DNA of 64,000 nucleotides from Methanobacteriota archaeon (lineage in GTDB: Archaea > Thermoplasmatota > E2 > DHVEG-1): positions 57,708-121,707 of the forward strand of contig CAIRCU010000009.1 of NCBI GenBank assembly GCA_903877165.1, in the 5' to 3' direction. The position numbers were made by a program, and so were the translations under genes. Numbering within the stretch: position 1 is the stretch's first letter; the number at the start of each line of letters is the position of its first letter. This document shows positions 1-64,000 of the stretch, in pieces. The notes beneath the pieces were generated by a model. It was not told where the DNA came from. It did not search any database and saw nothing but the letters and a program-made list of their open reading frames with translations.

Positions 1-282
1 CATGAACTCAGAGATAATCACGACAAGCTGGTGGCAGGTCTCTCCAACGCAGACTTTCTTGCCCGCATAGATTCGGACCGGGGGTGACGGCACACTGTTG
101 TGGATGACCGCGGCCGGCATGAAGTACCGCGAGGAGATCACCCCGATTTTTTCAAGCTTGAACGAATCAATGATGTACTGCCCGGCGATCGTGCTCACCA
201 AGCCGACCGTAGGAAAGGCGACCACGAGCATCGAGTCCGTGAGATCAACGGTTTTCTCCTCTTGAATCTGAATATCGTCCAT
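1..282 (-). CDS. PAC2 / proteasome-assembly-chaperone-like family protein, C-terminally truncated by window edge
   Basis: Manual minus-strand translation from ATG at 282-280: MDDIQIQEEKTVDLTDSMLVVAFPTVGLVSTIAGQYIIDSFKLEKIGVISSRYFMPAAVIHNSVPSPPVRIYAGKKVCVGETCHQLVVIISEFM...; resembles archaeal PAC2 family (COG2047/COG1938-like). Runs off the window start. Confidence 0.7.
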   Translation of the reverse strand, partial: MDDIQIQEEKTVDLTDSMLVVAFPTVGLVSTIAGQYIIDSFKLEKIGVISSRYFMPAAVIHNSVPSPPVRIYAGKKVCVGETCHQLVVIISEFM

Positions 283-477
283 TCCTTTTCGCCCTCGACC
301 CAGGTATGAGACGGTTTCTTCTTAAGACTTTCCAAGGCAGGAGAAACAGTGGGGAAAATTAAGAGGAAGGAAGAATTTTTTTGAGGGGGAAAAGGGGGTA
401 GAAAATGAAATTCTTCCATCCTTCCTATGGATGAGACATCGGGGGCTGCTGTTAAGAAGCTTTTTCGCAGCTGAATA

Positions 478-499
478 TGTAGCTATGTATGCAGCTACA
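478..499. repeat. 7-bp inverted repeat TGTAGCT-(8)-AGCTACA overlapping the NOG1 stop codon
   Basis: Read directly: tgtagct atgtatgc agctaca. Confidence 0.6.
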
Positions 500-1469
500 A
501 TGGAGCATTGATGCGATCGAGTCGGGCGAGTACCTCGGCTTTCAACTCCGGGATGCCCTCGCCGGTCTCGCAGGAGATCTTCCAGTTGGTTGAGGAGGTT
601 GTTTTCAGGTCGCTTTTATTCTCAACGATGAGGAAGGGAACGTCAGCGAACACGGTCTTGAGGTACTCGAGGAGATGCTGCTGCGCATCCCAGGTGTACC
701 CGCAGATCTCGGTAGGGTCTATGAGGAAGACGATGAGGTCCGCGAGATGCGTCAGCGCGGTGATCGCCTGTCGTTCGATGGGGTTGCGGTCCTCCAGCGG
801 CCTGTCCAGCAGCCCAGGGGTGTCGATGACCTGGTACCACTCGTCGCTGTAGCGCCTGGTGCGTTTCATGTGGCCGACGACGAGCTGCTTGGTCGTGAAC
901 GGATAATGCGCGATGAGCGGTTTGGCGTTCGACAGCAGTCGGATGAGCGAGGACTTCCCGACGTTGGGGTAGCCGGCGATGACCACGGTGGGGACGTCGC
1001 CTATCTCCGGGAGGTCCCGAAGCAGCTTCCTGGCGTTTACGAGGAACTTGAGCTGCGGGTCGATCTGGTACAGGATGGAGGATATCCGGCCGATGATTGC
1101 TTGCTGGCGGTGCTTGAGGCCTTCAGTCGTACGCTCCCGCAGGAGGAGGCGGCGCTGCTGCTTGTAGACCGAGCGGCAGGTCTCTTTCGCCCAGCTCACC
1201 GCCCCGAGCGCCATCTTCAACTCATCCGTCTTCACCTGGATGTTGATGATCTCCTGGTAGAACAAGGGGAGACGATCCAGCGTCGGGAACGAGGTGACGT
1301 AGGAGTCGAGTGTGCTGGTGATCACGGTGAGGATAGCGTCGGTGTGCGCGGCGTACCGCTTCGGCATCGGGCCTTCCTTGAGCGCGGGCGACAGGTGGGT
1401 CTTCTTTGCCCGCTGGAACGCTGCGTCTATGATCTCTTGGGCGCTCTGAATCGGGGGAAGGTTGAACAT
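495..1469 (-). CDS. NOG1-type GTP-binding protein
   Basis: 324 aa; G1 motif AGYPNVGKSSL, G3 DTPGLLDRP, G4 ENKSDLK; N-terminal helical NOG1 domain (RYAAHTDAILTVI...). Confidence 0.9.
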   Translation of the reverse strand: MFNLPPIQSAQEIIDAAFQRAKKTHLSPALKEGPMPKRYAAHTDAILTVITSTLDSYVTSFPTLDRLPLFYQEIINIQVKTDELKMALGAVSWAKETCRSVYKQQRRLLLRERTTEGLKHRQQAIIGRISSILYQIDPQLKFLVNARKLLRDLPEIGDVPTVVIAGYPNVGKSSLIRLLSNAKPLIAHYPFTTKQLVVGHMKRTRRYSDEWYQVIDTPGLLDRPLEDRNPIERQAITALTHLADLIVFLIDPTEICGYTWDAQQHLLEYLKTVFADVPFLIVENKSDLKTTSSTNWKISCETGEGIPELKAEVLARLDRINAPL

Positions 1470-1519
1470 ACGGTGGAAAAGCTTTATGGGTTTCGTCTTG
1501 ATAACACTGTTGGTTTCCT

Positions 1520-1750
1520 ATGATGGATGAAGGCTATATCCTTGCGAACAAATTCCGCCGTGCGATTTTCGATGAGTTGGTTGCCGGTGAACGCGACATC
1601 CGGCATATCGCCAAGAAGCATCGGATTATCATGCGGGTCGCGCAGAAGGTCATGGATGAGTTCGAGGCTGGGGAGTTGGTGACCAAGCAAGGCCCGTTCT
1701 ACACTTTCACCGAGAAAGGCCGTAAGCTGGTCGATACGATGTACCGTTAA
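1520..1750 (+). CDS. small winged-helix DNA-binding protein
   Basis: 76 aa, wHTH-like pattern ending FYTFTEKGRKLVDTMYR. Confidence 0.6.
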   Translation: MMDEGYILANKFRRAIFDELVAGERDIRHIAKKHRIIMRVAQKVMDEFEAGELVTKQGPFYTFTEKGRKLVDTMYR

Positions 1751-1770
1751 TTGGCGGAGGAGAATGCTGT

Positions 1771-2430
1771 ATGAAGCCGTACCTGCTCTCAACGCTCAAA
1801 GCACTCGGGTTGCTGGGGGCGATTGAACGCAAGATCGAACTCTCGTCGCAGGAGCTCGCCGCGCGCCTGGGCATCAGCCAGCAGACCGCGTCCCGATATC
1901 TCCTGGAGCTCGACCAAGACCATCTCATCATGCGGGAGCTGGGCATCAAGAAACAGCTCATCTCCATCACCCCGCAAGGCAGGGATGCACTCGAAGCCGA
2001 GTTCCTCTCCTACCAGCAGCTCTTCACGCTCTCCTCGCAGGTCGTATTCAACGGTCGAATCGTCTCCGGGCTGGGTGAAGGGAAGTACTACACGGCCCAT
2101 CCGGGGTACCAGCGGCAGTTCGAGGAGAAACTCGGGTTCACACCCTATCCGGGGACGCTCAACGTCGAGATCCCCGCCCTGGATCGCAACAAGCTGCGGC
2201 TGCTGGGCAGCGGCGGCATCCCCATCGAGGAGTTCCGCACCGACAACCGCACGTTCGGCAGCGTCCTGTGCTTCAAAGCGACCATCAACGGCGTCAAAGC
2301 CGCAATCGTCCTGCCGAAACGCAGCCATTACACCGCTGTCCTGGAATGCATCTCCCCGTATCACCTCAAGGAAAAACTCAGTCTCAAAGACGGCGACAGC
2401 GTCGAGGTCGTCGTCTCCCTCACCACGTAG
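1771..2430 (+). CDS. ribK: CTP-dependent riboflavin kinase with N-terminal HTH (RbkR-like bifunctional regulator/kinase)
   Basis: HTH SSQELAARLGISQQTASRYLLELDQDHLI followed by archaeal RibK signature GRIVSGLGEGKYYTAHPGYQRQFEEKLGFTPYPGTLNVEI. Confidence 0.9.
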   Translation: MKPYLLSTLKALGLLGAIERKIELSSQELAARLGISQQTASRYLLELDQDHLIMRELGIKKQLISITPQGRDALEAEFLSYQQLFTLSSQVVFNGRIVSGLGEGKYYTAHPGYQRQFEEKLGFTPYPGTLNVEIPALDRNKLRLLGSGGIPIEEFRTDNRTFGSVLCFKATINGVKAAIVLPKRSHYTAVLECISPYHLKEKLSLKDGDSVEVVVSLTT

Positions 2431-2441
2431 GATCGTTGCTT

Positions 2442-6157
<3,716 letters not shown>

Positions 6158-6161
6158 TGTC

Positions 6162-6362
6162 ATGAACCCGTGTCGTCTGGAGAAGAACCAGGCCGCGTGC
6201 CCCTGCAGCTACCCCTGTGACCGCAAAGGTCTCTGCTGTGAATGCCTGCGGTACCATCAGGGACGACGGGAGCTTCCTGCCTGCTATTTCCCAGGTGAGG
6301 CGGAGCGGACGTACGACCGCAGCATAGAGCATTTCCTCAGGATTACGAACAACAAGCGATGA
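6162..6362 (+). CDS. small cysteine-rich protein (DUF6485-like)
   Basis: 66 aa with 8 Cys: [54 protein letters not shown]. Confidence 0.7.
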
Positions 6363-6608
6363 CGGCGTCAGTTTTAGGCGTAGCCGGTAATGTCGAAGTC
6401 GATTCAGGTGGTGTTCTTGGCGTACAATGGGCTGTTTTCCAGGGCGCCTTCCAGGAACTTCTTATTAAGCGCAGGAACGTCTCCGACGGTGACCCGCTCG
6501 TCGAGAGCAATGCAACAAACCTGTTTTTTCCAGGGGAAAACCGATGAAACGGTAACGGAAGGCTTATAACTCATGACCGTATAAGGGATGCGAGGTAAGG
6601 AAGGACTT

Positions 6609-6842
6609 ATGGCCATCGGGTTTGTCCTGATAAGCGCGGCACCTGCGCATGAACACGAGGTCTACAACAAGCTGCTGAAAGTCCCGCAGATCATCGAGTT
6701 GCACCCCTTGTTCGGGGAGTACGACCTTATCGCAAAAATCGAGGCTGACGACTTCGAAAGCCTCGGGGACATCGTGGTTAAGAAGATCAGGACAATCGAG
6801 GGAGTCATAGACACCAAGACCTTAACCGGGACTAAATTCTAA
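6609..6842 (+). CDS. stand-alone Lrp/AsnC ligand-binding (RAM) domain protein
   Basis: MAIGFVLISAAPAHEHEVYNKLLKVPQIIELHPLFGEYDLIAKIEADDFESLGDIVVKKIRTIEGVIDTKTLTGTKF; no HTH. Confidence 0.85.
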   Translation: MAIGFVLISAAPAHEHEVYNKLLKVPQIIELHPLFGEYDLIAKIEADDFESLGDIVVKKIRTIEGVIDTKTLTGTKF

Positions 6843-6855
6843 GGAGTGAAAAAAA

Positions 6856-7185
6856 ATGAATGTCTTAGTAGCGCCACAAACATTACTCCAATATTTTTTA
6901 GGCATGTTGATGCTGGTTTTCGCAATCGCAAGCATAATCGCTGGAATCTTCACCGCGTACTTCGGCTCCGGGAAGAGCCGAGGGGTCGGCGCTATCCTCA
7001 TCATCCTCGGACTGATCATCGGCTTCGTCTTCCTCTGGGGATCCGGCGTGCTTGGGCTTGGTGGCCTACCTGACTGGTTGCAGCTTGCCGGTACCGTCAC
7101 GAAAGGCGTTGTCGCGGTGGTTGGTGCCGTCGTCGGCGCACTCATCGCGCTGGGCATCTTCCTGCTCGCCATCATGAAAACATAA
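6856..7185 (+). CDS. small integral membrane protein, unknown function
   Basis: 109 aa, three hydrophobic segments, SD-like aaggagtg upstream. Confidence 0.65.
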   Translation: MNVLVAPQTLLQYFLGMLMLVFAIASIIAGIFTAYFGSGKSRGVGAILIILGLIIGFVFLWGSGVLGLGGLPDWLQLAGTVTKGVVAVVGAVVGALIALGIFLLAIMKT

Positions 7186-7286
7186 AACAAAAACCAAGGA
7201 TATTACACAGGGGGCAAATCCGCTCCCTTCCCTTCTTCCTTTTCCTTCAAGCAACCAGCTTTTTTTCTTGGTGCTACCCTAGGCAC

Positions 7287-7877
7287 TTATAGCATTTTGT
7301 AGAACAACTGATGGATGCGAAGGTCGTCTGTGAGCTCCGGGTGAAACGCAACACCTAGGAACTTGCCCTGCCGGGCCATGACCACCCCCTCATCGATCTC
7401 AGCGAGCACCTCGCAATCCCCCCAGGTCCGCGTAATAAGCGGGGCGCGGATGAAAACCCCGGGGAACGGCTTACGCAATCCCTTGATCTGCAGGGGTCGT
7501 TCGAAGGATTCCTTCTGCCGACCGAAGGCGTTGCGTCGGACCTCCATGTCCATCGCCTCCAGGAGAGTTACTTTAGTCGGGTCCGCTAGGGTCTTGGCCA
7601 GTAGGACGCAGCCGGCGCACGTCCCCATGATGGCTATGTCATCGTTAGCGATGCGTGTGCGAAGCTGTGGTCCGATGCCGCTGCGCTCCAGAATCCGGGA
7701 GATCGTCGTACTCTCCCCGCCGGGAAGAATGACGCCATCGAGGTCCTCGACCTGCTCCGGGGTCCGAAGGAGGACAGCCTGTCCTTTATAAGCGGGTTTT
7801 GTGAAAAGTCGGCGCATGCTGTCGAGGTGCTCTGCGACTGCGCCTTGGATGGAGAGGACACCGACGGTGGTCGTCAA
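7287..7877 (-). CDS. pdxT: pyridoxal 5'-phosphate synthase glutaminase subunit
   Basis: VGVLSIQGAVAEHLDSMRRL, GGESTTI, GTCAGCVLLA, AFHPELTDD; probable TTG start. Confidence 0.95.
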   Translation of the reverse strand: MTTTVGVLSIQGAVAEHLDSMRRLFTKPAYKGQAVLLRTPEQVEDLDGVILPGGESTTISRILERSGIGPQLRTRIANDDIAIMGTCAGCVLLAKTLADPTKVTLLEAMDMEVRRNAFGRQKESFERPLQIKGLRKPFPGVFIRAPLITRTWGDCEVLAEIDEGVVMARQGKFLGVAFHPELTDDLRIHQLFYKML

Positions 7878-8879
7878 CTACCAGCCTCGATCCTGGAGGA
7901 GTTGGTCTTTGGGAATCGTACCGATCTCAAGGCCCGGCATCGCGGCGCCGATGTCTTTGCTGACTCGGGCGATGACCTCGGGGTTGTCGTAGTTCGCGAC
8001 TGCTTCGACGATGGCTTTAGCGCGTTTCAGCGGGTTGTCGGATTTGAAGATACCGGAGCCGACGAAGACGCCGTCGCTGCCCAACTGCATCATAATCGCG
8101 GCGTCCGCGGGGGTCGCAATCCCGCCGGCTGCGAAGTTGACGACGGGGAGCCGCTGCATCTGTTTTGTTTGTTGGATGACAGCGAGAATCTCTTTGATCA
8201 CTGCACTGTATTCGTCGTCGCCGAAGACACGGCTGGTGGCGACCACGGTATGGCCTGTCAGCGTCTTGAAGGCCTCGGCATAGCTCTGGGCGTACGCCTC
8301 CGCGAGGGCCTGCAGGGCAGGGTCGTTCATGTGTTTGAGCTCGTGGATCATGCCTTGGACCATGTGTTGGTGGCGGATGGCTTCGATGATGTTGCCGGTG
8401 CCTGCCTCGCCTTTGGTGCGGATCATGGCTGCGCCTTCGTAGATCCGTCGAATGGCTTCTCCGAGGTTGCGGCAGCCGCAGACGAACGGGACGGTGAACT
8501 GCTTCTTGTTAACGTGGTAGAAGGGGTCGGCGGGTGTGAGGACTTCGGACTCGTCGATCATGTCGACGCCCAGGACTTCGAGGGCTTGTGCTTCGACGAA
8601 ATGCCCGATGCGGCACTTGGCCATGACCGGGATGCTGACGGTGTCGATAATCTGATTGATGATCTGGGGGTCTGCCATCCTGGCGACGCCGCCGTGCGCG
8701 CGTATGTCCGCGGGGACGCGTTCGAGCGCCATAACCGCGACTGCGCCGCTGTCCTCGGCGATTTTCGCCTGCTGTGCGTTGGTGACGTCCATGATGACGC
8801 CGCCTTTCTGCATCTTGGCGAAGCCGCGTTTGACGAGGTCGGTTCCATGACGGAGCGTGGAAAGATCCAGGGTTTTCAT
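7878..8879 (-). CDS. pdxS: pyridoxal 5'-phosphate synthase lyase subunit
   Basis: [87 protein letters not shown]. Confidence 0.97.
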
Positions 8880-8946
8880 TCTACTTACCCCCCAGGAATT
8901 GGTGTGGGTGATGGATGGGGGGATATCTGGTCCCCTTTATTAAGAA

Positions 8947-10329
8947 CTACGGTCGTTTCCTGGGAGTGCGTAGGGGCTGGGTCTGCTGGAGGAGGCTGAA
9001 GGCTGAGGCGTTCACTACTGGTTCTCCGTTGGGCATGGTGTGGGTCATGTAGGCTTCGTAGGCTGCGAGGTCGAAGTAACCGTGTCCGCTGTTGTTGAAG
9101 ACGATGATTTGTTTCTGGTTGTTTTTCTTGGCGATGCGGGCGAGGTCCACGGCAGCTCTCACGGCGTGGGCTGATTCGGGGGCGACGAGGAAGCCTTCGG
9201 TCTGGGCGAAGAGCATGGCTGCCTCGAAGATTTCTTCTTGGGTATAGGCGATTGCTTCCATGTAGCCGTCTTTCGTGAGTTTAGAAAGCAAAGGTGAGTC
9301 GCCGTGGTAGCGCAGTCCTCCAGCGTGAATGGGGCTGGGGACGAACTGGTGTCCCATGGTGTACATCTTCATTAAGGGGGTGAGGCCTGCGCTGTCGCCG
9401 TAGTCGTAGCGGTATTCTCCTTTGGTGAGGCTGGGGCAGGCGAGGGGTTCGACGGAGATGACGCGCAGGTTCGGGGTTTTCCCTCGGATTTTGTCTCTGA
9501 GGAATGGGAAGCTGGCGCCTGCGAAGTTGCTGCCGCCGCCGACGCAGCCGATGAGGACGTCCGGGGTGCGGTCGATGGAACGGAGTTGTTGTTGGAGCTC
9601 TTGGCCGATGACGGTCTGGTGCAGGACGACGTGGTTGAGGACGCTGCCTAAGGCGTATTTGGTGTTGTCGTGGGTGGCTGCGTCTTCGACTGCTTCGCTG
9701 ATCGCCATACCTAAGGATCCTGTGGTGTCTGGGTGTTCGGCGCGGATCTTCTTGCCGGTTTCTGTGAGTGTGGTGGGGCTGGGGTTGACTTCGGCTCCCC
9801 AGGTCTGCATGAGGAGTCTGCGGTAGGGTTTCTGTTCGTAGCTGCATTTGACCATGTAGATGCGGCACTGGAGGTGGAAGAGGTTGCAGCTGAATGCGAG
9901 GGCGCTGCCCCATTGGCCGGCGCCGGTTTCGGTGACGAGGCGTTCGACGCCTTGTTTGGAGTTGTAGTATGCCTGGGGGACTGCGGAGTTGGGTTTGTGG
10001 CTGCCTGCGGGGCTGACGCCTTCCCATTTGTAGTAGATCTCTGCTGGGGTCTTGAGTGCGCGTTCGAGTCTGACTGCGCGGTAGAGGGGGGTGGGTCGCC
10101 AGATGCGGTAGATTTCCCTGACGGCCGTGGGGATGGGGATGAAGCGGTCTTGGCTGATTTCCTGGGCGATGAGTGCGTCGGGGAAGAGGGGGCGCAGTTC
10201 GCTGGGGTGCAGCGGTTTCTTTGTTTGTGGGTGGAGTGGGGGGTCGAGGGGTGTGGGGAGGTCTGCTTGGATGTTGTACCAGGATTTGGGGATGTCGTTT
10301 TCGTCGAGGAGGATTTTGGTGCGCTTCAT
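8947..10329 (-). CDS. trpB2: TrpB2-type tryptophan synthase beta-like protein
   Basis: 460 aa PLP fold [49 protein letters not shown]; long N-terminus typical of TrpB2. Confidence 0.9.
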
Positions 10330-10339
10330 GGTAGTATTT

Positions 10340-10436
10340 TATGGTCAGCCCGCTATATAAACTTTGCTAAAACTGTGCTCTAGTGTATAAAATTGTTCAT
10401 TAATGCAAGCTTTTATATGATGCGACGCTGGTACTC
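10340..10436. promoter_or_regulatory. divergent promoter region between trpB2 and ACT-domain regulator
   Basis: AT-rich with TATA-like boxes gctatataaact, tgtataaaatt, cttttatatga. Confidence 0.5.
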
Positions 10437-10440
10437 ATGA

Positions 10441-10944
10441 GTGATGTGGAAGCAGCTCGCCCCCTACTTCGACGCCTATCCCACCCGCAAGAGAATCGCC
10501 CAGAAGATGCTGGAATACGGCCTACGAGTCCAAGGCACCAAGGTCTACTGCGGCCCCATCGAGCTGTCCGACTCCAAGCTCGCACGGGCCTTTGACGTGG
10601 ACCGCCGCGCCATCGCCGCGACCATCGCCACCATCCGCGAGCAACCAGAACTCTCCAAGATCTTCGAGAAGCTGCAGCCCACCTGCCATCTCCGGGAGGT
10701 AGCCCCGGTCATGAACTGGGGTGTCGTGGAAATCATCCCCACCGACCCTAGTACTCCCGGCATCCTCGCTGAGGTCGCTACCCTCATCGCCTCTGAGAAC
10801 ATCAGCATCCGTCAGGCGATCAGCGACGACTTCGAGCTTACCGATGAGCCCCGCCTCTACGTCATCACCGAAGGCACCATCCCACCCAGCCTCATCCCAC
10901 GGATCCGCCATGCGAAAGGCGTCAAAGCCGTCCTTATTTATTAG
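10441..10944 (+). CDS. ACT-domain protein, predicted regulator of amino-acid metabolism (COG2150-like)
   Basis: N-terminal HTH-like region (RRAIAATIATIREQPELSKIFEKLQP) then ACT domain GVVEIIPTDPSTPGILAEVATLIASENISIRQAISDDFELTDEPRLYVITEG. Confidence 0.8.
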   Translation: MMWKQLAPYFDAYPTRKRIAQKMLEYGLRVQGTKVYCGPIELSDSKLARAFDVDRRAIAATIATIREQPELSKIFEKLQPTCHLREVAPVMNWGVVEIIPTDPSTPGILAEVATLIASENISIRQAISDDFELTDEPRLYVITEGTIPPSLIPRIRHAKGVKAVLIY

Positions 10945-10957
10945 TAAAATAATTGGG

Positions 10958-11027
10958 TTAGGCGATCGTGACCTCGCTGCAGAGGTACACATCCTGGATC
11001 GCATGCAGCAACCGGATGCCGTGCTCA
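10958..11027 (-). pseudogene. orphan 3'-terminal fragment of fructose-bisphosphate aldolase gene
   Basis: Encodes ..[20 protein letters not shown]-stop; 65 of 69 nt identical to 12141-12209, the 3' end of the intact aldolase gene. Confidence 0.85.
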
Positions 11028-11171
11028 TCTACCACCAATAAAGAGTGGTCGGTGTTTTTATTTCCTTCATCACGAATAAATTTAATTAGTAGAGAAATCA
11101 TTATAAATAGCACAACGGAAGTTAGCTCATTGTGCACCACGGCATTTCTTAGATCCTGCGAAGGATGATTC

Positions 11172-12143
11172 ATGATGAAGAAAGGGTTGACGGTTGGAGT
11201 AGTTCTTTTATTCATTGGAATCAGCTTCGTTCCCTCGATTGCACAAACACCAGAAAAACAGCCCATCCCTACGTCGAGTGGTAAGTGGTGGTATGTCGGT
11301 GGGAGCGGACCCGGTAACTACACTGATATTCAAGATGCTGTGGACAACGCCAGCAATGGGGACACAGTCTATGTTTATACTGGAATTTACAATCGAATAG
11401 AGAACAAAACATACTGCGTTGATTTGAATAAATCGATACATCTGGTTGGCGAGGACAAAAATACTACTATTCTAAATGGCACTTGCATTTGGGAAGTCGT
11501 TGACGTGGAAGCTGACAATGCCGAATTTAACGGATTCACTGTAAAAAACAGCAAACCCGGTACAGGTATTTTAATCTATAACTGGAGTAATGGCGAACGA
11601 AAAAACATTGTAATACATGATACTATTCTCGTCAACAATTCTGAAGGAATAACAATAGCAGAATGTTCCAACATTACTTGCTATGACAATATCTTCATAA
11701 CAAACGGCGATGGCTGCTATTTTTTTGGCAGTGGTGATTGTTCAATCCTCCATAATCTATTTTTAAAAAATGGGATAGGTTTATACTCTACTTACTCTGG
11801 AGTAACAATGATTTCTAAGAATGAATTCAGAGAGAACACGAACGGAATATATTGTGCAGGCAGTAACATTCGATTGACCATGCGCTCCAACAATTTTATT
11901 AACAATACTATTCAAGCAAGTTACGACAAACAAGGCATGATTTGGCAATTACCTTTATTTATTTTCTATCGACAACATTGGAGTCGTAATTATTGGAGTG
12001 ACTGGGAAAAACTAACCCCTCGGCCAATCCAAGGGCGACTACTCCTCGACACAGAGATTATCTCGCGATATATAACCATCCCCTCGTTTGAATTTGACCG
12101 AATACCTACTCAAAAACCATACCAACTGAATTTTAAGGACTAG
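11172..12143 (+). CDS. secreted right-handed beta-helix (NosD/PbH1-like) surface protein
   Basis: Signal peptide [47 protein letters not shown] and repeated N-I-x-x-x-N-I/F rungs; visibly AT-richer than neighbours. Confidence 0.8.
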
Positions 12144-13255
12144 GCGACCGTGACCTCGCTACAGAGGTACACATCCTGGATCGCATGCAGCAACCGAATG
12201 CCGTCCTCAAACGGTTTCTGAAACGCCTTCCGACCCGTAATCAACCCGGTGCCGCCCGCACGCTTGTTGATGACCGCGGTGCGCACCCCCTCCGCATAGT
12301 CATCTTTGCCTGACGGCCCACCAGAATTAATTAAACCAATGCGGCCCGCGTAACAGTTCAACACCTGATACCGCGTCAAATCGATCGGATGATCCGAGAC
12401 CAACTCCGTGTACGCCTTCTGGTCCATCTTCCCGTACTTCACCGCACCTTTGTTCAACGCCACGAACCCACCATTATTTGTCGGCAGCTTCTGCTTGATC
12501 AGATCCGCCTCGACCGTCACCCCGAGGTGGTTCGCCTGGCCCGTGAGGTCCGCAGACGCATGGTAATCCTTACCCTCGACCTTGAACGCATCGTTACGCA
12601 GATAACACCATAGGACCGTCGCCAGGCCCAACTCATGCGCATACGAGAACGCCTCGCTGGTCTCCTGGATCTGCCTATCGGATTCCTCGGAGCCGAAGTA
12701 GATTGTGGAGCCGACTGCGGCCGCACCCATCTCCGCCGCCTGCTCGACACCAGCGAACATGATCTGATCGTAGTGATTCGGATACGTCAGCAGCTCATTG
12801 TGATTGAGTTTGAGGATGAACGGGATTTTCGGTGCGTACCTGCGCGCCACCGACCCCAAGACACCTAATGTCGATGCGACCGCGTTGCAGCCGCCCGCTA
12901 TGGCGAGCTTCACGATGTTCTCCGGGTCGAAGTACATGGGGTTCGGCGTGAACGACGCAACAGCCGAATGCTCAATGCCCTGGTCCACCGGTAAGATCGA
13001 CAGATAGCCGGTCCCAGCGAGCCTGCCATGGTTGTAGATTGACTGCAGGTTCACCAGCACCTGGGTCGGCCGGTCCGACTGTAGAAACACTCGGTCCACG
13101 TAATCATAGCCCGGGAGCGTCAACATCTCCTTCTTGACCTTACACGTATGATTCAATAAAGAATCGGCATCGCTTCCAAGGTACTGACGGATCTGCTCAT
13201 AATTGCCTTTCATGCTCACACCAACCTGCTCCAAACGGGACATGCGTACTTCCAC
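12140..13255 (-). CDS. class I fructose-bisphosphate aldolase, archaeal DhnA-type
   Basis: [64 protein letters not shown]. Confidence 0.92.
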
Positions 13256-13334
13256 CTCTCAACAGTGACAATGACAACATAACCGGGTCAGATAAAACTT
13301 TCGACAAAAAAGAAGAAAAAAAGAGGAGAGAAGC

Positions 13335-14324
13335 CTACAGCTTCCCCTCTTTATAGCGCTGACCAAGCTTCTCCAGCATATCCGTCGTCATCGACGCGAG
13401 GTCGTACTTCGGCTTCCAGCCCCACTCCTTGCGAGCTGGCGTGTCATCGATGGACTGCGGCCACGAGTCGGCAATAGCCTGGCGGAAGTCCGGCTTGTAG
13501 TCCACTTTGAAGTCCGGGATGTGCTTCTTGATCTCCGCGGCGAGCTGACCAGCGGAGAAGCTCACGGCCGCGAGGTTGTAGTCGCAGTGATGCTTCAGTT
13601 TCGCGAAATCCGCGTCCATGACATCTAATGTTCCCTTCAGGCAATCCGGCATGTACATCATCGGCAGCGTGGTGTCTTCTCGCAGGAAACAGGTGTACCG
13701 CTTCTTCTTGATCGCCTCATAGAAAATCTCAACAGAATAGTCCGTGGTCCCGCCACCCGGCAGCGTCTCGCTGCTGATGATCCCAGGGTACCGCACGCCG
13801 CGTACATCGAGGCCGAAGCGCTTCACGTAGTAATCACCAAGGAGCTCGCCGGCGACCTTCGTCACGCCGTACATCGTCTTAGGCTTCAGGATCGTCTCAT
13901 TCGGTGTATTGATTCGTGGTGTTTCGGGGCCGAACGCGGCGATGGAACTCGGGACGAACACCCGCGCCATCGCATGCTCCCGCGCGACCTCCAGGCAGTT
14001 GTACAACCCGTTGATGTTGACGTCCCAGGCAAGCAGGGGCTTTTCTTCGCCAACAGCCGAAAGAATCGCGGCCATGTTGTAAATCGTGTCGATTTCGTAG
14101 TCCTTCACGACTTTTTCGATAGTCTCCCGCTTCGCGATGTCGATGAACTCGAACGGCCCTGAGTTCAGCAGGGTCTCGCTAGGCTTCGTCTTCCGCCCGG
14201 TCGCAAGCACGTTGTCGTTGCCGAACTTCTTACGCAACACCATGGTCAGTTCTGAGCCGATCTGTCCGACCGCACCGGTCACTAAAATATGCTTCATCTT
14301 CTTGGTAGCCATACGGATAAACAC
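13335..14324 (-). CDS. extended SDR, probable L-threonine 3-dehydrogenase (GalE-like type)
   Basis: TGAVGQIGSEL NAD motif; VPSSIAAFGPETPR, YGVTKVAGELLG (YxxxK), RYPGIISSETLPGGGTTDYSVEIFYEA characteristic of SDR-type threonine dehydrogenases. Confidence 0.85.
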   Translation of the reverse strand: MFIRMATKKMKHILVTGAVGQIGSELTMVLRKKFGNDNVLATGRKTKPSETLLNSGPFEFIDIAKRETIEKVVKDYEIDTIYNMAAILSAVGEEKPLLAWDVNINGLYNCLEVAREHAMARVFVPSSIAAFGPETPRINTPNETILKPKTMYGVTKVAGELLGDYYVKRFGLDVRGVRYPGIISSETLPGGGTTDYSVEIFYEAIKKKRYTCFLREDTTLPMMYMPDCLKGTLDVMDADFAKLKHHCDYNLAAVSFSAGQLAAEIKKHIPDFKVDYKPDFRQAIADSWPQSIDDTPARKEWGWKPKYDLASMTTDMLEKLGQRYKEGKL

Positions 14325-14485
14325 CCCTTATTCTTACCAGCCAGTATCAAGATGTGATATAGATATTTTGTGATGAAGAACCCTCCTCACAATCCACTAC
14401 ACAACTCTCATCAGACGATACAGAAGAATCTGCCAGACAGGTAATTTCTTATACATCCATCGTTTCACTGCGACCCAGATGCCAC

Positions 14486-15256
14486 ATGACACCGACACAC
14501 GACACTCCTGAGCACCCAGAGTACGGCAACTGGGTATCAAAGAGAATCATCGCGACCTTCGCTATCATCACCCTGCTCCTTGCGGCAGCCTCCTGGTTCT
14601 GGACCCTCCTTCTCATCCCTGCCCTTGTGACATTCATCATCGCCAGCTACTTCGCCTACGGACGCTACGTCCTCAGCGCGAACGGAGGCGACCTCCAGAC
14701 CAAGGTCCGCACCCTGCTCCTCAACCAAATCCCCTGGGACGGCAACGGCCGCATCCTGGACATCGGCTGCGGCAGCGGCGCGCTTTCCATCGCGCTCGCC
14801 CAGAAATACCCACACGCCACCGTCATCGGTATTGACTCATGGGGGGCCCGATGGGAGTACTCCCAGCAGCTCTGCGAGATGAATGCTAGGCTCGCGGGCG
14901 TACAGGACCGCGTCTCCTTCCAGAAAGCCAGCGCCTCAGCCATCCCCTTTCCTGATGGATCCTTCGACCTCGCCGTCAGCAACCTTGTGTTCCACGAAGT
15001 CCACGATACCAAGGACAAACGGCTTCTCCTCAAAGAAACACTCCGAACTGTGAAGACAGACGGCACGTTCGCCTTCCAAGACCTCTTCCTCCTCAAACGA
15101 GTCTACGGCGACACCGACAACCTCCTGGAAGCAATCCGCAGCTGGGGCATCCAGCAGGTCGAGTTCATCCCGACGCGAGACTCACCGGTCATCCCCCGAA
15201 CGATGAAACCGTGGTTCATACTGGGAACCATCGGCATCATCAAAGGAAAAAAATAA
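14486..15256 (+). CDS. membrane-anchored SAM-dependent methyltransferase
   Basis: N-terminal TM helices then ILDIGCGSGALSIALAQKYPHATVIGID, VSNLVFHEV. Confidence 0.85.
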   Translation: MTPTHDTPEHPEYGNWVSKRIIATFAIITLLLAAASWFWTLLLIPALVTFIIASYFAYGRYVLSANGGDLQTKVRTLLLNQIPWDGNGRILDIGCGSGALSIALAQKYPHATVIGIDSWGARWEYSQQLCEMNARLAGVQDRVSFQKASASAIPFPDGSFDLAVSNLVFHEVHDTKDKRLLLKETLRTVKTDGTFAFQDLFLLKRVYGDTDNLLEAIRSWGIQQVEFIPTRDSPVIPRTMKPWFILGTIGIIKGKK

Positions 15257-15276
15257 CCGGACCCATTTTACCAAGT

Positions 15277-18200
15277 TTATTTTTTCTCTGTCTCAATCAA
15301 GCCTCCGGTGTCCTTTGGAGCACCCGGGGAGATGACGTAGCCGACCCGTTTGCGCCGCCACCGTGCCCACCGGGCCAAGATCAATGGTAGGATGAAAATC
15401 GACGTCATAATCGCATATAAGAGCGTTATCGCGGTGATCAACCCGAACTGCTGTTCCGGTGGGATCGGCGCTAACATCAGGATTCCAAACCCAAAAATCG
15501 AGCTAACCGCTGCGATAGATACGCCGCTGCCAGTCCGAGAGATTGCCTCGATGACCGCCTGATTGATATCCCCGGTCCGGTCCACGACCAGACGGAACCG
15601 CTCTGTGATGTACACGGCGTAGTCAATCCCCACCCCGATCGTGATGCTCGTCACCGTGATCGTCAAGACGTTCAGGGTGTATCCAATGAAGTACATCGTC
15701 CCCAGCACCCAGATCATTGACATAGAGACCGGGATCATCGCCACCAGACCAAGCGTCGGCCGACGGTAGATTACGATCAACATGACAGCCGCGAGAACGA
15801 AACAAATGCCGGTTGAGAGCAACTGGCTTTGCGTCATAGAAACCACAATAAAGTAGGTGATGAGATCTGAGCCGGTGACGGTGGCTGTCGCAGAGCCGTA
15901 GGTGGACACGTCTGCCTTCAAGTCGTCTTGGAGGACTTTGTACTCCACGGTCATGTCTTTGTCAGAGGACATGGAGACGTACACCCTGATGACCGTCGCG
16001 TTGTACTGTCCGTCGTTTCGGTTCAGGACGCTTTGGGCATCCGTACTATAGGCCGTGTTATCATAGAGGTAATTGTAGAAAGCCGCCACATCAGTATCCT
16101 CCTTCGGAAGGCCAGTGCCGGGGTCGACATGGAACACTTCCTTCAGTGATTGGTTATCCGCTAAGGCCTTTTGCATAATGCTGTAGATGTTGGTAGTCTT
16201 GGGATCCCCAGCTGCGGTTGTGGCGATGTAGTGGTCGTCGCGGAGACGATTCTGGGTCTCGGCGATACCTTGGAGGGTGGAGACCGTGGCGACGTTACCT
16301 TCAATTAGGATATAGGACTGATCCTGGCTTGCGAATGGGAACTGCTTCGAAATCGTGGTGAGTTCCTGTAGGGATTTGTTATCCTGCGGGATGAACTGTG
16401 ACTCGCTGAACCCAGTCTTCAGCTGCGTGACGCCCACGAGCATTACTAATGAGACGAGTATGGCGACAAGGAAGACGGCCTTGTCATGACGCAGGAGTAA
16501 GCCGGCGACTTTGCGCAGCTGGGTCTGAATCGACAGGGAGGATTCGCGATACGTGGATTTGTATGGTTTGCTCCGGTCGGCCAGGTACCGCATCGCCATG
16601 AGACACGTCATGGAGATAATGAACGTGTAACTGATGCCAAGAGCGAGGAAGAGCCCGAAGTTACGAATCGGCGGGATGGTAGCGCTGAGGAAGGAGATGA
16701 AGGCGACGAAGGTCGTCGCCCATGCCAGAAAGATCGCGATCCCGACTTCCTTAATCGAGAGGAAGACGGCATCGGCGGCCGAGTTTCCTTTCTCTCGTTC
16801 GATCCGATAATTGAACAAGAGGTTGACGGAGTATTCGACGCCGAGGCCGATGTTCAGCGGCAGGATCGCGACCGCGATGATGTTGAACGGGATGTGTAGC
16901 ATCGCCATGGTGCCGAATAACCAGATCGTGGAGAGCACAAACACCAGAATCGGGTGGACGACATAGGACGGCTTGCGGAAGGCGATGAACAGGATGATGA
17001 CGATGAGGACGAAGATGAGCGGAGCGATGATCGTGTTGGCATCCATGGCGACTTTGTTGATTTCGGTGGAGACTACATCAGGGCCCGTGACGATGACGGA
17101 CAGGATGGGGAACGCGCTGCTGCTGTTGTGGATCACGCCTCTCACTTGTTGCGTCAGCTGATCGACCAGTTCCGTATCGCTCGTGGGTGGGAGGAACACC
17201 AGGATAATCGTGTCCTGCGTGGAGGACGTAGTCTGGTTGGTGCTAGGCAGAAACGACAGGATGTTGGTGTGGAGGTCTGGGAAGAAGGCAGGAAGGAGAG
17301 GGTAAATGACCGGGGAGGTGCCTGTGTCCGGGGTCGTGTCAAGCTGCGTCCATCGGGATTGGAGGTCTGAGGCGGAGAACGTGGGCGGCAGCGTGATGGA
17401 GCTGCTGGTGTTCGTCAGGGTCTGCAGCATGTCGCTAGGGATGCCGAGGCGGGTGAACATCCGGTCGAGGAGCGCGCCGAGGATGCGGCGCTGCTGCAGG
17501 GACGTCACCTTCTTCAGGAGGGTGGTGGTGTTGAAGGTGATGCCGTCGCCGCGTCTGGGGAACAGCAGGGGTGTGTAGGTGCGGGTGCCGGCGGAAAAAT
17601 TGGTGAGTTTCGCGGGCAGTGAGAAGGAGCCGTAGGTGGGGGCGATGCCGTACGTGCCGAGTTCTTGACGGGAGACGGTGACGGTGACGTTGTTGTTGTC
17701 GCGGTCGAAGGAAACGCTGCTGGTGTTCAGCGTGATGGGGAAGGCCATGGTCTGGCCTGGTGGCGTCACCCAGAGATAGGCGGTGGCGGCGTAGGCATGG
17801 CGGGTATCGCGATTCACTCGGAGTGCCCTGAGGTTGCTTGCGAGTCCGTTGCCGTGGATCCAGAGGGGGTTGCGTGGTTCGAGGCGGACGGAGAGCTGGT
17901 AGGATAGGTCGACGCCTGCGCTGGTGAAGTGGTTGACGAAGCCGAGGTACCATTCGACGAGGCGGGTCCGGGGGATCGGCGGCTGTAGGCTGGTGGTGAC
18001 GCTGGAGAGGTTGTAGACCTGGATGGTGGCGGTGAGGGTGTCGTTGGTCTTGGACAGGTAGCAGGATTTGACGTCGAGTGCGTCTGCGCTACGGCCGTGC
18101 CCGAGGCGCGGGTGCGTGTCGACCGCCTCGTTGGGGTCGTTGCTGATGAGGAGGGCGACGGGGTCGGTGGGTGGTGGCGAGAAGAGGTCATGAAGGATGA

Positions 18201-18597
18201 TGGTGAGTTGGTCGTCCGTGCAGTTTTCAACGCTGGCGTTGTATTCCAGCTGGCAGGCGTTGTTGACGAGGTCTGCGACGCCGACCGTGCCGTTAATAAA
18301 GGAGGGTGCCTGGAGGATCTGCGACAGGCGGTACTGCTCGCGGAGGGATTCTGGGGAGAGGATGCCGTGGCTGTCCGTGGTGTTCACATGGAGGAAAAGG
18401 AGGTGCTGGGAGCTTCCGAAGTCGGTCTGGACTCGGGTGTTGGCGACGGTGAGGGGGTCGTCGGGTGCGAAGTCCGAAAAGTTGGTGCGGAACTCCAGGG
18501 TGGGCAAAAAGCTAGCAAGGACCAGGGTGACGACGACGACCGGGGCGATGATGAGCCAGGGCCTCCGGATGACGAGGCGTCCGAGTTGAGTGAGCAT
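15277..18597 (-). CDS. MMPL/RND-superfamily transporter
   Basis: 1106 aa; two sets of TM bundles with GLGVEYSVNLLFNYRIERE and ITIGVGIDYAVYITERFR motifs. Confidence 0.9.
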   Translation of the reverse strand: MLTQLGRLVIRRPWLIIAPVVVVTLVLASFLPTLEFRTNFSDFAPDDPLTVANTRVQTDFGSSQHLLFLHVNTTDSHGILSPESLREQYRLSQILQAPSFINGTVGVADLVNNACQLEYNASVENCTDDQLTIILHDLFSPPPTDPVALLISNDPNEAVDTHPRLGHGRSADALDVKSCYLSKTNDTLTATIQVYNLSSVTTSLQPPIPRTRLVEWYLGFVNHFTSAGVDLSYQLSVRLEPRNPLWIHGNGLASNLRALRVNRDTRHAYAATAYLWVTPPGQTMAFPITLNTSSVSFDRDNNNVTVTVSRQELGTYGIAPTYGSFSLPAKLTNFSAGTRTYTPLLFPRRGDGITFNTTTLLKKVTSLQQRRILGALLDRMFTRLGIPSDMLQTLTNTSSSITLPPTFSASDLQSRWTQLDTTPDTGTSPVIYPLLPAFFPDLHTNILSFLPSTNQTTSSTQDTIILVFLPPTSDTELVDQLTQQVRGVIHNSSSAFPILSVIVTGPDVVSTEINKVAMDANTIIAPLIFVLIVIILFIAFRKPSYVVHPILVFVLSTIWLFGTMAMLHIPFNIIAVAILPLNIGLGVEYSVNLLFNYRIEREKGNSAADAVFLSIKEVGIAIFLAWATTFVAFISFLSATIPPIRNFGLFLALGISYTFIISMTCLMAMRYLADRSKPYKSTYRESSLSIQTQLRKVAGLLLRHDKAVFLVAILVSLVMLVGVTQLKTGFSESQFIPQDNKSLQELTTISKQFPFASQDQSYILIEGNVATVSTLQGIAETQNRLRDDHYIATTAAGDPKTTNIYSIMQKALADNQSLKEVFHVDPGTGLPKEDTDVAAFYNYLYDNTAYSTDAQSVLNRNDGQYNATVIRVYVSMSSDKDMTVEYKVLQDDLKADVSTYGSATATVTGSDLITYFIVVSMTQSQLLSTGICFVLAAVMLIVIYRRPTLGLVAMIPVSMSMIWVLGTMYFIGYTLNVLTITVTSITIGVGIDYAVYITERFRLVVDRTGDINQAVIEAISRTGSGVSIAAVSSIFGFGILMLAPIPPEQQFGLITAITLLYAIMTSIFILPLILARWARWRRKRVGYVISPGAPKDTGGLIETEKK

Positions 18598-18735
18598 GCC
18601 GGTCGCAGTCCTATAGTACTGAAGGCCGCGAGAACCGGGGTGTTCACGGGTCTTCCCCTGCTTCTATATTCGTTGTAATATATTAATCTTCTCAGTGGGA
18701 AGAAGGGAAAAAGAGAGGGGTGCGGGCGTGTGGCT

Positions 18736-19455
18736 TTAGACCTGGTCCGCCTGGAAGTGCACGTAGATGGTGCCTTCGTGCAGGCCGGAGAAGTCCGCGG
18801 AGGCCGGGACCTCGATCTCGACTTGGACCCAGACGAAATCCGAGGTGTTCGAAGAGGCGTTCGTCTCGTTGCGCGAGTACCGCACATGGCTCGTCTGATC
18901 CCAGGGAGTGGGGATCGTATGGTTCGTGGGATCCGAGACGTTGCTGCACATATCCGCCGGGTTGCGGTTGCCTGCCGCCAGCGTCCAGGCCGAGGTGTTC
19001 CCCACATGCACGACCGTCCCGTTGTTGTACATCAGGACCGTGGTAGGGTCGTTCGTGGTGGAGTTTGCGTTGGCGTCCCGGTCGCCGTGCAGCCAGATCT
19101 TCATGTAGGTGCAGTTGGGCGCGGAGATGTTGAAGTACGTGATGTTGACCGAGTAGTTCTCCTCGTTGACGATACCGAAGGCAGCGCTGAAGTAGTTCCT
19201 CTGATCCATGGTGAAGTTGCCGAGCGCAAGCTTCAGCGTCACACGCGTGACGTTGGAGCCAGCGACCCGAAGGAGCCGGAGGTTGTCCGTGGAGTTATCC
19301 GAGCCGATGAGCCGGATGTTCGCGTTGGAAGGATGGACGATGGTGAAGTCATAGCCAATCTTGGTAACCGCGAACTGGGTAGCAAGGACCATCGCAGAAA
19401 TCAGCAGGAGAAGGCCGATGAGGAAGAGTCGGGTGTTGACGAAGGAATGACGCAT
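18736..19455 (-). CDS. exported/membrane-anchored protein of unknown function, probable partner of the MMPL protein
   Basis: 239 aa with N-terminal TM (LFLIGLLLLISAMVLATQFAV); same strand upstream of MMPL gene. Confidence 0.6.
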   Translation of the reverse strand: MRHSFVNTRLFLIGLLLLISAMVLATQFAVTKIGYDFTIVHPSNANIRLIGSDNSTDNLRLLRVAGSNVTRVTLKLALGNFTMDQRNYFSAAFGIVNEENYSVNITYFNISAPNCTYMKIWLHGDRDANANSTTNDPTTVLMYNNGTVVHVGNTSAWTLAAGNRNPADMCSNVSDPTNHTIPTPWDQTSHVRYSRNETNASSNTSDFVWVQVEIEVPASADFSGLHEGTIYVHFQADQV

Positions 19456-19546
19456 GGGAGTGACCCATGATAGCCTCTCACATGCTTGGTATTTAAAGCT
19501 AGGCTGACAGAATCACGTACCAGGCAAAACACCATACCACCGATGC

Positions 19547-20452
19547 TTAAGGGACCAACCCGGTCTCCCGCACGAGTTGCGGGATGATCGACTCCCAGAA
19601 CAACGCCGTGATATGGATCCCATGGATGCCCCGTACCTCTCGGAGCGCCTCGATAGTCTCCACCGCAAGCCGGTACCCCTCCTCCGCGGGATCTGCCGCA
19701 TGCACGATCCGTTCGTACACCGCGTCAGGGACGTCGGTGCCCGGCACATGGAACTTCATGCGCTGCGCCATCTTCACCGACTTCAGCGGCGTCACCCCCG
19801 CCAGGATCCGCACCCGACGGTCGAGACCCGCCTCCCGGACACTGTCCAGCCACCGGGTGAACCGCTCCAGGTTGTAGATGCTCTGGGTCTGCACGAACAC
19901 CGCGCCTGCATCCACCTTCTTCTCAAGCCTCATCAGCTGCAGCTCAAGAGGCTCCGCGAACGGGTTCGCCGCCGCGCCCAGACACAACTGCGGGCAGGGG
20001 CCGCTGAGCCGATCCCCGCTCTGAAACACACCCTTCCCCGTCATGTCAGAAATAATGTGTAATAATTGTACTGCATCAACATCGAAGACGCCTTTCGCCT
20101 GTGGATGGTTCCCAAAGCTCGGGGCGTCACCCGTGAGGCAGAGGATGTTGCGCACGCCGAGGGCGGCCGCCCCGAGCACATCGCTTTGCAGCCCGATCCG
20201 GTTCCTATCCCGGCACGTCATCTGCATGATCGGCTCCATGCCCATCTGTAAAAGCAGGATACTGCCGGCCAGACTCGACATCCGTGTGACCGCAGTTTGG
20301 TTATCCGTGATGTTGAATGCGACGCCGGAGCCGCGCAGCAGCTCCGCCTTCTCCCGGATCTTCCCGGGGTTGCAGTCCTTCGGCGGCCCAATCTCCGTGG
20401 TCACCACAAACCGGCCGCTCTCCAGGGCCTCGGCGAGGTTACTGATGGTCAC
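19547..20452 (-). CDS. metF: methylenetetrahydrofolate reductase, MetF type
   Basis: VVTTEIGPPKDCNPGKIREKAELLRG; CRDRNRIGLQSDVLGAAALGVRNILCLTGD; ILAGVTPLKS. Confidence 0.93.
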   Translation of the reverse strand: MTISNLAEALESGRFVVTTEIGPPKDCNPGKIREKAELLRGSGVAFNITDNQTAVTRMSSLAGSILLLQMGMEPIMQMTCRDRNRIGLQSDVLGAAALGVRNILCLTGDAPSFGNHPQAKGVFDVDAVQLLHIISDMTGKGVFQSGDRLSGPCPQLCLGAAANPFAEPLELQLMRLEKKVDAGAVFVQTQSIYNLERFTRWLDSVREAGLDRRVRILAGVTPLKSVKMAQRMKFHVPGTDVPDAVYERIVHAADPAEEGYRLAVETIEALREVRGIHGIHITALFWESIIPQLVRETGLVP

Positions 20453-21086
20453 GGGACACCTTCACCTCTCGGCTCTTGGACCAGTCTTTCGGCGGCTGCA
20501 CGGCCTTCAAGAGATACAGCTGATTCCGCTTCTTCAGGTGTGTATAAATCTGATCCCATACGCAGGGCATTTCTGCGTTGATTTCGCATTTCCCGTTGGC
20601 TGCGCCTCCGCAGGGACCGTTGAGCATCGACTTGGGGCATCGGGCAACGGGGCACAGGCCGCCATACTTATCGATGAGGCAGTCGCCGCAGAGCGAACAC
20701 CGTTTCTCGAATACGCCAGCACGAATCACCTCGCCGATGAACAAGGCATCAGTCCCCCCAACCACCTGTTTCTCCGGATAGAGTTCAGCGACGGTCTGGA
20801 CGCCGTTACCGCAGGCCATCACCAGGATAATCTGGGCGGAATCGACCTGCGCAGCACAGGGTTTGAGCAGCTGTTTTGAGTTCAAGAGATGACACGCTGG
20901 ATCCAAGACAATGGATCCGCTCACCGGGATTTTCTTTGAAGCGAAAAGTGTGGAGAGGGCGGTGATCTCGTCTTTGCCTCCGGTCCCGCAGAGCGTGGCG
21001 CACTCGTTGCATCCGACGAGGAAGACCGGGCCGGACCCAATTTTTTCAAGGATCTCTTGAAGGTCTTTTTGCCGCGTGATAATCAT
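20439..21086 (-). CDS. metV: MetV-like zinc protein associated with MetF
   Basis: Cys-rich: VGCNECATLCGTGGKDE, CSLCGDCLIDKYGGLCPVARCPKSMLNGPCGG; overlaps metF by 14 nt. Confidence 0.9.
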   Translation of the reverse strand: MIITRQKDLQEILEKIGSGPVFLVGCNECATLCGTGGKDEITALSTLFASKKIPVSGSIVLDPACHLLNSKQLLKPCAAQVDSAQIILVMACGNGVQTVAELYPEKQVVGGTDALFIGEVIRAGVFEKRCSLCGDCLIDKYGGLCPVARCPKSMLNGPCGGAANGKCEINAEMPCVWDQIYTHLKKRNQLYLLKAVQPPKDWSKSREVKVSRDHQ

Positions 21087-21236
21087 TGCAGGAAACCATG
21101 GAGTAGGCGGTAATTAAACATTTGGCATAACCCAAGCGCTATGCACCGAATGAGACGCAGGCCGCCTCAGGTTTCTCGTACTACAACGTCTCTCGATAGT
21201 TTATTTATTGGCTATGGTGTTTCACACACGAAGTTC

Positions 21237-22244
21237 ATGATTCGCGAATACCTCAAACTAGCCCGGTCATTCAACATCGTGTTCACCGGCGTCGCCCCAA
21301 TCATGGGTGCGATTGCCATGGGCGAGTTCAACGTCGGCATGCTGTTCCTGCTCTTCATCGTTGGCTTCTGGGGGCATACGTTTGGGTTCGTGTACAACGA
21401 CATCCGTGACTTCACCATCGACAAGTCCTCCAAGGAGATCGGCGACCGGCCGCTCGTCAGCGGCACAATCAGCATCGGGCAGGCGTGGGTGTTCGCCGTG
21501 CTCGCCGTCATCTCCGCTTTTATCGTCTCGCTCATCATCGGCGTCCTCACCCACCAGTTCTACCCCATTATCATCCTTGCCATCGCCGCCGGGTTCATCG
21601 TCCTGTACGACCTAATCGGCAAGAAATACCCGTACATGGATGTGCTCGTGTCACTGGGCGTCTTCTTTCTCATCCTGTACGGGGCAAGCACGACCGTATC
21701 GAGTCTTACGCTCATCACGCCGCTGGCGTGGATCGTCTGCGCCTTGGGCGGAATCCAGGTGTTCTTCATGCAGATTGCCGGTGGCATCAAAGATATTGAG
21801 AACGATACGCTTCGCGGGGTCCGGACCATGGCGGTGCGCCTAGGCGTGCGCGTCACGGACGGCCGCCTGCACGTGCCTTCATCCTTTCAGGTGATTGCGT
21901 ACGGCATCCAAGTCCTCGATATCCTCGTCGTGTTCCTGCCGTTTTTCCTCGTCTGGAATACCAGGGGCCTGACGCCGTGGGAGATTGGGCAGTGGATCGT
22001 GCTGTTCTGTCTCGGCGTCGTGATGCTGCTGCTGTCGCATCGGCTGCTGTCCATGCCTATGTTTAATCGTGGGCAGGCGCGGATGCTCATCGGCAGTTAC
22101 TACATGGTGAACTTCGCGATGGTGCCGATCATGCTGATGAGCCTGAACCTCGCCATATGGGTGTTGGTGTTTATCCCCGGGATTGGGTTCCTGTTGTCGA
22201 ACCTCATGCTGCATGGGACGCTGATGCAGCCGAAGACCATGTAG
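21237..22244 (+). CDS. UbiA-family prenyltransferase
   Basis: NDIRDFTIDKSSKEIGDRPLVSGTIS (first Asp motif), GGIKDIENDTLRGVRTMAVRLG (second Asp motif); ORF start at 21141 likely overextended. Confidence 0.9.
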   Translation: MIREYLKLARSFNIVFTGVAPIMGAIAMGEFNVGMLFLLFIVGFWGHTFGFVYNDIRDFTIDKSSKEIGDRPLVSGTISIGQAWVFAVLAVISAFIVSLIIGVLTHQFYPIIILAIAAGFIVLYDLIGKKYPYMDVLVSLGVFFLILYGASTTVSSLTLITPLAWIVCALGGIQVFFMQIAGGIKDIENDTLRGVRTMAVRLGVRVTDGRLHVPSSFQVIAYGIQVLDILVVFLPFFLVWNTRGLTPWEIGQWIVLFCLGVVMLLLSHRLLSMPMFNRGQARMLIGSYYMVNFAMVPIMLMSLNLAIWVLVFIPGIGFLLSNLMLHGTLMQPKTM

Positions 22245-22410
22245 AAACACTTCCAAGAACGCAATATATCTGCATTTTTTCGCCGCTCTCTGTGCTGTCG
22301 ATATCCTCCCTGACAGGATAACAAACTATTTTTATCATTGGGGATAAAAGATATAAGAATAATTTTGGTACATCTTTACCAATAAATCAGGAGGGAATTC
22401 ATTCTAATAA

Positions 22411-22422
22411 AAGTTTAAATAG
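22411..22422 (+). promoter_or_regulatory. TATA box upstream of PQQ-propeller gene
   Basis: aagtttaaatag, about 40 nt before the ATG. Confidence 0.5.
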
Positions 22423-22460
22423 ACAGGGGGTCTTTACTTACATATCGGGGAAGGAAACAG

Positions 22461-24107
22461 ATGAAGAAATGTCTGGCTGTTGGAATCATCCTCTTGTTCA
22501 TTGGTTCAATAGTTCCTCCTCTATTCAGCCAAGCATCGCCTTCCATGCAAAGAAATGAAACCGATACAATGGCCAGTGAATTATACATAACCGATTGGCA
22601 TGTTAGCCACGGCAACTTAACATCAGCCGTTCTTAAATCATACCCTGGGTCAAGTGGAAGGTCATTGGTAAATAATTTGCCTACTGAAACGACCTTGTTC
22701 TCAGGAGGACCGATGGATTCCCCATGGCCAATGCTCAGCCATGATAGCGTTCATTCCGGCAGAAGCCAATATAGTACGGAAAACAATCCTGGGACAGAAC
22801 TGTGGCAGATTCACGGAGAATCCGCAGGGGAAGTGTGGAGTTCAGCAGTCATCGATAAGAACGGGACAATTTATTTTGGCACACTCGGTTCCGATTCAGG
22901 TCTGTACGCCATGAATCCTAACGGGACAGTAAAATGGAAATATCGTGCCTCTGCTTTAATCTGGTCCACACCCGCTATAGCAGAGGATGGAACGATCTAT
23001 TTTGGAACATGGGGTTCTTCGCGTGATTCGTCTTTCCTTGCTTTATACCCGAATGGGAAATTGAAATGGTCGTATGCATCCGCGAACTCGAACTCCCCAA
23101 ATATCGGAGTGGATGGCACCATCTACTATGGTGGGGATAATGGGTTCATCTATGCGTTGAATCCTAATGGAACCACAAAATGGTATTATCATACCGGCTA
23201 CGACGTCATGGGCTGCCCAGCGATAGGTAGTGACGGCACCATCTACGTCGGCTCCGGTGATTGCTATCTGTATGCGATGTATCCGAATGGTACGCTTCGC
23301 TGGCGTTTCCTCACGGGTAGCTACATCAAGGGATCCGCATCCATAGCCCCCGACGGCACGATCTATGTGCCAAGCTTCGACGACTACCTTTACGCCCTCA
23401 ATCCAGATGGGACATTGCGATGGAAGGCATATACCGGTGCCAGTATCGCGGGTGCCGGGGTCGCCCTGGGCGCTGATGGCACGATCTACATCGGCACCGA
23501 GCAGCTCCGGGCATTCTACCCCAATGGTACTTTGAAGTGGTGCACCGACGTGCAAGGCTCAGTCTACGCTACCGTTCCTGCGGTCTCCGCGGATGGCACC
23601 ATCTATGTCGACGCTGATGGCGCCCTTGTGGCCGTCAATCCAGACGGGACGGTGAAATGGCGCTCCACGATCTCTAACGAGCAGAGTCATTCATCACCCT
23701 GCATAGGTCCAAACGACCGAGTCTACGTCGGCTCTCGCTATCGAGACTATGGGTATCTCCATGCGTTTGGGCCCGGTGTGCCGAAGAAAATCGAGGTCCT
23801 TGAGCCAATACAAGGACATCTTTACTTCTTCAACCATAATCTCGGGCGGACACTACGCAATAAAACCATCGTCATTGGTTCGGTAACAATTAAAGTAAAG
23901 GTCTATAGCCCTGAAGATTTAATCAAAGTCTCCTTCTCCACCGATTACTTCCTTGTTTCCGTTACAAGTCCACCGTACGAATGGACAATGAACCAAAGCT
24001 ACGGAACCAAACTATTGCTGAAAGACACCATCGCCGCCGTCGCGTACTACAAAGGCGGCTGCTCCTGGACCGAGGCCATACCCATGGTCTACTTCCATTT
24101 GTTCTAA
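22461..24107 (+). CDS. exported PQQ-like beta-propeller surface protein
   Basis: Signal peptide MKKCLAVGIILLFIGSIVPPLFSQ; about 8 repeats of DGTIYxGxxxxxLYAxxPNGTLKWxx. Confidence 0.9.
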   Translation: MKKCLAVGIILLFIGSIVPPLFSQASPSMQRNETDTMASELYITDWHVSHGNLTSAVLKSYPGSSGRSLVNNLPTETTLFSGGPMDSPWPMLSHDSVHSGRSQYSTENNPGTELWQIHGESAGEVWSSAVIDKNGTIYFGTLGSDSGLYAMNPNGTVKWKYRASALIWSTPAIAEDGTIYFGTWGSSRDSSFLALYPNGKLKWSYASANSNSPNIGVDGTIYYGGDNGFIYALNPNGTTKWYYHTGYDVMGCPAIGSDGTIYVGSGDCYLYAMYPNGTLRWRFLTGSYIKGSASIAPDGTIYVPSFDDYLYALNPDGTLRWKAYTGASIAGAGVALGADGTIYIGTEQLRAFYPNGTLKWCTDVQGSVYATVPAVSADGTIYVDADGALVAVNPDGTVKWRSTISNEQSHSSPCIGPNDRVYVGSRYRDYGYLHAFGPGVPKKIEVLEPIQGHLYFFNHNLGRTLRNKTIVIGSVTIKVKVYSPEDLIKVSFSTDYFLVSVTSPPYEWTMNQSYGTKLLLKDTIAAVAYYKGGCSWTEAIPMVYFHLF

Positions 24108-24589
24108 GAGAAACCAGTGTAACCGGAGATCTCGGTGAAGACGGATAAAAAGGTCTTCAATAGAGCCTAGAGAACCGCATCGAAGCGAAAGGATGTATCC
24201 AAATCAATCAGAATAGCGTTTAATGCCTTGAAGAATCGCAATTCGATCACTTTTTTTCTCCATACCATTTCAAAGATGAAAAGAGTTGAGCTTCGAACTG
24301 GAGTCCCCTTCCGTGCACTTTTTTTTTACCACTTTACTTACCTAAAATAATGCCAACCATCGCAAACAGAAGGGAGCAACAACTAATCCTCACAACCAAT
24401 ACCGATTGATTGGCTTCGACCAGATGGGGAATTTATAATCATTGGGCAGATTCAGGCTAAAACTATTTATATGGTGAGCCCGCATGAGGGTTACGAAAAC
24501 ACGGTTTAAACAGCACGATAGCCCAGACCTTTCCATACCCAGAGGAGTGAAGCCTTATAGGGGAGAATGACGCGCCAGTAAAACTTACG

Positions 24590-25540
24590 ATGAAACAGCC
24601 GTACGGAAAAACACGATTCCTCTCCAGAAAATTCCGGGCGTACCTCGACCTGCTCCGACCCTTCACCCTGCTCGCACCCTTTTTCGTCTCTATGTTCATC
24701 ATGTTCGCCAGCTTCGTCTCCACCTATCAGTTCAAAAACTACCCGTCGAACTGGTGGATCACGATCGGCCAGGCGAGCCTGACGCTTGCATTCCTCAACG
24801 GCGCCAGCAACGCACTCAATCAATCCACGGACGTCGAGTCCGACAAGATCTCCAAGCCGTACCGACCCATCCCCAGAGGACTCGTGGAAAAGGAAGAAGC
24901 CCAGAGCATCGCGTACCTCCTGTACCTCTTCGCACTCCTACGAGCGGTCACGATTAACCTGTGGTTCGGCGTCTTCGTCTTCCTCATCATGATGTTCACG
25001 GTCGTCTACAGCCTCCCGCCACGGATGAAACGCTTCCTGTTCATCAACCAAGTCTGGGTCGCCATACCACGAGGCCTCTTCGCGATCCTCGCCTCCTGGA
25101 GCGTCTTCGGCAACCCCTTCCAGCCCGTCCCCCTGCTCATCGGCGGCATCGCCATGGTCTACTTCATGGGCGCCATGACCACCAAGGACATCGTCGACTG
25201 CGAGGCGGACCGCAAAACCGGCACCCGGACCCTCATCAACACCTTCGGCCTCAAGAAAGCCGCGTACATCAGCCTCCCGTTCCTCATCCTCCCGTTCGCC
25301 ACCATCCCCGTGTTCATCCACTTCGACATCCTCAAACCCTACTTCCTCCCCCTCATCATCTTCATGATCCCCGCGTTCTTCGTCTTCTACCTCATGCTCA
25401 AGCAGCACGAGAACCAGACCATGGAGAACGTCTCCGCCTGGTCCCTGATGTACCTCACCTATCTCTTCTACGCGATCAGCTTCACCACACTCATTATTCT
25501 TGGGGAAATGGGCTACATCCCCTTCTTCCCCCACATCTAA
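24590..25540 (+). CDS. UbiA-family prenyltransferase
   Basis: NGASNALNQSTDVESDKISKPYRPIPRGLV and TTKDIVDCEADRKTGTRTL Asp-rich motifs; polytopic. Confidence 0.92.
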   Translation: MKQPYGKTRFLSRKFRAYLDLLRPFTLLAPFFVSMFIMFASFVSTYQFKNYPSNWWITIGQASLTLAFLNGASNALNQSTDVESDKISKPYRPIPRGLVEKEEAQSIAYLLYLFALLRAVTINLWFGVFVFLIMMFTVVYSLPPRMKRFLFINQVWVAIPRGLFAILASWSVFGNPFQPVPLLIGGIAMVYFMGAMTTKDIVDCEADRKTGTRTLINTFGLKKAAYISLPFLILPFATIPVFIHFDILKPYFLPLIIFMIPAFFVFYLMLKQHENQTMENVSAWSLMYLTYLFYAISFTTLIILGEMGYIPFFPHI

Positions 25541-25614
25541 CCCCACATCATTCAGACGTGCACAAGATCAGTCAATCAGGCCACGGCATCGGATGCTGCC
25601 GTCCGAGGACCGGC

Positions 25615-28600
25615 ATGAAGCATACCGCACTCGCCATCATTCTCATCCTGGGGCTGCTGCTGCCCTGTGTCGCAGTCCACTCCAGAGCAGCGGACGACAC
25701 CCTTCCAGCCTGGAACAAAAACTTCCCAAAAAGCCAAGAAATACTAGTCCCGATTGACACGAGCCTGACCCGCGCGAAAGGCCAACCCATCGACCTGCCT
25801 GTCGCCTTCCATAGCCCCTGCTGGACCAAGGACCCGCTCGCGACCTCCATCCGGATCGCCTGCTGGAACGGCACCGGCTACAGCGAGCTGCCGTCCCAGA
25901 TCTACAACCTCGTCGCCAACGACAGCACCCACATCAGATCCTGCAACGTCGTCTTCCTCGTCCCACCGTCAGCCAACGGCCTGGAGCGCTACTTCCTGTT
26001 CTACAGCCCGAACCAGACCCAGCCCACCACCTACCCTGACCACCTCCAAATCGTGGACCAGACCTACCAGTTCTCCCCCATCAAAGAGATCAGCGCCCAA
26101 GCCCAGTTCTACGGCATCATCGAGGACAACTACGACGTCTTCGGCATCGGACAGGAAGGCAAGATCCTCGACAGGGCCTGCGCCCAGGTCGTCGTCAAAC
26201 AGCCCAAGCACACCACCCACTTCGACGCCCTCAACGCAGACCAGTTCGTCAGCTTCGCGTTCTCCTACTATTACGGCTCAGACGAAAAAGACGAAAGCTC
26301 CTCAGACCAAGTCTTCATCGACAAAAAAATCCTCGTGGACGGCACCCTCATGGTCAGCGTCCTGATCACCAGCCAATCCAACCTCGGCGACATCCGCACC
26401 ACCAACGAATACCGCTACTACTACACACCCGGCGACGACAAACACCTTTACGTCCACGCCTCCCACCAGATGCTCAAGGCCGCCACCGTCACAGGCATGG
26501 ATAACATCGACGGCCGCTTCGGCTCCATCATCAGCGTCCAAGCACGCAGCAGCACCATCGACAGCCTCAACATGGGCATCATCTCCCCGCTCCTCGACTT
26601 CAACAGCACCACCCTGCCCATCGAAGAATACCAGATGGACCAGAACCCGGAGACCACGGACCGCGAATGGATCATCCCATACCAGGACAACGCAGACCTC
26701 GGACCACAGGCCTGGATCTCCTACGGTAACGGACCCGTAGGCCGCGCGAACGCCGTCATCTTCGCCGGCAACACCGGCCTCATCAAAACAGGCAGCGGCG
26801 AACAGGACGGCATCTCCCTCAAAGTCTGCGAAAAACAGTACTTCAACTTCCTCGGCACCCAAGTCGACTACGCCTCCCTCAACTTCGGCCGAAACTCGTA
26901 CGACCCCGCCACCGGCCATGACACCAGCATCCCCGCCAACCTCCTCGTCCAATTCGACGCCGAAACCTTCTACTCCGAGACCGGCGGCTACCTCGCCACC
27001 CAGCAGGAAGCCAGCCTCTTCCAAGCCCTCATCCACAGACACATCCAGCCACCCACCCCACCGCAGAACGCCACCCACTTCAACCTCACGGTCAACGCCT
27101 CCTTTGGCGGCACCTTCCTCGCCTTCCCATGGCTCGGCCAACACACGGGCAGCTCCTTCCCCGCCGTCACCATGGACCTCTTCCGCAACGGCACCTACCT
27201 CTCCACCCAGCAGGCGAACCGCTCCCTCCTCACCAACGCCACCGCTCGCTTCACCAACATCACCACCGGACGGTACCTCATCAGAGTCTCCCTCAACGTC
27301 GCCAACTCCCGCTACGTCATCGGCGCCAGCATCCTCACCCTCAACAGAACCACCACCACCCAGATCATCTGCACCTGGGAACGAGCGGTCAAAATCACGG
27401 TGCTGAACCAAAACAACCGCGGCATCCCCCAAGTCACCATCCGCCTCCAGAACAAAGACGGGGTCGTCTTCGACCATAACATCACGGACGCCACCGGCAT
27501 CCTCACCCTACGAGCCCCATACAACGCCAACGACTCCTACACCGTCGCCGCCCTCTACAAGGAGCGACCCATCTACACCGCAAGCCTCCCAGTCACCATC
27601 CAATACGCGACCGCCAGCATCACCCTCCCGCTGTACAACCTCTCCATCAAAGTCGTGGACGCACTCAACCTCCTCCCCGCCGTCAACATCACCCCGCTCC
27701 TCAGCATCACCACCGGAAACCAGACCACAGACATCACCCCAGACTCCACCGACGGCACCTACTACCACTTCACCAACCTCCTCGCCGACAACTACACCGC
27801 CGAAGTCCCCTACCGTAGCCACCTCGACAGCCTCCCCGTCCGCATCCCACGAGACGGCCCCGCCATCCAACTCCAATTCACCCAGACCTACCCGGTCTCA
27901 CTCGACATCTACGACCAACGCGGCAACCCCATCGGCACCTCAAGCATCCTCCTCAAAGTCCTCAGAGACGACACACAGGTCTACAGCTCCCTTAAACACA
28001 CCTTCTTCCTACCCCCCGCACACTACCAGATCCTCCTCTACGACCAAGAGAAACTGGTCGCAACGAAAACCATTGACCTCACCAACGAACACCACACCGC
28101 CATCGTCACCTCCCTCGACCCACCACTCCCACCCTACATCATCGCCGTCAGCGTCACTATCTTCCTCCTCGTCGCACTCCTCACCGTCCTGCGGAAAACC
28201 CGCCTGCGCACCCTCTGCCTCGCCGCCACATTCTGCCTCGCGCTGCTCGCCATCATCACGCCATGGTGGGAACTCACGGGCACCAGTACAACGCCGTCCA
28301 TCAGCCGGCACATCGCCATGTACATCCAACCCGGCACCCTCGTAGAAACCATCACAAACCAGACTGCTACTCAGCGGACAATCTCCGAAATGCCCGCACA
28401 GTTCACCACGTTCCTCAACCTCGTCATCATCGCCCTCACCCTCACCTGCATCCTTGCGGCCATCACCGCCGTTATCTCGCTTTCTAAAAAACTTCGCGTC
28501 AGCATGGTTGCGCAGGTCATCCTCATTATCCTGCTTGCCGGCACCACTATCCTGTACGTCTACGGAACCTCGATCCTCACCGAAATCGGCATCGGATCAC

Positions 28601-28782
28601 TCCAAGGCTCAGGACCACTCCCTGTGATAATCAACGACGTTGATTACACCATAACATCGACCTGGGGACTCAGTAGCGGATACTACCTCATCATCCTCTC
28701 GATCCTGACGGCCGCGGCTGGCTTCGTCCTTACACTGCTTGACTGGCGAAAGACGAAACAATCGTCAAACACGCAAAGCTGA
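25615..28782 (+). CDS. large exported protein with Ig-like/CarboxypepD-reg-like repeats and C-terminal TM bundle, unknown function
   Basis: Start ATG at 25615 (MKHTALAIILILGLLLPCVAVHSRAADD signal); the listed 24961 start is out of context. 1055 aa; several hydrophobic segments near the C-terminus. Confidence 0.8.
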   Translation: MKHTALAIILILGLLLPCVAVHSRAADDTLPAWNKNFPKSQEILVPIDTSLTRAKGQPIDLPVAFHSPCWTKDPLATSIRIACWNGTGYSELPSQIYNLVANDSTHIRSCNVVFLVPPSANGLERYFLFYSPNQTQPTTYPDHLQIVDQTYQFSPIKEISAQAQFYGIIEDNYDVFGIGQEGKILDRACAQVVVKQPKHTTHFDALNADQFVSFAFSYYYGSDEKDESSSDQVFIDKKILVDGTLMVSVLITSQSNLGDIRTTNEYRYYYTPGDDKHLYVHASHQMLKAATVTGMDNIDGRFGSIISVQARSSTIDSLNMGIISPLLDFNSTTLPIEEYQMDQNPETTDREWIIPYQDNADLGPQAWISYGNGPVGRANAVIFAGNTGLIKTGSGEQDGISLKVCEKQYFNFLGTQVDYASLNFGRNSYDPATGHDTSIPANLLVQFDAETFYSETGGYLATQQEASLFQALIHRHIQPPTPPQNATHFNLTVNASFGGTFLAFPWLGQHTGSSFPAVTMDLFRNGTYLSTQQANRSLLTNATARFTNITTGRYLIRVSLNVANSRYVIGASILTLNRTTTTQIICTWERAVKITVLNQNNRGIPQVTIRLQNKDGVVFDHNITDATGILTLRAPYNANDSYTVAALYKERPIYTASLPVTIQYATASITLPLYNLSIKVVDALNLLPAVNITPLLSITTGNQTTDITPDSTDGTYYHFTNLLADNYTAEVPYRSHLDSLPVRIPRDGPAIQLQFTQTYPVSLDIYDQRGNPIGTSSILLKVLRDDTQVYSSLKHTFFLPPAHYQILLYDQEKLVATKTIDLTNEHHTAIVTSLDPPLPPYIIAVSVTIFLLVALLTVLRKTRLRTLCLAATFCLALLAIITPWWELTGTSTTPSISRHIAMYIQPGTLVETITNQTATQRTISEMPAQFTTFLNLVIIALTLTCILAAITAVISLSKKLRVSMVAQVILIILLAGTTILYVYGTSILTEIGIGSLQGSGPLPVIINDVDYTITSTWGLSSGYYLIILSILTAAAGFVLTLLDWRKTKQSSNTQS

Positions 28783-29635
28783 TCGTAAAAAAGAAATACG
28801 TCACATACATCGCCAGCCACGCGTTCGTATTTTCCCAGGACCGGCTCCGAGACCCACGCAGCAACAACACCCCTATAAGGACGCCGCACAGCATCAGCCC
28901 AGCCAACGCCATGAACACTCCTGGAAGGACTCCGAGGAGGACCAACGGAATCACCGCGGCGAACGAAGCCACCATAATTCCAGTGGACACCACCGCAGTC
29001 GTCTGTACTCCAACCACGTTACACAAGGTATGCGTCCCCACCGTCCGGTCCGCAGCTGCATCCAGTACATCTTTCGTCGCCGTCACACCGAACAAGAACG
29101 CAGAGGCGATACCCCCAATCGCCAGTGGCAGACTCTGGAAAGGATCAGCAAACACGCTCCAGGAGGCGAGAATTCCTAACATACCGCGAGGTAGGGCTAC
29201 CCACAATTGGTTGACCACAAGGAACCGCTTCATCCGCGGTCCTAACGAATACGTCACCGTGAACAATGTGATACCGATCACAAAACCAGCGAACAGAAAG
29301 TTGACGAGGAATGCGCAGCCGATTGCGACACCGTAGAGCAGCAACGCAATCCAATAGGCTTCTCGTACTGTGACCAGTCGCTGGGGCAGCGGCCGATACG
29401 GTTTTGACAGGCAGTCCTCCTGAAAATCAGCGGCCTGGTTCAACGCGTTCGATGCCCCGTTCAGCACCGCGAGGCACAAGCACGCAGGCACCATGGACCA
29501 GAATAACGAGAGTAACGGAAGGGAATGAGTCGAAGCATACACATAGCTAGCCGTCATAACGCTGAGGCTGACAATTAAGGGAGCAAGCAGAGTGAACGGC
29601 CGTAACAGAATCAAATAACGCCGAATCTTCCTCAT
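28730..29635 (-). CDS. UbiA-family prenyltransferase, paralogue of 24590-25540
   Basis: YLILLRPFTLLAPLIVS..NGASNALNQAADFQEDCLSKPYRPLPQRLV..TATKDVLDAAADRTVGTHTL. Confidence 0.92.
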   Translation of the reverse strand: MRKIRRYLILLRPFTLLAPLIVSLSVMTASYVYASTHSLPLLSLFWSMVPACLCLAVLNGASNALNQAADFQEDCLSKPYRPLPQRLVTVREAYWIALLLYGVAIGCAFLVNFLFAGFVIGITLFTVTYSLGPRMKRFLVVNQLWVALPRGMLGILASWSVFADPFQSLPLAIGGIASAFLFGVTATKDVLDAAADRTVGTHTLCNVVGVQTTAVVSTGIMVASFAAVIPLVLLGVLPGVFMALAGLMLCGVLIGVLLLRGSRSRSWENTNAWLAMYVTYFFFTISFACLTIVSSFASQAV

Positions 29636-29701
29636 CAGTACCCACGTTCAGTTCTTCAATCTTATAAAGCTATCTTGACAGCTGGTGTCCAAAAAACCGA
29701 T

Positions 29702-30196
29702 TTAGTGGGTCTTCAGCCGATCCTGCCCATGGACTTCACGGATGATAGTAGCGACGGGCGGCGGGACGAGCGACGCCCAGCGTCCGCCCGAGGCCAGACG
29801 CCGGCGGATCTCATGACCGGAGTACTGCTCGCGTTTATACATCGTGGTCCGTTTCACGGTGTACCCTTGTTCTGTGAACAGCCGGCAGGTTTCCGGATTG
29901 TTGGAGATCACGACGTCGAAGTCGTTAACGTAGCTGAGGACATGGTTCACCCAGCGGGATGGGTCATTGAGATCCGGGATGGCGACGACGCGGTAGTTCG
30001 CAATCCCCGCTGCAGTAAGCGACCGTGTGATCATCTCGCGGCGTTCCTCATACGAGAAAGGGTTGTCGGCGGTGTGGCTGTATTGCGAAGAGCCCACGCC
30101 GATGATAACATTAGTATACGTTTTACAAAGAGTCTGGATGATATGGAGGTGGCCGTAGTGGAATGGCTGGAACCGGCCGATGAGGAGCGCGTTCAT
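29702..30196 (-). CDS. nadM: archaeal nicotinamide-nucleotide adenylyltransferase
   Basis: MNALLIGRFQPFHYGHLHII, GVGSSQYSHTADNPFSYEERREMI, SGHEIRRRLASGGRW. Confidence 0.92.
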   Translation of the reverse strand: MNALLIGRFQPFHYGHLHIIQTLCKTYTNVIIGVGSSQYSHTADNPFSYEERREMITRSLTAAGIANYRVVAIPDLNDPSRWVNHVLSYVNDFDVVISNNPETCRLFTEQGYTVKRTTMYKREQYSGHEIRRRLASGGRWASLVPPPVATIIREVHGQDRLKTH

Positions 30197-30215
30197 AACC
30201 ATCCCTGTGTCCTGG

Positions 30216-32288
30216 TTAGGGCTGTTGTTTGTCGGAGGGTTTCGCTTCGTGGTACCCGATCTCCGGTCGGGGTTTCTGTTTGTCATCGATTTTGATGATG
30301 GGTGTGGCTTTACGCTCGGATTCCATCTCGACTTTGCCGGTGATCTTCGGGGGTTTCATGAGCCGCAGTTTCTGTAGCAGCTCTTCTTTCCCCGGGCCGA
30401 CTAAGGCGTTCTCCAAGACGTCAGTGAGGGTTTCGACCGGGATGATCTGGATTTTTTCTTTGTAGCGGTCTTCGATGAGGACGTCGTTGAGGTTCTTCTT
30501 CGGAATCAGAACGACGGTCATGCCCGCTTCGGCTGCCGCCTCGATCTTCGCGGTGACGCCGCCGATGGGCAGCACGGTGCCTCGGATGCTGATGGACCCG
30601 GTCATCGCGACGTTCTGCTTGACAGGGACGTTCTCCATCGCGGAGATGACCGCGGTGATCAGCGAGATGCTGGCGCTGTCGCCTTCGACGCCTTCGTAGG
30701 TGCCGATGAACTGGATGTGGATGTCGTGGGTGGAGATGTCGCGGCCCATGTACTTCTTGATGATCGCGGAGATGTTCTGGACGGATTCTTTAGCGATCTC
30801 CCCGAGTTTGCCGGTGGCGATGATTTTGCCTTCGGATTGGGAGCCGGCGGGGGTGACTTCTGCGACGATGGGCAGGACGAGTCCGGAGAACTCACTCATC
30901 GAGGGGTCCGCGGAGTGGACGGCGAGGCCGTTGACGACGCCGACTTCTTCGCCTTCGGTGCGGAAGGAGCGGTAGCTCTTCTGGCCTTCGAGGGCGCGGT
31001 CCGCGACCTGCTGCTCGAGTGAGCGGGCGATGAGTTTCGCTTCGATGACATGGTCCTGGGTGACGAGCTTGTCACCGCGTTCGTACGCTATGTCGCCGGC
31101 GACACGAATCAATCCGCCGAGCTCGCGGAGACGCAGTGAGAGTTTGCCTTTGCGGCCGGCGCGGCGTTGGGCTTCGTGGATGATTTCCCCGACTGCTTCT
31201 TTGTTGAAGTGCGAGATCTTGGAGTCTTTTTTGATTTCCTGGGCGACGAACCGGATGAGTTTGGTGCGGTTCTCCTCGGTGTCGTCCATGGTGCTGTACA
31301 GGTAGGTTTCGTATCCGTACCCGCGGATGCGGGAGCGTAGCGCGGGGTGCATGCCGTTGAGGGCGTCGAGGTTCCCAGCGGAAACGAGGATGAAGTCGCA
31401 GGGTGCAGGCTCGGTCTTGACCATGGCGCCGAAGCTGCGTTCAGACTGCCCGGTGATCTGGAATTTCTTCTCCTGGATCGCGGTGAGGAGGTGTTGCTGT
31501 GAGGGGAGGCTGAGGGTGTTGATTTCGTCGATGTAGAGGACGCCTTTGTGGGCGCGGTGGATCGCTCCTGCTTCGACGAGTTGGTGGGGCGGGGTTTCGA
31601 GTCCTGCGGATTGGAAGGGGTCGTGGCGGACGTCGCCGAGGAGTGCGCCGGAGTGGGCTGCGGTGGCGTCGATGAAGGGTGGGAGGTCGTTTTTCTCGTG
31701 GCCGACAAGGACTTTGGGGATCATTTGTATTTCTTTGCGTTGCGAGAGGCCGCCGCGGGCGATGATGAGGTAGATGAAGACGGCGGCGAAGATGCCGAGG
31801 AGTGCGTATTCGAGGTGTCCGGTGATGAAACCTGCGGCGATGGAGAAGACGACGATCATGAGGACGATGCTGAGCATGAAGTTGTTCTGCTGTTCGACTT
31901 TTTTCTTGGCTTGTTCGCGTTGCGCCCGGATGATGTCTTGGGCTTTGCCGGAGGGGACGACGCGGATGGTGGGGGTGTTGGTGTCCTCGTTGTTGGGGTA
32001 GACGATGATGTCTTCGAGTTCTCCTTTGGGGAGGAACTCGGTCATGGCTCTAGCGATCATGGATTTGCCGGTGCCTGGGTCGCCGATGAGCATGACGTGG
32101 CGTTTCTGCTCCGCTGCTTTCCTGATGATGTTGACGGCCTGGTCTTGTCCGATGACCTGGTCGAGGAGGGAGTCTGGGACTTTGATCTCCTCGGTGGTCT
32201 TGAATTCGACTTTAGTAATCCATTCTTTGATGGGGGGGAGGATTTCGTGTTGCTCGGGCTCCTCGCTCGCTTCGTTACTCCTTATCAT
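30216..32288 (-). CDS. lonB: membrane-anchored ATP-dependent protease LonB
   Basis: Walker [15 protein letters not shown]; two TM helices inserted in ATPase domain; catalytic [16 protein letters not shown] with [15 protein letters not shown]. Confidence 0.95.
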
Positions 32289-32445
32289 ATGGTCCTTCTT
32301 TGCTGGTGAGAGAGTCACTGCATATAAGGCTTATGGATTTTGGGTTTGAATATCTGCGTCTCGTACGGTTTTTTTCCTTGGAATCCGGGTGCATTGGCTA
32401 TCGTTGCCTTTATATTGTCTGTTCTCCTACCACTTCTGTACTCCT

Positions 32446-33639
32446 ATGCAGCTTGGGATTGTGGGCAAACCAAACGTGGGGAAGTCAACGTTTTTTAATG
32501 CGGCGACGAAGGCGCACGCGGAGATCGCGAATTATCCGTTCACGACGATTGAGGCGAACCGCGGCGTGATGTTCATCCGCAAGCCGTGTCCCTGCCGGGA
32601 GATGCATCTGACGTGTAACCCGCATAACTCCCGATGTATCGACGGGATCCGGTTCGTGCCTATTGAGGCGCTGGACGTCGCGGGCCTGGTGCCGGATGCG
32701 CACAAAGGCCGGGGACTAGGGAACAAGTTCCTCGATGACCTGCGGCAGGCGCATGCGCTCATCCACATCGTGGATGCCTCCGGTGGCACGGATACGGAGG
32801 GAAACCCGACGGATATTGGCAGCCATGATCCCTGTGAGGACATCAAGTTCCTTGAGCGGGAGATCGATTACTGGTTGTTCGGCATCATCAAGAAGACGTG
32901 GGAGTTGAACTCGCGGAAAACCGAGCTGGAGGACAAGAAGATCGAGAAGATGCTCTCCGAGCAGCTCACCGGGCTGGGCATCAAGGAGGATCATATCACC
33001 GCCGCGATCCGCAAGCTGAACCTGGATCGGGATCGGCCTGCGTTGTGGAAGGATGATGACCTCCTGCGGTTCACGAGTTTCTTGCGCGGGTACAGCAAGC
33101 CGATGATCATCGCGCTGAACAAGAGCGACAAAGCCCCGGAGGCGCTGATGCAGAAGCTGCTGGCGCTGCCTGGCTATCATATGATTCCGACGAGCGCGGA
33201 AAGCGAGCTTGCCTTGGAGAACGCGCTGGACCATGGCGTCATCGAGTACGTCCCCGGCGCGAAGAGTTTCACCATTAAGCATCCTGAGACGTTGTCGGAG
33301 AAACAGAGGAAGGCGCTGGAGTACATCCAGACGCATGTCCTGGACAAGTACGGGTCGACGGGCGTGCACCGCTGCATCGACGAGGCGGTGCGGATGCTGG
33401 AACTTATCGTGGTGTACCCGGTCTCCGACGAGCATCACCTCACGGACAAGGAGGGCCGGGTGCTGCCGGATGCGTTCCTCGTGCCGAAGGGGACCACGGC
33501 CAAAGAGCTTGCGTACCGGGTGCATACGGACTTGGGGGATCATTTCATCCGGGCGATCGACGCACGGGCACATCGGGTCGTCGGCGCGGACCATCAGGTG
33601 AAAGACGGGGACATCATCAGCATCATCGCCGACGTCTAA
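32446..33639 (+). CDS. YchF/Obg-related GTPase with TGS domain
   Basis: LGIVGKPNVGKSTFFNAATKAHAEIANYPFTTIEANRGV; NKSDKAP; C-terminal TGS (DAFLVPKGTTAKELAYRVHTDLGDHFIRAIDAR). Confidence 0.93.
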   Translation: MQLGIVGKPNVGKSTFFNAATKAHAEIANYPFTTIEANRGVMFIRKPCPCREMHLTCNPHNSRCIDGIRFVPIEALDVAGLVPDAHKGRGLGNKFLDDLRQAHALIHIVDASGGTDTEGNPTDIGSHDPCEDIKFLEREIDYWLFGIIKKTWELNSRKTELEDKKIEKMLSEQLTGLGIKEDHITAAIRKLNLDRDRPALWKDDDLLRFTSFLRGYSKPMIIALNKSDKAPEALMQKLLALPGYHMIPTSAESELALENALDHGVIEYVPGAKSFTIKHPETLSEKQRKALEYIQTHVLDKYGSTGVHRCIDEAVRMLELIVVYPVSDEHHLTDKEGRVLPDAFLVPKGTTAKELAYRVHTDLGDHFIRAIDARAHRVVGADHQVKDGDIISIIADV

Positions 33640-33660
33640 AACAAGGGGGGCGGGGTGGGC

Positions 33661-33692
33661 AGTTGCACATCAGGCTGCCTTGTAGTTGCACA
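33661..33692. repeat. direct repeat AGTTGCACA (two copies, 23 bp apart) upstream of membrane protein gene
   Basis: 33661-33669 and 33684-33692. Confidence 0.6.
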
Positions 33693-33787
33693 CCCAGCTA
33701 CGAAACAAGCATTTAAACACCGCAATGGTTGCTACGTCTGGGATCACTCAAACACTCATCGTCTATTAACGCTAGGAGGAGAGACGC

Positions 33788-34246
33788 ATGATTGCGAAAA
33801 AGATTAGCACGAAGACGCTATCGAAAGATTTTAAGTCCACCAGGGCTCCGGTGCAGTTCCTCGCGCTCGCCAGCTCGTCAGGGAATCGACCCGAACCCAG
33901 GAAACAACCCGTCTGCCCGCCGCCTATAGTCTGCGCACTTGATGAGGCCGCTCCGAAACAACCCCGGCACCGATTACCGGTTTCGATCCGGCCGGTCGTC
34001 ACAGTCCGCTTCTCCTTCAAGTCGCTGCGCTGGATCATCCTTGTGCTGTTCCTCTACCTGGTCATTGGAACGGCGATGATGGTCGAAGACGGCACTGACG
34101 CGATGAGGACTATTGTCATCTACAGCGTCATGGGCTTCGCGACGTTCTTCATGGCCTACTTCGGCTGGATCGTCGCCCGAGACATCCTGGAACAGTTCAG
34201 CCGGCATCGGCAGGTCCAGGATGAAGCCACTCCTGAGGCACAATAA
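33788..34246 (+). CDS. membrane protein of unknown function
   Basis: 152 aa; long polar N-terminus and two TM helices; aggaggag SD upstream. Confidence 0.6.
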   Translation: MIAKKISTKTLSKDFKSTRAPVQFLALASSSGNRPEPRKQPVCPPPIVCALDEAAPKQPRHRLPVSIRPVVTVRFSFKSLRWIILVLFLYLVIGTAMMVEDGTDAMRTIVIYSVMGFATFFMAYFGWIVARDILEQFSRHRQVQDEATPEAQ

Positions 34247-34295
34247 GAACTTCTGCCTCACCCCTCATCTTTTTTAATATCTCTTTCCATAACCC

Positions 34296-35141
34296 TTGTG
34301 TGACTGTTCTGTGACGATCTTTGAGAACCATCTGCATCTGCGCCGGGACGGCAGGTTCCTTGAGGCGGCCAAAGAATTCACCGTGGCGGGAGGCACGCAT
34401 CTGGTGCTGACGCAGTATCCGATGCCCAGCCTTGTTCTCACGGAGAAAAGCTACCAACCCGTGTATGCCGAGACGCTGCGGATGGCGGAGGAGATCATGG
34501 CCTCGCTTCCGGTCACCGTGTTCGTGGTCGTCGGCCCGTACCCCGTCGACTACCTGACGTTCAGGGATGCGATAGGACGCGACCAGGCGATTGTTCTGAT
34601 GAAGAAAGGCATAGATGATGCTGCCCAACTCTGCGCGGACCACCGCTGCATCGCCATCGGCGAGATCGGCCGGCCGCACTTCCCGGTCGCACCTGACGTG
34701 ATCCGTGATTCGAACGAGATCTTGCAGTACGGAATGCAGTGCGCCGCTGAAATCGGCGTCCCTGTGGTACTACATACGGAGACGACGACATCTGCGAGCT
34801 GCAAGGAGTTCGTTGAGTTCGGCCGTGCGGTCGGTCTGCGTGCGGAGGCGATCGTGAAACATTTCGCTCCGCCGCTGATCACGGCTGAAGAGAACTTTGG
34901 GCTGATGCCCTCTGTGCTTTCAAGTAAGAAGAACATCGTGACGGCTCTCACCAAAGGCTCGCGGTTCCTCATGGAGACGGACTACATCGACGATCCAAAA
35001 CGACCCGGTGTGGTCCTTGGACCGGCGACCGTGCCTACGCTTACTGCAAGTCTGCTGCAGCGAGGCGTCATGACGGAGAAACAGGCTGAGACTATCCATA
35101 CGCAAAATCCCGAAAAAACCTATCATATCATACTTCAATAA
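34296..35141 (+). CDS. TatD-like/TIM-barrel predicted metal-dependent hydrolase (COG1099-like)
   Basis: ENHLHLRRDGRFLEAAKEF, AIGEIGRPHFPV, VVLHTETTT, METDYIDDPKRPG. Confidence 0.8.
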   Translation: MCDCSVTIFENHLHLRRDGRFLEAAKEFTVAGGTHLVLTQYPMPSLVLTEKSYQPVYAETLRMAEEIMASLPVTVFVVVGPYPVDYLTFRDAIGRDQAIVLMKKGIDDAAQLCADHRCIAIGEIGRPHFPVAPDVIRDSNEILQYGMQCAAEIGVPVVLHTETTTSASCKEFVEFGRAVGLRAEAIVKHFAPPLITAEENFGLMPSVLSSKKNIVTALTKGSRFLMETDYIDDPKRPGVVLGPATVPTLTASLLQRGVMTEKQAETIHTQNPEKTYHIILQ

Positions 35142-35161
35142 AAGGAGAAATCCTTCGAGTT

Positions 35162-37426
35162 CTAATGAGCGGGTATCGTAATGGAGAGGTATCGTTTCCC
35201 GGTGTCCGGCCCTTGGCAGGACCACCAGATATTACCGTTCTGGCTCGTATGTTTCCTCCCGGAGCCGTCAGCGGCCGTGACGGTGACGAAGTCGTAGCGT
35301 GGATTGGTGCTGAAGGGCATCAGCGTGAACGTCGACGAGGCGTTAGGAGCGAGCAATTCTTGGAATCGGTCGGGGAGTGCGGCCATCAGCACTCGTGCGA
35401 AAACCTCTGTGATCTTCGGGAATTTTTGGAACACCGTCGACTGCCACAGCCGCATCAACGCTGGCGACGTCCGTGTAATCGTGGTCGTCAGACTGATATT
35501 GAACACGCCATTGGAGTAATTCGTGATCTGGAAGCGCGCGTTTTGCCCCATCAGCAGCGGTTCATGGAAAAAGAGATTCACCATGCCGTAACGGTTGCCG
35601 TCGATGCGAGATGAGAAGGTCATGACTCCCTGGTCATCTGCAAGATTGCGTGGGTCAACGGAGAAGTTCACGAGCTTGTTTGTCGTCAGAGGACCCGAGG
35701 CGTTGTACCACAGATCGTTGAGGCGGATGTGGAAGTCCTCCGTAGTGTCGCTAGTCTGCGCCCGTTTCACGCTAAAGAGCGACACGTCATAGTCAGTGGA
35801 GTCCAGGAAGTCGAGGGTACCTTGCAGGAACCAGGCATTCTCATTGCCAGGGACAGTGTATTGACCGGAAATGGTCTCGTACTCCGCGCCAAACCGATGA
35901 GAAAGGACGAGGTTTTCGCTTCCCGCAAGCATGCTATATTGTGACCGTGTGCCCCAGTCGCAGCTACTGACGTTCACGACCAGCCTGCCGGCGCCGGAGG
36001 GGCATCGGGCGGTCATGGTGAAATTGTAGGTCTGGCCAGGGACCGCAGCCGCAATCGTCCCCATGGGGAATGCATGGTACGGCTGGCCGCTACGCCCGTC
36101 CTCCTGTAGCGAGGAATTATCGGGATATTTTTCGGGGAAGGTCAGTCGCGTCGGCCCATGGACCCGCATGCCTGGGTCCGTCCACTCGACGTTCCCGGAG
36201 CGGTCGTTGCCGAAGCCGAGGATGACATTGTTTGAGGAGCCGCTTGGCGACTGCATACGGGAGTCAAAGAAGAGCTCCATAGGGTCGGTGCCGACGAGCT
36301 GGAGCGTAACGTTGGGTGAGAGCATCTTGAGGTTCATGGACTGGGTCTCGTTGTCCTGGAGTAGGACGGGAACGGCGTACCAGCCTATGGCGTCAGGGTC
36401 AAAGGTCGTAGGAACCGTCCAGGTGTGGCTGTAGCCGGATGCCCAGTGACCGCCAAAGCCACGGTCTTCCCATGCTGCTGTGGTGATGCTCGTGGCGGTG
36501 ATGTTATAGATGACGATGCGGTCCACCGATGGTTGCAGGTTCCAGTTCATCTGGGAATAGGGTGAGGAGAACGCCATGGGGTGTCCAAAGTACTGTATGG
36601 GGTTGGTTTGCCCGGTGCTCTGGTTATTCAGGTACCAATCCAAGACGTGGTTATGACCGTGGATCCATAGCTTGATCTGCGGGTTTCTCTGGAAGAGGTC
36701 CGCCCACCAGCCCATGTCCTGTTTCCCGCGGTACGGGCTGTTGCTTTCGTCTTTGGTGGTGTCCACAATGGCTTGGTGGCAGCAGATGACCGTGGTCGTC
36801 TGCGGGAACTGGCTAGTCATGAAGTTGATCCATGCGTATTCGACGGGGTGCGTCCAAGTGACGATGCCGAGCTCAGGGACGAAGAGGAAGAGGATGCCGT
36901 CGTGCATCATGGCGTACATCGGGGTGGTGATGCAGAGTTCGTCGATGAGGGCTTTCGTGAGGTTGTGCGGATCGTCGGGGTTCAGCTGGTAGTCGTCGAC
37001 ATCGTGGTTGCCGATGATGCCGAAGAAGGGGATGTGGACGTGCGAGAGGAGGACGGCGGCGAGGTTGTTGGTGTATTGGTTGACGTACCAGGGGAGACCC
37101 GTGCCGCTGACCTGTGCGGTATTGTGGTTCACAATGTCTCCGAGGTGGATGGCGAAGTCCAGTTGGTTCGTGCCGTTGGTGAGGTCCTCTGCGAGGCTGT
37201 CGAGGTGATGCGCCATCCGGTAGAGCGGGTCTTGGTACCCTGCTCCGATATGGGTGTCGGCGAATGCCGCGAAACTCAACTGAGTAGTACGGTGTGTGCC
37301 GTCATCACTCGTGCCGTACGTGATGGATCCTTGTGGTCTTGCCATGGATGCAGGTATGGTGGGCAGACACAGCACGCACGCAAGAAGCACGGTACAGAAA
37401 GTCTGATAGAGGAGTTTCCTTTCCAT
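35162..37426 (-). CDS. exported calcineurin-like metallophosphoesterase
   Basis: Signal peptide; FAAFADTHIGAGYQ, HLGDIVNH, GIIGNHDVDD, CCHQAI, IHGHNHV metallophosphatase motifs. Confidence 0.92.
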   Translation of the reverse strand: MERKLLYQTFCTVLLACVLCLPTIPASMARPQGSITYGTSDDGTHRTTQLSFAAFADTHIGAGYQDPLYRMAHHLDSLAEDLTNGTNQLDFAIHLGDIVNHNTAQVSGTGLPWYVNQYTNNLAAVLLSHVHIPFFGIIGNHDVDDYQLNPDDPHNLTKALIDELCITTPMYAMMHDGILFLFVPELGIVTWTHPVEYAWINFMTSQFPQTTTVICCHQAIVDTTKDESNSPYRGKQDMGWWADLFQRNPQIKLWIHGHNHVLDWYLNNQSTGQTNPIQYFGHPMAFSSPYSQMNWNLQPSVDRIVIYNITATSITTAAWEDRGFGGHWASGYSHTWTVPTTFDPDAIGWYAVPVLLQDNETQSMNLKMLSPNVTLQLVGTDPMELFFDSRMQSPSGSSNNVILGFGNDRSGNVEWTDPGMRVHGPTRLTFPEKYPDNSSLQEDGRSGQPYHAFPMGTIAAAVPGQTYNFTMTARCPSGAGRLVVNVSSCDWGTRSQYSMLAGSENLVLSHRFGAEYETISGQYTVPGNENAWFLQGTLDFLDSTDYDVSLFSVKRAQTSDTTEDFHIRLNDLWYNASGPLTTNKLVNFSVDPRNLADDQGVMTFSSRIDGNRYGMVNLFFHEPLLMGQNARFQITNYSNGVFNISLTTTITRTSPALMRLWQSTVFQKFPKITEVFARVLMAALPDRFQELLAPNASSTFTLMPFSTNPRYDFVTVTAADGSGRKHTSQNGNIWWSCQGPDTGKRYLSITIPAH

Positions 37427-37613
37427 GGGAGAAAAGCCCCATTGATATTAGTACAGTCTTTCTATTTAATGGTATGTCGCTGATTCCTCCGGAAGGAGGG
37501 GTCACATCGTTGCTGGTGTGCGGAACTACTGCGGAGGGTGGATCTACTGTCTCATTCCTCTTCTGCCGGCTTACCATAAAGCTAATTAGAAAAAAGAAGG
37601 GTATACGGTTCAT

Positions 37614-38168
37614 ATGCCAATGATTCGAACCTTCATCGCGGTGGACATCACGCAAACCCCGGCGATGGCCTCGCTAGCAGAAGCAATCAAGGGCACGGGG
37701 GCCGATGTCAAGCTCGTGGAGCCGAAGAACATCCACATCACACTGAAGTTCCTTGGTGATACCGATGAGCAGATGCTGCCGGACCTTGAACACATCATCC
37801 GACAGGCCGTCTCCGGGGTCCGTCCCTTCCCCGTTTCATTGCAGGGCACCGGGGTGTTTCCCAACCGCGACTACCTCAAGGTCCTGTGGGTAGGGATACA
37901 TACTGGTGAGCAGATGGAGACCATCGGAAGCAGGATTGAGGAAGGCTGCGCGGCTCTTGGGTTCATGAAGGAGCGGCGTGCGTTCTCCCCGCATCTCACG
38001 GTCGGACGGGTGAAGACTGCGCGCAACAAGCCTCAGCTGCTCGCCGTGGTCGACCAGTTCAAGGACACCGAATTCGCCTCAGAGGAGGTCCGTGCGGTGG
38101 TGCTGAAGCGCAGCGTGCTGGCTCCTGCGGGGCCGACGTACACGACCCTGATCTCGGTGCCGTTGTGA
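37614..38168 (+). CDS. thpR: RNA 2',3'-cyclic phosphodiesterase (2H family)
   Basis: IRTFIAVDI, NIHITLKFLGDT and FSPHLTVGRVK (two HxT/S motifs). Confidence 0.93.
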   Translation: MPMIRTFIAVDITQTPAMASLAEAIKGTGADVKLVEPKNIHITLKFLGDTDEQMLPDLEHIIRQAVSGVRPFPVSLQGTGVFPNRDYLKVLWVGIHTGEQMETIGSRIEEGCAALGFMKERRAFSPHLTVGRVKTARNKPQLLAVVDQFKDTEFASEEVRAVVLKRSVLAPAGPTYTTLISVPL

Positions 38169-38175
38169 GGAAGAC

Positions 38176-38979
38176 ATGGTGAGCGTCGAACCCTGGGTGG
38201 TGGAGCTAGGGCTTCTCAATGTCATCTTGTTTATTTTCTGCCTCGTCGTTATTTTCCCGCGAGGGTGGCTGTCGCGGTTCCGCTCGAACACCAGGTACAT
38301 CGTGGTCGGGCAGCTTCCGATGATAGGATTGATCGTGGCGGTGGTCGCGCTCCAGCTGTTCGAGGTGCGGGTGCTGGATCCGCTAGCGACATCGCTGGTC
38401 GGCATGGATTTCACGCCGCTGTTCGTGTCGCTTGAGGACGGCGTGGGTCGGTGGTTCATCCAGAACTGGAATCCTACCCTGCTCACTATATTCGTATACA
38501 TATATATAGGTATATATCCTTTCTTGCTGTGGTTCACCCCGCTGTATTTCGTACTGACCAATCAGCGGCGCGCGATGACGATGTTCGCGGTCGGCTTGCT
38601 GCTCATCTATGTCGTCGCCCTGCCATTCTACCTCTTCTTCCCCGTCACCAACGTATACACCTACTTCCATGAGCCCTCCGCGCTCAACACCGTGATCCCT
38701 TCGGTGGAGCGGTTCTTCTATACGACTACGACGTCGAACAACTGCTTCCCCTCCCTGCACGTCGCCATGGCGCTCCTCATCGCTTTCAGCGTCAGCCTCA
38801 CCAGGAACCGCCGCTTCCGGATCTTCACCGCGGCCTTGGCCGTCGGCGTCATCATCTCCGTCATCTATTTAGGCATCCACTGGATAACCGACGTCATCGG
38901 AGGCGCAATCCTTTCCGTCTCCGTCTTCTTGCTCCTACGGCATGCCACCCGAGGCCCCCATGACACTACAGAATCTTGA
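38176..38979 (+). CDS. PAP2-family phosphatase / inositolphosphotransferase-like membrane protein
   Basis: NNCFPSLHVAMAL and YLGIHWITDVIGG PAP2 motifs; polytopic. Confidence 0.87.
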   Translation: MVSVEPWVVELGLLNVILFIFCLVVIFPRGWLSRFRSNTRYIVVGQLPMIGLIVAVVALQLFEVRVLDPLATSLVGMDFTPLFVSLEDGVGRWFIQNWNPTLLTIFVYIYIGIYPFLLWFTPLYFVLTNQRRAMTMFAVGLLLIYVVALPFYLFFPVTNVYTYFHEPSALNTVIPSVERFFYTTTTSNNCFPSLHVAMALLIAFSVSLTRNRRFRIFTAALAVGVIISVIYLGIHWITDVIGGAILSVSVFLLLRHATRGPHDTTES

Positions 38980-40318
38980 AACCGACATCCTTCGTAGAAT
39001 CACGCCTTCTGCCACGGAGAGGCAGGCCGTCGCCCAGACCATCCGCGACCTCACCGCCGACGTCCAACAGCAGATCATGAAGACCGGGCTAGCCATCACC
39101 CCCACCCTCGTCGGCTCTACCGCCAAGGACACCTTCCTGCGCACCTCCCTTGACATCGACCTCTTCCTCCTCTTCCCTCCTTCTACGCCACGGGAAACGC
39201 TTGCGTCAGTCGGCCTGTCCATCGGTCGCGCCATCCTCCATGACCAGGAGGAGTGCTTCGCCGAACACCCGTACCTCCGAGGCACCTACCACGGCTACAA
39301 GACCGAGATCGTCCCCGCGTACCACATCACCAGCGCTGCGCAGAAGCTCTCCGCGGTCGACCGCACACCCCTACACACCGCGTACATCACCACGCATCTG
39401 CACGAGGATCAGAAACCAGAGGTCCGGCTCTTCAAACAGTTCCTCAAAGGTGTCGGCTGCTACGGCGCCGAAGCCGAGATCGAAGGATTCAGCGGGTACC
39501 TCTGCGAAATCCTCATCCTCTACTACCACACGTTCCACGAACTCGTACTGAGCACCGCGGACTGGACCCCGGGCGTCGTCCTCACCCTCACTCCCCAGAC
39601 ACCGCCACCCTCCTTCCCTGGTAACCCCGTCGTCTTCATTGACCCTGTCGACGCCTCACGCAACGTCGCCAGCGCCCTCGCCCCTGACACGTTCCAGCGC
39701 TTCGTCCAGGCCTGCCGCGCCTACCTCGAAAAACCCAAGCCCACCTTCTTCTTCCCCAACCCGATCCAACCCTGGCCTCTTGAGAAAATCACCAAGGCGC
39801 TACGTGACCGCGACCTGGTCGGCGTACAAATCACGAGACCTCGCATCATCCCGGAAAACCTGTACCCGCAGGTCCGCAAGACACTGCGCGCGATCCGCGA
39901 ACTGTGCGACACCTACGGCTTTACCCTCGCCGAGGCGGACTTCTTGGTCCTCGACGACCACCTTGTCTTCATCCTGCAACCCAAGACCACGGCCCTGCCT
40001 GCGACCGAGACCCACGAAGGCCCACCCGCGTCTCTAACACAGCACGTCGATGAATTTATCGCTAAATGGAAGACGAACCCGCGGACCGTCACCCCACCGT
40101 ACCTAAAGAACGGCCGCTGGTACGTCGAGATCACCCGGGAGTACCACACTCTCCCCGACCTCCTCCGGGCATGCATCCCCGCACTCAGCCTGGGCAAAGA
40201 CATCGCAGAATCCGTAAACACGGGCTTCAGCGTGCTACAGAAACCGGACCTCCTCACCCCACGACTCCAAACCTTCTGGACACAAACATTGGAGAAAAAA
40301 ATGCTGTGGGACTGGTAA
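38960..40318 (+). CDS. cca: archaeal CCA-adding enzyme (class I)
   Basis: GSTAKDTFLRTSLDIDLFLLFPP nucleotidyltransferase motif; EGFSGYLCEILILYY; DPVDASRNVASAL. Confidence 0.95.
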   Translation: MTLQNLETDILRRITPSATERQAVAQTIRDLTADVQQQIMKTGLAITPTLVGSTAKDTFLRTSLDIDLFLLFPPSTPRETLASVGLSIGRAILHDQEECFAEHPYLRGTYHGYKTEIVPAYHITSAAQKLSAVDRTPLHTAYITTHLHEDQKPEVRLFKQFLKGVGCYGAEAEIEGFSGYLCEILILYYHTFHELVLSTADWTPGVVLTLTPQTPPPSFPGNPVVFIDPVDASRNVASALAPDTFQRFVQACRAYLEKPKPTFFFPNPIQPWPLEKITKALRDRDLVGVQITRPRIIPENLYPQVRKTLRAIRELCDTYGFTLAEADFLVLDDHLVFILQPKTTALPATETHEGPPASLTQHVDEFIAKWKTNPRTVTPPYLKNGRWYVEITREYHTLPDLLRACIPALSLGKDIAESVNTGFSVLQKPDLLTPRLQTFWTQTLEKKMLWDW

Positions 40319-40370
40319 CCCGAGAAAAAAGGCAGCTTCACATAGATATATTTTTATGACTCAAGCGGAT

Positions 40371-40390
40371 ATGCGTACCCACGTACGTAT
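40371..40390. repeat. inverted repeat ATGCGTAC-CCAC-GTACGTAT upstream of surface protein gene
   Basis: 8-bp arms, one non-complementary position, 4-nt spacer; ends 13 nt before the ATG at 40404. Confidence 0.55.
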
Positions 40391-40403
40391 GCACCAGGAT
40401 GGG

Positions 40404-43400
40404 ATGACGAAAAAATTCCGTGTAGCGGTCCTCAGTCTCATTCTGTGTACACCATGTACCGTCCTTCTCCTCACCACGCCGCTGCGCGCCGCTCCCATCA
40501 CCCTGTACGTCGGCAGAGGAGAAGTCTACACCACCATCCAAGCCGCCCTCGACAACGCCTCGGACGGCTACCGCATCTTCGTCTACAACGGCACGTACCA
40601 CGAGCATCTCACCATCAATAAACGCATCGACCTCTTCGGCGAAGACCGCAGCATCACCATCATCAACGGCAGTAACCTTGGCACCGTTGTCGCCATTACA
40701 TCCACAAACGTCAACCTCAGCCACTTCACCATCACCCACGGCGGCACCAACAGCACCGACAGCCTCGTCGACATCCAAGCTAGCCACTGCATCATCACCG
40801 ATAACAGCCTGCAGTACGGGTACACCGGTGCGTACCTCAACCACTCCGGCACCCACCTCATCTACGACAACACCATCGCCCACCTCCAAGGAGACGGCAT
40901 CAGACTCAACGACTCCAACAGCAACCAGAACATCAGCTACAACACCATCACCCTCTGCCGCAACGGCATCCTCAGCTACTACTCCGACGCCAACCGCTAC
41001 TACCACAATACTCTCACCGCCAACACCCACAACGGCCTCTTCCTCAACGACAGCCTCACCTACAACACCATCCGCTACAACAACTGCTCCACCAATAACC
41101 ACAGCGGCATCTATCTCAACGACTTCACCAACTACACCACCATCCTCGACAACACCATGAGCACCAACCACGACACCGGCCTTGCATTGGAGAACTGCAG
41201 CCAGGCTACCATCGCCACCAACATCATCACCAAGAACGCCAACTACGGCGCCAAGATCATCGGCTCCCACAACACCCTAGAGCAGAACACCATAGCGCAG
41301 AACGGCAAAGACGGCATCTACCTCAGCGCCGACGACAACAACACCATCCAAAACAACACTATCACCGCCAACCACAATGCAGGCCTGCGCCTCTACAACT
41401 CCACCGCGGACTGGATCACCGCCAACATTATCGCGGACAACGTTCAGTTCGGCGCGTACCTCGACTTCTTCACCATCCAGAACCTCGTCTACAACAACGC
41501 CTTCCACGGCAACACCATCAACGCCCAGGATAAAAGCCTCGGCCAGAACCGCTGGAACATCACCACCATAGCAGGCACCAACATCATTGGCGGCGGCAAT
41601 ATCTCAGGCAACTACTACGACACCTACGACCAGACAAGCGAAGGCGCCACCGACGCCAATGGCGACGGCATCGCAGACAACCCGTACACCATCTACGCGG
41701 ACAACAAAGACCACGGCTGCCTCCTCGACACCATCCCGCCCACCATTGGCACCATCCAACTTTCCCCCACCACCCAGACCCTCGGCGGCTACACCGCCAT
41801 CACCGTCCAAGTCACGGACAACACCCAAGTCAATGCCGTCGTCCTCAACGTCAAAGGTCCTAGCCTCAAATACACCATCCCCATCACCCACAACAAGACC
41901 GGGACCACCTACACCTGCAACCGCCAGTACCTCACCGTCGGCAACTACACCTGCAACATCACGGCCACCGACCCCAGAAACACCAGGACCACTGCCAACC
42001 GGACCTTCTCCATCGCCCCGGGCACACCACCCACCCTCAAAGACACCTCCCCAAAAAACGCAAGCCCAAGCACCTTCTTCACCTTCACCACGAACGTCAC
42101 CTCCACCAGCGCAAGCGCAACCGACCTCCTCGTCAACGTAGTCTGGATCCACGCCAGCCGCCAAGGCAACCTCTCCCTCTCCCACGCCACCGGCAACACC
42201 TTCACCGGATCCATCCTCCTGGACCACAGCACCCACAACCTTACCTACCACTTCTACGCCCGCGATAAATGGGGAAACGCACTCCTCACCACGACCACGA
42301 CCGTCCGCGTCATCGACAAACAAAAACCCAGGATCATCGTCACGCGCTACGGGCAGTCATACGCCGAGCTCCCAGGAAGCTACACCTTCAAAGCCGTCAT
42401 TACCGACGACTCAACGCTCCACAACGCCACCATCGAATACTGGTCCCTCGACCAATCACACCGCAAGGTGCTCATGGATCCCAATGGCACCAACACCTAC
42501 GAAAAAATCATCACCCCACAAGAGACAACCGACCGCATCTACTGCATCATCAACGCCACGGACGAATCTGGAAATTACAACAACACCAAAGCACCGACCG
42601 CGAAACCAGGCGGCCCCTACCGCGCCCTTACGAACGAAGAACTCATCTTCAACGCCTCAACCAGTTTCGACCTCGACGGTAACATCACCACCTACCACTG
42701 GTCGTTCGGCGATGGCACCATCGGCACCGGAGCAGTCGCCCAGCATACCTACGACGCGGAAGGCACCTACACTCTCACGCTCACCGTCACGGACAACGAA
42801 GGAAGGAACGGCACCAACACCACCACCGTCGTCGTCGGATCCTTCTCCGTCCATTACATCCCCCTTCAACGACTCGCTGCCCTCAACACACAATACCACC
42901 TCGACCTCACCGCCCTGTTCTACTGCTACGACATCAACGGAGACGGCCAGATAGACTCCTTCTTCGACCCAAACAGCGTCCTCGTTGCAGTCCACCCCAC
43001 GTCTGTTAACCTCTCCGGTGCCATATGCTTCCTCATCTCGACGGCGAACGACACCATCCCCGAATTCCTCTGGAATACAACCAACGACACCATCCTTTCC
43101 ATCACCTCTACATCGGGAACTATCCTTCATACGAATGTCGATGAGACTGCGCAGAAGGCTACTATCACGATACAGGTAGAGAAAACCGGCTGGGTCTACC
43201 TCGACACCACAGACGCCTACCCCATCGCGACCCTGACGGTATCAACAGGGACCCGGAACCTCTCCGCCTCACTAATCTGGCGGGAAAACGGCCGCATCAA
43301 TATCCTAGATGATCCATCCACGGAGTACAACCTCACCTTCACCGATATCTACCCACCTCTGCAGGTCACATTTTCACCAAATGACGGCGGCCTCATCAAT

Positions 43401-44042
43401 GAATACACCCCGACCATCTCGCTTTCCTTCAACCAGCCGGTCGTAATCATCGCCGCGACCTTCGGAGACGAAAGCGTAAAAGACGACCTGGTGAAGATAG
43501 ATGAACAGCATTATTATTACACGCCACCTGCGTACCTGTCGAATGGGACGTATCCTCTAACGGTCGATGCCCAGGCACTCCATGGAACCGGGTTCCTGTC
43601 TGCTGAGGCCATCTACATCTTCCTCTCGTACGGTGCCGCACCACAGAAAAGCTTCCTTGAAAAGAACGGGCTCATGCTCCTGCTTGGATCCCTTCTCGGC
43701 GGTGTCGCGATACTCCTCCTCCTTCTACGTTGGAAAGGCGTGACTCTCGACGGGTCAGTATACATCAACACTCGCAGGATAGCACCGTTTTTCAAGACCG
43801 TGGTCGTCGGCCCGATCTCCGTTCGAATCGATGACGACCGCTTCCAGAAGGCCGAGTTCTACGTGGACGGCGCCTTGAAAGAGACTGCGACGTCATTTCC
43901 CTATACCTGGCAGTGGCAGGAGAAAGCGTTCTTCAAACACACGCTAGAAACCAAGGTGTTCGACAGCGAAGGGAACAGCATCTCATCAGGCCCGGTCGAC
44001 ATCTATTTCTTTAACCCGTATAACGGTCGCCCTAAAGAGTGA
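40404..44042 (+). CDS. surface protein: right-handed beta-helix (NosD-like) repeats, PKD domain, C-terminal TM
   Basis: Signal-like N-terminus, YTTIQAALDNASDGYRIFVYNGTY, many N-T-I rungs, PKD GGPYRALTNEELIFNASTSFDLDGNITTYHWSFGDG, TM LLLGSLLGGVAILLLLLRW. Confidence 0.88.
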   Translation: MTKKFRVAVLSLILCTPCTVLLLTTPLRAAPITLYVGRGEVYTTIQAALDNASDGYRIFVYNGTYHEHLTINKRIDLFGEDRSITIINGSNLGTVVAITSTNVNLSHFTITHGGTNSTDSLVDIQASHCIITDNSLQYGYTGAYLNHSGTHLIYDNTIAHLQGDGIRLNDSNSNQNISYNTITLCRNGILSYYSDANRYYHNTLTANTHNGLFLNDSLTYNTIRYNNCSTNNHSGIYLNDFTNYTTILDNTMSTNHDTGLALENCSQATIATNIITKNANYGAKIIGSHNTLEQNTIAQNGKDGIYLSADDNNTIQNNTITANHNAGLRLYNSTADWITANIIADNVQFGAYLDFFTIQNLVYNNAFHGNTINAQDKSLGQNRWNITTIAGTNIIGGGNISGNYYDTYDQTSEGATDANGDGIADNPYTIYADNKDHGCLLDTIPPTIGTIQLSPTTQTLGGYTAITVQVTDNTQVNAVVLNVKGPSLKYTIPITHNKTGTTYTCNRQYLTVGNYTCNITATDPRNTRTTANRTFSIAPGTPPTLKDTSPKNASPSTFFTFTTNVTSTSASATDLLVNVVWIHASRQGNLSLSHATGNTFTGSILLDHSTHNLTYHFYARDKWGNALLTTTTTVRVIDKQKPRIIVTRYGQSYAELPGSYTFKAVITDDSTLHNATIEYWSLDQSHRKVLMDPNGTNTYEKIITPQETTDRIYCIINATDESGNYNNTKAPTAKPGGPYRALTNEELIFNASTSFDLDGNITTYHWSFGDGTIGTGAVAQHTYDAEGTYTLTLTVTDNEGRNGTNTTTVVVGSFSVHYIPLQRLAALNTQYHLDLTALFYCYDINGDGQIDSFFDPNSVLVAVHPTSVNLSGAICFLISTANDTIPEFLWNTTNDTILSITSTSGTILHTNVDETAQKATITIQVEKTGWVYLDTTDAYPIATLTVSTGTRNLSASLIWRENGRINILDDPSTEYNLTFTDIYPPLQVTFSPNDGGLINEYTPTISLSFNQPVVIIAATFGDESVKDDLVKIDEQHYYYTPPAYLSNGTYPLTVDAQALHGTGFLSAEAIYIFLSYGAAPQKSFLEKNGLMLLLGSLLGGVAILLLLLRWKGVTLDGSVYINTRRIAPFFKTVVVGPISVRIDDDRFQKAEFYVDGALKETATSFPYTWQWQEKAFFKHTLETKVFDSEGNSISSGPVDIYFFNPYNGRPKE

Positions 44043-44046
44043 TGTG

Positions 44047-44928
44047 CTACGCGCTCGAAGGCGTCTCCTGGGTGTTCGCAGTGATCAGACTCATGCCTTC
44101 CTCGGTGAGTTCGATTTCGTTATACGAGACGTAGTGAAGCAGCTCGGAGCGTACCAGGTTGGAGACTAAGGATTCGAACTCGTTTTTTGAGATGTGCAAT
44201 AGGACGACTGCTGTCTCAGCATCCATATCCCTCGTGGAGAGCATCTTGAGCAGCTCGAATTCTTTATCAGAGAGGTGCAGCTCGGTGGTCACCGAGGCCG
44301 GCAGTTCTTCTTCCTCGTGGGTGAGGTGGGTGACGTAGCTCTCGATAATAGTGTCCAGGTCGAGACGGTCAAGTTCCTTACCGTCTTTGTCGAAGAGGAC
44401 GCAGGTTTTCTGCAGAGGGTCGAATTTCCATGATCCGACGTTTTTCCACGTGTAGCCAAGGAGGCTGACGTCGCTTTCCGATTTGGTTTTTCGACGGTGC
44501 TGACGATGGAGGTACCGCTGCTCGGTCTGTAGCAGCGAGAGGTCCACGTTGTATCCCCGGAGTTCGCTGGTGACTTCATCGCCGGCTTGCTCCTTGAGTT
44601 CTTTGAGGAAGAACAGCCCGGTTTTTCCTGCGAGATCCATGTAGAGGATGCGGATGATGGCTTCAATGGCTTTACCGATCTTTTCGCGTTCGATTTGGTT
44701 GATGTCGGGGTCGATGCTGATGACGTCGGATCCGCTGACCTCCCGGCCGGTAATGGAGACTCCCTTGAGGAACGGGTAGTTCTGTTCCAGGGTCTTGATG
44801 ATGGCGCCAAGGACGGTGGCGGCGAAGGCCTGCGTGGTGCGTCGGCTTGCGACGGCATAGACTGCTTTGATGACTGTGCCGAGCACCTCGGCATGGGACA
44901 GGCCGTTCTGAGAGGGGTCTGTTGGCAT
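44047..44928 (-). CDS. unknown protein with C-terminal winged-helix-like region, downstream of histidine kinase
   Basis: 293 aa; SDKEFELLKMLSTRDMDAETAVVLLHISKNEFESLVSNLVRSELLHYVSYNEIELTEEGMSLI; 3 nt from kinase gene stop. Confidence 0.65.
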   Translation of the reverse strand: MPTDPSQNGLSHAEVLGTVIKAVYAVASRRTTQAFAATVLGAIIKTLEQNYPFLKGVSITGREVSGSDVISIDPDINQIEREKIGKAIEAIIRILYMDLAGKTGLFFLKELKEQAGDEVTSELRGYNVDLSLLQTEQRYLHRQHRRKTKSESDVSLLGYTWKNVGSWKFDPLQKTCVLFDKDGKELDRLDLDTIIESYVTHLTHEEEELPASVTTELHLSDKEFELLKMLSTRDMDAETAVVLLHISKNEFESLVSNLVRSELLHYVSYNEIELTEEGMSLITANTQETPSSA

Positions 44929-44931
44929 GGT

Positions 44932-47334
44932 TTAACTCGGGGGATGGAAATCGACTTTCATTTTGTAGATGAAGGGGAGTTCGATGCAGAAGGAACTACC
45001 TTTGCCCACCTCGCTTTCCGCCCAGATTCTTCCGTTGTGTTTCTTCACAATTTCTTTTGAGATGAAGAGGCCAAGGCCGGTGCCTTCGTTGTTGCGGTCC
45101 TCGCCGGTGTAGGCTTGGTAGAATTTGATGAAGATTTTTTTGATTTCTTCTTTGGAGATACCGATGCCTGTGTCCACGACGGTGATGAGGATGTGTGTGT
45201 CTTGTTTTTTCGCATGGACGGAGATGGATCCGGTGTCCGTGAATTTCAGGGCGTTGCCGATGAGGTTCTTGAAGACCTGTGAAAGTCGGTTTTTATCGCC
45301 AAGGATGTGCGGGAGGTCGGGGGGTACGGTGAGGTTGAACCTGAGGTTTTTGGTCATGATCGCCGGGCGCATGTCCTCACCGACTTCGTTGAGCAGCTCG
45401 ACCATGTCGAGTTTTTCCATGTCGAAGCGCATGGTGTCGCTGTCGAGACGGGCAACGTCGAGGATGTCGTTGACGAGTTTGAGGAGGCGTTCCGCATTGC
45501 GCAGACTGATCTTCGCCCAATTCTTGATTTTGTCGTTGACCTCTGGGTCGTGGAGGATGAGGTCGAGGTAGCCTTTGATGGGGGTGACGGGTGAACGCAG
45601 TTCGTGTGCTGCGATGTTCATGAACTCGGTTTTGAGTCGTTCGTTTTTTTTCAGTTCTGCTTCGATTTCGCGGCGTTGTACGATGTCACGGACGGTGCAG
45701 ACGACGCCGATGAACTCGTTCTCTTTCATCAGCGGGGCCATGTTGACTTCGATGGGGATGATGGTCTCGTTGGCGGCGACGAGGTCGAGTTCGATGTTCT
45801 CGATTTTTTCGTTTTTCTTGCGGACATCGAGGAAAATCTGCTGGAGGAAGTAGATGGAGTCTTCGAGGAGGTAGCTGCGCAGCGGGGTGGCGAGGATTTG
45901 GGCTTTGCGTCGACCCAGGAGCTTTTCGAAGGCTGGGTTGACGTAGGAGAGCCTGCCGAGGGCGTCGGTAGTGAAGACGCCGTCCGCGGAGGTCTCCGCG
46001 AGGACGCGGTAGCGTTCCTCGGATTTCACGAGTTCGTCCCAGACCCTCTTGCGTTCGGTGACGTCTTCCATATTGCCGACAAGAGCGCGCGGTTGGTGAC
46101 GACTGTCAAAAAGGGTCATGCTGGTGTTGCTGACCCAGCGGTATTCCGTGTCCTTGCAGCGGAAGCGGAATTCGAAATGCCGGGGTTTCTCGTTTTCTTT
46201 GCAGTAGGTGGATAATGATTTGATTTTTTCGAGAGTCGAGGTGCGGTCGTCAGGGTGGATCCGGTCGATAATCTCCGTCCTGGTGAAGGCCATCAGGTCG
46301 TCAGGGTGGTAGCCGAGGTTCTTCTGGACTGAAGGGCTGACGTATTCGAAGGCGTGCGTCCTTAGGTTTATTTTGTAGATGGTGCTGAGGGAGTGTTCGA
46401 GAACGAACTGGAACCGTCCTTGGTTTTCGCGGAGGTCATGTATCGCGGTCTTGTAGGCTGTGATGTCAGTGCAGGTAATCATGAGGAAGGGCGTGGCGCC
46501 TGTGGTGTGGTCGAGGCGGTTGACGCCGAACAGGACATGGGTGGTTGCTTTCCTTTTTCTCCGGACGGTCGCTTCCCCGCACCAGGTCCCAGATGCAAGC
46601 ACGCTTTGGAGGATCTCGGTGAGTGATTGTTTTGTTTTCAGCACGGCGGTAATCGGCGTTGCCGTCAGGTCTGCATCGTCCTCGTAGCCGCAGAGGCGCA
46701 GGAACGCGGTGTTGGGGCGGAAGATGTTTCCGTCGAGATCCGTAAGAGCCATCGCGCTGGGCGAGGCTGCGAAGAGAGCGTCGTTCTGGGGCGTCCGCAG
46801 TTGGTTGGTGGGATGGGCTAGTTGCTTGGTATCGTCTTGGCAGAGGACGACGAATCCTTGAAACCCAGCATCGCCATTGATTCTCAGGACGGAAAGATTC
46901 AGGGTTTTGGATACGGCTTTGCTAGGTTGAATCGTGACACGGTAGCGAGCCGAGGATTCCTGTTGTGTTACGATGCTGTTCCCAATGGCTTTCTGCTGGG
47001 GTGCGAGGAGGTTTGCGAACGGCGCGAGGAACAAGTCGGTTCGATTGGTCTGCAGGAGTTTTTGGGCGGCGGCGTTCCATGAGACGATCCGGCCGTGGGC
47101 GTCAAGCAGCAACGTGGCGGTCGGGGAGTTGTCGAACAGGATCTGCAGGATCTGCTGCTCCTCTTTTCCATGGAACATCCCCAGGATTGGTGGGTTGTGG
47201 TCCGTGGTTTCGACAGGAGCCGGTTCTTCAGGGGCGCAGATTGGAGCCACGGTGACCTTTTCCTGCGAGCGGGCGAGCCTCCCTGCTCGCTCCTCTTCCT
47301 GGAGTTCTTGGACGATGGCTGGAACCTTTCTCAC
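44932..47334 (-). CDS. multi-PAS sensor histidine kinase
   Basis: Four PAS-like segments; HisKA NIAAHELRSPVTPIKGYLDLIL; HATPase NLIGNALKFTD, DTGIGISKEEI, GTGLGLFISKEIV. Confidence 0.93.
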   Translation of the reverse strand: MRKVPAIVQELQEEERAGRLARSQEKVTVAPICAPEEPAPVETTDHNPPILGMFHGKEEQQILQILFDNSPTATLLLDAHGRIVSWNAAAQKLLQTNRTDLFLAPFANLLAPQQKAIGNSIVTQQESSARYRVTIQPSKAVSKTLNLSVLRINGDAGFQGFVVLCQDDTKQLAHPTNQLRTPQNDALFAASPSAMALTDLDGNIFRPNTAFLRLCGYEDDADLTATPITAVLKTKQSLTEILQSVLASGTWCGEATVRRKRKATTHVLFGVNRLDHTTGATPFLMITCTDITAYKTAIHDLRENQGRFQFVLEHSLSTIYKINLRTHAFEYVSPSVQKNLGYHPDDLMAFTRTEIIDRIHPDDRTSTLEKIKSLSTYCKENEKPRHFEFRFRCKDTEYRWVSNTSMTLFDSRHQPRALVGNMEDVTERKRVWDELVKSEERYRVLAETSADGVFTTDALGRLSYVNPAFEKLLGRRKAQILATPLRSYLLEDSIYFLQQIFLDVRKKNEKIENIELDLVAANETIIPIEVNMAPLMKENEFIGVVCTVRDIVQRREIEAELKKNERLKTEFMNIAAHELRSPVTPIKGYLDLILHDPEVNDKIKNWAKISLRNAERLLKLVNDILDVARLDSDTMRFDMEKLDMVELLNEVGEDMRPAIMTKNLRFNLTVPPDLPHILGDKNRLSQVFKNLIGNALKFTDTGSISVHAKKQDTHILITVVDTGIGISKEEIKKIFIKFYQAYTGEDRNNEGTGLGLFISKEIVKKHNGRIWAESEVGKGSSFCIELPFIYKMKVDFHPPS

Positions 47335-47433
47335 TGGCTCTCACGCTCCGATGAAGACGTTTGGAATCCCATCCGACGTTTGAAGGGTGGTCCTGCGGCA
47401 TCCCGGGGGCAGGACATCGGGATGATATTTCAT

Positions 47434-47796
47434 TTACCCTTTTAATATCTTGTCAACCCGCTGCAGGAGCGTCTCCTTGTCAAAGGGCTTCATGATGTAG
47501 TCCGCGAGCCCCTCATCGAGCAGGACCTGCTTGCGTTTCTCAGAAATCTCAAGGACGCTCATGAAGGCGACCTTCACAGCCTGATTCTTCTTCTTGATCC
47601 GGTTGAATACATCCCAGCCGCTCATCCCGGGCATCATGATGTCAAGAAGAACGAGGTCAACGTGCTCCTTCTCCAGCTTCCGTAGCGCGTCTTCACCACT
47701 GTATGAGGGAACGACTGTGTACCCGCCGAGCTCCAGGACCGTCCGTGTCAAATCCACGATATCAGGTTCATTGTCAACAACCATGATCTTCTTCAT
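47434..47796 (-). CDS. stand-alone response-regulator receiver protein
   Basis: MKKIMVVDNEPDIVDLTRTVLELGGY, LVLLDIMMPGMSGWDV, YIMKPFDKETL; ATG at 47796 (listed ORF overextended). Confidence 0.92.
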   Translation of the reverse strand: MKKIMVVDNEPDIVDLTRTVLELGGYTVVPSYSGEDALRKLEKEHVDLVLLDIMMPGMSGWDVFNRIKKKNQAVKVAFMSVLEISEKRKQVLLDEGLADYIMKPFDKETLLQRVDKILKG

Positions 47797-47922
47797 GCAT
47801 CGCATCTCCTCATGTTTGTAAGGCCCCGTGAGGTATAAGAAATTATCGTTCTCGAGGGGAATTTGTAGAAAAGAAAAAGTATAAATGCGTGCATTCGATA
47901 TAATTTGTGCCGGGATGGGATC

Positions 47923-48375
47923 ATGGCACATACACCAATCCTTTTCTCACTAGCGATTGAGAAAGATGCGGAAACCAATGCGTTACTCCTACAAGTGCTG
48001 TTTCCTCATGGTGCGCCGAATGTCACGCTAACGAAGACCGCTGTCGCCTGGTATCCCACCGCTGAAGAACTCGATTTTCTCAACGAGGCGTACGCCATGA
48101 TTGCACCGACCCTGCCGGTTGTCCCGACGCCGAATGTCAAACCGGAGCATCATCTGACGGGTGAAAAGGACCCGTCGATTCGCGACTCGGCAACCGAAGA
48201 GGAGATTCATGCGGCCGCTACGAAGAAAACCATGGCGGAGCAGGAGCAGGTGTTCGTCCAAGTCGACGACAAACTCATTGACGAGGCGCTCAAACGCAGG
48301 AAGAGCGAAGGTCCAGTCAAGGTCGATGAGGACTCCATAGTCGAGCGAATCACGAAAAGAAAGAAATCAGCGTAG
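47923..48375 (+). CDS. unknown soluble protein
   Basis: Start MAHTPILFSLAIEKDAETNALLLQVLFPHGAPN; charged C-terminus. Confidence 0.55.
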   Translation: MAHTPILFSLAIEKDAETNALLLQVLFPHGAPNVTLTKTAVAWYPTAEELDFLNEAYAMIAPTLPVVPTPNVKPEHHLTGEKDPSIRDSATEEEIHAAATKKTMAEQEQVFVQVDDKLIDEALKRRKSEGPVKVDEDSIVERITKRKKSA

Positions 48376-49170
48376 CCGGTCTTCCGGCATCCTGTTTTCG
48401 AGTTTATAGCGCTTGCACAGCGTGTCGATACGAGTTGCCAAGCTGCTGAGGTATTTTTGATCTGGTGAGATCGCGCTCTCGTACCATCTCTGATACCGGG
48501 AAACGAGGTGGGGGTATCTGTCGCGGAGAATCTCGATGAATCGGTCACGCTGCTCCCCCTTCAACTCTAGGTGTTTATACAAGAGGTATGAGGCATGGGC
48601 ATCGGCTGCAGATGCGACCGTGGCCTTAAGATCCGGTTCGGCGAGCAACGGGAGCACGGGGAGTACCGCGATACCTGCTGTCACTCCAGCGTCTCGCAGG
48701 TGCCGTACGAGAACCAGTCGCTCCTGCGGTGAAACCACGGACGGCTCAAAGACCCTTGCCAGCGTCTCATCAACCGACAACACACTGACCGTTACCGCAC
48801 AGTCAAAGGAAGCGATGAGCGGGAGATCGCGCAGTACGAGCGGGGATTTCGTGAGGATATGACAGGGGAAGCCGTGGTCTCGTAGCGTCGACAGGACCGC
48901 CCGTGAAAGACCAGTGCGTTCTTCCACGGGTTGATACGGGTCATGGACGGACCCGAGGATCACGCGTCCTTGAGGCACATGCTGAAGCTCCCGGGCAAGC
49001 ACCTCCGCGATGTTGAGTTTGACGTCCACCGTCTCGAGCGCGGAATCACAATAGAGGCATCCGAAAGCACAGTTCTGGTACGGATCCACGGTGTACGTCC
49101 CATGGAAAAGCGCATCCGGTCGGGTAATCACTTTCAGGGCATTTTCGCAGGCGACGTCCCGGTACCGCAT
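48367..49170 (-). CDS. SPL-type (spore photoproduct lyase-like) radical SAM protein
   Basis: YQNCAFGCLYCDS CxxxCxxC motif; VILGSVHDPYQPVE, ILTKSPLVLRD; start ATG at 49170. Confidence 0.85.
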   Translation of the reverse strand: MRYRDVACENALKVITRPDALFHGTYTVDPYQNCAFGCLYCDSALETVDVKLNIAEVLARELQHVPQGRVILGSVHDPYQPVEERTGLSRAVLSTLRDHGFPCHILTKSPLVLRDLPLIASFDCAVTVSVLSVDETLARVFEPSVVSPQERLVLVRHLRDAGVTAGIAVLPVLPLLAEPDLKATVASAADAHASYLLYKHLELKGEQRDRFIEILRDRYPHLVSRYQRWYESAISPDQKYLSSLATRIDTLCKRYKLENRMPEDRLR

Positions 49171-49171
49171 C

Positions 49172-50896
49172 TCACATTTCCTTGGGGGCGGCGATCCCCA
49201 GAATCGCGAGCGCGTTCGCAAGCACGATGCGCGCAGCATCCACCAGGGAGAGACGTGAGGCGCGAAGGACGTGGTTGGACTCTGAGAGCACGGGACAGTC
49301 CCGGTAGAACTGGTTGAATGCAGCCGCGGTTTCGTATACATAGTTGGCGATGAGGTTCGGCCGGCGGTTCTGACAGGCTTCGTCAATCACTACGGGGAAC
49401 CGCGTTAACTGTTCCACCAACAACATTTCGGAGGGATGCGTCAACAGCGATGCATCGAAGCTGTGACGAGTGACGGATGCTTTTGCAAGGATGCTACAGG
49501 CACGGGCATGCGCATACTGGATGAAGGGGACGGCGTTGCCCTCGAAGTTCAGGGCCTCTTCCCATTTGAAGACGATGTCTTTTTCCGGCTGGACTTTGAT
49601 GATGTTATAGCGGAGTGCACCGATGCCGACCTGTTCTGCGATCGTCCTCATTTGCTGGTCGGAAAGCTCCTCGCTACGGCGCTGCTTGACTTCCTCGTAG
49701 GCACGGGCGATGCATTCTTCGATGAGGTCGTCGAGATAGACGACCCGGCCACGCCTAGTGGACATCTTCCCGCCGGGGAGAGAGACAAAGGAATAGAAGA
49801 TGGCTTGCGGCACCGGCTGAGTCTTGAGGAGTGTGAGTGCAATCTCTACTTGGCGAGACTCCAGCTTGTGATCCTCGCCGAGGACATTGACCAGGGCGCT
49901 GGCCTGCGTCGCTTTCCATTGATGATACGCGACGTCCCGAGTGGCATACAAGGTAGTGCCGTCCTTGCGTAGGAAAAAGAATTTCATGTTGCGTCCGTGG
50001 ATGCCGAAGGACTCCACATCGAGGTAGAATGCGCCATCCTCTTCGTGGCAATACGGCGTCTGCTTCAACTTCCGGATGACCGCATCGACGCTGCCGTCAA
50101 GCACGAAACGGGATTCAGGGACGTATGCATCCACGCCGATATTGATACGCTGCAGGCTTGTTTGTATGCCGGCGAGGACCGGGGCGTACGCGTTGTGGAC
50201 CATGGTCAGCGAGGCAGGGTCACCGTGCTCTAGGCCTTGGATGATTGTGTTGATCTCCTCGGCGACTGACGGGTTTTGCTCCATGAGCTCGTTCGCCCGT
50301 TGATAATAGCCGACGAGCCGATGATCATCCTTGTCGGTCTCGGGAGCAGGGATTGTGCTTGGGTCCAGATGCTTAAGACCCCAGGCGAGGATTGCGACCT
50401 GCTTGCCCATGTCGTCAAGATAGAATTGTGACGAAACGTGATATCCCGCGGCCTTGAACAGGCGGACCAGGGTGTCGCCGATAATCGGGTTACGGGCGCG
50501 GCCCACATGAAGCGGACCGTTCGGATTCGCGGAGGTATGCTCGATGATCACGTGTTCTTTGTGTGCCTCAAGCCATCCGTACGTGTCCTTCCGCTTGAGG
50601 ATCAGGTGGAGTGTGGCATCGGTGAGGCGCGTGGGGTTCAGGTAGAAGTTGACGTATCCTCCCTTGGCCTCCACCCGATCGACCCAGCCTCCTGGCCGCA
50701 GGGTGGCTGCAATGGTCGCGGCGATAGCCTGTGGTGCTTTCTTCATGACCGGTGCCAATGTAAAACATGGAAAAGCATACTGACCCATCCCTGGAGGAGG
50801 GGTCTCCAAGTGGACGTCCCCTGGATACTGCAAGGAAGCCAGGGCGTCCGTCAGCATCTGGGTGATTTCCTGTTTGCATTCCTCTAGTGGATACAT
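49172..50896 (-). CDS. argS: arginyl-tRNA synthetase
   Basis: HTSANPNGPLHVGRARNPIIGDTLVRLF (HIGH region), DALRA-type anticodon-binding C-terminus. Confidence 0.96.
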   Translation of the reverse strand: MYPLEECKQEITQMLTDALASLQYPGDVHLETPPPGMGQYAFPCFTLAPVMKKAPQAIAATIAATLRPGGWVDRVEAKGGYVNFYLNPTRLTDATLHLILKRKDTYGWLEAHKEHVIIEHTSANPNGPLHVGRARNPIIGDTLVRLFKAAGYHVSSQFYLDDMGKQVAILAWGLKHLDPSTIPAPETDKDDHRLVGYYQRANELMEQNPSVAEEINTIIQGLEHGDPASLTMVHNAYAPVLAGIQTSLQRINIGVDAYVPESRFVLDGSVDAVIRKLKQTPYCHEEDGAFYLDVESFGIHGRNMKFFFLRKDGTTLYATRDVAYHQWKATQASALVNVLGEDHKLESRQVEIALTLLKTQPVPQAIFYSFVSLPGGKMSTRRGRVVYLDDLIEECIARAYEEVKQRRSEELSDQQMRTIAEQVGIGALRYNIIKVQPEKDIVFKWEEALNFEGNAVPFIQYAHARACSILAKASVTRHSFDASLLTHPSEMLLVEQLTRFPVVIDEACQNRRPNLIANYVYETAAAFNQFYRDCPVLSESNHVLRASRLSLVDAARIVLANALAILGIAAPKEM

Positions 50897-51052
50897 ACGA
50901 TTGAAATGGGGGAACCGACCGTGTCTATTTAAAACATTATGCGACGAGGAAATGATGGAGAAAAAACCGCTACGAATACAATTTTCATCATCAGCAACAT
51001 ATTTAAATATCTTCGAGACGTAATATACTTATAGACGAAAGCGACATATTTT

Positions 51053-51072
51053 AATACCATCAGGTATTAAGT
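51053..51072. repeat. perfect inverted repeat TTAATACC-ATCA-GGTATTAA upstream of C25 peptidase gene
   Basis: 8-bp arms, 4-nt spacer, 17 nt before the ATG. Confidence 0.8.
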
Positions 51073-51089
51073 GGCGCAAGGGGATAATC

Positions 51090-53285
51090 ATGAAGAACGT
51101 TCTCAATAGCTCATCCCAGAGCGTTATAGTAGGCCTTTTAGTGTTCCTTTTGCTCAGTGCATGCGTCCCAGTGCATGCTGCTGCACAATCCTCGACACTG
51201 ACTATCACAAAGGAATATCATTTTACGATGCCAAGCCTAGGTCAGACGACCGTCTGCGGTCAAGTCTTCGACACCGTGCAGCTGTCGGATGGCACGGGCG
51301 CCCGCGCCCCCGGTGAACCTGACCTCCCGAGTTTGGGTGCCTCGCTGCTCCTGCCCCAAGCGACCAGTGTCGTCTCCGTTGATGTTTCTGCCGGCTCCCC
51401 GGTGACGCTTGGCACGGGGTTCCTGGTGCAGCCTGTGTCGACCCCCGTTAAGCTTTCCGAGCTTGACTCCGCGGTCCCAACCCTGACCCTTAATCAGGAT
51501 ATCTACAACGGAGCCGATGTCTTTCCCGCCTCAGTGTTCACGAACCAAGGCGTTCAGAGCTTCCGCGGCTACAACATCCTGGAGCTCGCGCTCAGCCCCG
51601 TCCAGTATCAACCCAGCACCGGAACCCTCCTCTTCTACCCCGATCTGACCGTCACGGTGCACCTCCAAGACGCCATAGCGGCGAACCCACTCTTCCGCGG
51701 GCGGCCCACCGATGAAGCCCAAGTGATCCAAAAGGTCGACAACCCGGAGACGGCGCTCACCTATCAGTACACTCCAGCCCAAACGGCCACAGCCGGGTCG
51801 TACTCCCTTCTGATTCTGACGACCGCGGCGCTGAAAGACCATTTCACCCCACTCATGGACGCCCACAATCAACAGGGCCTTACCACCGAGATAAAAACAC
51901 TCAACGACGTCTCACCCGTGACATCATCAATCACGCCGTCAACCATCCGAGATTATATTCGCAGTGAATATCTCAACAGCGGTATTGAGTACGTCCTTCT
52001 CGGAGGCGACGATGACGTCATCCCCGCACAGAAACTGTACGTCGAGGCTTGGGCAGGGGGAGACACTGATCAGATGCCTTCGGATCTCTTCTACGCCTGT
52101 CTTGATGGGACCTATAACTATAATGGCAATGACTATTACGGCGAAAAGACCGACGGGACGAATGGCGGCGATGTCGACCTGATTGCTGAGGTGGCTGTCG
52201 GCCGCGCGTGCGTCGGCAGCACCACCGAGGTCGATAATTTCGTCGCGAAGAGCGTCGCCTACCTGCAGGGCAACGGCATTCGCACCGGCCCGGTGCTGAA
52301 CGTCGGTGAGTTCCTCTGGGATCCGAACACCTATGGCGACGACTACATGGAGGAACTCGTCAATGGGTCGTCCCATCACGGGTATACGACGGTCGGCATC
52401 CCTGAAAGCCAGTACTCCACGATTCGGCTATACGATCAGCTCTGGGGGTACCCGCCCGGGTGGCCGGCAAGCGCGCTCATCAGCGAAGTGAACGCGGGTG
52501 TCACCATCATTAACCATCTGGGGCATTCAGGCTCTGATTACAACATGCGGATTTACACCGATGACGTCGATGCGTTGACGAACACCGTGACTCCGTTCGT
52601 GTATTCACAGGGGTGTTACGCCGGGGCGTTTGACCAAGGTGACTGCATTGCGGAACACTGGACCGTGAAGACGCCACATGCCGGGTTCGCCGTGATCATG
52701 TGCGCGCGTTACGGCTGGGGTGTCATCGGCAGCACCGATGGGGCGAACCAACGGTTCCATCGGTACTTCTGGGACGCCGTGTTCAGCAGGAACATCACCT
52801 CGCTGGGATGGGCGAACCAGGATTCCAAAGAAAAGAACGTGCATCGGATTAACGGCGGATGCATGCGCTGGGTGTACTACGAGATGAACCTGTTTGGGGA
52901 CCCAGCCTTGGAGTTTTTCCCCTCCGGGAACGCTGCCCCCTCGAAGCCGGCAGCGCCGGCCGGGACGTCTAAGGGGAGTACAAAGACGGATTATACGTTC
53001 ACCGCGTCGACGACCGATCCGGATGGCGATCTGCTCTACTACAAGTTCAGCTTCGGGGATGGCACGTACAGCGCGTGGCTCGGCCCGTATGCCTCTGGCG
53101 TTAATGTGACGATATCCCATAACTGGTCGAAACTCGGGTCGTATAACGTGCAAGTCAGGGCTATGGATACGCACCATTCGCAGAGCGACTGGTCCGACCC
53201 CCTGCCGGTGAAGATGCCGTATCGGCCATGGTGGGTGGATATCGTCCAGCGGATCCTCGCGTTCTTCCACCGCATCTTCGCATAA
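51090..53285 (+). CDS. exported gingipain-like (C25 family) cysteine peptidase with C-terminal PKD-like domain
   Basis: LLILTTAALKDHFTPLMDAHNQQGLTTEI; YVLLGGDDDVIPA; catalytic INHLGHSG (His) and YSQGCYAGAFD (Cys). Confidence 0.9.
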   Translation: MKNVLNSSSQSVIVGLLVFLLLSACVPVHAAAQSSTLTITKEYHFTMPSLGQTTVCGQVFDTVQLSDGTGARAPGEPDLPSLGASLLLPQATSVVSVDVSAGSPVTLGTGFLVQPVSTPVKLSELDSAVPTLTLNQDIYNGADVFPASVFTNQGVQSFRGYNILELALSPVQYQPSTGTLLFYPDLTVTVHLQDAIAANPLFRGRPTDEAQVIQKVDNPETALTYQYTPAQTATAGSYSLLILTTAALKDHFTPLMDAHNQQGLTTEIKTLNDVSPVTSSITPSTIRDYIRSEYLNSGIEYVLLGGDDDVIPAQKLYVEAWAGGDTDQMPSDLFYACLDGTYNYNGNDYYGEKTDGTNGGDVDLIAEVAVGRACVGSTTEVDNFVAKSVAYLQGNGIRTGPVLNVGEFLWDPNTYGDDYMEELVNGSSHHGYTTVGIPESQYSTIRLYDQLWGYPPGWPASALISEVNAGVTIINHLGHSGSDYNMRIYTDDVDALTNTVTPFVYSQGCYAGAFDQGDCIAEHWTVKTPHAGFAVIMCARYGWGVIGSTDGANQRFHRYFWDAVFSRNITSLGWANQDSKEKNVHRINGGCMRWVYYEMNLFGDPALEFFPSGNAAPSKPAAPAGTSKGSTKTDYTFTASTTDPDGDLLYYKFSFGDGTYSAWLGPYASGVNVTISHNWSKLGSYNVQVRAMDTHHSQSDWSDPLPVKMPYRPWWVDIVQRILAFFHRIFA

Positions 53286-53296
53286 AAAAGCATCAC

Positions 53297-53320
53297 GGGG
53301 TTTACCTCAAAACCCCTTTT
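53297..53320 (+). terminator. hairpin plus T-tract downstream of C25 peptidase gene
   Basis: GGGGTTT-acctca-AAACCCC followed by TTTTCTTTT. Confidence 0.6.
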
Positions 53321-53418
53321 CTTTTCCCCCTTTCAACAATCAATGGTATAGTGGAGATCAACAGACTCTAAGCCGACATCCTCTAGCTGGATGCCGTTGT
53401 GGAAGAAAAACGTGATTC

Positions 53419-53676
53419 TTAGGCGATCATCGGATCGAACGGATCGACTTGAGGCCGCGGCGGCTTGACAGCAGACCGTTCGAGGATCCGCTTGGCAACG
53501 GACACAAGGAAGTTCTTCTCCACCATCTCCACCTGACGGCGGCTGAGGTTCTCCTTCCGTAAGACAATCTCCCCCCGTTCGTTGTACACCTCGATAATGC
53601 CTCGTTCTATGTCAGAGATGACCTTATATGCTTTTTTCTTGGATTGCATCCAGACCCAAACGTGCTCATTCGACAT
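53419..53676 (-). CDS. small WxWxQ-family protein (paralogue of 57443-57670)
   Basis: MSNEHVWVWMQSKKKAYKVISDIERGIIEVYNERGEIVLRKENLSRRQVEMVEKNFL... Confidence 0.65.
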   Translation of the reverse strand: MSNEHVWVWMQSKKKAYKVISDIERGIIEVYNERGEIVLRKENLSRRQVEMVEKNFLVSVAKRILERSAVKPPRPQVDPFDPMIA

Positions 53677-53785
53677 AGACGGCTTCCGTTCTTCTCTGGA
53701 AAGGTTCTTTTCCCAGGATATAAACATTATGCTTCTTCTCAGGAGGAAGCCTCCTGTTTTGGTATTCTGCCAGCCTACATTTATA

Positions 53786-53807
53786 TATGATTCTAGAAAG
53801 AATCATA
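53786..53807. repeat. perfect inverted repeat TATGATTCT-AGAA-AGAATCATA overlapping the promoter of a surface protein gene
   Basis: 9-bp arms, 4-nt spacer, adjoining TATA box atttatatatg (53779-53789), 15 nt before ATG 53823. Confidence 0.85.
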
Positions 53808-53822
53808 CACGGTTAGGAAGAG

Positions 53823-55715
53823 ATGCTAGGAAACGATTCGAGTAAAGCACAGCGCTTTTGCAAACATGCCTTCATCTTCATCATCGTCTTGTGGATGACG
53901 CTAGCGGTTCTGCCGCTAGGCGTGCGTGCGGAGCAGACGATGTACGTCGACTGCACGAACACCGCGGGCCCCTGGGACGGAAGCCAAGCCTATCCCTACA
54001 AGACTATCGCTACCGCTGTCGCCCAATCTCAAGCGACGATCATCTACGTCTCCGCGGGGACCTACAGCGAAAACGTGGTCATCACTCATTCTCTGCAGCT
54101 CATCGGCGCCAGCAGCCTTTCGACGACCATCGACGGAGGCGGACACGGCCATACCGTCGCGGTCACGGGAGCCGAGGCTGCGGCCATCACGGTCAGCATC
54201 AGCGGGTTTACAATCCAGAACGCGGGTCAGCACGGGTTCGCCAACCTCGCCTGCTCCTATGCTACGGGCAGCACGATCCAAAGCAACACCCTCCAGAGCA
54301 GCCAAGAAGGCGACAACATCCAACTTGACCACTGCACCGGCCTCACCATCCACAGCAACATCATCACCAACGCCTACGTCTCCGGCATCAGCTTGACTCT
54401 GTGCTCTTCCTGCCTCCTGGATGCAAACACGATTCGCTACAGCCAGAAAGGACTCTCCTTTAGCTACTCCTCAAGCAACACCATCACCGGAAACACCGTC
54501 ACCCATAATACCGTGTACGGCGTGTACCTCTACCAGTCATCGCAGAACCAGTTCGCGCACAACGAGTTCACGGTCAACGGCCAGCATGCCACCGATCCCT
54601 GCACCAACGCCTGGTCCACAGGCCAGCAGGGGAACACCTGGGACGACTACCAAGGCTATGACAACGACAGCAACGGCATCGGCGACATCCCGTACTCCAT
54701 CCCCGGAGGAGCAAACCGAGACGACTACCCCCTCGGCGTCTTCAAGACAACGCAGCCGCCGGGCGAGACCAACAGCCCGCCAACCGTCGTCTCCATCATC
54801 GTTACCCCCGCAGAAGCATTTGTCGGCGACCTCGTCAGTTTCAGCGGAGAAGGCCAGGACAGCGACGGCATCATCCAGGGGTACTCCTGGCATTCCACCC
54901 GCGACGGCCAACTTAGTACCGCTAAAGCATTCACCTCCACCTCGCTTTCTGTCGGTGTACATACCATTTCACTGAGTGTTCAGGACAACGACGGCGCCTG
55001 GTCATCCACACGGACCACCACGCTGACGATCAAAGCAAGCCCTCAACCCGTCATCGACAGCATCACGCCAGCAACAGTCTACGCTGGACAGACCGTCACC
55101 TTCCATGGCCACGCAGAGAATGCCGACGACCTGGCGATCGAGTATCAATGGTCCTCTTCGAGTGACGGGGTCCTCAGCTCAGCCTCCGTCTTTTCTCGCT
55201 CGAATTTATCAATAGGAGTGCATGCGATATCCCTGCGAATCAAGGCTGCGGGGCGCGACTGGTCCTCACCCGTGACTCAGCTGTTAACCGTCGAGCAGCC
55301 TGACCCACAGGCCGAACCGCCAGTCGCGGATGCCGGGGGGCCGTATCAGGGATACATCGGTGAGCCGATCCTCGTGGACGCTTCGAAGAGTAGTTCCCCC
55401 AGCGGTGCTGACCTCACGTTCACTTGGGGTTTCGGCGATGGAACCAATGGCACGGGGAAATCCGCGGAGCACACTTATACCGCACCCGGTTCGTACAACC
55501 TCACTCTGACAGTTACTAATCCTCAAGGTTCGGCATCGTCAACCGCCTTGGTCGCCATTGCCGATGCGAGCAGTCAAACGGAAACGGGTCAGCACCCAGG
55601 TTCATCGGCAGGCTCGATACTATCAGCGTTGCCCGTGCCGGTGTTCCTTGTTATTGGGATGCTGGTGTTCTTCGGCGTAATCTGCGTCGTTCTACTTGGG
55701 TTGAGGCGACCGTAA
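53823..55715 (+). CDS. surface protein: beta-helix plus multiple PKD/Ig-like domains plus C-terminal TM
   Basis: YKTIATAVAQSQATIIYVSAGTYSENVVI; PKD VADAGGPYQGYIGEPILVDASKSSSPSGADLTFTWGFGDGTNGTG; TM PVFLVIGMLVFFGVICVVLLGLRRP. Confidence 0.9.
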   Translation: MLGNDSSKAQRFCKHAFIFIIVLWMTLAVLPLGVRAEQTMYVDCTNTAGPWDGSQAYPYKTIATAVAQSQATIIYVSAGTYSENVVITHSLQLIGASSLSTTIDGGGHGHTVAVTGAEAAAITVSISGFTIQNAGQHGFANLACSYATGSTIQSNTLQSSQEGDNIQLDHCTGLTIHSNIITNAYVSGISLTLCSSCLLDANTIRYSQKGLSFSYSSSNTITGNTVTHNTVYGVYLYQSSQNQFAHNEFTVNGQHATDPCTNAWSTGQQGNTWDDYQGYDNDSNGIGDIPYSIPGGANRDDYPLGVFKTTQPPGETNSPPTVVSIIVTPAEAFVGDLVSFSGEGQDSDGIIQGYSWHSTRDGQLSTAKAFTSTSLSVGVHTISLSVQDNDGAWSSTRTTTLTIKASPQPVIDSITPATVYAGQTVTFHGHAENADDLAIEYQWSSSSDGVLSSASVFSRSNLSIGVHAISLRIKAAGRDWSSPVTQLLTVEQPDPQAEPPVADAGGPYQGYIGEPILVDASKSSSPSGADLTFTWGFGDGTNGTGKSAEHTYTAPGSYNLTLTVTNPQGSASSTALVAIADASSQTETGQHPGSSAGSILSALPVPVFLVIGMLVFFGVICVVLLGLRRP

Positions 55716-55746
55716 GATTGGGCCGTGGGGAAACGTATAAGGGCAG

Positions 55747-56643
55747 GTGAGCGATATGGAATCGGCAGGAGAGATGATGCGGTTTACCCGTGGGATGCAG
55801 AGTACAGCAGTCGCTGGAGTTATTGAAGCTCTTCTTCTCGTCGCGTTGGTTGCGATTATCATCTCCATGATTCAGCTCGTGTACATCCCCCAGCTCATGG
55901 AACAAAAAGAAGCGGATCACATGGATATGGTATTCAACCAGTTCTCCCAGCTGAAGTCGATGGTGGATATGCAGGCGATATCGCGGTCGACCTCGCCGAT
56001 TTCCTCGATGCTGACGATGGGAAGCCCGAAGCTGCCGTACTTCCTGACAGTCCAGGCGTTAGGCAAGGTGTCGTTTTCAAACGAGAGCACGTCGTTCATT
56101 AGGATATTTCCTAATCCCGGGGGGTTTCCTTCGGGCGGGATGACGATTTCCTCCGTTCATTTTGAGTCTCAGAACGCGTATTTCGTGGATCAGGAGTATG
56201 TGCTGGAGGGCGGTGGGATTGTCGTCCAGCAGTCGAATGGCATTCCGGTGATGCGGGCGGATCCGTCCATTGCCGCGGTGAACCAGTCTTCGAAAATTGT
56301 GTTGCACTTTGATTTGCCCGTGTTTGTGGGGATGCAGGACAAGACCGATACGGAGGGCGAGGGGAAGTGCTTTATTCGCACGAACTATTCGTCGAATCAG
56401 ACGTATTTTGGGACTATTCCTTCTGGGGGGAATATCAAGATTTATTCCGATTATGATATTGCGTGGAACCAGTCGCTTCACAATATCTTAGGTGTGTATG
56501 ACCGGAATGGCTATCTCACTATTGAGAGGCATTCGGCTCAGCCGACGGGCTACGTGCAGATCTCGCCGGGGACGAAGACCATTGATTTGTACGTTAACGT
56601 CATTAAAGTCTTCGTTCAGATTGGTCCGGGCTGGGTTGAGTAG
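55747..56643 (+). CDS. pilin-like/membrane-anchored extracytoplasmic protein
   Basis: Short basic N-terminus, TM GVIEALLLVALVAIIISMIQLVYI, followed by EQKEADHMDMVFNQFSQLKSMVDM and a beta-rich C-terminal region. Confidence 0.6.
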   Translation: MSDMESAGEMMRFTRGMQSTAVAGVIEALLLVALVAIIISMIQLVYIPQLMEQKEADHMDMVFNQFSQLKSMVDMQAISRSTSPISSMLTMGSPKLPYFLTVQALGKVSFSNESTSFIRIFPNPGGFPSGGMTISSVHFESQNAYFVDQEYVLEGGGIVVQQSNGIPVMRADPSIAAVNQSSKIVLHFDLPVFVGMQDKTDTEGEGKCFIRTNYSSNQTYFGTIPSGGNIKIYSDYDIAWNQSLHNILGVYDRNGYLTIERHSAQPTGYVQISPGTKTIDLYVNVIKVFVQIGPGWVE

Positions 56644-56672
56644 CTGTCCGATGTTGCAGCTTAGAGTTATGT

Positions 56673-57452
56673 ATGAGCGAGGGAAAAGCGGAGAAAAAGG
56701 AGCAGGATGCGTTCCTGCGGACCCGCATTCCAGGGTTTGATGAGTTGTTCGCAGACGGCGGGATCCCTCGCCATAACGCGGTGCTCGTGGCTGGGGGGAC
56801 CGGGACTGGGAAGAGCACGTTTTGTCGGCAGGTCTGCTACAGTCTTGTGAGCGCCGGTAAGCACTGCATGTACGTCAGTTTCGAGGAGAGCATCGAGAAG
56901 GTCGTTCGGAGCATGAAGGCGTTCGGCTGGGACGCAAAGAAGTATGTGGATGACGGGTCGCTGCTGATTCAGAAAATCAATCCGCTGGATATCCTGCGGA
57001 TGAAGTTCGGTTCGGTGAGCGGCTCGGGGTCGGCGACCGAGCTGTCGTACAAGATCAAGCCGTTGATTATCCCGAAGGATTTCAACCCGGAGGTGATCGT
57101 GGTGGATTCCTTGACCGCGATTATCTCGGCGTCGATTAGTAAGGAGAAGAACTATCGGGTGTATCTGCAGCAGCTGTTCAATTTCTTCGAGGAGACTGGG
57201 GCGACGTCGTTTCTGATTACAGAGACGGAGCCGGTGCCGACGCGGTTCAGCGACACCGGGATCGAGGAGTTCCTGGCGGACGGGATCCTGGTGATGTACA
57301 ATATCCAGCGTGGGGATCGTCGGGAGAACGCGGTGGAGGTGCTGAAGATGCGGTATTCGCAGCATCAAAAGAAGGTGTTTTCGATGGAGATAGGGTCTGG
57401 CGGTATTCGGGTGTTCCCGGATCGCCAGGTAATCCTGCCGGTTTATAAGTAG
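56673..57452 (+). CDS. KaiC-like RecA-superfamily ATPase (single domain)
   Basis: RIPGFDELFADGGIPRHNAVLVAGGTGTGKSTFCRQ Walker A; VIVVDSLTAI Walker B. Confidence 0.92.
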   Translation: MSEGKAEKKEQDAFLRTRIPGFDELFADGGIPRHNAVLVAGGTGTGKSTFCRQVCYSLVSAGKHCMYVSFEESIEKVVRSMKAFGWDAKKYVDDGSLLIQKINPLDILRMKFGSVSGSGSATELSYKIKPLIIPKDFNPEVIVVDSLTAIISASISKEKNYRVYLQQLFNFFEETGATSFLITETEPVPTRFSDTGIEEFLADGILVMYNIQRGDRRENAVEVLKMRYSQHQKKVFSMEIGSGGIRVFPDRQVILPVYK

Positions 57453-57670
57453 GTATAGGGTTCTTTATGGTCGTCGAGGCGTTTGACGTTGAAGGTGGTG
57501 AGGAGGGCCTCGAGGGTTTTGACTTGTTGTTTGGAGAGTCCGATTCTGCGGATGAGGATGTTGTCGTATTCGTCGTAGATGGTGAGGGTGCCTGCCTCTT
57601 GGTTTGAGATGGCTTTGAGGATTCGGTAGTTCTGCACCCAGATCCAGATTTTGATGCCATTTTGTGCCAT
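57443..57670 (-). CDS. small WxWxQ-family protein
   Basis: MAQNGIKIWIWVQNYRILKAISNQEAGTLTIYDEYDNILIRRIGLSKQQVKTLEALLTTFNVKRLDDHKEPYTYL; convergent overlap with KaiC gene. Confidence 0.65.
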   Translation of the reverse strand: MAQNGIKIWIWVQNYRILKAISNQEAGTLTIYDEYDNILIRRIGLSKQQVKTLEALLTTFNVKRLDDHKEPYTYL

Positions 57671-57832
57671 GGGTATCCGTCTCACTCTTTAATATATACT
57701 TTGCTTTATAAATATATAAATATTTTCATATAAATTAATATAGGGTCCCCAGGCATGCCACACTATAGCACGACTACTGGATGGGCTTCAGGATAAAATA
57801 ATTATACAAGCACCCCCATACCACACCCGAGG

Positions 57833-58600
57833 ATGGACGCGATGACACTCGTACAATTAGACAAAAAAACCCAAGGTACAACAATCCAACGCCTCAAAAC
57901 CGGCGTCCCGGGAGTCGACAACCTCCTGTCCGGCGGCCTCCCCAAACACACCATCACTCTTGTATCCGGCCCCCCAGGGAGCGGCAAATCTATCTTCTGT
58001 TACCAATTCACCTACCAAGGCATCGCCGACGGCCAGAAATGTCTCTACATGACGCTAGATAAGAAAATCGAAGGCCTCCTTTCGCAGGCGAGCGAACTCG
58101 GCCTCAACTTCCAGCCCGCGATTGACGCAGGCCAAGCCAAGTTCCTCTTCCTCAACATCAACAAGAAACTCATCTACGAAACCATGGTCAACGAGATCCT
58201 CTCCGGCAACTACGACCGCATCGTCCTCGACTCCATCACCCCCCTCTCAGAGATGCCCATCTACCTCAACAACCCAGAGTTCTCCAACGACCTCTCCAAC
58301 GTCGACCCTGAGGAGCTCGTCAGCGGCAACTTCCCGGTCCGCCGCCTCCACCTCCACTACATCGTCAACGCCCTGGAGACCTCCGGGACCACCGCCGTCG
58401 TCACCTCGGAACTCCCTGCAGGATCCAACCACATGTCACGCGACGGGATCTCCGAATTCCTCGCGGACGGCGTCATCGTCCTTTCCCTCGACCCCACCAT
58501 GGACCGCCGCAAACTCGCAATCCTGAAGATGCGCAGCACCAAGCACACCCTCAAACCCCAGGACATGCAGATCGACAAAGGCGGCATCCGCCTCGTCTAA
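57833..58600 (+). CDS. KaiC-like RecA-superfamily ATPase (single domain)
   Basis: KTGVPGVDNLLSGGLPKHTITLVSGPPGSGKSIFCYQF; RIVLDSITPL. Confidence 0.92.
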   Translation: MDAMTLVQLDKKTQGTTIQRLKTGVPGVDNLLSGGLPKHTITLVSGPPGSGKSIFCYQFTYQGIADGQKCLYMTLDKKIEGLLSQASELGLNFQPAIDAGQAKFLFLNINKKLIYETMVNEILSGNYDRIVLDSITPLSEMPIYLNNPEFSNDLSNVDPEELVSGNFPVRRLHLHYIVNALETSGTTAVVTSELPAGSNHMSRDGISEFLADGVIVLSLDPTMDRRKLAILKMRSTKHTLKPQDMQIDKGGIRLV

Positions 58601-58616
58601 CACCTTTTCATCTTCT

Positions 58617-59084
58617 ATGCTCCACTACCGGCCACCCAAGGAACTGCGCGCCCTCTTCATCGTCCATTACGCCCCGCTCCTGCTTATCATCCTGGTCGGA
58701 CCGCTCACCGCCTTTTACGGCGTCTGGGAACTGCCCACCCCGAAGATTGTAACCGTCCTCGCCGGCGTCGCCGTCTTCTTTGCCGCCGCCTATGTCTATT
58801 TCAAATGGGAGATCTTCTGGTACCGCGAGTACCATGGGCAGCTTGTCACCGGCGGCATCTTCCAGAAGATCCGGCATCCACATTACACCTCGATTCTGAT
58901 CGTTGGCTATGGACTCGCCCTCTTCTTCTACTCTCTCTTCTCTTTAGTAATCGCGACTATCGCGATCCCCATCATGATCTGGAGCATTTTCGATGAGGAG
59001 AAACTCCTCGTCCGGCAATACGGGGAGGACTACCAGCAGTACATGAAACAGGTCCCCTGGCGAATCATCCCCCACCTGTTCTGA
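58617..59084 (+). CDS. isoprenylcysteine carboxyl methyltransferase-like membrane methyltransferase
   Basis: GIFQKIRHPHYTSILIVGYGLALFFYS...EEKLLVRQYGEDYQQYMKQVPWRIIPHLF. Confidence 0.85.
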   Translation: MLHYRPPKELRALFIVHYAPLLLIILVGPLTAFYGVWELPTPKIVTVLAGVAVFFAAAYVYFKWEIFWYREYHGQLVTGGIFQKIRHPHYTSILIVGYGLALFFYSLFSLVIATIAIPIMIWSIFDEEKLLVRQYGEDYQQYMKQVPWRIIPHLF

Positions 59085-59100
59085 ATACAAAAGAGAGGGG

Positions 59101-60144
59101 CTATTGGATCTTGAACCACCCGCGGCGCCTCATGAGCATGTAAATCAGCACCGAAGAAAACACAGTGGAAACAGCGAGAATCGACAGCGAAACGTGCCAG
59201 TCAAGGAAACTGAACGTCGGCATGCCGAAGATTGTCGCCAGGGTGTTAGGAACCATGACTACAGTTGCCAGCACAGCCAGCCATGCAGCAAGAAACGCGA
59301 GACGATTATTCAGCAGCTGCAACTGATTGTTATAGATACTCTGCAGGACCTCTAGGCCAGACGCAAGCACTTCACTCATATGCTCAGACAAGGAGATGTT
59401 GCGGGAGATATCGTCGCCGAGCATGCCGATGTGCTGCAGCAGCTTCGGATTGTCCGTGATCATCTCCGCGTCGCCGTACCGCAGGGAATTGACGACGTCC
59501 AACGACGCCCAGAGCGTGTTCAGGTACGTGATGAGCCCATGCTTCATCCTGTAGATGTCGTTGCCGATCTCCGTACGCGGGGCTTTGACATCGATCATGT
59601 ATTTCCCGAGTTCATCGCCTTCTTCCTCAATCGCACGCAGACCCGTGAAGTTCCGCTCGTTGTTCTCATCCAGCAGCCGGGTCACGAGAATCGTCAGCTT
59701 GTCGTTCCAGGGGAGATCCTGCCGCATTTTTTTCATGAAGATTTCGGCGTACCGATACAGTTTCTCCAGGCGGACGACCTCATGGGGATGTATCGTGATG
59801 ACCAGGTTCTTTCGAATCAGAATGAGCAGCGGGTAGACCCGGACGTCGAACTCCTCGACGCGGACCGCGGGCATCATCAACCCAAGTTCAGTCTCGTTGT
59901 CCTCATATGCAGAGTAACGGCTCGCAAGAATGGTGGTTACTAGATGCTGGCTGAATTTCAGGGACGAGGCTATCGAGAGGCTATCTTTAAGCATGTCATT
60001 GACGGAGAAATCCATCCACTCAAGCGCGTCTTCCCGCAGAAGGCCTACAACGTCAGCGACATCGTCGCTTTCAATTTTTTTCGCTCCCTCTGACGCAAGA
60101 GAAACATAAAACGCCTTTTTGTTGTTTTTTTCAGCCTCCCCCAT
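59101..60144 (-). CDS. CorA-like divalent cation transporter family protein lacking canonical GMN
   Basis: C-terminal NNRLAFLAAWLAVLATVVMVPNTLATIFGMPTFSFLDWHVSLSILAVSTVFSSVLIYMLMRRRGW. Confidence 0.8.
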   Translation of the reverse strand: MGEAEKNNKKAFYVSLASEGAKKIESDDVADVVGLLREDALEWMDFSVNDMLKDSLSIASSLKFSQHLVTTILASRYSAYEDNETELGLMMPAVRVEEFDVRVYPLLILIRKNLVITIHPHEVVRLEKLYRYAEIFMKKMRQDLPWNDKLTILVTRLLDENNERNFTGLRAIEEEGDELGKYMIDVKAPRTEIGNDIYRMKHGLITYLNTLWASLDVVNSLRYGDAEMITDNPKLLQHIGMLGDDISRNISLSEHMSEVLASGLEVLQSIYNNQLQLLNNRLAFLAAWLAVLATVVMVPNTLATIFGMPTFSFLDWHVSLSILAVSTVFSSVLIYMLMRRRGWFKIQ

Positions 60145-60337
60145 CGTGCGATTCCCCTGAAATCTGAACCCACATCTTTCCGCACAATTTAAAGTCTCTG
60201 CCGCCGATGCAAAACAGCCGTCGTTCCCATTGCGTAAATCTCCTAGTTCTGTCGTTTTCCCTCACCAGGTATTTATAGACAAACCAACAGAGAAGTACCT
60301 AGGAAAAGGAAATCAGTTAGTGGAGGTATGGTTTGGT

Positions 60338-60412
60338 ATGGAGGAAATCATTATCGGTGCTATCCCAGCATTAGCAGCGATGGCATGGTGCTTCCGAAGC
60401 ATAGCCATCTAA
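60338..60412 (+). CDS. candidate 24-aa hydrophobic micro-protein
   Basis: MEEIIIGAIPALAAMAWCFRSIAI; TATA-like gtatttatagac at about 60268, SD-like ggagg, following T-rich tract ttctcttttttttctttt. Confidence 0.4.
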   Translation: MEEIIIGAIPALAAMAWCFRSIAI

Positions 60413-60450
60413 TTCTCTTTTTTTTCTTTTAAACTATTACTTCAGTATCC

Positions 60451-61422
60451 TCAGACTTCTGGAAGGAAACGGAGCTTATGCACCTCCCCGACGATGAAGT
60501 AATCGTATTTTCGCACCGCCTGGGGAAACCTCTCTTTGATATCCTTCATGACCCGATGGATGTCATCAGAGTCCGCAAAATCAAACTCCAACTCGAGATC
60601 TGAGACGCCGGCGGACGTCCCGATGAACACCAGATGCGGATGATGCTTGATGTACTCAATAATCTCCTTGCGCTGCGTATGCTCCTGCAGCTGCACATCG
60701 ACCTTAAACGGCTTCAGCCCAAGCTTGGCCAAATCATACCCAACGCGGAAGCTCTGAATCACGTTCTGCTGCCGCAATCGTTTGAGCCGACTCGTGACCA
60801 TCTGGGTAGAACACCCTAATTCCTTCGCCATCGCGACCAGAGACATCCGTGCATCCAGAGCCACAAGGTTCAGGAGCCGCAAATCATACTCATCGACCTT
60901 CACCTCAGAACCACCACCGGTAATCTCCCCCTTCTCCCGGTCCTTCTCCACAAACTCCTCTCCCAGTAAGTAACTGCAGGGATATGAGAGGCCCTGGACG
61001 TAAATCGAAAAGATCTTCTCCGCGAAATAGTCCCCGAACCGGTCCAGGAGCCGTTCCCAGAACTGATAAAAATCCCGGATGTTCCTCACCCACAGGAAGA
61101 CGCCGAGGTCGTACTTCCCGATAATGGACTCCACCACCCAGGTCCGCTTATCCTTCACGAGAAAGGCGATGAGGTCGCTTTCAATCTCCGGGGTCATGTA
61201 CTGGTATACTAGGTAGAACCGGAAGACGATGTATCCCAGCTTGTACGAGTCGATCTGCGTCCAGAACTCGGTGATGATGCCATCCTCTTGCATCCGCTTG
61301 ATCCGGTAGGAGACGACGTGCTTCTTCAGCCGCACTTTCTTGCCGATCTGCGTCAGCGACTGCCGCGAGTTCAGATCCAGCTGGTACAGGATGCGACGAT
61401 CGGCGATATCCAAGCGGTCCAT
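60451..61422 (-). CDS. two-HTH Lrp/AsnC-family transcriptional regulator (fused)
   Basis: AsnC HTH LDIADRRILYQLDLNSRQSLTQIGKKVRLKKHVVSYRIKRMQEDGII and second HTH VDEYDLRLLNLVALDARMSLVAMAKELGCSTQMVTSRLKRLRQQNVI. Confidence 0.9.
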   Translation of the reverse strand: MDRLDIADRRILYQLDLNSRQSLTQIGKKVRLKKHVVSYRIKRMQEDGIITEFWTQIDSYKLGYIVFRFYLVYQYMTPEIESDLIAFLVKDKRTWVVESIIGKYDLGVFLWVRNIRDFYQFWERLLDRFGDYFAEKIFSIYVQGLSYPCSYLLGEEFVEKDREKGEITGGGSEVKVDEYDLRLLNLVALDARMSLVAMAKELGCSTQMVTSRLKRLRQQNVIQSFRVGYDLAKLGLKPFKVDVQLQEHTQRKEIIEYIKHHPHLVFIGTSAGVSDLELEFDFADSDDIHRVMKDIKERFPQAVRKYDYFIVGEVHKLRFLPEV

Positions 61423-61551
61423 AATTCTAACAAACCGTTATTTCCAATCGACTATTTCATTGTTTTGCAAGAAAAACGCACGCTGTACGCTTAAATGTTT
61501 TCGAAGAATCCGTCATACAGAACGTGGGGGAAGTGTGAGTGAGACCATTAA

Positions 61552-62799
61552 CAACGCTATTTACTCTATCGGGGGGAGACGGCCATTTTTGAAATTCTGA
61601 ACTGGTACGGCATACTCACCCTTACCCATCTGTTCGCTCAAGTCAGCTTCGGCCACCGCGATTACCTCGACTCGATCAAAAAAGAAGACTGCGAAGAATC
61701 CACCGCGGTCCGTAACCAACGCGCAGCGCCGTACTTCACCCAAAGCGTCGCCATCGTCATCCCCACCTACAACGAGGGACCACAGGAACTCGAGGACTGC
61801 GTCCGCTCCGCACTGCGCCAGGACTACCGCCATAACTTCTACGTCATCGTCATCGACGACGGCAGCAAAGACAAGCGAGGCATCAACCACGTCCGGCGTT
61901 GTTTCGAGGGTACCCCGAACCTCTTCATCCATGAGTATCCCGTCAACAAAGGGAAGCGACATGCGCAGAAATACGGGTTCGACTTCTTCGGCGACAGCGT
62001 CGACATCATGGTGACGATCGACAGCGACACGATTCTCGAGCCGGATGCCGTCACCTATCTCGTCGCGCGTCTCGCGGACCCCAAGGTCGGTGCGGTCACC
62101 GGTGACGTCAGAGCCATCCGGCAGAACTTCTTGACCACCCTCATCGACGCCCGATACTGGACCGCGTTCAACCAAGAACGAGCAGCACAAAGCCTCTTCG
62201 GCACGGTCCTCTGCTGCTCCGGGCCGCTCGCCGCGTACCGCAACACCCTCGTCCAGCGCGTCAAAGAGGAGTACATCACCGAGAAGTTCCTGGGTGACTA
62301 CTGTACCTACGGCGACGACCGGCACCTCACGAACCTCGTCCTGGAGCAAGGCTACACCGTCCACTACGAACGCAAAGCAAAAGCCCGGACCTACGTCCCC
62401 CAGCACCTCAAACCCTGGCTGAAACAGCAGTCCCGCTGGAACCGAAGCTTCTACCGAGAATTCCTCTGGACCATCCGAAGAGTCATCATCCCGGGCAAAT
62501 GCCAGAACGTCTACATGATCTACGACCTGCTCATGCAATGCATCCTGCCCTTCCTCCTCATCGGATCCCTGACCTTCGTCTTCCTGAGGTCCACCACCGA
62601 CAGCTGGATTTACCTCATCGGCTACCTTGCGATCGTCGTCGCGATCTCGCTGCTGCGCGGCATCTACGCATACCTGCGGACACGGGAGAAGATGTTCTTC
62701 GTCTTCCCCTTGTACGCCTTCTGCCACATCTTCCTGTTACTCCCAGTACGGGTGTATGCACTATGTACACTAAAAACCACAAAATGGGGCACACGCTAG
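61552..62799 (+). CDS. processive family-2 glycosyltransferase (hyaluronan synthase-like), 5' end apparently frame-broken
   Basis: In-frame translation upstream of the listed ATG (62008) gives WYGILTLTHLFAQ..VAIVIPTYNEGPQELEDCVRSALRQDY..VIVIDDGSKDKRG; then TIDSDT, GDDRHLTN, QQSRWNRS. No ATG/GTG/TTG in frame between the stop at 61549 and 62008. Confidence 0.88.
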   Translation, partial: QRYLLYRGETAIFEILNWYGILTLTHLFAQVSFGHRDYLDSIKKEDCEESTAVRNQRAAPYFTQSVAIVIPTYNEGPQELEDCVRSALRQDYRHNFYVIVIDDGSKDKRGINHVRRCFEGTPNLFIHEYPVNKGKRHAQKYGFDFFGDSVDIMVTIDSDTILEPDAVTYLVARLADPKVGAVTGDVRAIRQNFLTTLIDARYWTAFNQERAAQSLFGTVLCCSGPLAAYRNTLVQRVKEEYITEKFLGDYCTYGDDRHLTNLVLEQGYTVHYERKAKARTYVPQHLKPWLKQQSRWNRSFYREFLWTIRRVIIPGKCQNVYMIYDLLMQCILPFLLIGSLTFVFLRSTTDSWIYLIGYLAIVVAISLLRGIYAYLRTREKMFFVFPLYAFCHIFLLLPVRVYALCTLKTTKWGTR

Positions 62800-63296
62800 A
62801 CATTGGCATTCGGGCAGGACTCATCCTCGCCTGCATCGCCTACCTGATCCTCGGCTATCCAGCCTACCAGCCGCTGCCGCAAGTCACAGCACAAGCGGAT
62901 GCCTGGCTGCTCAACGCGGTCGGTATCCACGCGGTCAGCTACGGGCGGTTCCTCGTCGCCTCGTTCCCCGCAGCGGACTGCATCTACGAGCTGTCGTACG
63001 AATGCTGCGGACTCATCCTGTTCTCCATCTACTTCATCGTCGTCTTCCTCGTCCCCAACTTCTCGTACAAGCACCGTTTCATCGCCGTCCTCTTCCTCCC
63101 TCTCATCTTCCTCGGCAATATCGTCAGGATTGGCCTAGGTGTCATGGTCGGCTATCATATCTCCATCGACGCGTCCATATTTTTCCACGACACCTTTGGC
63201 CAAATCCTGATCTTCATCTGGATTATCGTCTGTTTCCTTGCCTGGTTGAAGATCACCAAGAATTTCCCATCGGAAAAAAAGGAGGTCATGAAATAA
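62763..63296 (+). CDS. exosortase/archaeosortase-family transpeptidase-like membrane protein
   Basis: 177 aa; polytopic; Cys in YELSYECCGLILFSIYFIV, Arg in LGNIVRIGLGV, His in IFFHDTFGQ: the Cys/Arg/His layout of the exo/archaeosortase family. Correct start in-frame ATG 62763. Confidence 0.85.
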   Translation: MYTKNHKMGHTLDIGIRAGLILACIAYLILGYPAYQPLPQVTAQADAWLLNAVGIHAVSYGRFLVASFPAADCIYELSYECCGLILFSIYFIVVFLVPNFSYKHRFIAVLFLPLIFLGNIVRIGLGVMVGYHISIDASIFFHDTFGQILIFIWIIVCFLAWLKITKNFPSEKKEVMK

Positions 63297-63784
63297 TGAA
63301 AAGAAGAGCAATCATCGGAGCAAGCATTCTGCTGCTGATCGCCACCCCGCTCATCACCGGGGCTGTCGCGGCCACATCTGATACCCAAACAAGCCTGTTC
63401 ATCAGCCTAGACACCTACTGGGAACACAAAAACAACGGCGATGCATTCGTGGTACGAGCCGACGTCAAGAACATCGGAGACTATGCCGCAATCGACACCG
63501 TCATCAACCTGAAAAACGTCCCCAGCGACTGGAACACCACACCCTGGCACATGAACATCCCCATCCTCGCACCCGGCCAGACCAAGACATGCTACTTCAT
63601 CATCGAACGAGGTCCCACCAACTCGACCATCTATGCGACCGCCGAAGCACTCAACGCACCCCTCGTCCAGTCGAACCGCATCGCCATCCCCATCAGCCTG
63701 TACGTCATCGCTGGGTTCGCCGTAGTCTGCAGCGTCCTCATCATCCAAGTACACAGGCAGAGGAAGAAAAACAACACCAAGTAG
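63296..63784 (+). CDS. exported protein with C-terminal TM and basic tail; candidate archaeosortase substrate/partner
   Basis: MKRRAIIGASILLLIATPLITGAVAATSDTQ signal; C-terminus RIAIPISLYVIAGFAVVCSVLIIQVHRQRKKNNTK; start overlaps archaeosortase stop (TAATG). Confidence 0.7.
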   Translation: MKRRAIIGASILLLIATPLITGAVAATSDTQTSLFISLDTYWEHKNNGDAFVVRADVKNIGDYAAIDTVINLKNVPSDWNTTPWHMNIPILAPGQTKTCYFIIERGPTNSTIYATAEALNAPLVQSNRIAIPISLYVIAGFAVVCSVLIIQVHRQRKKNNTK

Positions 63785-63830
63785 TACACAAGGATACAAG
63801 AGGCTCCGAAAAAAAGAGAGCGGACCTGTC

Positions 63831-63848
63831 GGGACTTATTGAAGTCCC
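63831..63848. repeat. inverted repeat GGGACTT-ATTG-AAGTCCC downstream of the archaeosortase cassette
   Basis: 7-bp perfect arms, 4-nt loop; T-rich tract further downstream at about 63913. Confidence 0.6.
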
Positions 63849-64000
63849 TTCAGGAAAATTGCTCGACATCTGCCAGTTTCATCATCTGTTGTGCAAAACG
63901 GATAACAGACATCTCTTTCTTTTTTTCTTTTTTTGTTATTGCGACCCCCCTAAATGAAGTTACAAAAAAAGTTACAATAATTTTGAAACCTTTAGTAGCC

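Follow-up and report, generated by a model that had tools for sequence, protein, structure and literature searches.

Background

Archaeal KaiC-like ATPases were reportedly linked to type IV pili by Makarova et al. in 2017. The archaeal KaiC genes associate with type IV pili, the second component being mostly not known, and their products have been proposed as central signalling hubs; pairs of a KaiC with a DEATH-like or KaiB-like partner have been predicted in other archaea (PMC4858521). ArlH, a further relative, binds but does not hydrolyse ATP (PMC8978795).

The locus described here lies in a window of 64,000 nucleotides (the whole stretch of DNA that was analysed) from a 2 Mb archaeal assembly, and encodes two KaiC ATPases, KaiCa and KaiCb, together with a small protein, P2. 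The pilus-linked archaeal KaiCs are likewise single-domain, adjoin pilin-like or pilus genes and are predicted to regulate surface structures, whereas here a novel small protein is fixed beside the ATPase, the second KaiC has a replaced glutamate pair, and the main locus is without PilB and PilC. The likeness to cyanobacterial KaiABC lies in a (here putative) KaiC ring whose small partner is encoded separately in an adjoining gene, but both KaiCs at this locus are single-domain (no double-domain KaiC was found there), KaiB was found in 0/52 genomes of the order by a search whose control matched in Synechococcus, there is no sign of rhythm, and P2 resembles KaiB neither in sequence nor in predicted topology. 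ArlH shares the KaiC fold, is the partner of a pilus-like machine, and binds ATP without hydrolysis, as KaiCb may do. Assignment of KaiCa and KaiCb as ArlH was nevertheless rejected, as both fall far under the cut-off (71.8 and 52.4 bits on the NCBIfam ArlH equivalog, cut-off 215), and a separate ArlH-like gene is present in the archaellum operon of the genome, on contig C5. The pairs with DEATH-like or KaiB-like partners resemble the present case in that the second component is predicted from gene linkage; however, those partners are alpha-helical or thioredoxin-like, while for P2 the prediction is a beta-meander carrying a single helix, and its gene lies on the opposite strand.

Organization of the locus

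The features of the locus are listed in Table 1. The two alignable small open reading frames (P1 and P2) singled out in the earlier note are present and homologous, being paralogues with 32% identity over 59 residues (BLASTP E 7e-11), and its description of the neighbours was confirmed: they are two KaiC ATPases of one domain each, a beta-helix/PKD protein, and a protein whose only helix of this kind is N-terminal. The two small genes do not bracket the module, since P2 has a KaiC gene on either side and runs opposite to both, and a third WxW paralogue lies elsewhere in the genome (C22:26356-26562 (-)). The module layout is DUF7289 (+), KaiCa (+), P2 (-), KaiCb (+), PEMT (+). The 3' end of KaiCa overlaps P2 by 10 bp in the window, and tail-to-tail 3' overlaps are found in several genomes. 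Further out, the window contains a C25 peptidase gene (51090-53285) and, after the PEMT/ICMT-like gene, CorA.

Table 1 Features of the KaiC-P2 locus, with positions in the window
Feature	Position	Strand	Remarks
P1, WxWxQ small protein, 85 aa	53419-53676	(-)	C-terminus FDPM[VI]x; divergent from NosD/PKD gene
Surface protein	53823-55715	(+)	NosD beta-helix, three PKD domains
DUF7289 pilin-like protein	55747-56643	(+)	PF23960 E 3.7e-4, below cut-off; single N-terminal helix
KaiCa, single-domain KaiC ATPase, 259 aa	56673-57452	(+)	PF06745 E 2.2e-53, 181.5 bits
P2, WxWxQ small protein, 75 aa	57443-57670	(-)	KaiC-linked subtype; conserved C-terminus EP[FY]xxL
P2 core-promoter element AAAT[AG]TTTATATA	57713-57725	(-)	BRE/TATA-like, 55 nt upstream of P2 ATG
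TATA-like element upstream of KaiCb	57795-57805	(+)	Similar stretches by eye in several relatives
KaiCb, single-domain KaiC ATPase, 255 aa	57833-58600	(+)	PF06745 E 6.3e-43, 147.2 bits
PEMT/ICMT-like membrane methyltransferase	58617-59084	(+)	PF04191 E 3.1e-9; last conserved module gene, adjoins KaiCb

The WxW family

For P1 and P2 alike, dN lay far below dS in all pairs of close relatives tested, which identifies both as protein genes under purifying selection. Comparison of the WxW family with Pfam, NCBIfam, PHROGs and the PDB gave no credible match, so the family is, as had been suspected, undescribed in those libraries; a PDB sequence search with P2 also gave no match, and no characterised unrelated family was matched either by sequence searches with P1 and P2 or by a fold search of P2 against the PDB. 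Weak Pfam matches of P2 to DUF5932, LSM, KORA and HTH_19 were dropped since they were inconsistent from member to member, and an LSM (PF01423) identity for the family was not credible (4/39 members only, best E 0.0091). The AF2 model of P2 (pLDDT 86) has strands at residues 6-13, 16-23, 28-32 and 38-42 and a helix at 47-59, and P2 is thus predicted to form a small beta-rich domain, a beta-meander plus one helix, in agreement with the beta-rich character first proposed. The invariant residues in the aligned P2 set are W9, W11, K19, G27, L45 and P71. The model matched neither PDB folds nor a viral fold library at E <= 0.001, and no sequence or fold match was found for P2 as a KaiB/thioredoxin-like partner.

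The family profile detected at least one copy in 48/52 genomes of the widespread, uncultured order Thermoprofundales/MBG-D and in 0/28 genomes of other families of the class, and among 390 genomes of the phylum (~340 outside the order) it gave only two marginal, short and unconvincing matches outside the order. As far as searched, the family therefore appears restricted to this one archaeal order. Named relatives with the module include SM1-50, SG8-52-3, M9B1D and 3300003432D, which are Thermoprofundales (MBG-D) genomes, and MBG-D are among the commonest sediment archaea (PMC6461988). A viral WxW match (L020, 46 residues on a phage-like contig) was judged to be due to chance, and a second, alignment-based viral scan found nothing.

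Linkage of P2 to KaiCa

A set of 44 KaiCa orthologues (score >400 bits) was used to follow the linkage. A WxW gene occurs within 1 kb of KaiCa in 43/44 of these, a figure that measures retention and is not a P-value, since genomes from a single order do not count as independent; the WxW gene is on the opposite strand in all 43 and at most 100 bp away in 40 of the 43. KaiCb follows just beyond P2 in 38 of the 44 loci, with a divergent P2-KaiCb spacing of mostly 57-346 bp. The one exception is G003 (L161, 1038-4353), in which KaiCa is found amid receiver and kinase genes with no WxW gene. In a second family of the order (f2; L082-L084) KaiCa and P2 are kept together and KaiCb is absent between them, which suggests that KaiCa is the primary partner of P2 and probably its older neighbour. 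The remaining families of the class yielded neither P2 nor an orthologue of KaiCa. The f2 locus L166 (6903-7705 (-)) has a short receiver-like ORF and a 151-aa ORF between KaiCa and the WxW gene.

The core of the module stays constant while the flanking genes, whose enzyme names were read from the sequences, vary. On the left side, some genera have NosD/PKD and others a leuCD-like pair with a carbonic-anhydrase-like gene; the right side is occupied by CorA, by the ribosomal operon L3-L4-L23-L2 or by different genes.

Three subtypes of WxW proteins were distinguished. The P2 type, the most widespread, ends in EPFxxL and adjoins KaiCa. In the P1 type a variable-length linker leads to the C-terminus FDPM[VI]x, and the type forms a single clade (support 98/92, in a tree built on few columns); its gene is divergent from the NosD/PKD gene in 8/11 loci, the neighbours in the remaining loci being genes for receivers, histidine kinases or small 113-aa proteins, and in L052 and L063 a P1-type gene occurs with no KaiC nearby. 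The stand-alone type has a CBS-domain gene on one side and, on the other, a USP gene transcribed divergently from it, and adjoins DnaK-GrpE-thermosome. The P1 and stand-alone types are found only in a subset of genera with two or three WxW copies. KaiC linkage is thus true for one of the three subtypes: both the suggested pairing of the small proteins with KaiC genes and the co-occurrence of the two across genomes held for the P2 type and failed for the P1 and stand-alone types. The notion of WxW as a general KaiC partner family was rejected, as these two types do not stay near KaiC genes, and binding to KaiC need not be a property of the WxW domain as such.

Some further observations concern the surroundings of these genes. 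Upstream of the stand-alone gene, and in the same orientation, there is a conserved micro-ORF of ~40 aa (MMIVGQISSPEEAxEIExIAKSFVVG...), seen in L015 (upstream of 8577 (-)), L053, L056, L062 and L066. A large histidine kinase, accompanied by a receiver protein, is encoded in the window at 44932-47931 (-), with homologues near P1 in L054 and L060, where receiver genes also adjoin P1.

KaiC ATPases

KaiCa and KaiCb both score above the PF06745 cut-off of 26.6 bits. In KaiCa the Walker A, SFEE and Walker B motifs are intact, and all 27 orthologues compared have the second glutamate of the SFEE pair, the first being mostly kept. KaiCb keeps Walker A and B and has LTLDKK at the position of the glutamate pair; L-D-K replaces the pair in 23/23 aligned KaiCb orthologues, the position being taken from the alignment to KaiC. 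From this replacement we infer that KaiCb binds ATP with low or no hydrolysis. The genome has a second KaiCb-like paralogue (L017, 7871-8638 (+)), also missing the glutamate pair (LTSDD) and with no adjoining WxW gene. An archaellum operon in L018 (5477-8753) contains two consecutive ArlI genes, the first apparently split by a frameshift.

Surface proteins and a possible link to pili

The DUF7289-like protein falls below the cut-offs of both PF23960 (20.5 bits vs 27) and Pilin_N (12.3 vs 25.2). Its AF2 model (pLDDT 86) consists of a 64-residue helix (16-79) followed by a beta-rich head, and the protein is predicted to be pilin-like in shape; a fold search of the model against the PDB gave no useful match. 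The NosD/PKD protein, as read from its sequence, has a hydrophobic N-terminus and a C-terminal hydrophobic segment.

The link to a pilin-like surface structure made in the earlier note is supported by a second locus (L168, 531-8552), in which a DUF7289 relative, scoring 41.8 bits on PF23960, and a KaiC relative are found with PilB (T2SSE), PilC (T2SSF) and a Pilin_N protein, so that the pilin-like protein there belongs with type IV pilus genes. By coordinates, a KaiC relative directly adjoins the second DUF7289 gene in nine genomes. In other families of the class the DUF7289 relative is longer and has no adjoining KaiC, and in two of the loci read its neighbour is a NosD/PKD-like gene; for this reason the surface protein and DUF7289 look like the older unit, to which KaiC would have been added later. 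The pilus-type genes of L168 include a DUF11/VWA pilin, and similar-looking genes are present in L164 (5741-11034). In the window, an ORF of the archaeosortase/exosortase family (62499-63296 (+); TIGR04178, E 2.3e-9) follows a glycosyltransferase-like ORF.

Proposed role of P2

We favour, at a probability of roughly 0.5, the reading that KaiCa has in P2 a KaiB-like partner particular to this lineage, the module as a whole controlling a pilin-like surface apparatus. P2 would be a small, soluble, dedicated KaiCa partner, a second component like KaiB in role and unrelated to it in sequence; KaiCa would form the hydrolysing KaiC ring, and KaiCb, found in one family of the order, would be an ATP-binding companion that has no catalytic glutamate pair. 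Acting together, the three may control in which state the DUF7289 protein and the surface protein encoded further upstream are held, or whether these are assembled, with regulation presumably running from the KaiC side to the surface proteins. The parts of this reading differ in strength. P2 probably belongs functionally with the KaiCa module. For direct binding of P2 to KaiCa the chances are about even, linkage not being the same as binding, and that the output of the module is a pilin-like surface apparatus is possible but somewhat doubtful. Against KaiCa as partner stand the transcription of P2 opposite to both KaiC genes and the KaiCa of G003 with no P2; against pilus control stands the lack of a pilus ATPase in the module itself. 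A more far-reaching form, in which WxW is a lineage-born replacement of KaiB, must be called tentative and on the unlikely side. P2 would then dock on the KaiCa ring, to which the non-hydrolysing KaiCb might be added by mixing or stacking, read the nucleotide or phosphorylation state of the ring and time the assembly of the pilus-like surface apparatus, and the P1 and stand-alone copies would take the docking domain to other switches.

The element AAAT[AG]TTTATATA, which from general knowledge of archaeal promoters we take to be a BRE/TATA core promoter, precedes P2 in 26/27 module loci at 55-85 nt from the ATG (mostly 58-67). No further copy was found in the 27 loci (896,552 strand-bases), in which TTTATATA alone occurs 111 times. 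P2 looks like an independent transcription unit, and with a conserved promoter of its own its dose could be set apart from the KaiC genes. The pattern of the TATA-like element upstream of KaiCb is itself matched in a minority of relatives. The unusual conservation of the P2 promoter would also suit a transcription regulator that acts on the shared P2/KaiCb region and controls itself and KaiCb-PEMT, with P1 acting likewise on the NosD/PKD gene, and divergent placement, which is common for autoregulators, is seen for all three subtypes (P2 from KaiCb, P1 from NosD/PKD in 8/11 loci, the stand-alone type from USP). However, no helix-turn-helix or other DNA-binding fold was recognised in P2, the model of which has no PDB match, and P2 stays with KaiCa in f2, which is without KaiCb; a regulator is therefore considered unlikely.

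All five genes of the row are conserved together, so that linkage by itself does not single out the partner of P2, which might serve the pilin-like protein, the methyltransferase or an unrelated task in a gene order that is merely conserved by lineage. The P1 and stand-alone types, which work away from KaiC, agree with this, but f2 keeps KaiCa and P2 together amid changed contents, and in f1 the flanks vary on both sides with P2 unmoved, making such an explanation quite improbable. Least probable is a cis device resembling a noncontiguous operon or excludon (bacterial examples are described in PMC7154746), in which an antisense P2 within a co-directed row and the KaiC genes would silence each other by their transcripts: P2 is always opposite KaiCa, tail to tail, with 3' ends overlapping in several genomes including the window, yet in several genomes a separate TATA-like element seems to serve KaiCb, and the strong purifying selection on P2 indicates that the protein matters and not the transcript alone.

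Significance

Most archaeal KaiC-like ATPases of pilus loci are without a known second component, and it is this that gives the finding of P2 its value. P2 is a concrete candidate for the second component of an archaeal KaiC, conserved across the order in a fixed gene layout, and it accompanies a pair of KaiCs of which one largely keeps the catalytic glutamates and the other appears to have lost them.

What the first reader, a model, noticed from the sequence alone, without database searches (positions are those of the whole stretch)
61535..63784. Cassette: HAS-like processive glycosyltransferase, archaeosortase and dedicated exported partner
Seen: a GT2 with VIPTYNEG, DDGS, DSD, GDDRH and QxxRW motifs is followed by an overlapping 177-aa polytopic protein with Cys (YECCG), Arg (NIVRIG) and His (FFHD) at exo/archaeosortase active-site positions. 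That is followed by a TAATG-coupled exported protein ending in a TM helix and basic RQRKKNNTK tail. Established: exosortase/archaeosortase systems process substrates with a C-terminal motif, TM helix and basic tail, and often co-occur with polysaccharide biosynthesis genes. Inference: this is a compact one-substrate system in which a synthesised glycan and a sorted anchor protein are made together. The downstream protein's C-terminus (IAIPISLYVIAG...) is not an obvious PGF-, PEF- or PIP-CTERM, so it may carry an undescribed sorting motif or be an accessory factor rather than a substrate.
Basis: partly seen in the sequence, partly recalled or inferred. Interest (0 to 1): 0.85.

Follow-up and report, generated by a model that had tools for sequence, protein, structure and literature searches.

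The report
Glycan synthase, archaeosortase, surface-protein cassette
In a small set of uncultured Thermoplasmatota archaea, an enzyme that probably builds and exports a sugar polymer, a protein-anchoring enzyme and one small surface protein always occur together as a three-gene unit, which is an archaeal version of an arrangement known in some bacteria and a testable case of how cells couple protein anchoring to sugar coats.

Summary
The cassette is real. A hyaluronan-synthase/NodC-like GT2 (61585-62799), a 177-aa exo/archaeosortase (62763-63296) and a 162-aa exported protein (63296-63784) overlap one another. The sortase passes the general exo/archaeosortase cut-offs of NCBIfam and Pfam but none of the named subfamilies; Cys81, Arg122 and His142 are invariant in relatives. 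The trio is all-or-none: 8 of 46 genomes of the archaeal family (392 sampled in the phylum) carry the sortase, exactly the same 8 carry the GT, and all 8 the partner (one cut by a contig end). Seven of the 8 also encode a larger archaeosortase, ArtA-like in the window's genome. The partner is a beta-sandwich followed by a conserved S-x-x-I-x-I-P-(I/V), one TM helix and a basic tail; nothing else in the genome shares this end. A one-substrate system is the best reading, but cleavage is unproven and an accessory role fits too. The arrangement has precedent: Firmicute XrtG systems (Firmicu-CTERM, XrtG, glycosyltransferases) are built alike, and two actinobacterial MAGs show an exported protein, an exosortase and a HAS-like GT. 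Verdict: a new variant of a known kind, of moderate interest.

The parts
61585..62799 (+). HAS/NodC-like processive GT2, 404 aa, likely ATT start
   Evidence: TIGR04242 296 bits, full length, below its cut-off of 550; hyaluronan synthase structures E 4e-54; conserved in 8 genomes
61575..61578 (+). GGAG, candidate ribosome-binding site of the GT, 6 nt before ATT
   Evidence: read from sequence; inference
62763..63296 (+). Exo/archaeosortase family protein, 177 aa
   Evidence: TIGR04178 38.7 bits > 23; PF09721 36.2 > 25.7; all named subfamily models below cut-off
62763..62799 (+). 37-nt overlap of GT 3' end (KTTKWGTR) and sortase 5' end (KNHKMGHT)
   Evidence: overlap also present in the relatives
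63003..63005 (+). Cys81 of the sortase, predicted nucleophile
   Evidence: invariant in the alignment
63126..63128 (+). Arg122 of the sortase
   Evidence: invariant
63186..63188 (+). His142 of the sortase
   Evidence: invariant
63296..63784 (+). Exported partner, 162 aa: signal peptide, beta-sandwich, TM helix, basic tail
   Evidence: found in all 8 genomes with the sortase; model pLDDT 82.8
63671..63694 (+). Conserved S-x-x-I-x-I-P-(I/V) of the partner (residues 126-133), candidate recognition/cleavage region
   Evidence: S, I, I, P invariant in 7 sequences; role inferred
63701..63781 (+). Partner TM helix (from residue 136) and RQRKKNNTK tail
   Evidence: DSSP of model; RK invariant
60451..61422 (-). 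Divergent Lrp/AsnC-type regulator upstream; possible, not exclusive, part
   Evidence: next to the cassette also in L016 and L021 but a large paralogous family in general; HTH domains

Best explanation
The three genes form one envelope module. The GT polymerises a beta-linked glycan from UDP-sugars and extrudes it through its own membrane channel, as hyaluronan synthases do. The partner is exported by its signal peptide and held by its C-terminal TM helix. The archaeosortase cuts the partner on the outer face at or near the conserved I-x-I-P-(I/V) motif and transfers the new C-terminus to a membrane-lipid or glycan acceptor, so that the partner is displayed together with the glycan, probably as its anchor or organiser. 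Shown: gene identity, overlap, all-or-none co-occurrence, invariant catalytic residues, conserved tripartite C-terminus. Inferred: polymer type, cleavage, acceptor, and role of the partner.
For: Overlapping genes in all loci. Sortase in 8/46 family genomes, the GT in exactly the same 8, the partner in 7 plus one truncated by a contig end. Sortase above general cut-offs with invariant C81, N119, R122, H142. GT end-to-end NodC/HAS-like. Partner with signal peptide, conserved SxxIxIP(I/V), TM helix and RK tail in 7 sequences. No other protein of the genome shares this end, which suits a one-substrate system. A similar arrangement exists in the Firmicute XrtG system (PMC12854382) and apparently in two actinobacterial MAGs. 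For ArtA, cleavage of tripartite C-termini and lipid attachment are shown by experiment (PMC7157517).
Against: No cleavage data. The beta-sandwich ends at residue 131 and the TM helix begins at 136, so there is almost no linker of the kind usual in PGF-CTERM proteins (the comparison is from general knowledge). No NCBIfam sorting-signal model matches the partner's end at E <= 1, although HMMER's filters can miss such short models. The sortase model is of moderate confidence (70.5) and has no fold match in the PDB. In L021 (SG8-52-3) the GT lacks the DSD segment and the partner lacks a clear signal peptide, which is either assembly error or decay.
Confidence: 0.58

Rival explanations
1. The partner is a permanent single-pass accessory protein (chaperone, scaffold or glycan-binding subunit of the synthase). 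The sortase then acts on other proteins or on the synthase complex.
For: Domain abuts the TM helix. The best fold matches are TRAP-complex chains from Sec61-TRAP structures, which have a similar lumenal beta-sandwich and TM layout. CARDB/NEW3-like weak Pfam hits.
Against: The motif next to the membrane and the RK tail are conserved while the TM sequence is not. The sortase would then lack any recognisable substrate, since no other protein shares a tail family with it.
Confidence: 0.27
2. The sortase processes proteins with a signal different from the partner's, or shares PGF-CTERM substrates with the ArtA-like enzyme; the operon is only co-regulation.
For: The genome also has an ArtA-like gene and a PGF-CTERM protein.
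Against: The ArtA-like enzyme already covers PGF-CTERM and is present in most family genomes, while the small sortase follows the GT and the partner exactly.
Confidence: 0.1
3. Chance operon: three unrelated envelope genes that happen to be adjacent.
For: Synteny can persist in close relatives.
Against: The overlaps persist at 40-60% protein identity across four genera, the distribution is all-or-none, and the flanking genes differ.
Confidence: 0.03

Closest known systems
XrtG system of Firmicutes (TIGR03110 exosortase, TIGR03111 GT, Firmicu-CTERM protein)
   Same: One exosortase, adjacent GT2 genes and one CTERM protein as a compact unit (PMC12854382)
   Different: Sortase 22.3 bits against a cut-off of 102.75 and GT 56 against 364, so not members; the GT here is HAS/NodC-like with a WGTR end; archaeal host; no Firmicu-CTERM match
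ArtA / PGF-CTERM with PssA and PssD
   Same: Exo/archaeosortase fold family; substrates with motif, TM helix and basic tail
   Different: About 177 aa instead of about 310 aa; linked to a glycan synthase instead of lipid synthesis genes; partner end has no PGF; the genome has its own ArtA-like gene as well
XrtH and ArtE exo/archaeosortase subfamilies
   Same: Among the best-scoring named subfamilies for this protein and its relatives; similar short length
   Different: 27-36 bits against 86 (XrtH) and 19-37 against 95 (ArtE)
Class I hyaluronan synthase / NodC
   Same: Catalytic motifs, TM layout and WGTR end
   Different: Below the NodC cut-off; no nucleotide-sugar dehydrogenase gene beside it; paired with a sortase
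Actinobacterial exosortase + HAS-like GT pair (L025, L027)
   Same: Exosortase gene ends at the GT start; an exported small protein lies upstream, with a TM-plus-basic C-terminal sequence readable in another frame
   Different: Gene order reversed, long XrtV/XrtA-like exosortase, and the small protein's frame is broken in both MAGs

Membership tests
Exosortase/archaeosortase superfamily (TIGR04178, PF09721) | Model score above curated cut-off | tested here: met
   38.7 > 23 and 36.2 > 25.7; the cassette sortases of all 8 genomes over the cut-off
Exosortase/archaeosortase superfamily (TIGR04178, PF09721) | Conserved Cys, Arg and His | tested here: met
   C81, R122, H142 invariant
Exosortase/archaeosortase superfamily (TIGR04178, PF09721) | Cys/Arg/His close together in space on the outer face | tested here: inconclusive
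   Model pLDDT 70.5; order of helices is compatible, distances could not be measured
Exosortase/archaeosortase superfamily (TIGR04178, PF09721) | Cognate substrate with motif, TM helix and basic tail that is cleaved | tested here: inconclusive
   The tripartite end is present and conserved; cleavage not testable by sequence
ArtA / PGF-CTERM | PGF motif in the partner and an ArtA-type enzyme | tested here: not met
   No PGF in the partner; ArtA model not among the hits; a separate ArtA-like gene exists on C6
XrtG system | TIGR03110 and TIGR03111 above cut-off | tested here: not met
   22.3 against 102.75 and 56 against 363.95
XrtG system | GT + exosortase + one CTERM protein in one unit | tested here: met
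   organisation only; analogy, not membership
ArtE / ArtF / XrtH / XrtX | Subfamily cut-off | tested here: not met
   all below cut-off in four homologues
HAS / NodC-type processive GT2 | DDGS, DSD, GDD, QxxRW, C-terminal WGTR, end-to-end similarity | tested here: met
NodC equivalog | TIGR04242 above cut-off | tested here: not met
   296 against 550 bits
HAS / NodC-type processive GT2 | Sugar specificity and polymer synthesis | not testable with these tools
   needs enzyme assay

The most novel reading that the evidence does not exclude
The archaeosortase joins the partner's new C-terminus directly to the polysaccharide made by the adjacent synthase, giving a protein-glycan conjugate at the archaeal surface through a sorting motif (S-x-x-I-x-I-P-I/V) not described before. 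HAS-like or other GT2 plus exosortase plus one tailed protein would then be a general device found in archaea, Firmicutes and Actinobacteria.
Probability: 0.15. Interest if true: 0.8.

Novelty: new variant of a known kind. Interest (0 to 1): 0.47.

Why it matters
What exosortase-type enzymes transfer their substrates to, and why they sit beside glycan genes, is unresolved outside ArtA (general knowledge). A minimal three-gene unit with one candidate substrate and one glycan synthase makes that question testable in a heterologous host. It also suggests that glycan-coupled sortase modules were put together more than once.

Tried and rejected
Single-sequence search for the sortase in genome contigs: nothing. 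Sequence search for solved relatives of sortase and partner: none meaningful. Fold search with the sortase model: no hit at E <= 0.001. Regulator as an exclusive part: rejected, it is a large paralogous family often beside a radical-SAM-like gene. Apparent second copy of the partner's end on contig C33: it is the same gene, overlapping contig ends with one mismatch. C37 C-terminus hit: an ABC phosphate-type permease, chance. Other HAS-like GTs in the phylum (G087, G095, G101, G121, G385): no sortase recognised beside them. The genome has two UDP-glucose dehydrogenase family proteins, so UDP-GlcA supply is possible but the polymer stays open.

Full report
Observation. The window lies at the end of contig C9 of a 1.98-Mb, 57-contig genome. 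Relatives that carry the cassette are named Thermoplasmata, Thermoplasmatales or Euryarchaeota MAGs. The GT, sortase and partner are present as described. GT and sortase overlap by 37 nt, sortase and partner by one.

The synthase. The GT matches NodC end to end (296 bits) and solved hyaluronan synthases. It keeps DDGS, DSD, GDDRH, QxxRW and the WGTR end. Relatives in Lactococcus, Pilibacter, Streptococcus hillyeri, Bacillus, Alicyclobacillus and a nanoarchaeon sit beside a nucleotide-sugar (UDP-glucose type) dehydrogenase gene (read from the sequence), which points to UDP-GlcA polymers there. The window genome has two UDP-glucose dehydrogenase family proteins elsewhere. Whether the polymer is hyaluronan-like or GlcNAc-only cannot be told.

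The sortase. It passes the general models but no named subfamily. Cys81, Asn119, Arg122 and His142 are invariant. The model (pLDDT 70.5) has helices at 11-35, 37-52, 83-96, 102-132 (with a break) and 135-166, and a short beta region at 57-76. Basic residues at both ends suggest that both termini are cytoplasmic, which would place the three residues towards the outer face; this is inference. The conserved sortase N-terminus (MYxKNxKMGH) is DNA shared with the conserved GT end (LKTTKWGTR), so its conservation may reflect the GT.

Distribution. Among 46 genomes of the taxonomic family, 8 in four genera have the sortase. The GT occurs in exactly these 8. The partner is found in 7 of them, and in the eighth (G014, L008/L020) the contig ends inside a gene that begins with a signal peptide at the same place. 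In 392 genomes of the phylum there is no other sortase of this type. HAS-like GTs in other families of the phylum have no sortase nearby. Seven of the 8 genomes have a second, larger archaeosortase; G065 (82% complete) shows only the cassette sortase. In the window's own genome the larger one lies beside PssA- and PssD-like genes, as reported for Methanosarcina artA, and a PGF-CTERM protein passes its cut-off. Within genus g12, the G065 cassette is closer to the window's (GT 73%, sortase 73%) than to those of its congeners (GT 68-69%, sortase 56-58%), and it shares the upstream regulator, which hints at horizontal movement.

The partner. It has a signal peptide, a beta-sandwich (pLDDT above 90 in most strands) and a TM helix at about 136-161. 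Seven homologues share S-x-x-I-x-I-P-(I/V) at the membrane edge and an R-K tail; the TM sequence itself is not conserved. It evolves faster than GT and sortase (43-49% identity, against 62-73% and 53-73%, window to relatives) but under purifying selection. No other protein in the genome shares the C-terminus (the one weak hit is a permease). Foldseek ranks TRAP-complex chains first (TM-score about 0.49); beta-sandwich folds are common, so this says only that such domains can serve as uncleaved accessory parts.

Mechanism. The best reading is a one-substrate sortase coupled to a glycan synthase: glycan extrusion, export of the partner, cleavage at the I-x-I-P segment, and transfer to a lipid or glycan. 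Everything from cleavage onward is inference. The main rival, the partner as a permanent accessory protein, keeps about a quarter of the probability, because the folded domain leaves little linker for cleavage.

Known relatives. XrtG systems of Firmicutes combine one Firmicu-CTERM protein, XrtG and two GTs (PMC12854382). Two actinobacterial MAGs have an exosortase directly before a HAS-like GT, preceded by an exported small protein. In L027 a VPEAPLA-TM-RRR end is readable in another frame, and in L025 a TM-plus-RRRR end; in each MAG that gene shows one break, at different places. The present cassette fails XrtG-specific membership but is organised alike. No paper in the held library holds both 'archaeosortase' and 'hyaluronan synthase'; the Haft 2012 paper that described these families was not available to check, so a published mention of this subfamily cannot be ruled out.

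Downstream. Contig C33 begins with 209 bp of the window's 3' end (99.5% identical) and continues into a tRNA-Arg(CCG) gene and housekeeping genes. So the operon ends with the partner in that version. In the window the sequence departs from C33 about 15 bases into the tRNA.

Noticed in passing
window 63820-64000 and L092 1-280: The window's 3' end matches the start of contig C33 for 209 bp, then departs about 15 bases into a tRNA-Arg(CCG) gene that C33 continues. This could be an element integrated in the tRNA or strain variation in the MAG.
   Followed up: partly
window 61585: The GT appears to start with ATT, a rare start codon, behind a good GGAG site; relatives have ATG, GTG or TTG there.
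   Followed up: partly
L021 4995-6999 (SG8-52-3; same locus as L006): GT has an in-frame deletion of about 32 residues that includes the catalytic DSD, and the partner has no clear start or signal peptide; assembly error or decay.
   Followed up: partly
L025 2822-6167 and L027 2675-6161: Actinobacterial MAGs with an exported small protein, a long exosortase and a HAS-like GT in a row; the small protein's frame is broken once in each.
   Followed up: partly
L004 / G000:C6 around 21998-22270: ArtA-like archaeosortase beside PssA- and PssD-like genes, with a PGF-CTERM protein elsewhere on the same contig.
   Followed up: partly
window 60451-61422 (-): Double-HTH Lrp/AsnC-like regulator, one of a large family in these archaea (up to 21 matches in one genome), often beside a radical-SAM-like gene.
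   Followed up: partly
window 56673-58600: Two neighbouring KaiC/RadA-like ATPase ORFs (259 and 255 aa) seen while reading the flank.
   Followed up: no
L017, L018, L019 downstream of the partner: In one genus the cassette is followed by a secreted papain-like (C1A) peptidase, and preceded by a small protein resembling chagasin-type peptidase inhibitors; assigned by reading the sequence only.
   Followed up: no
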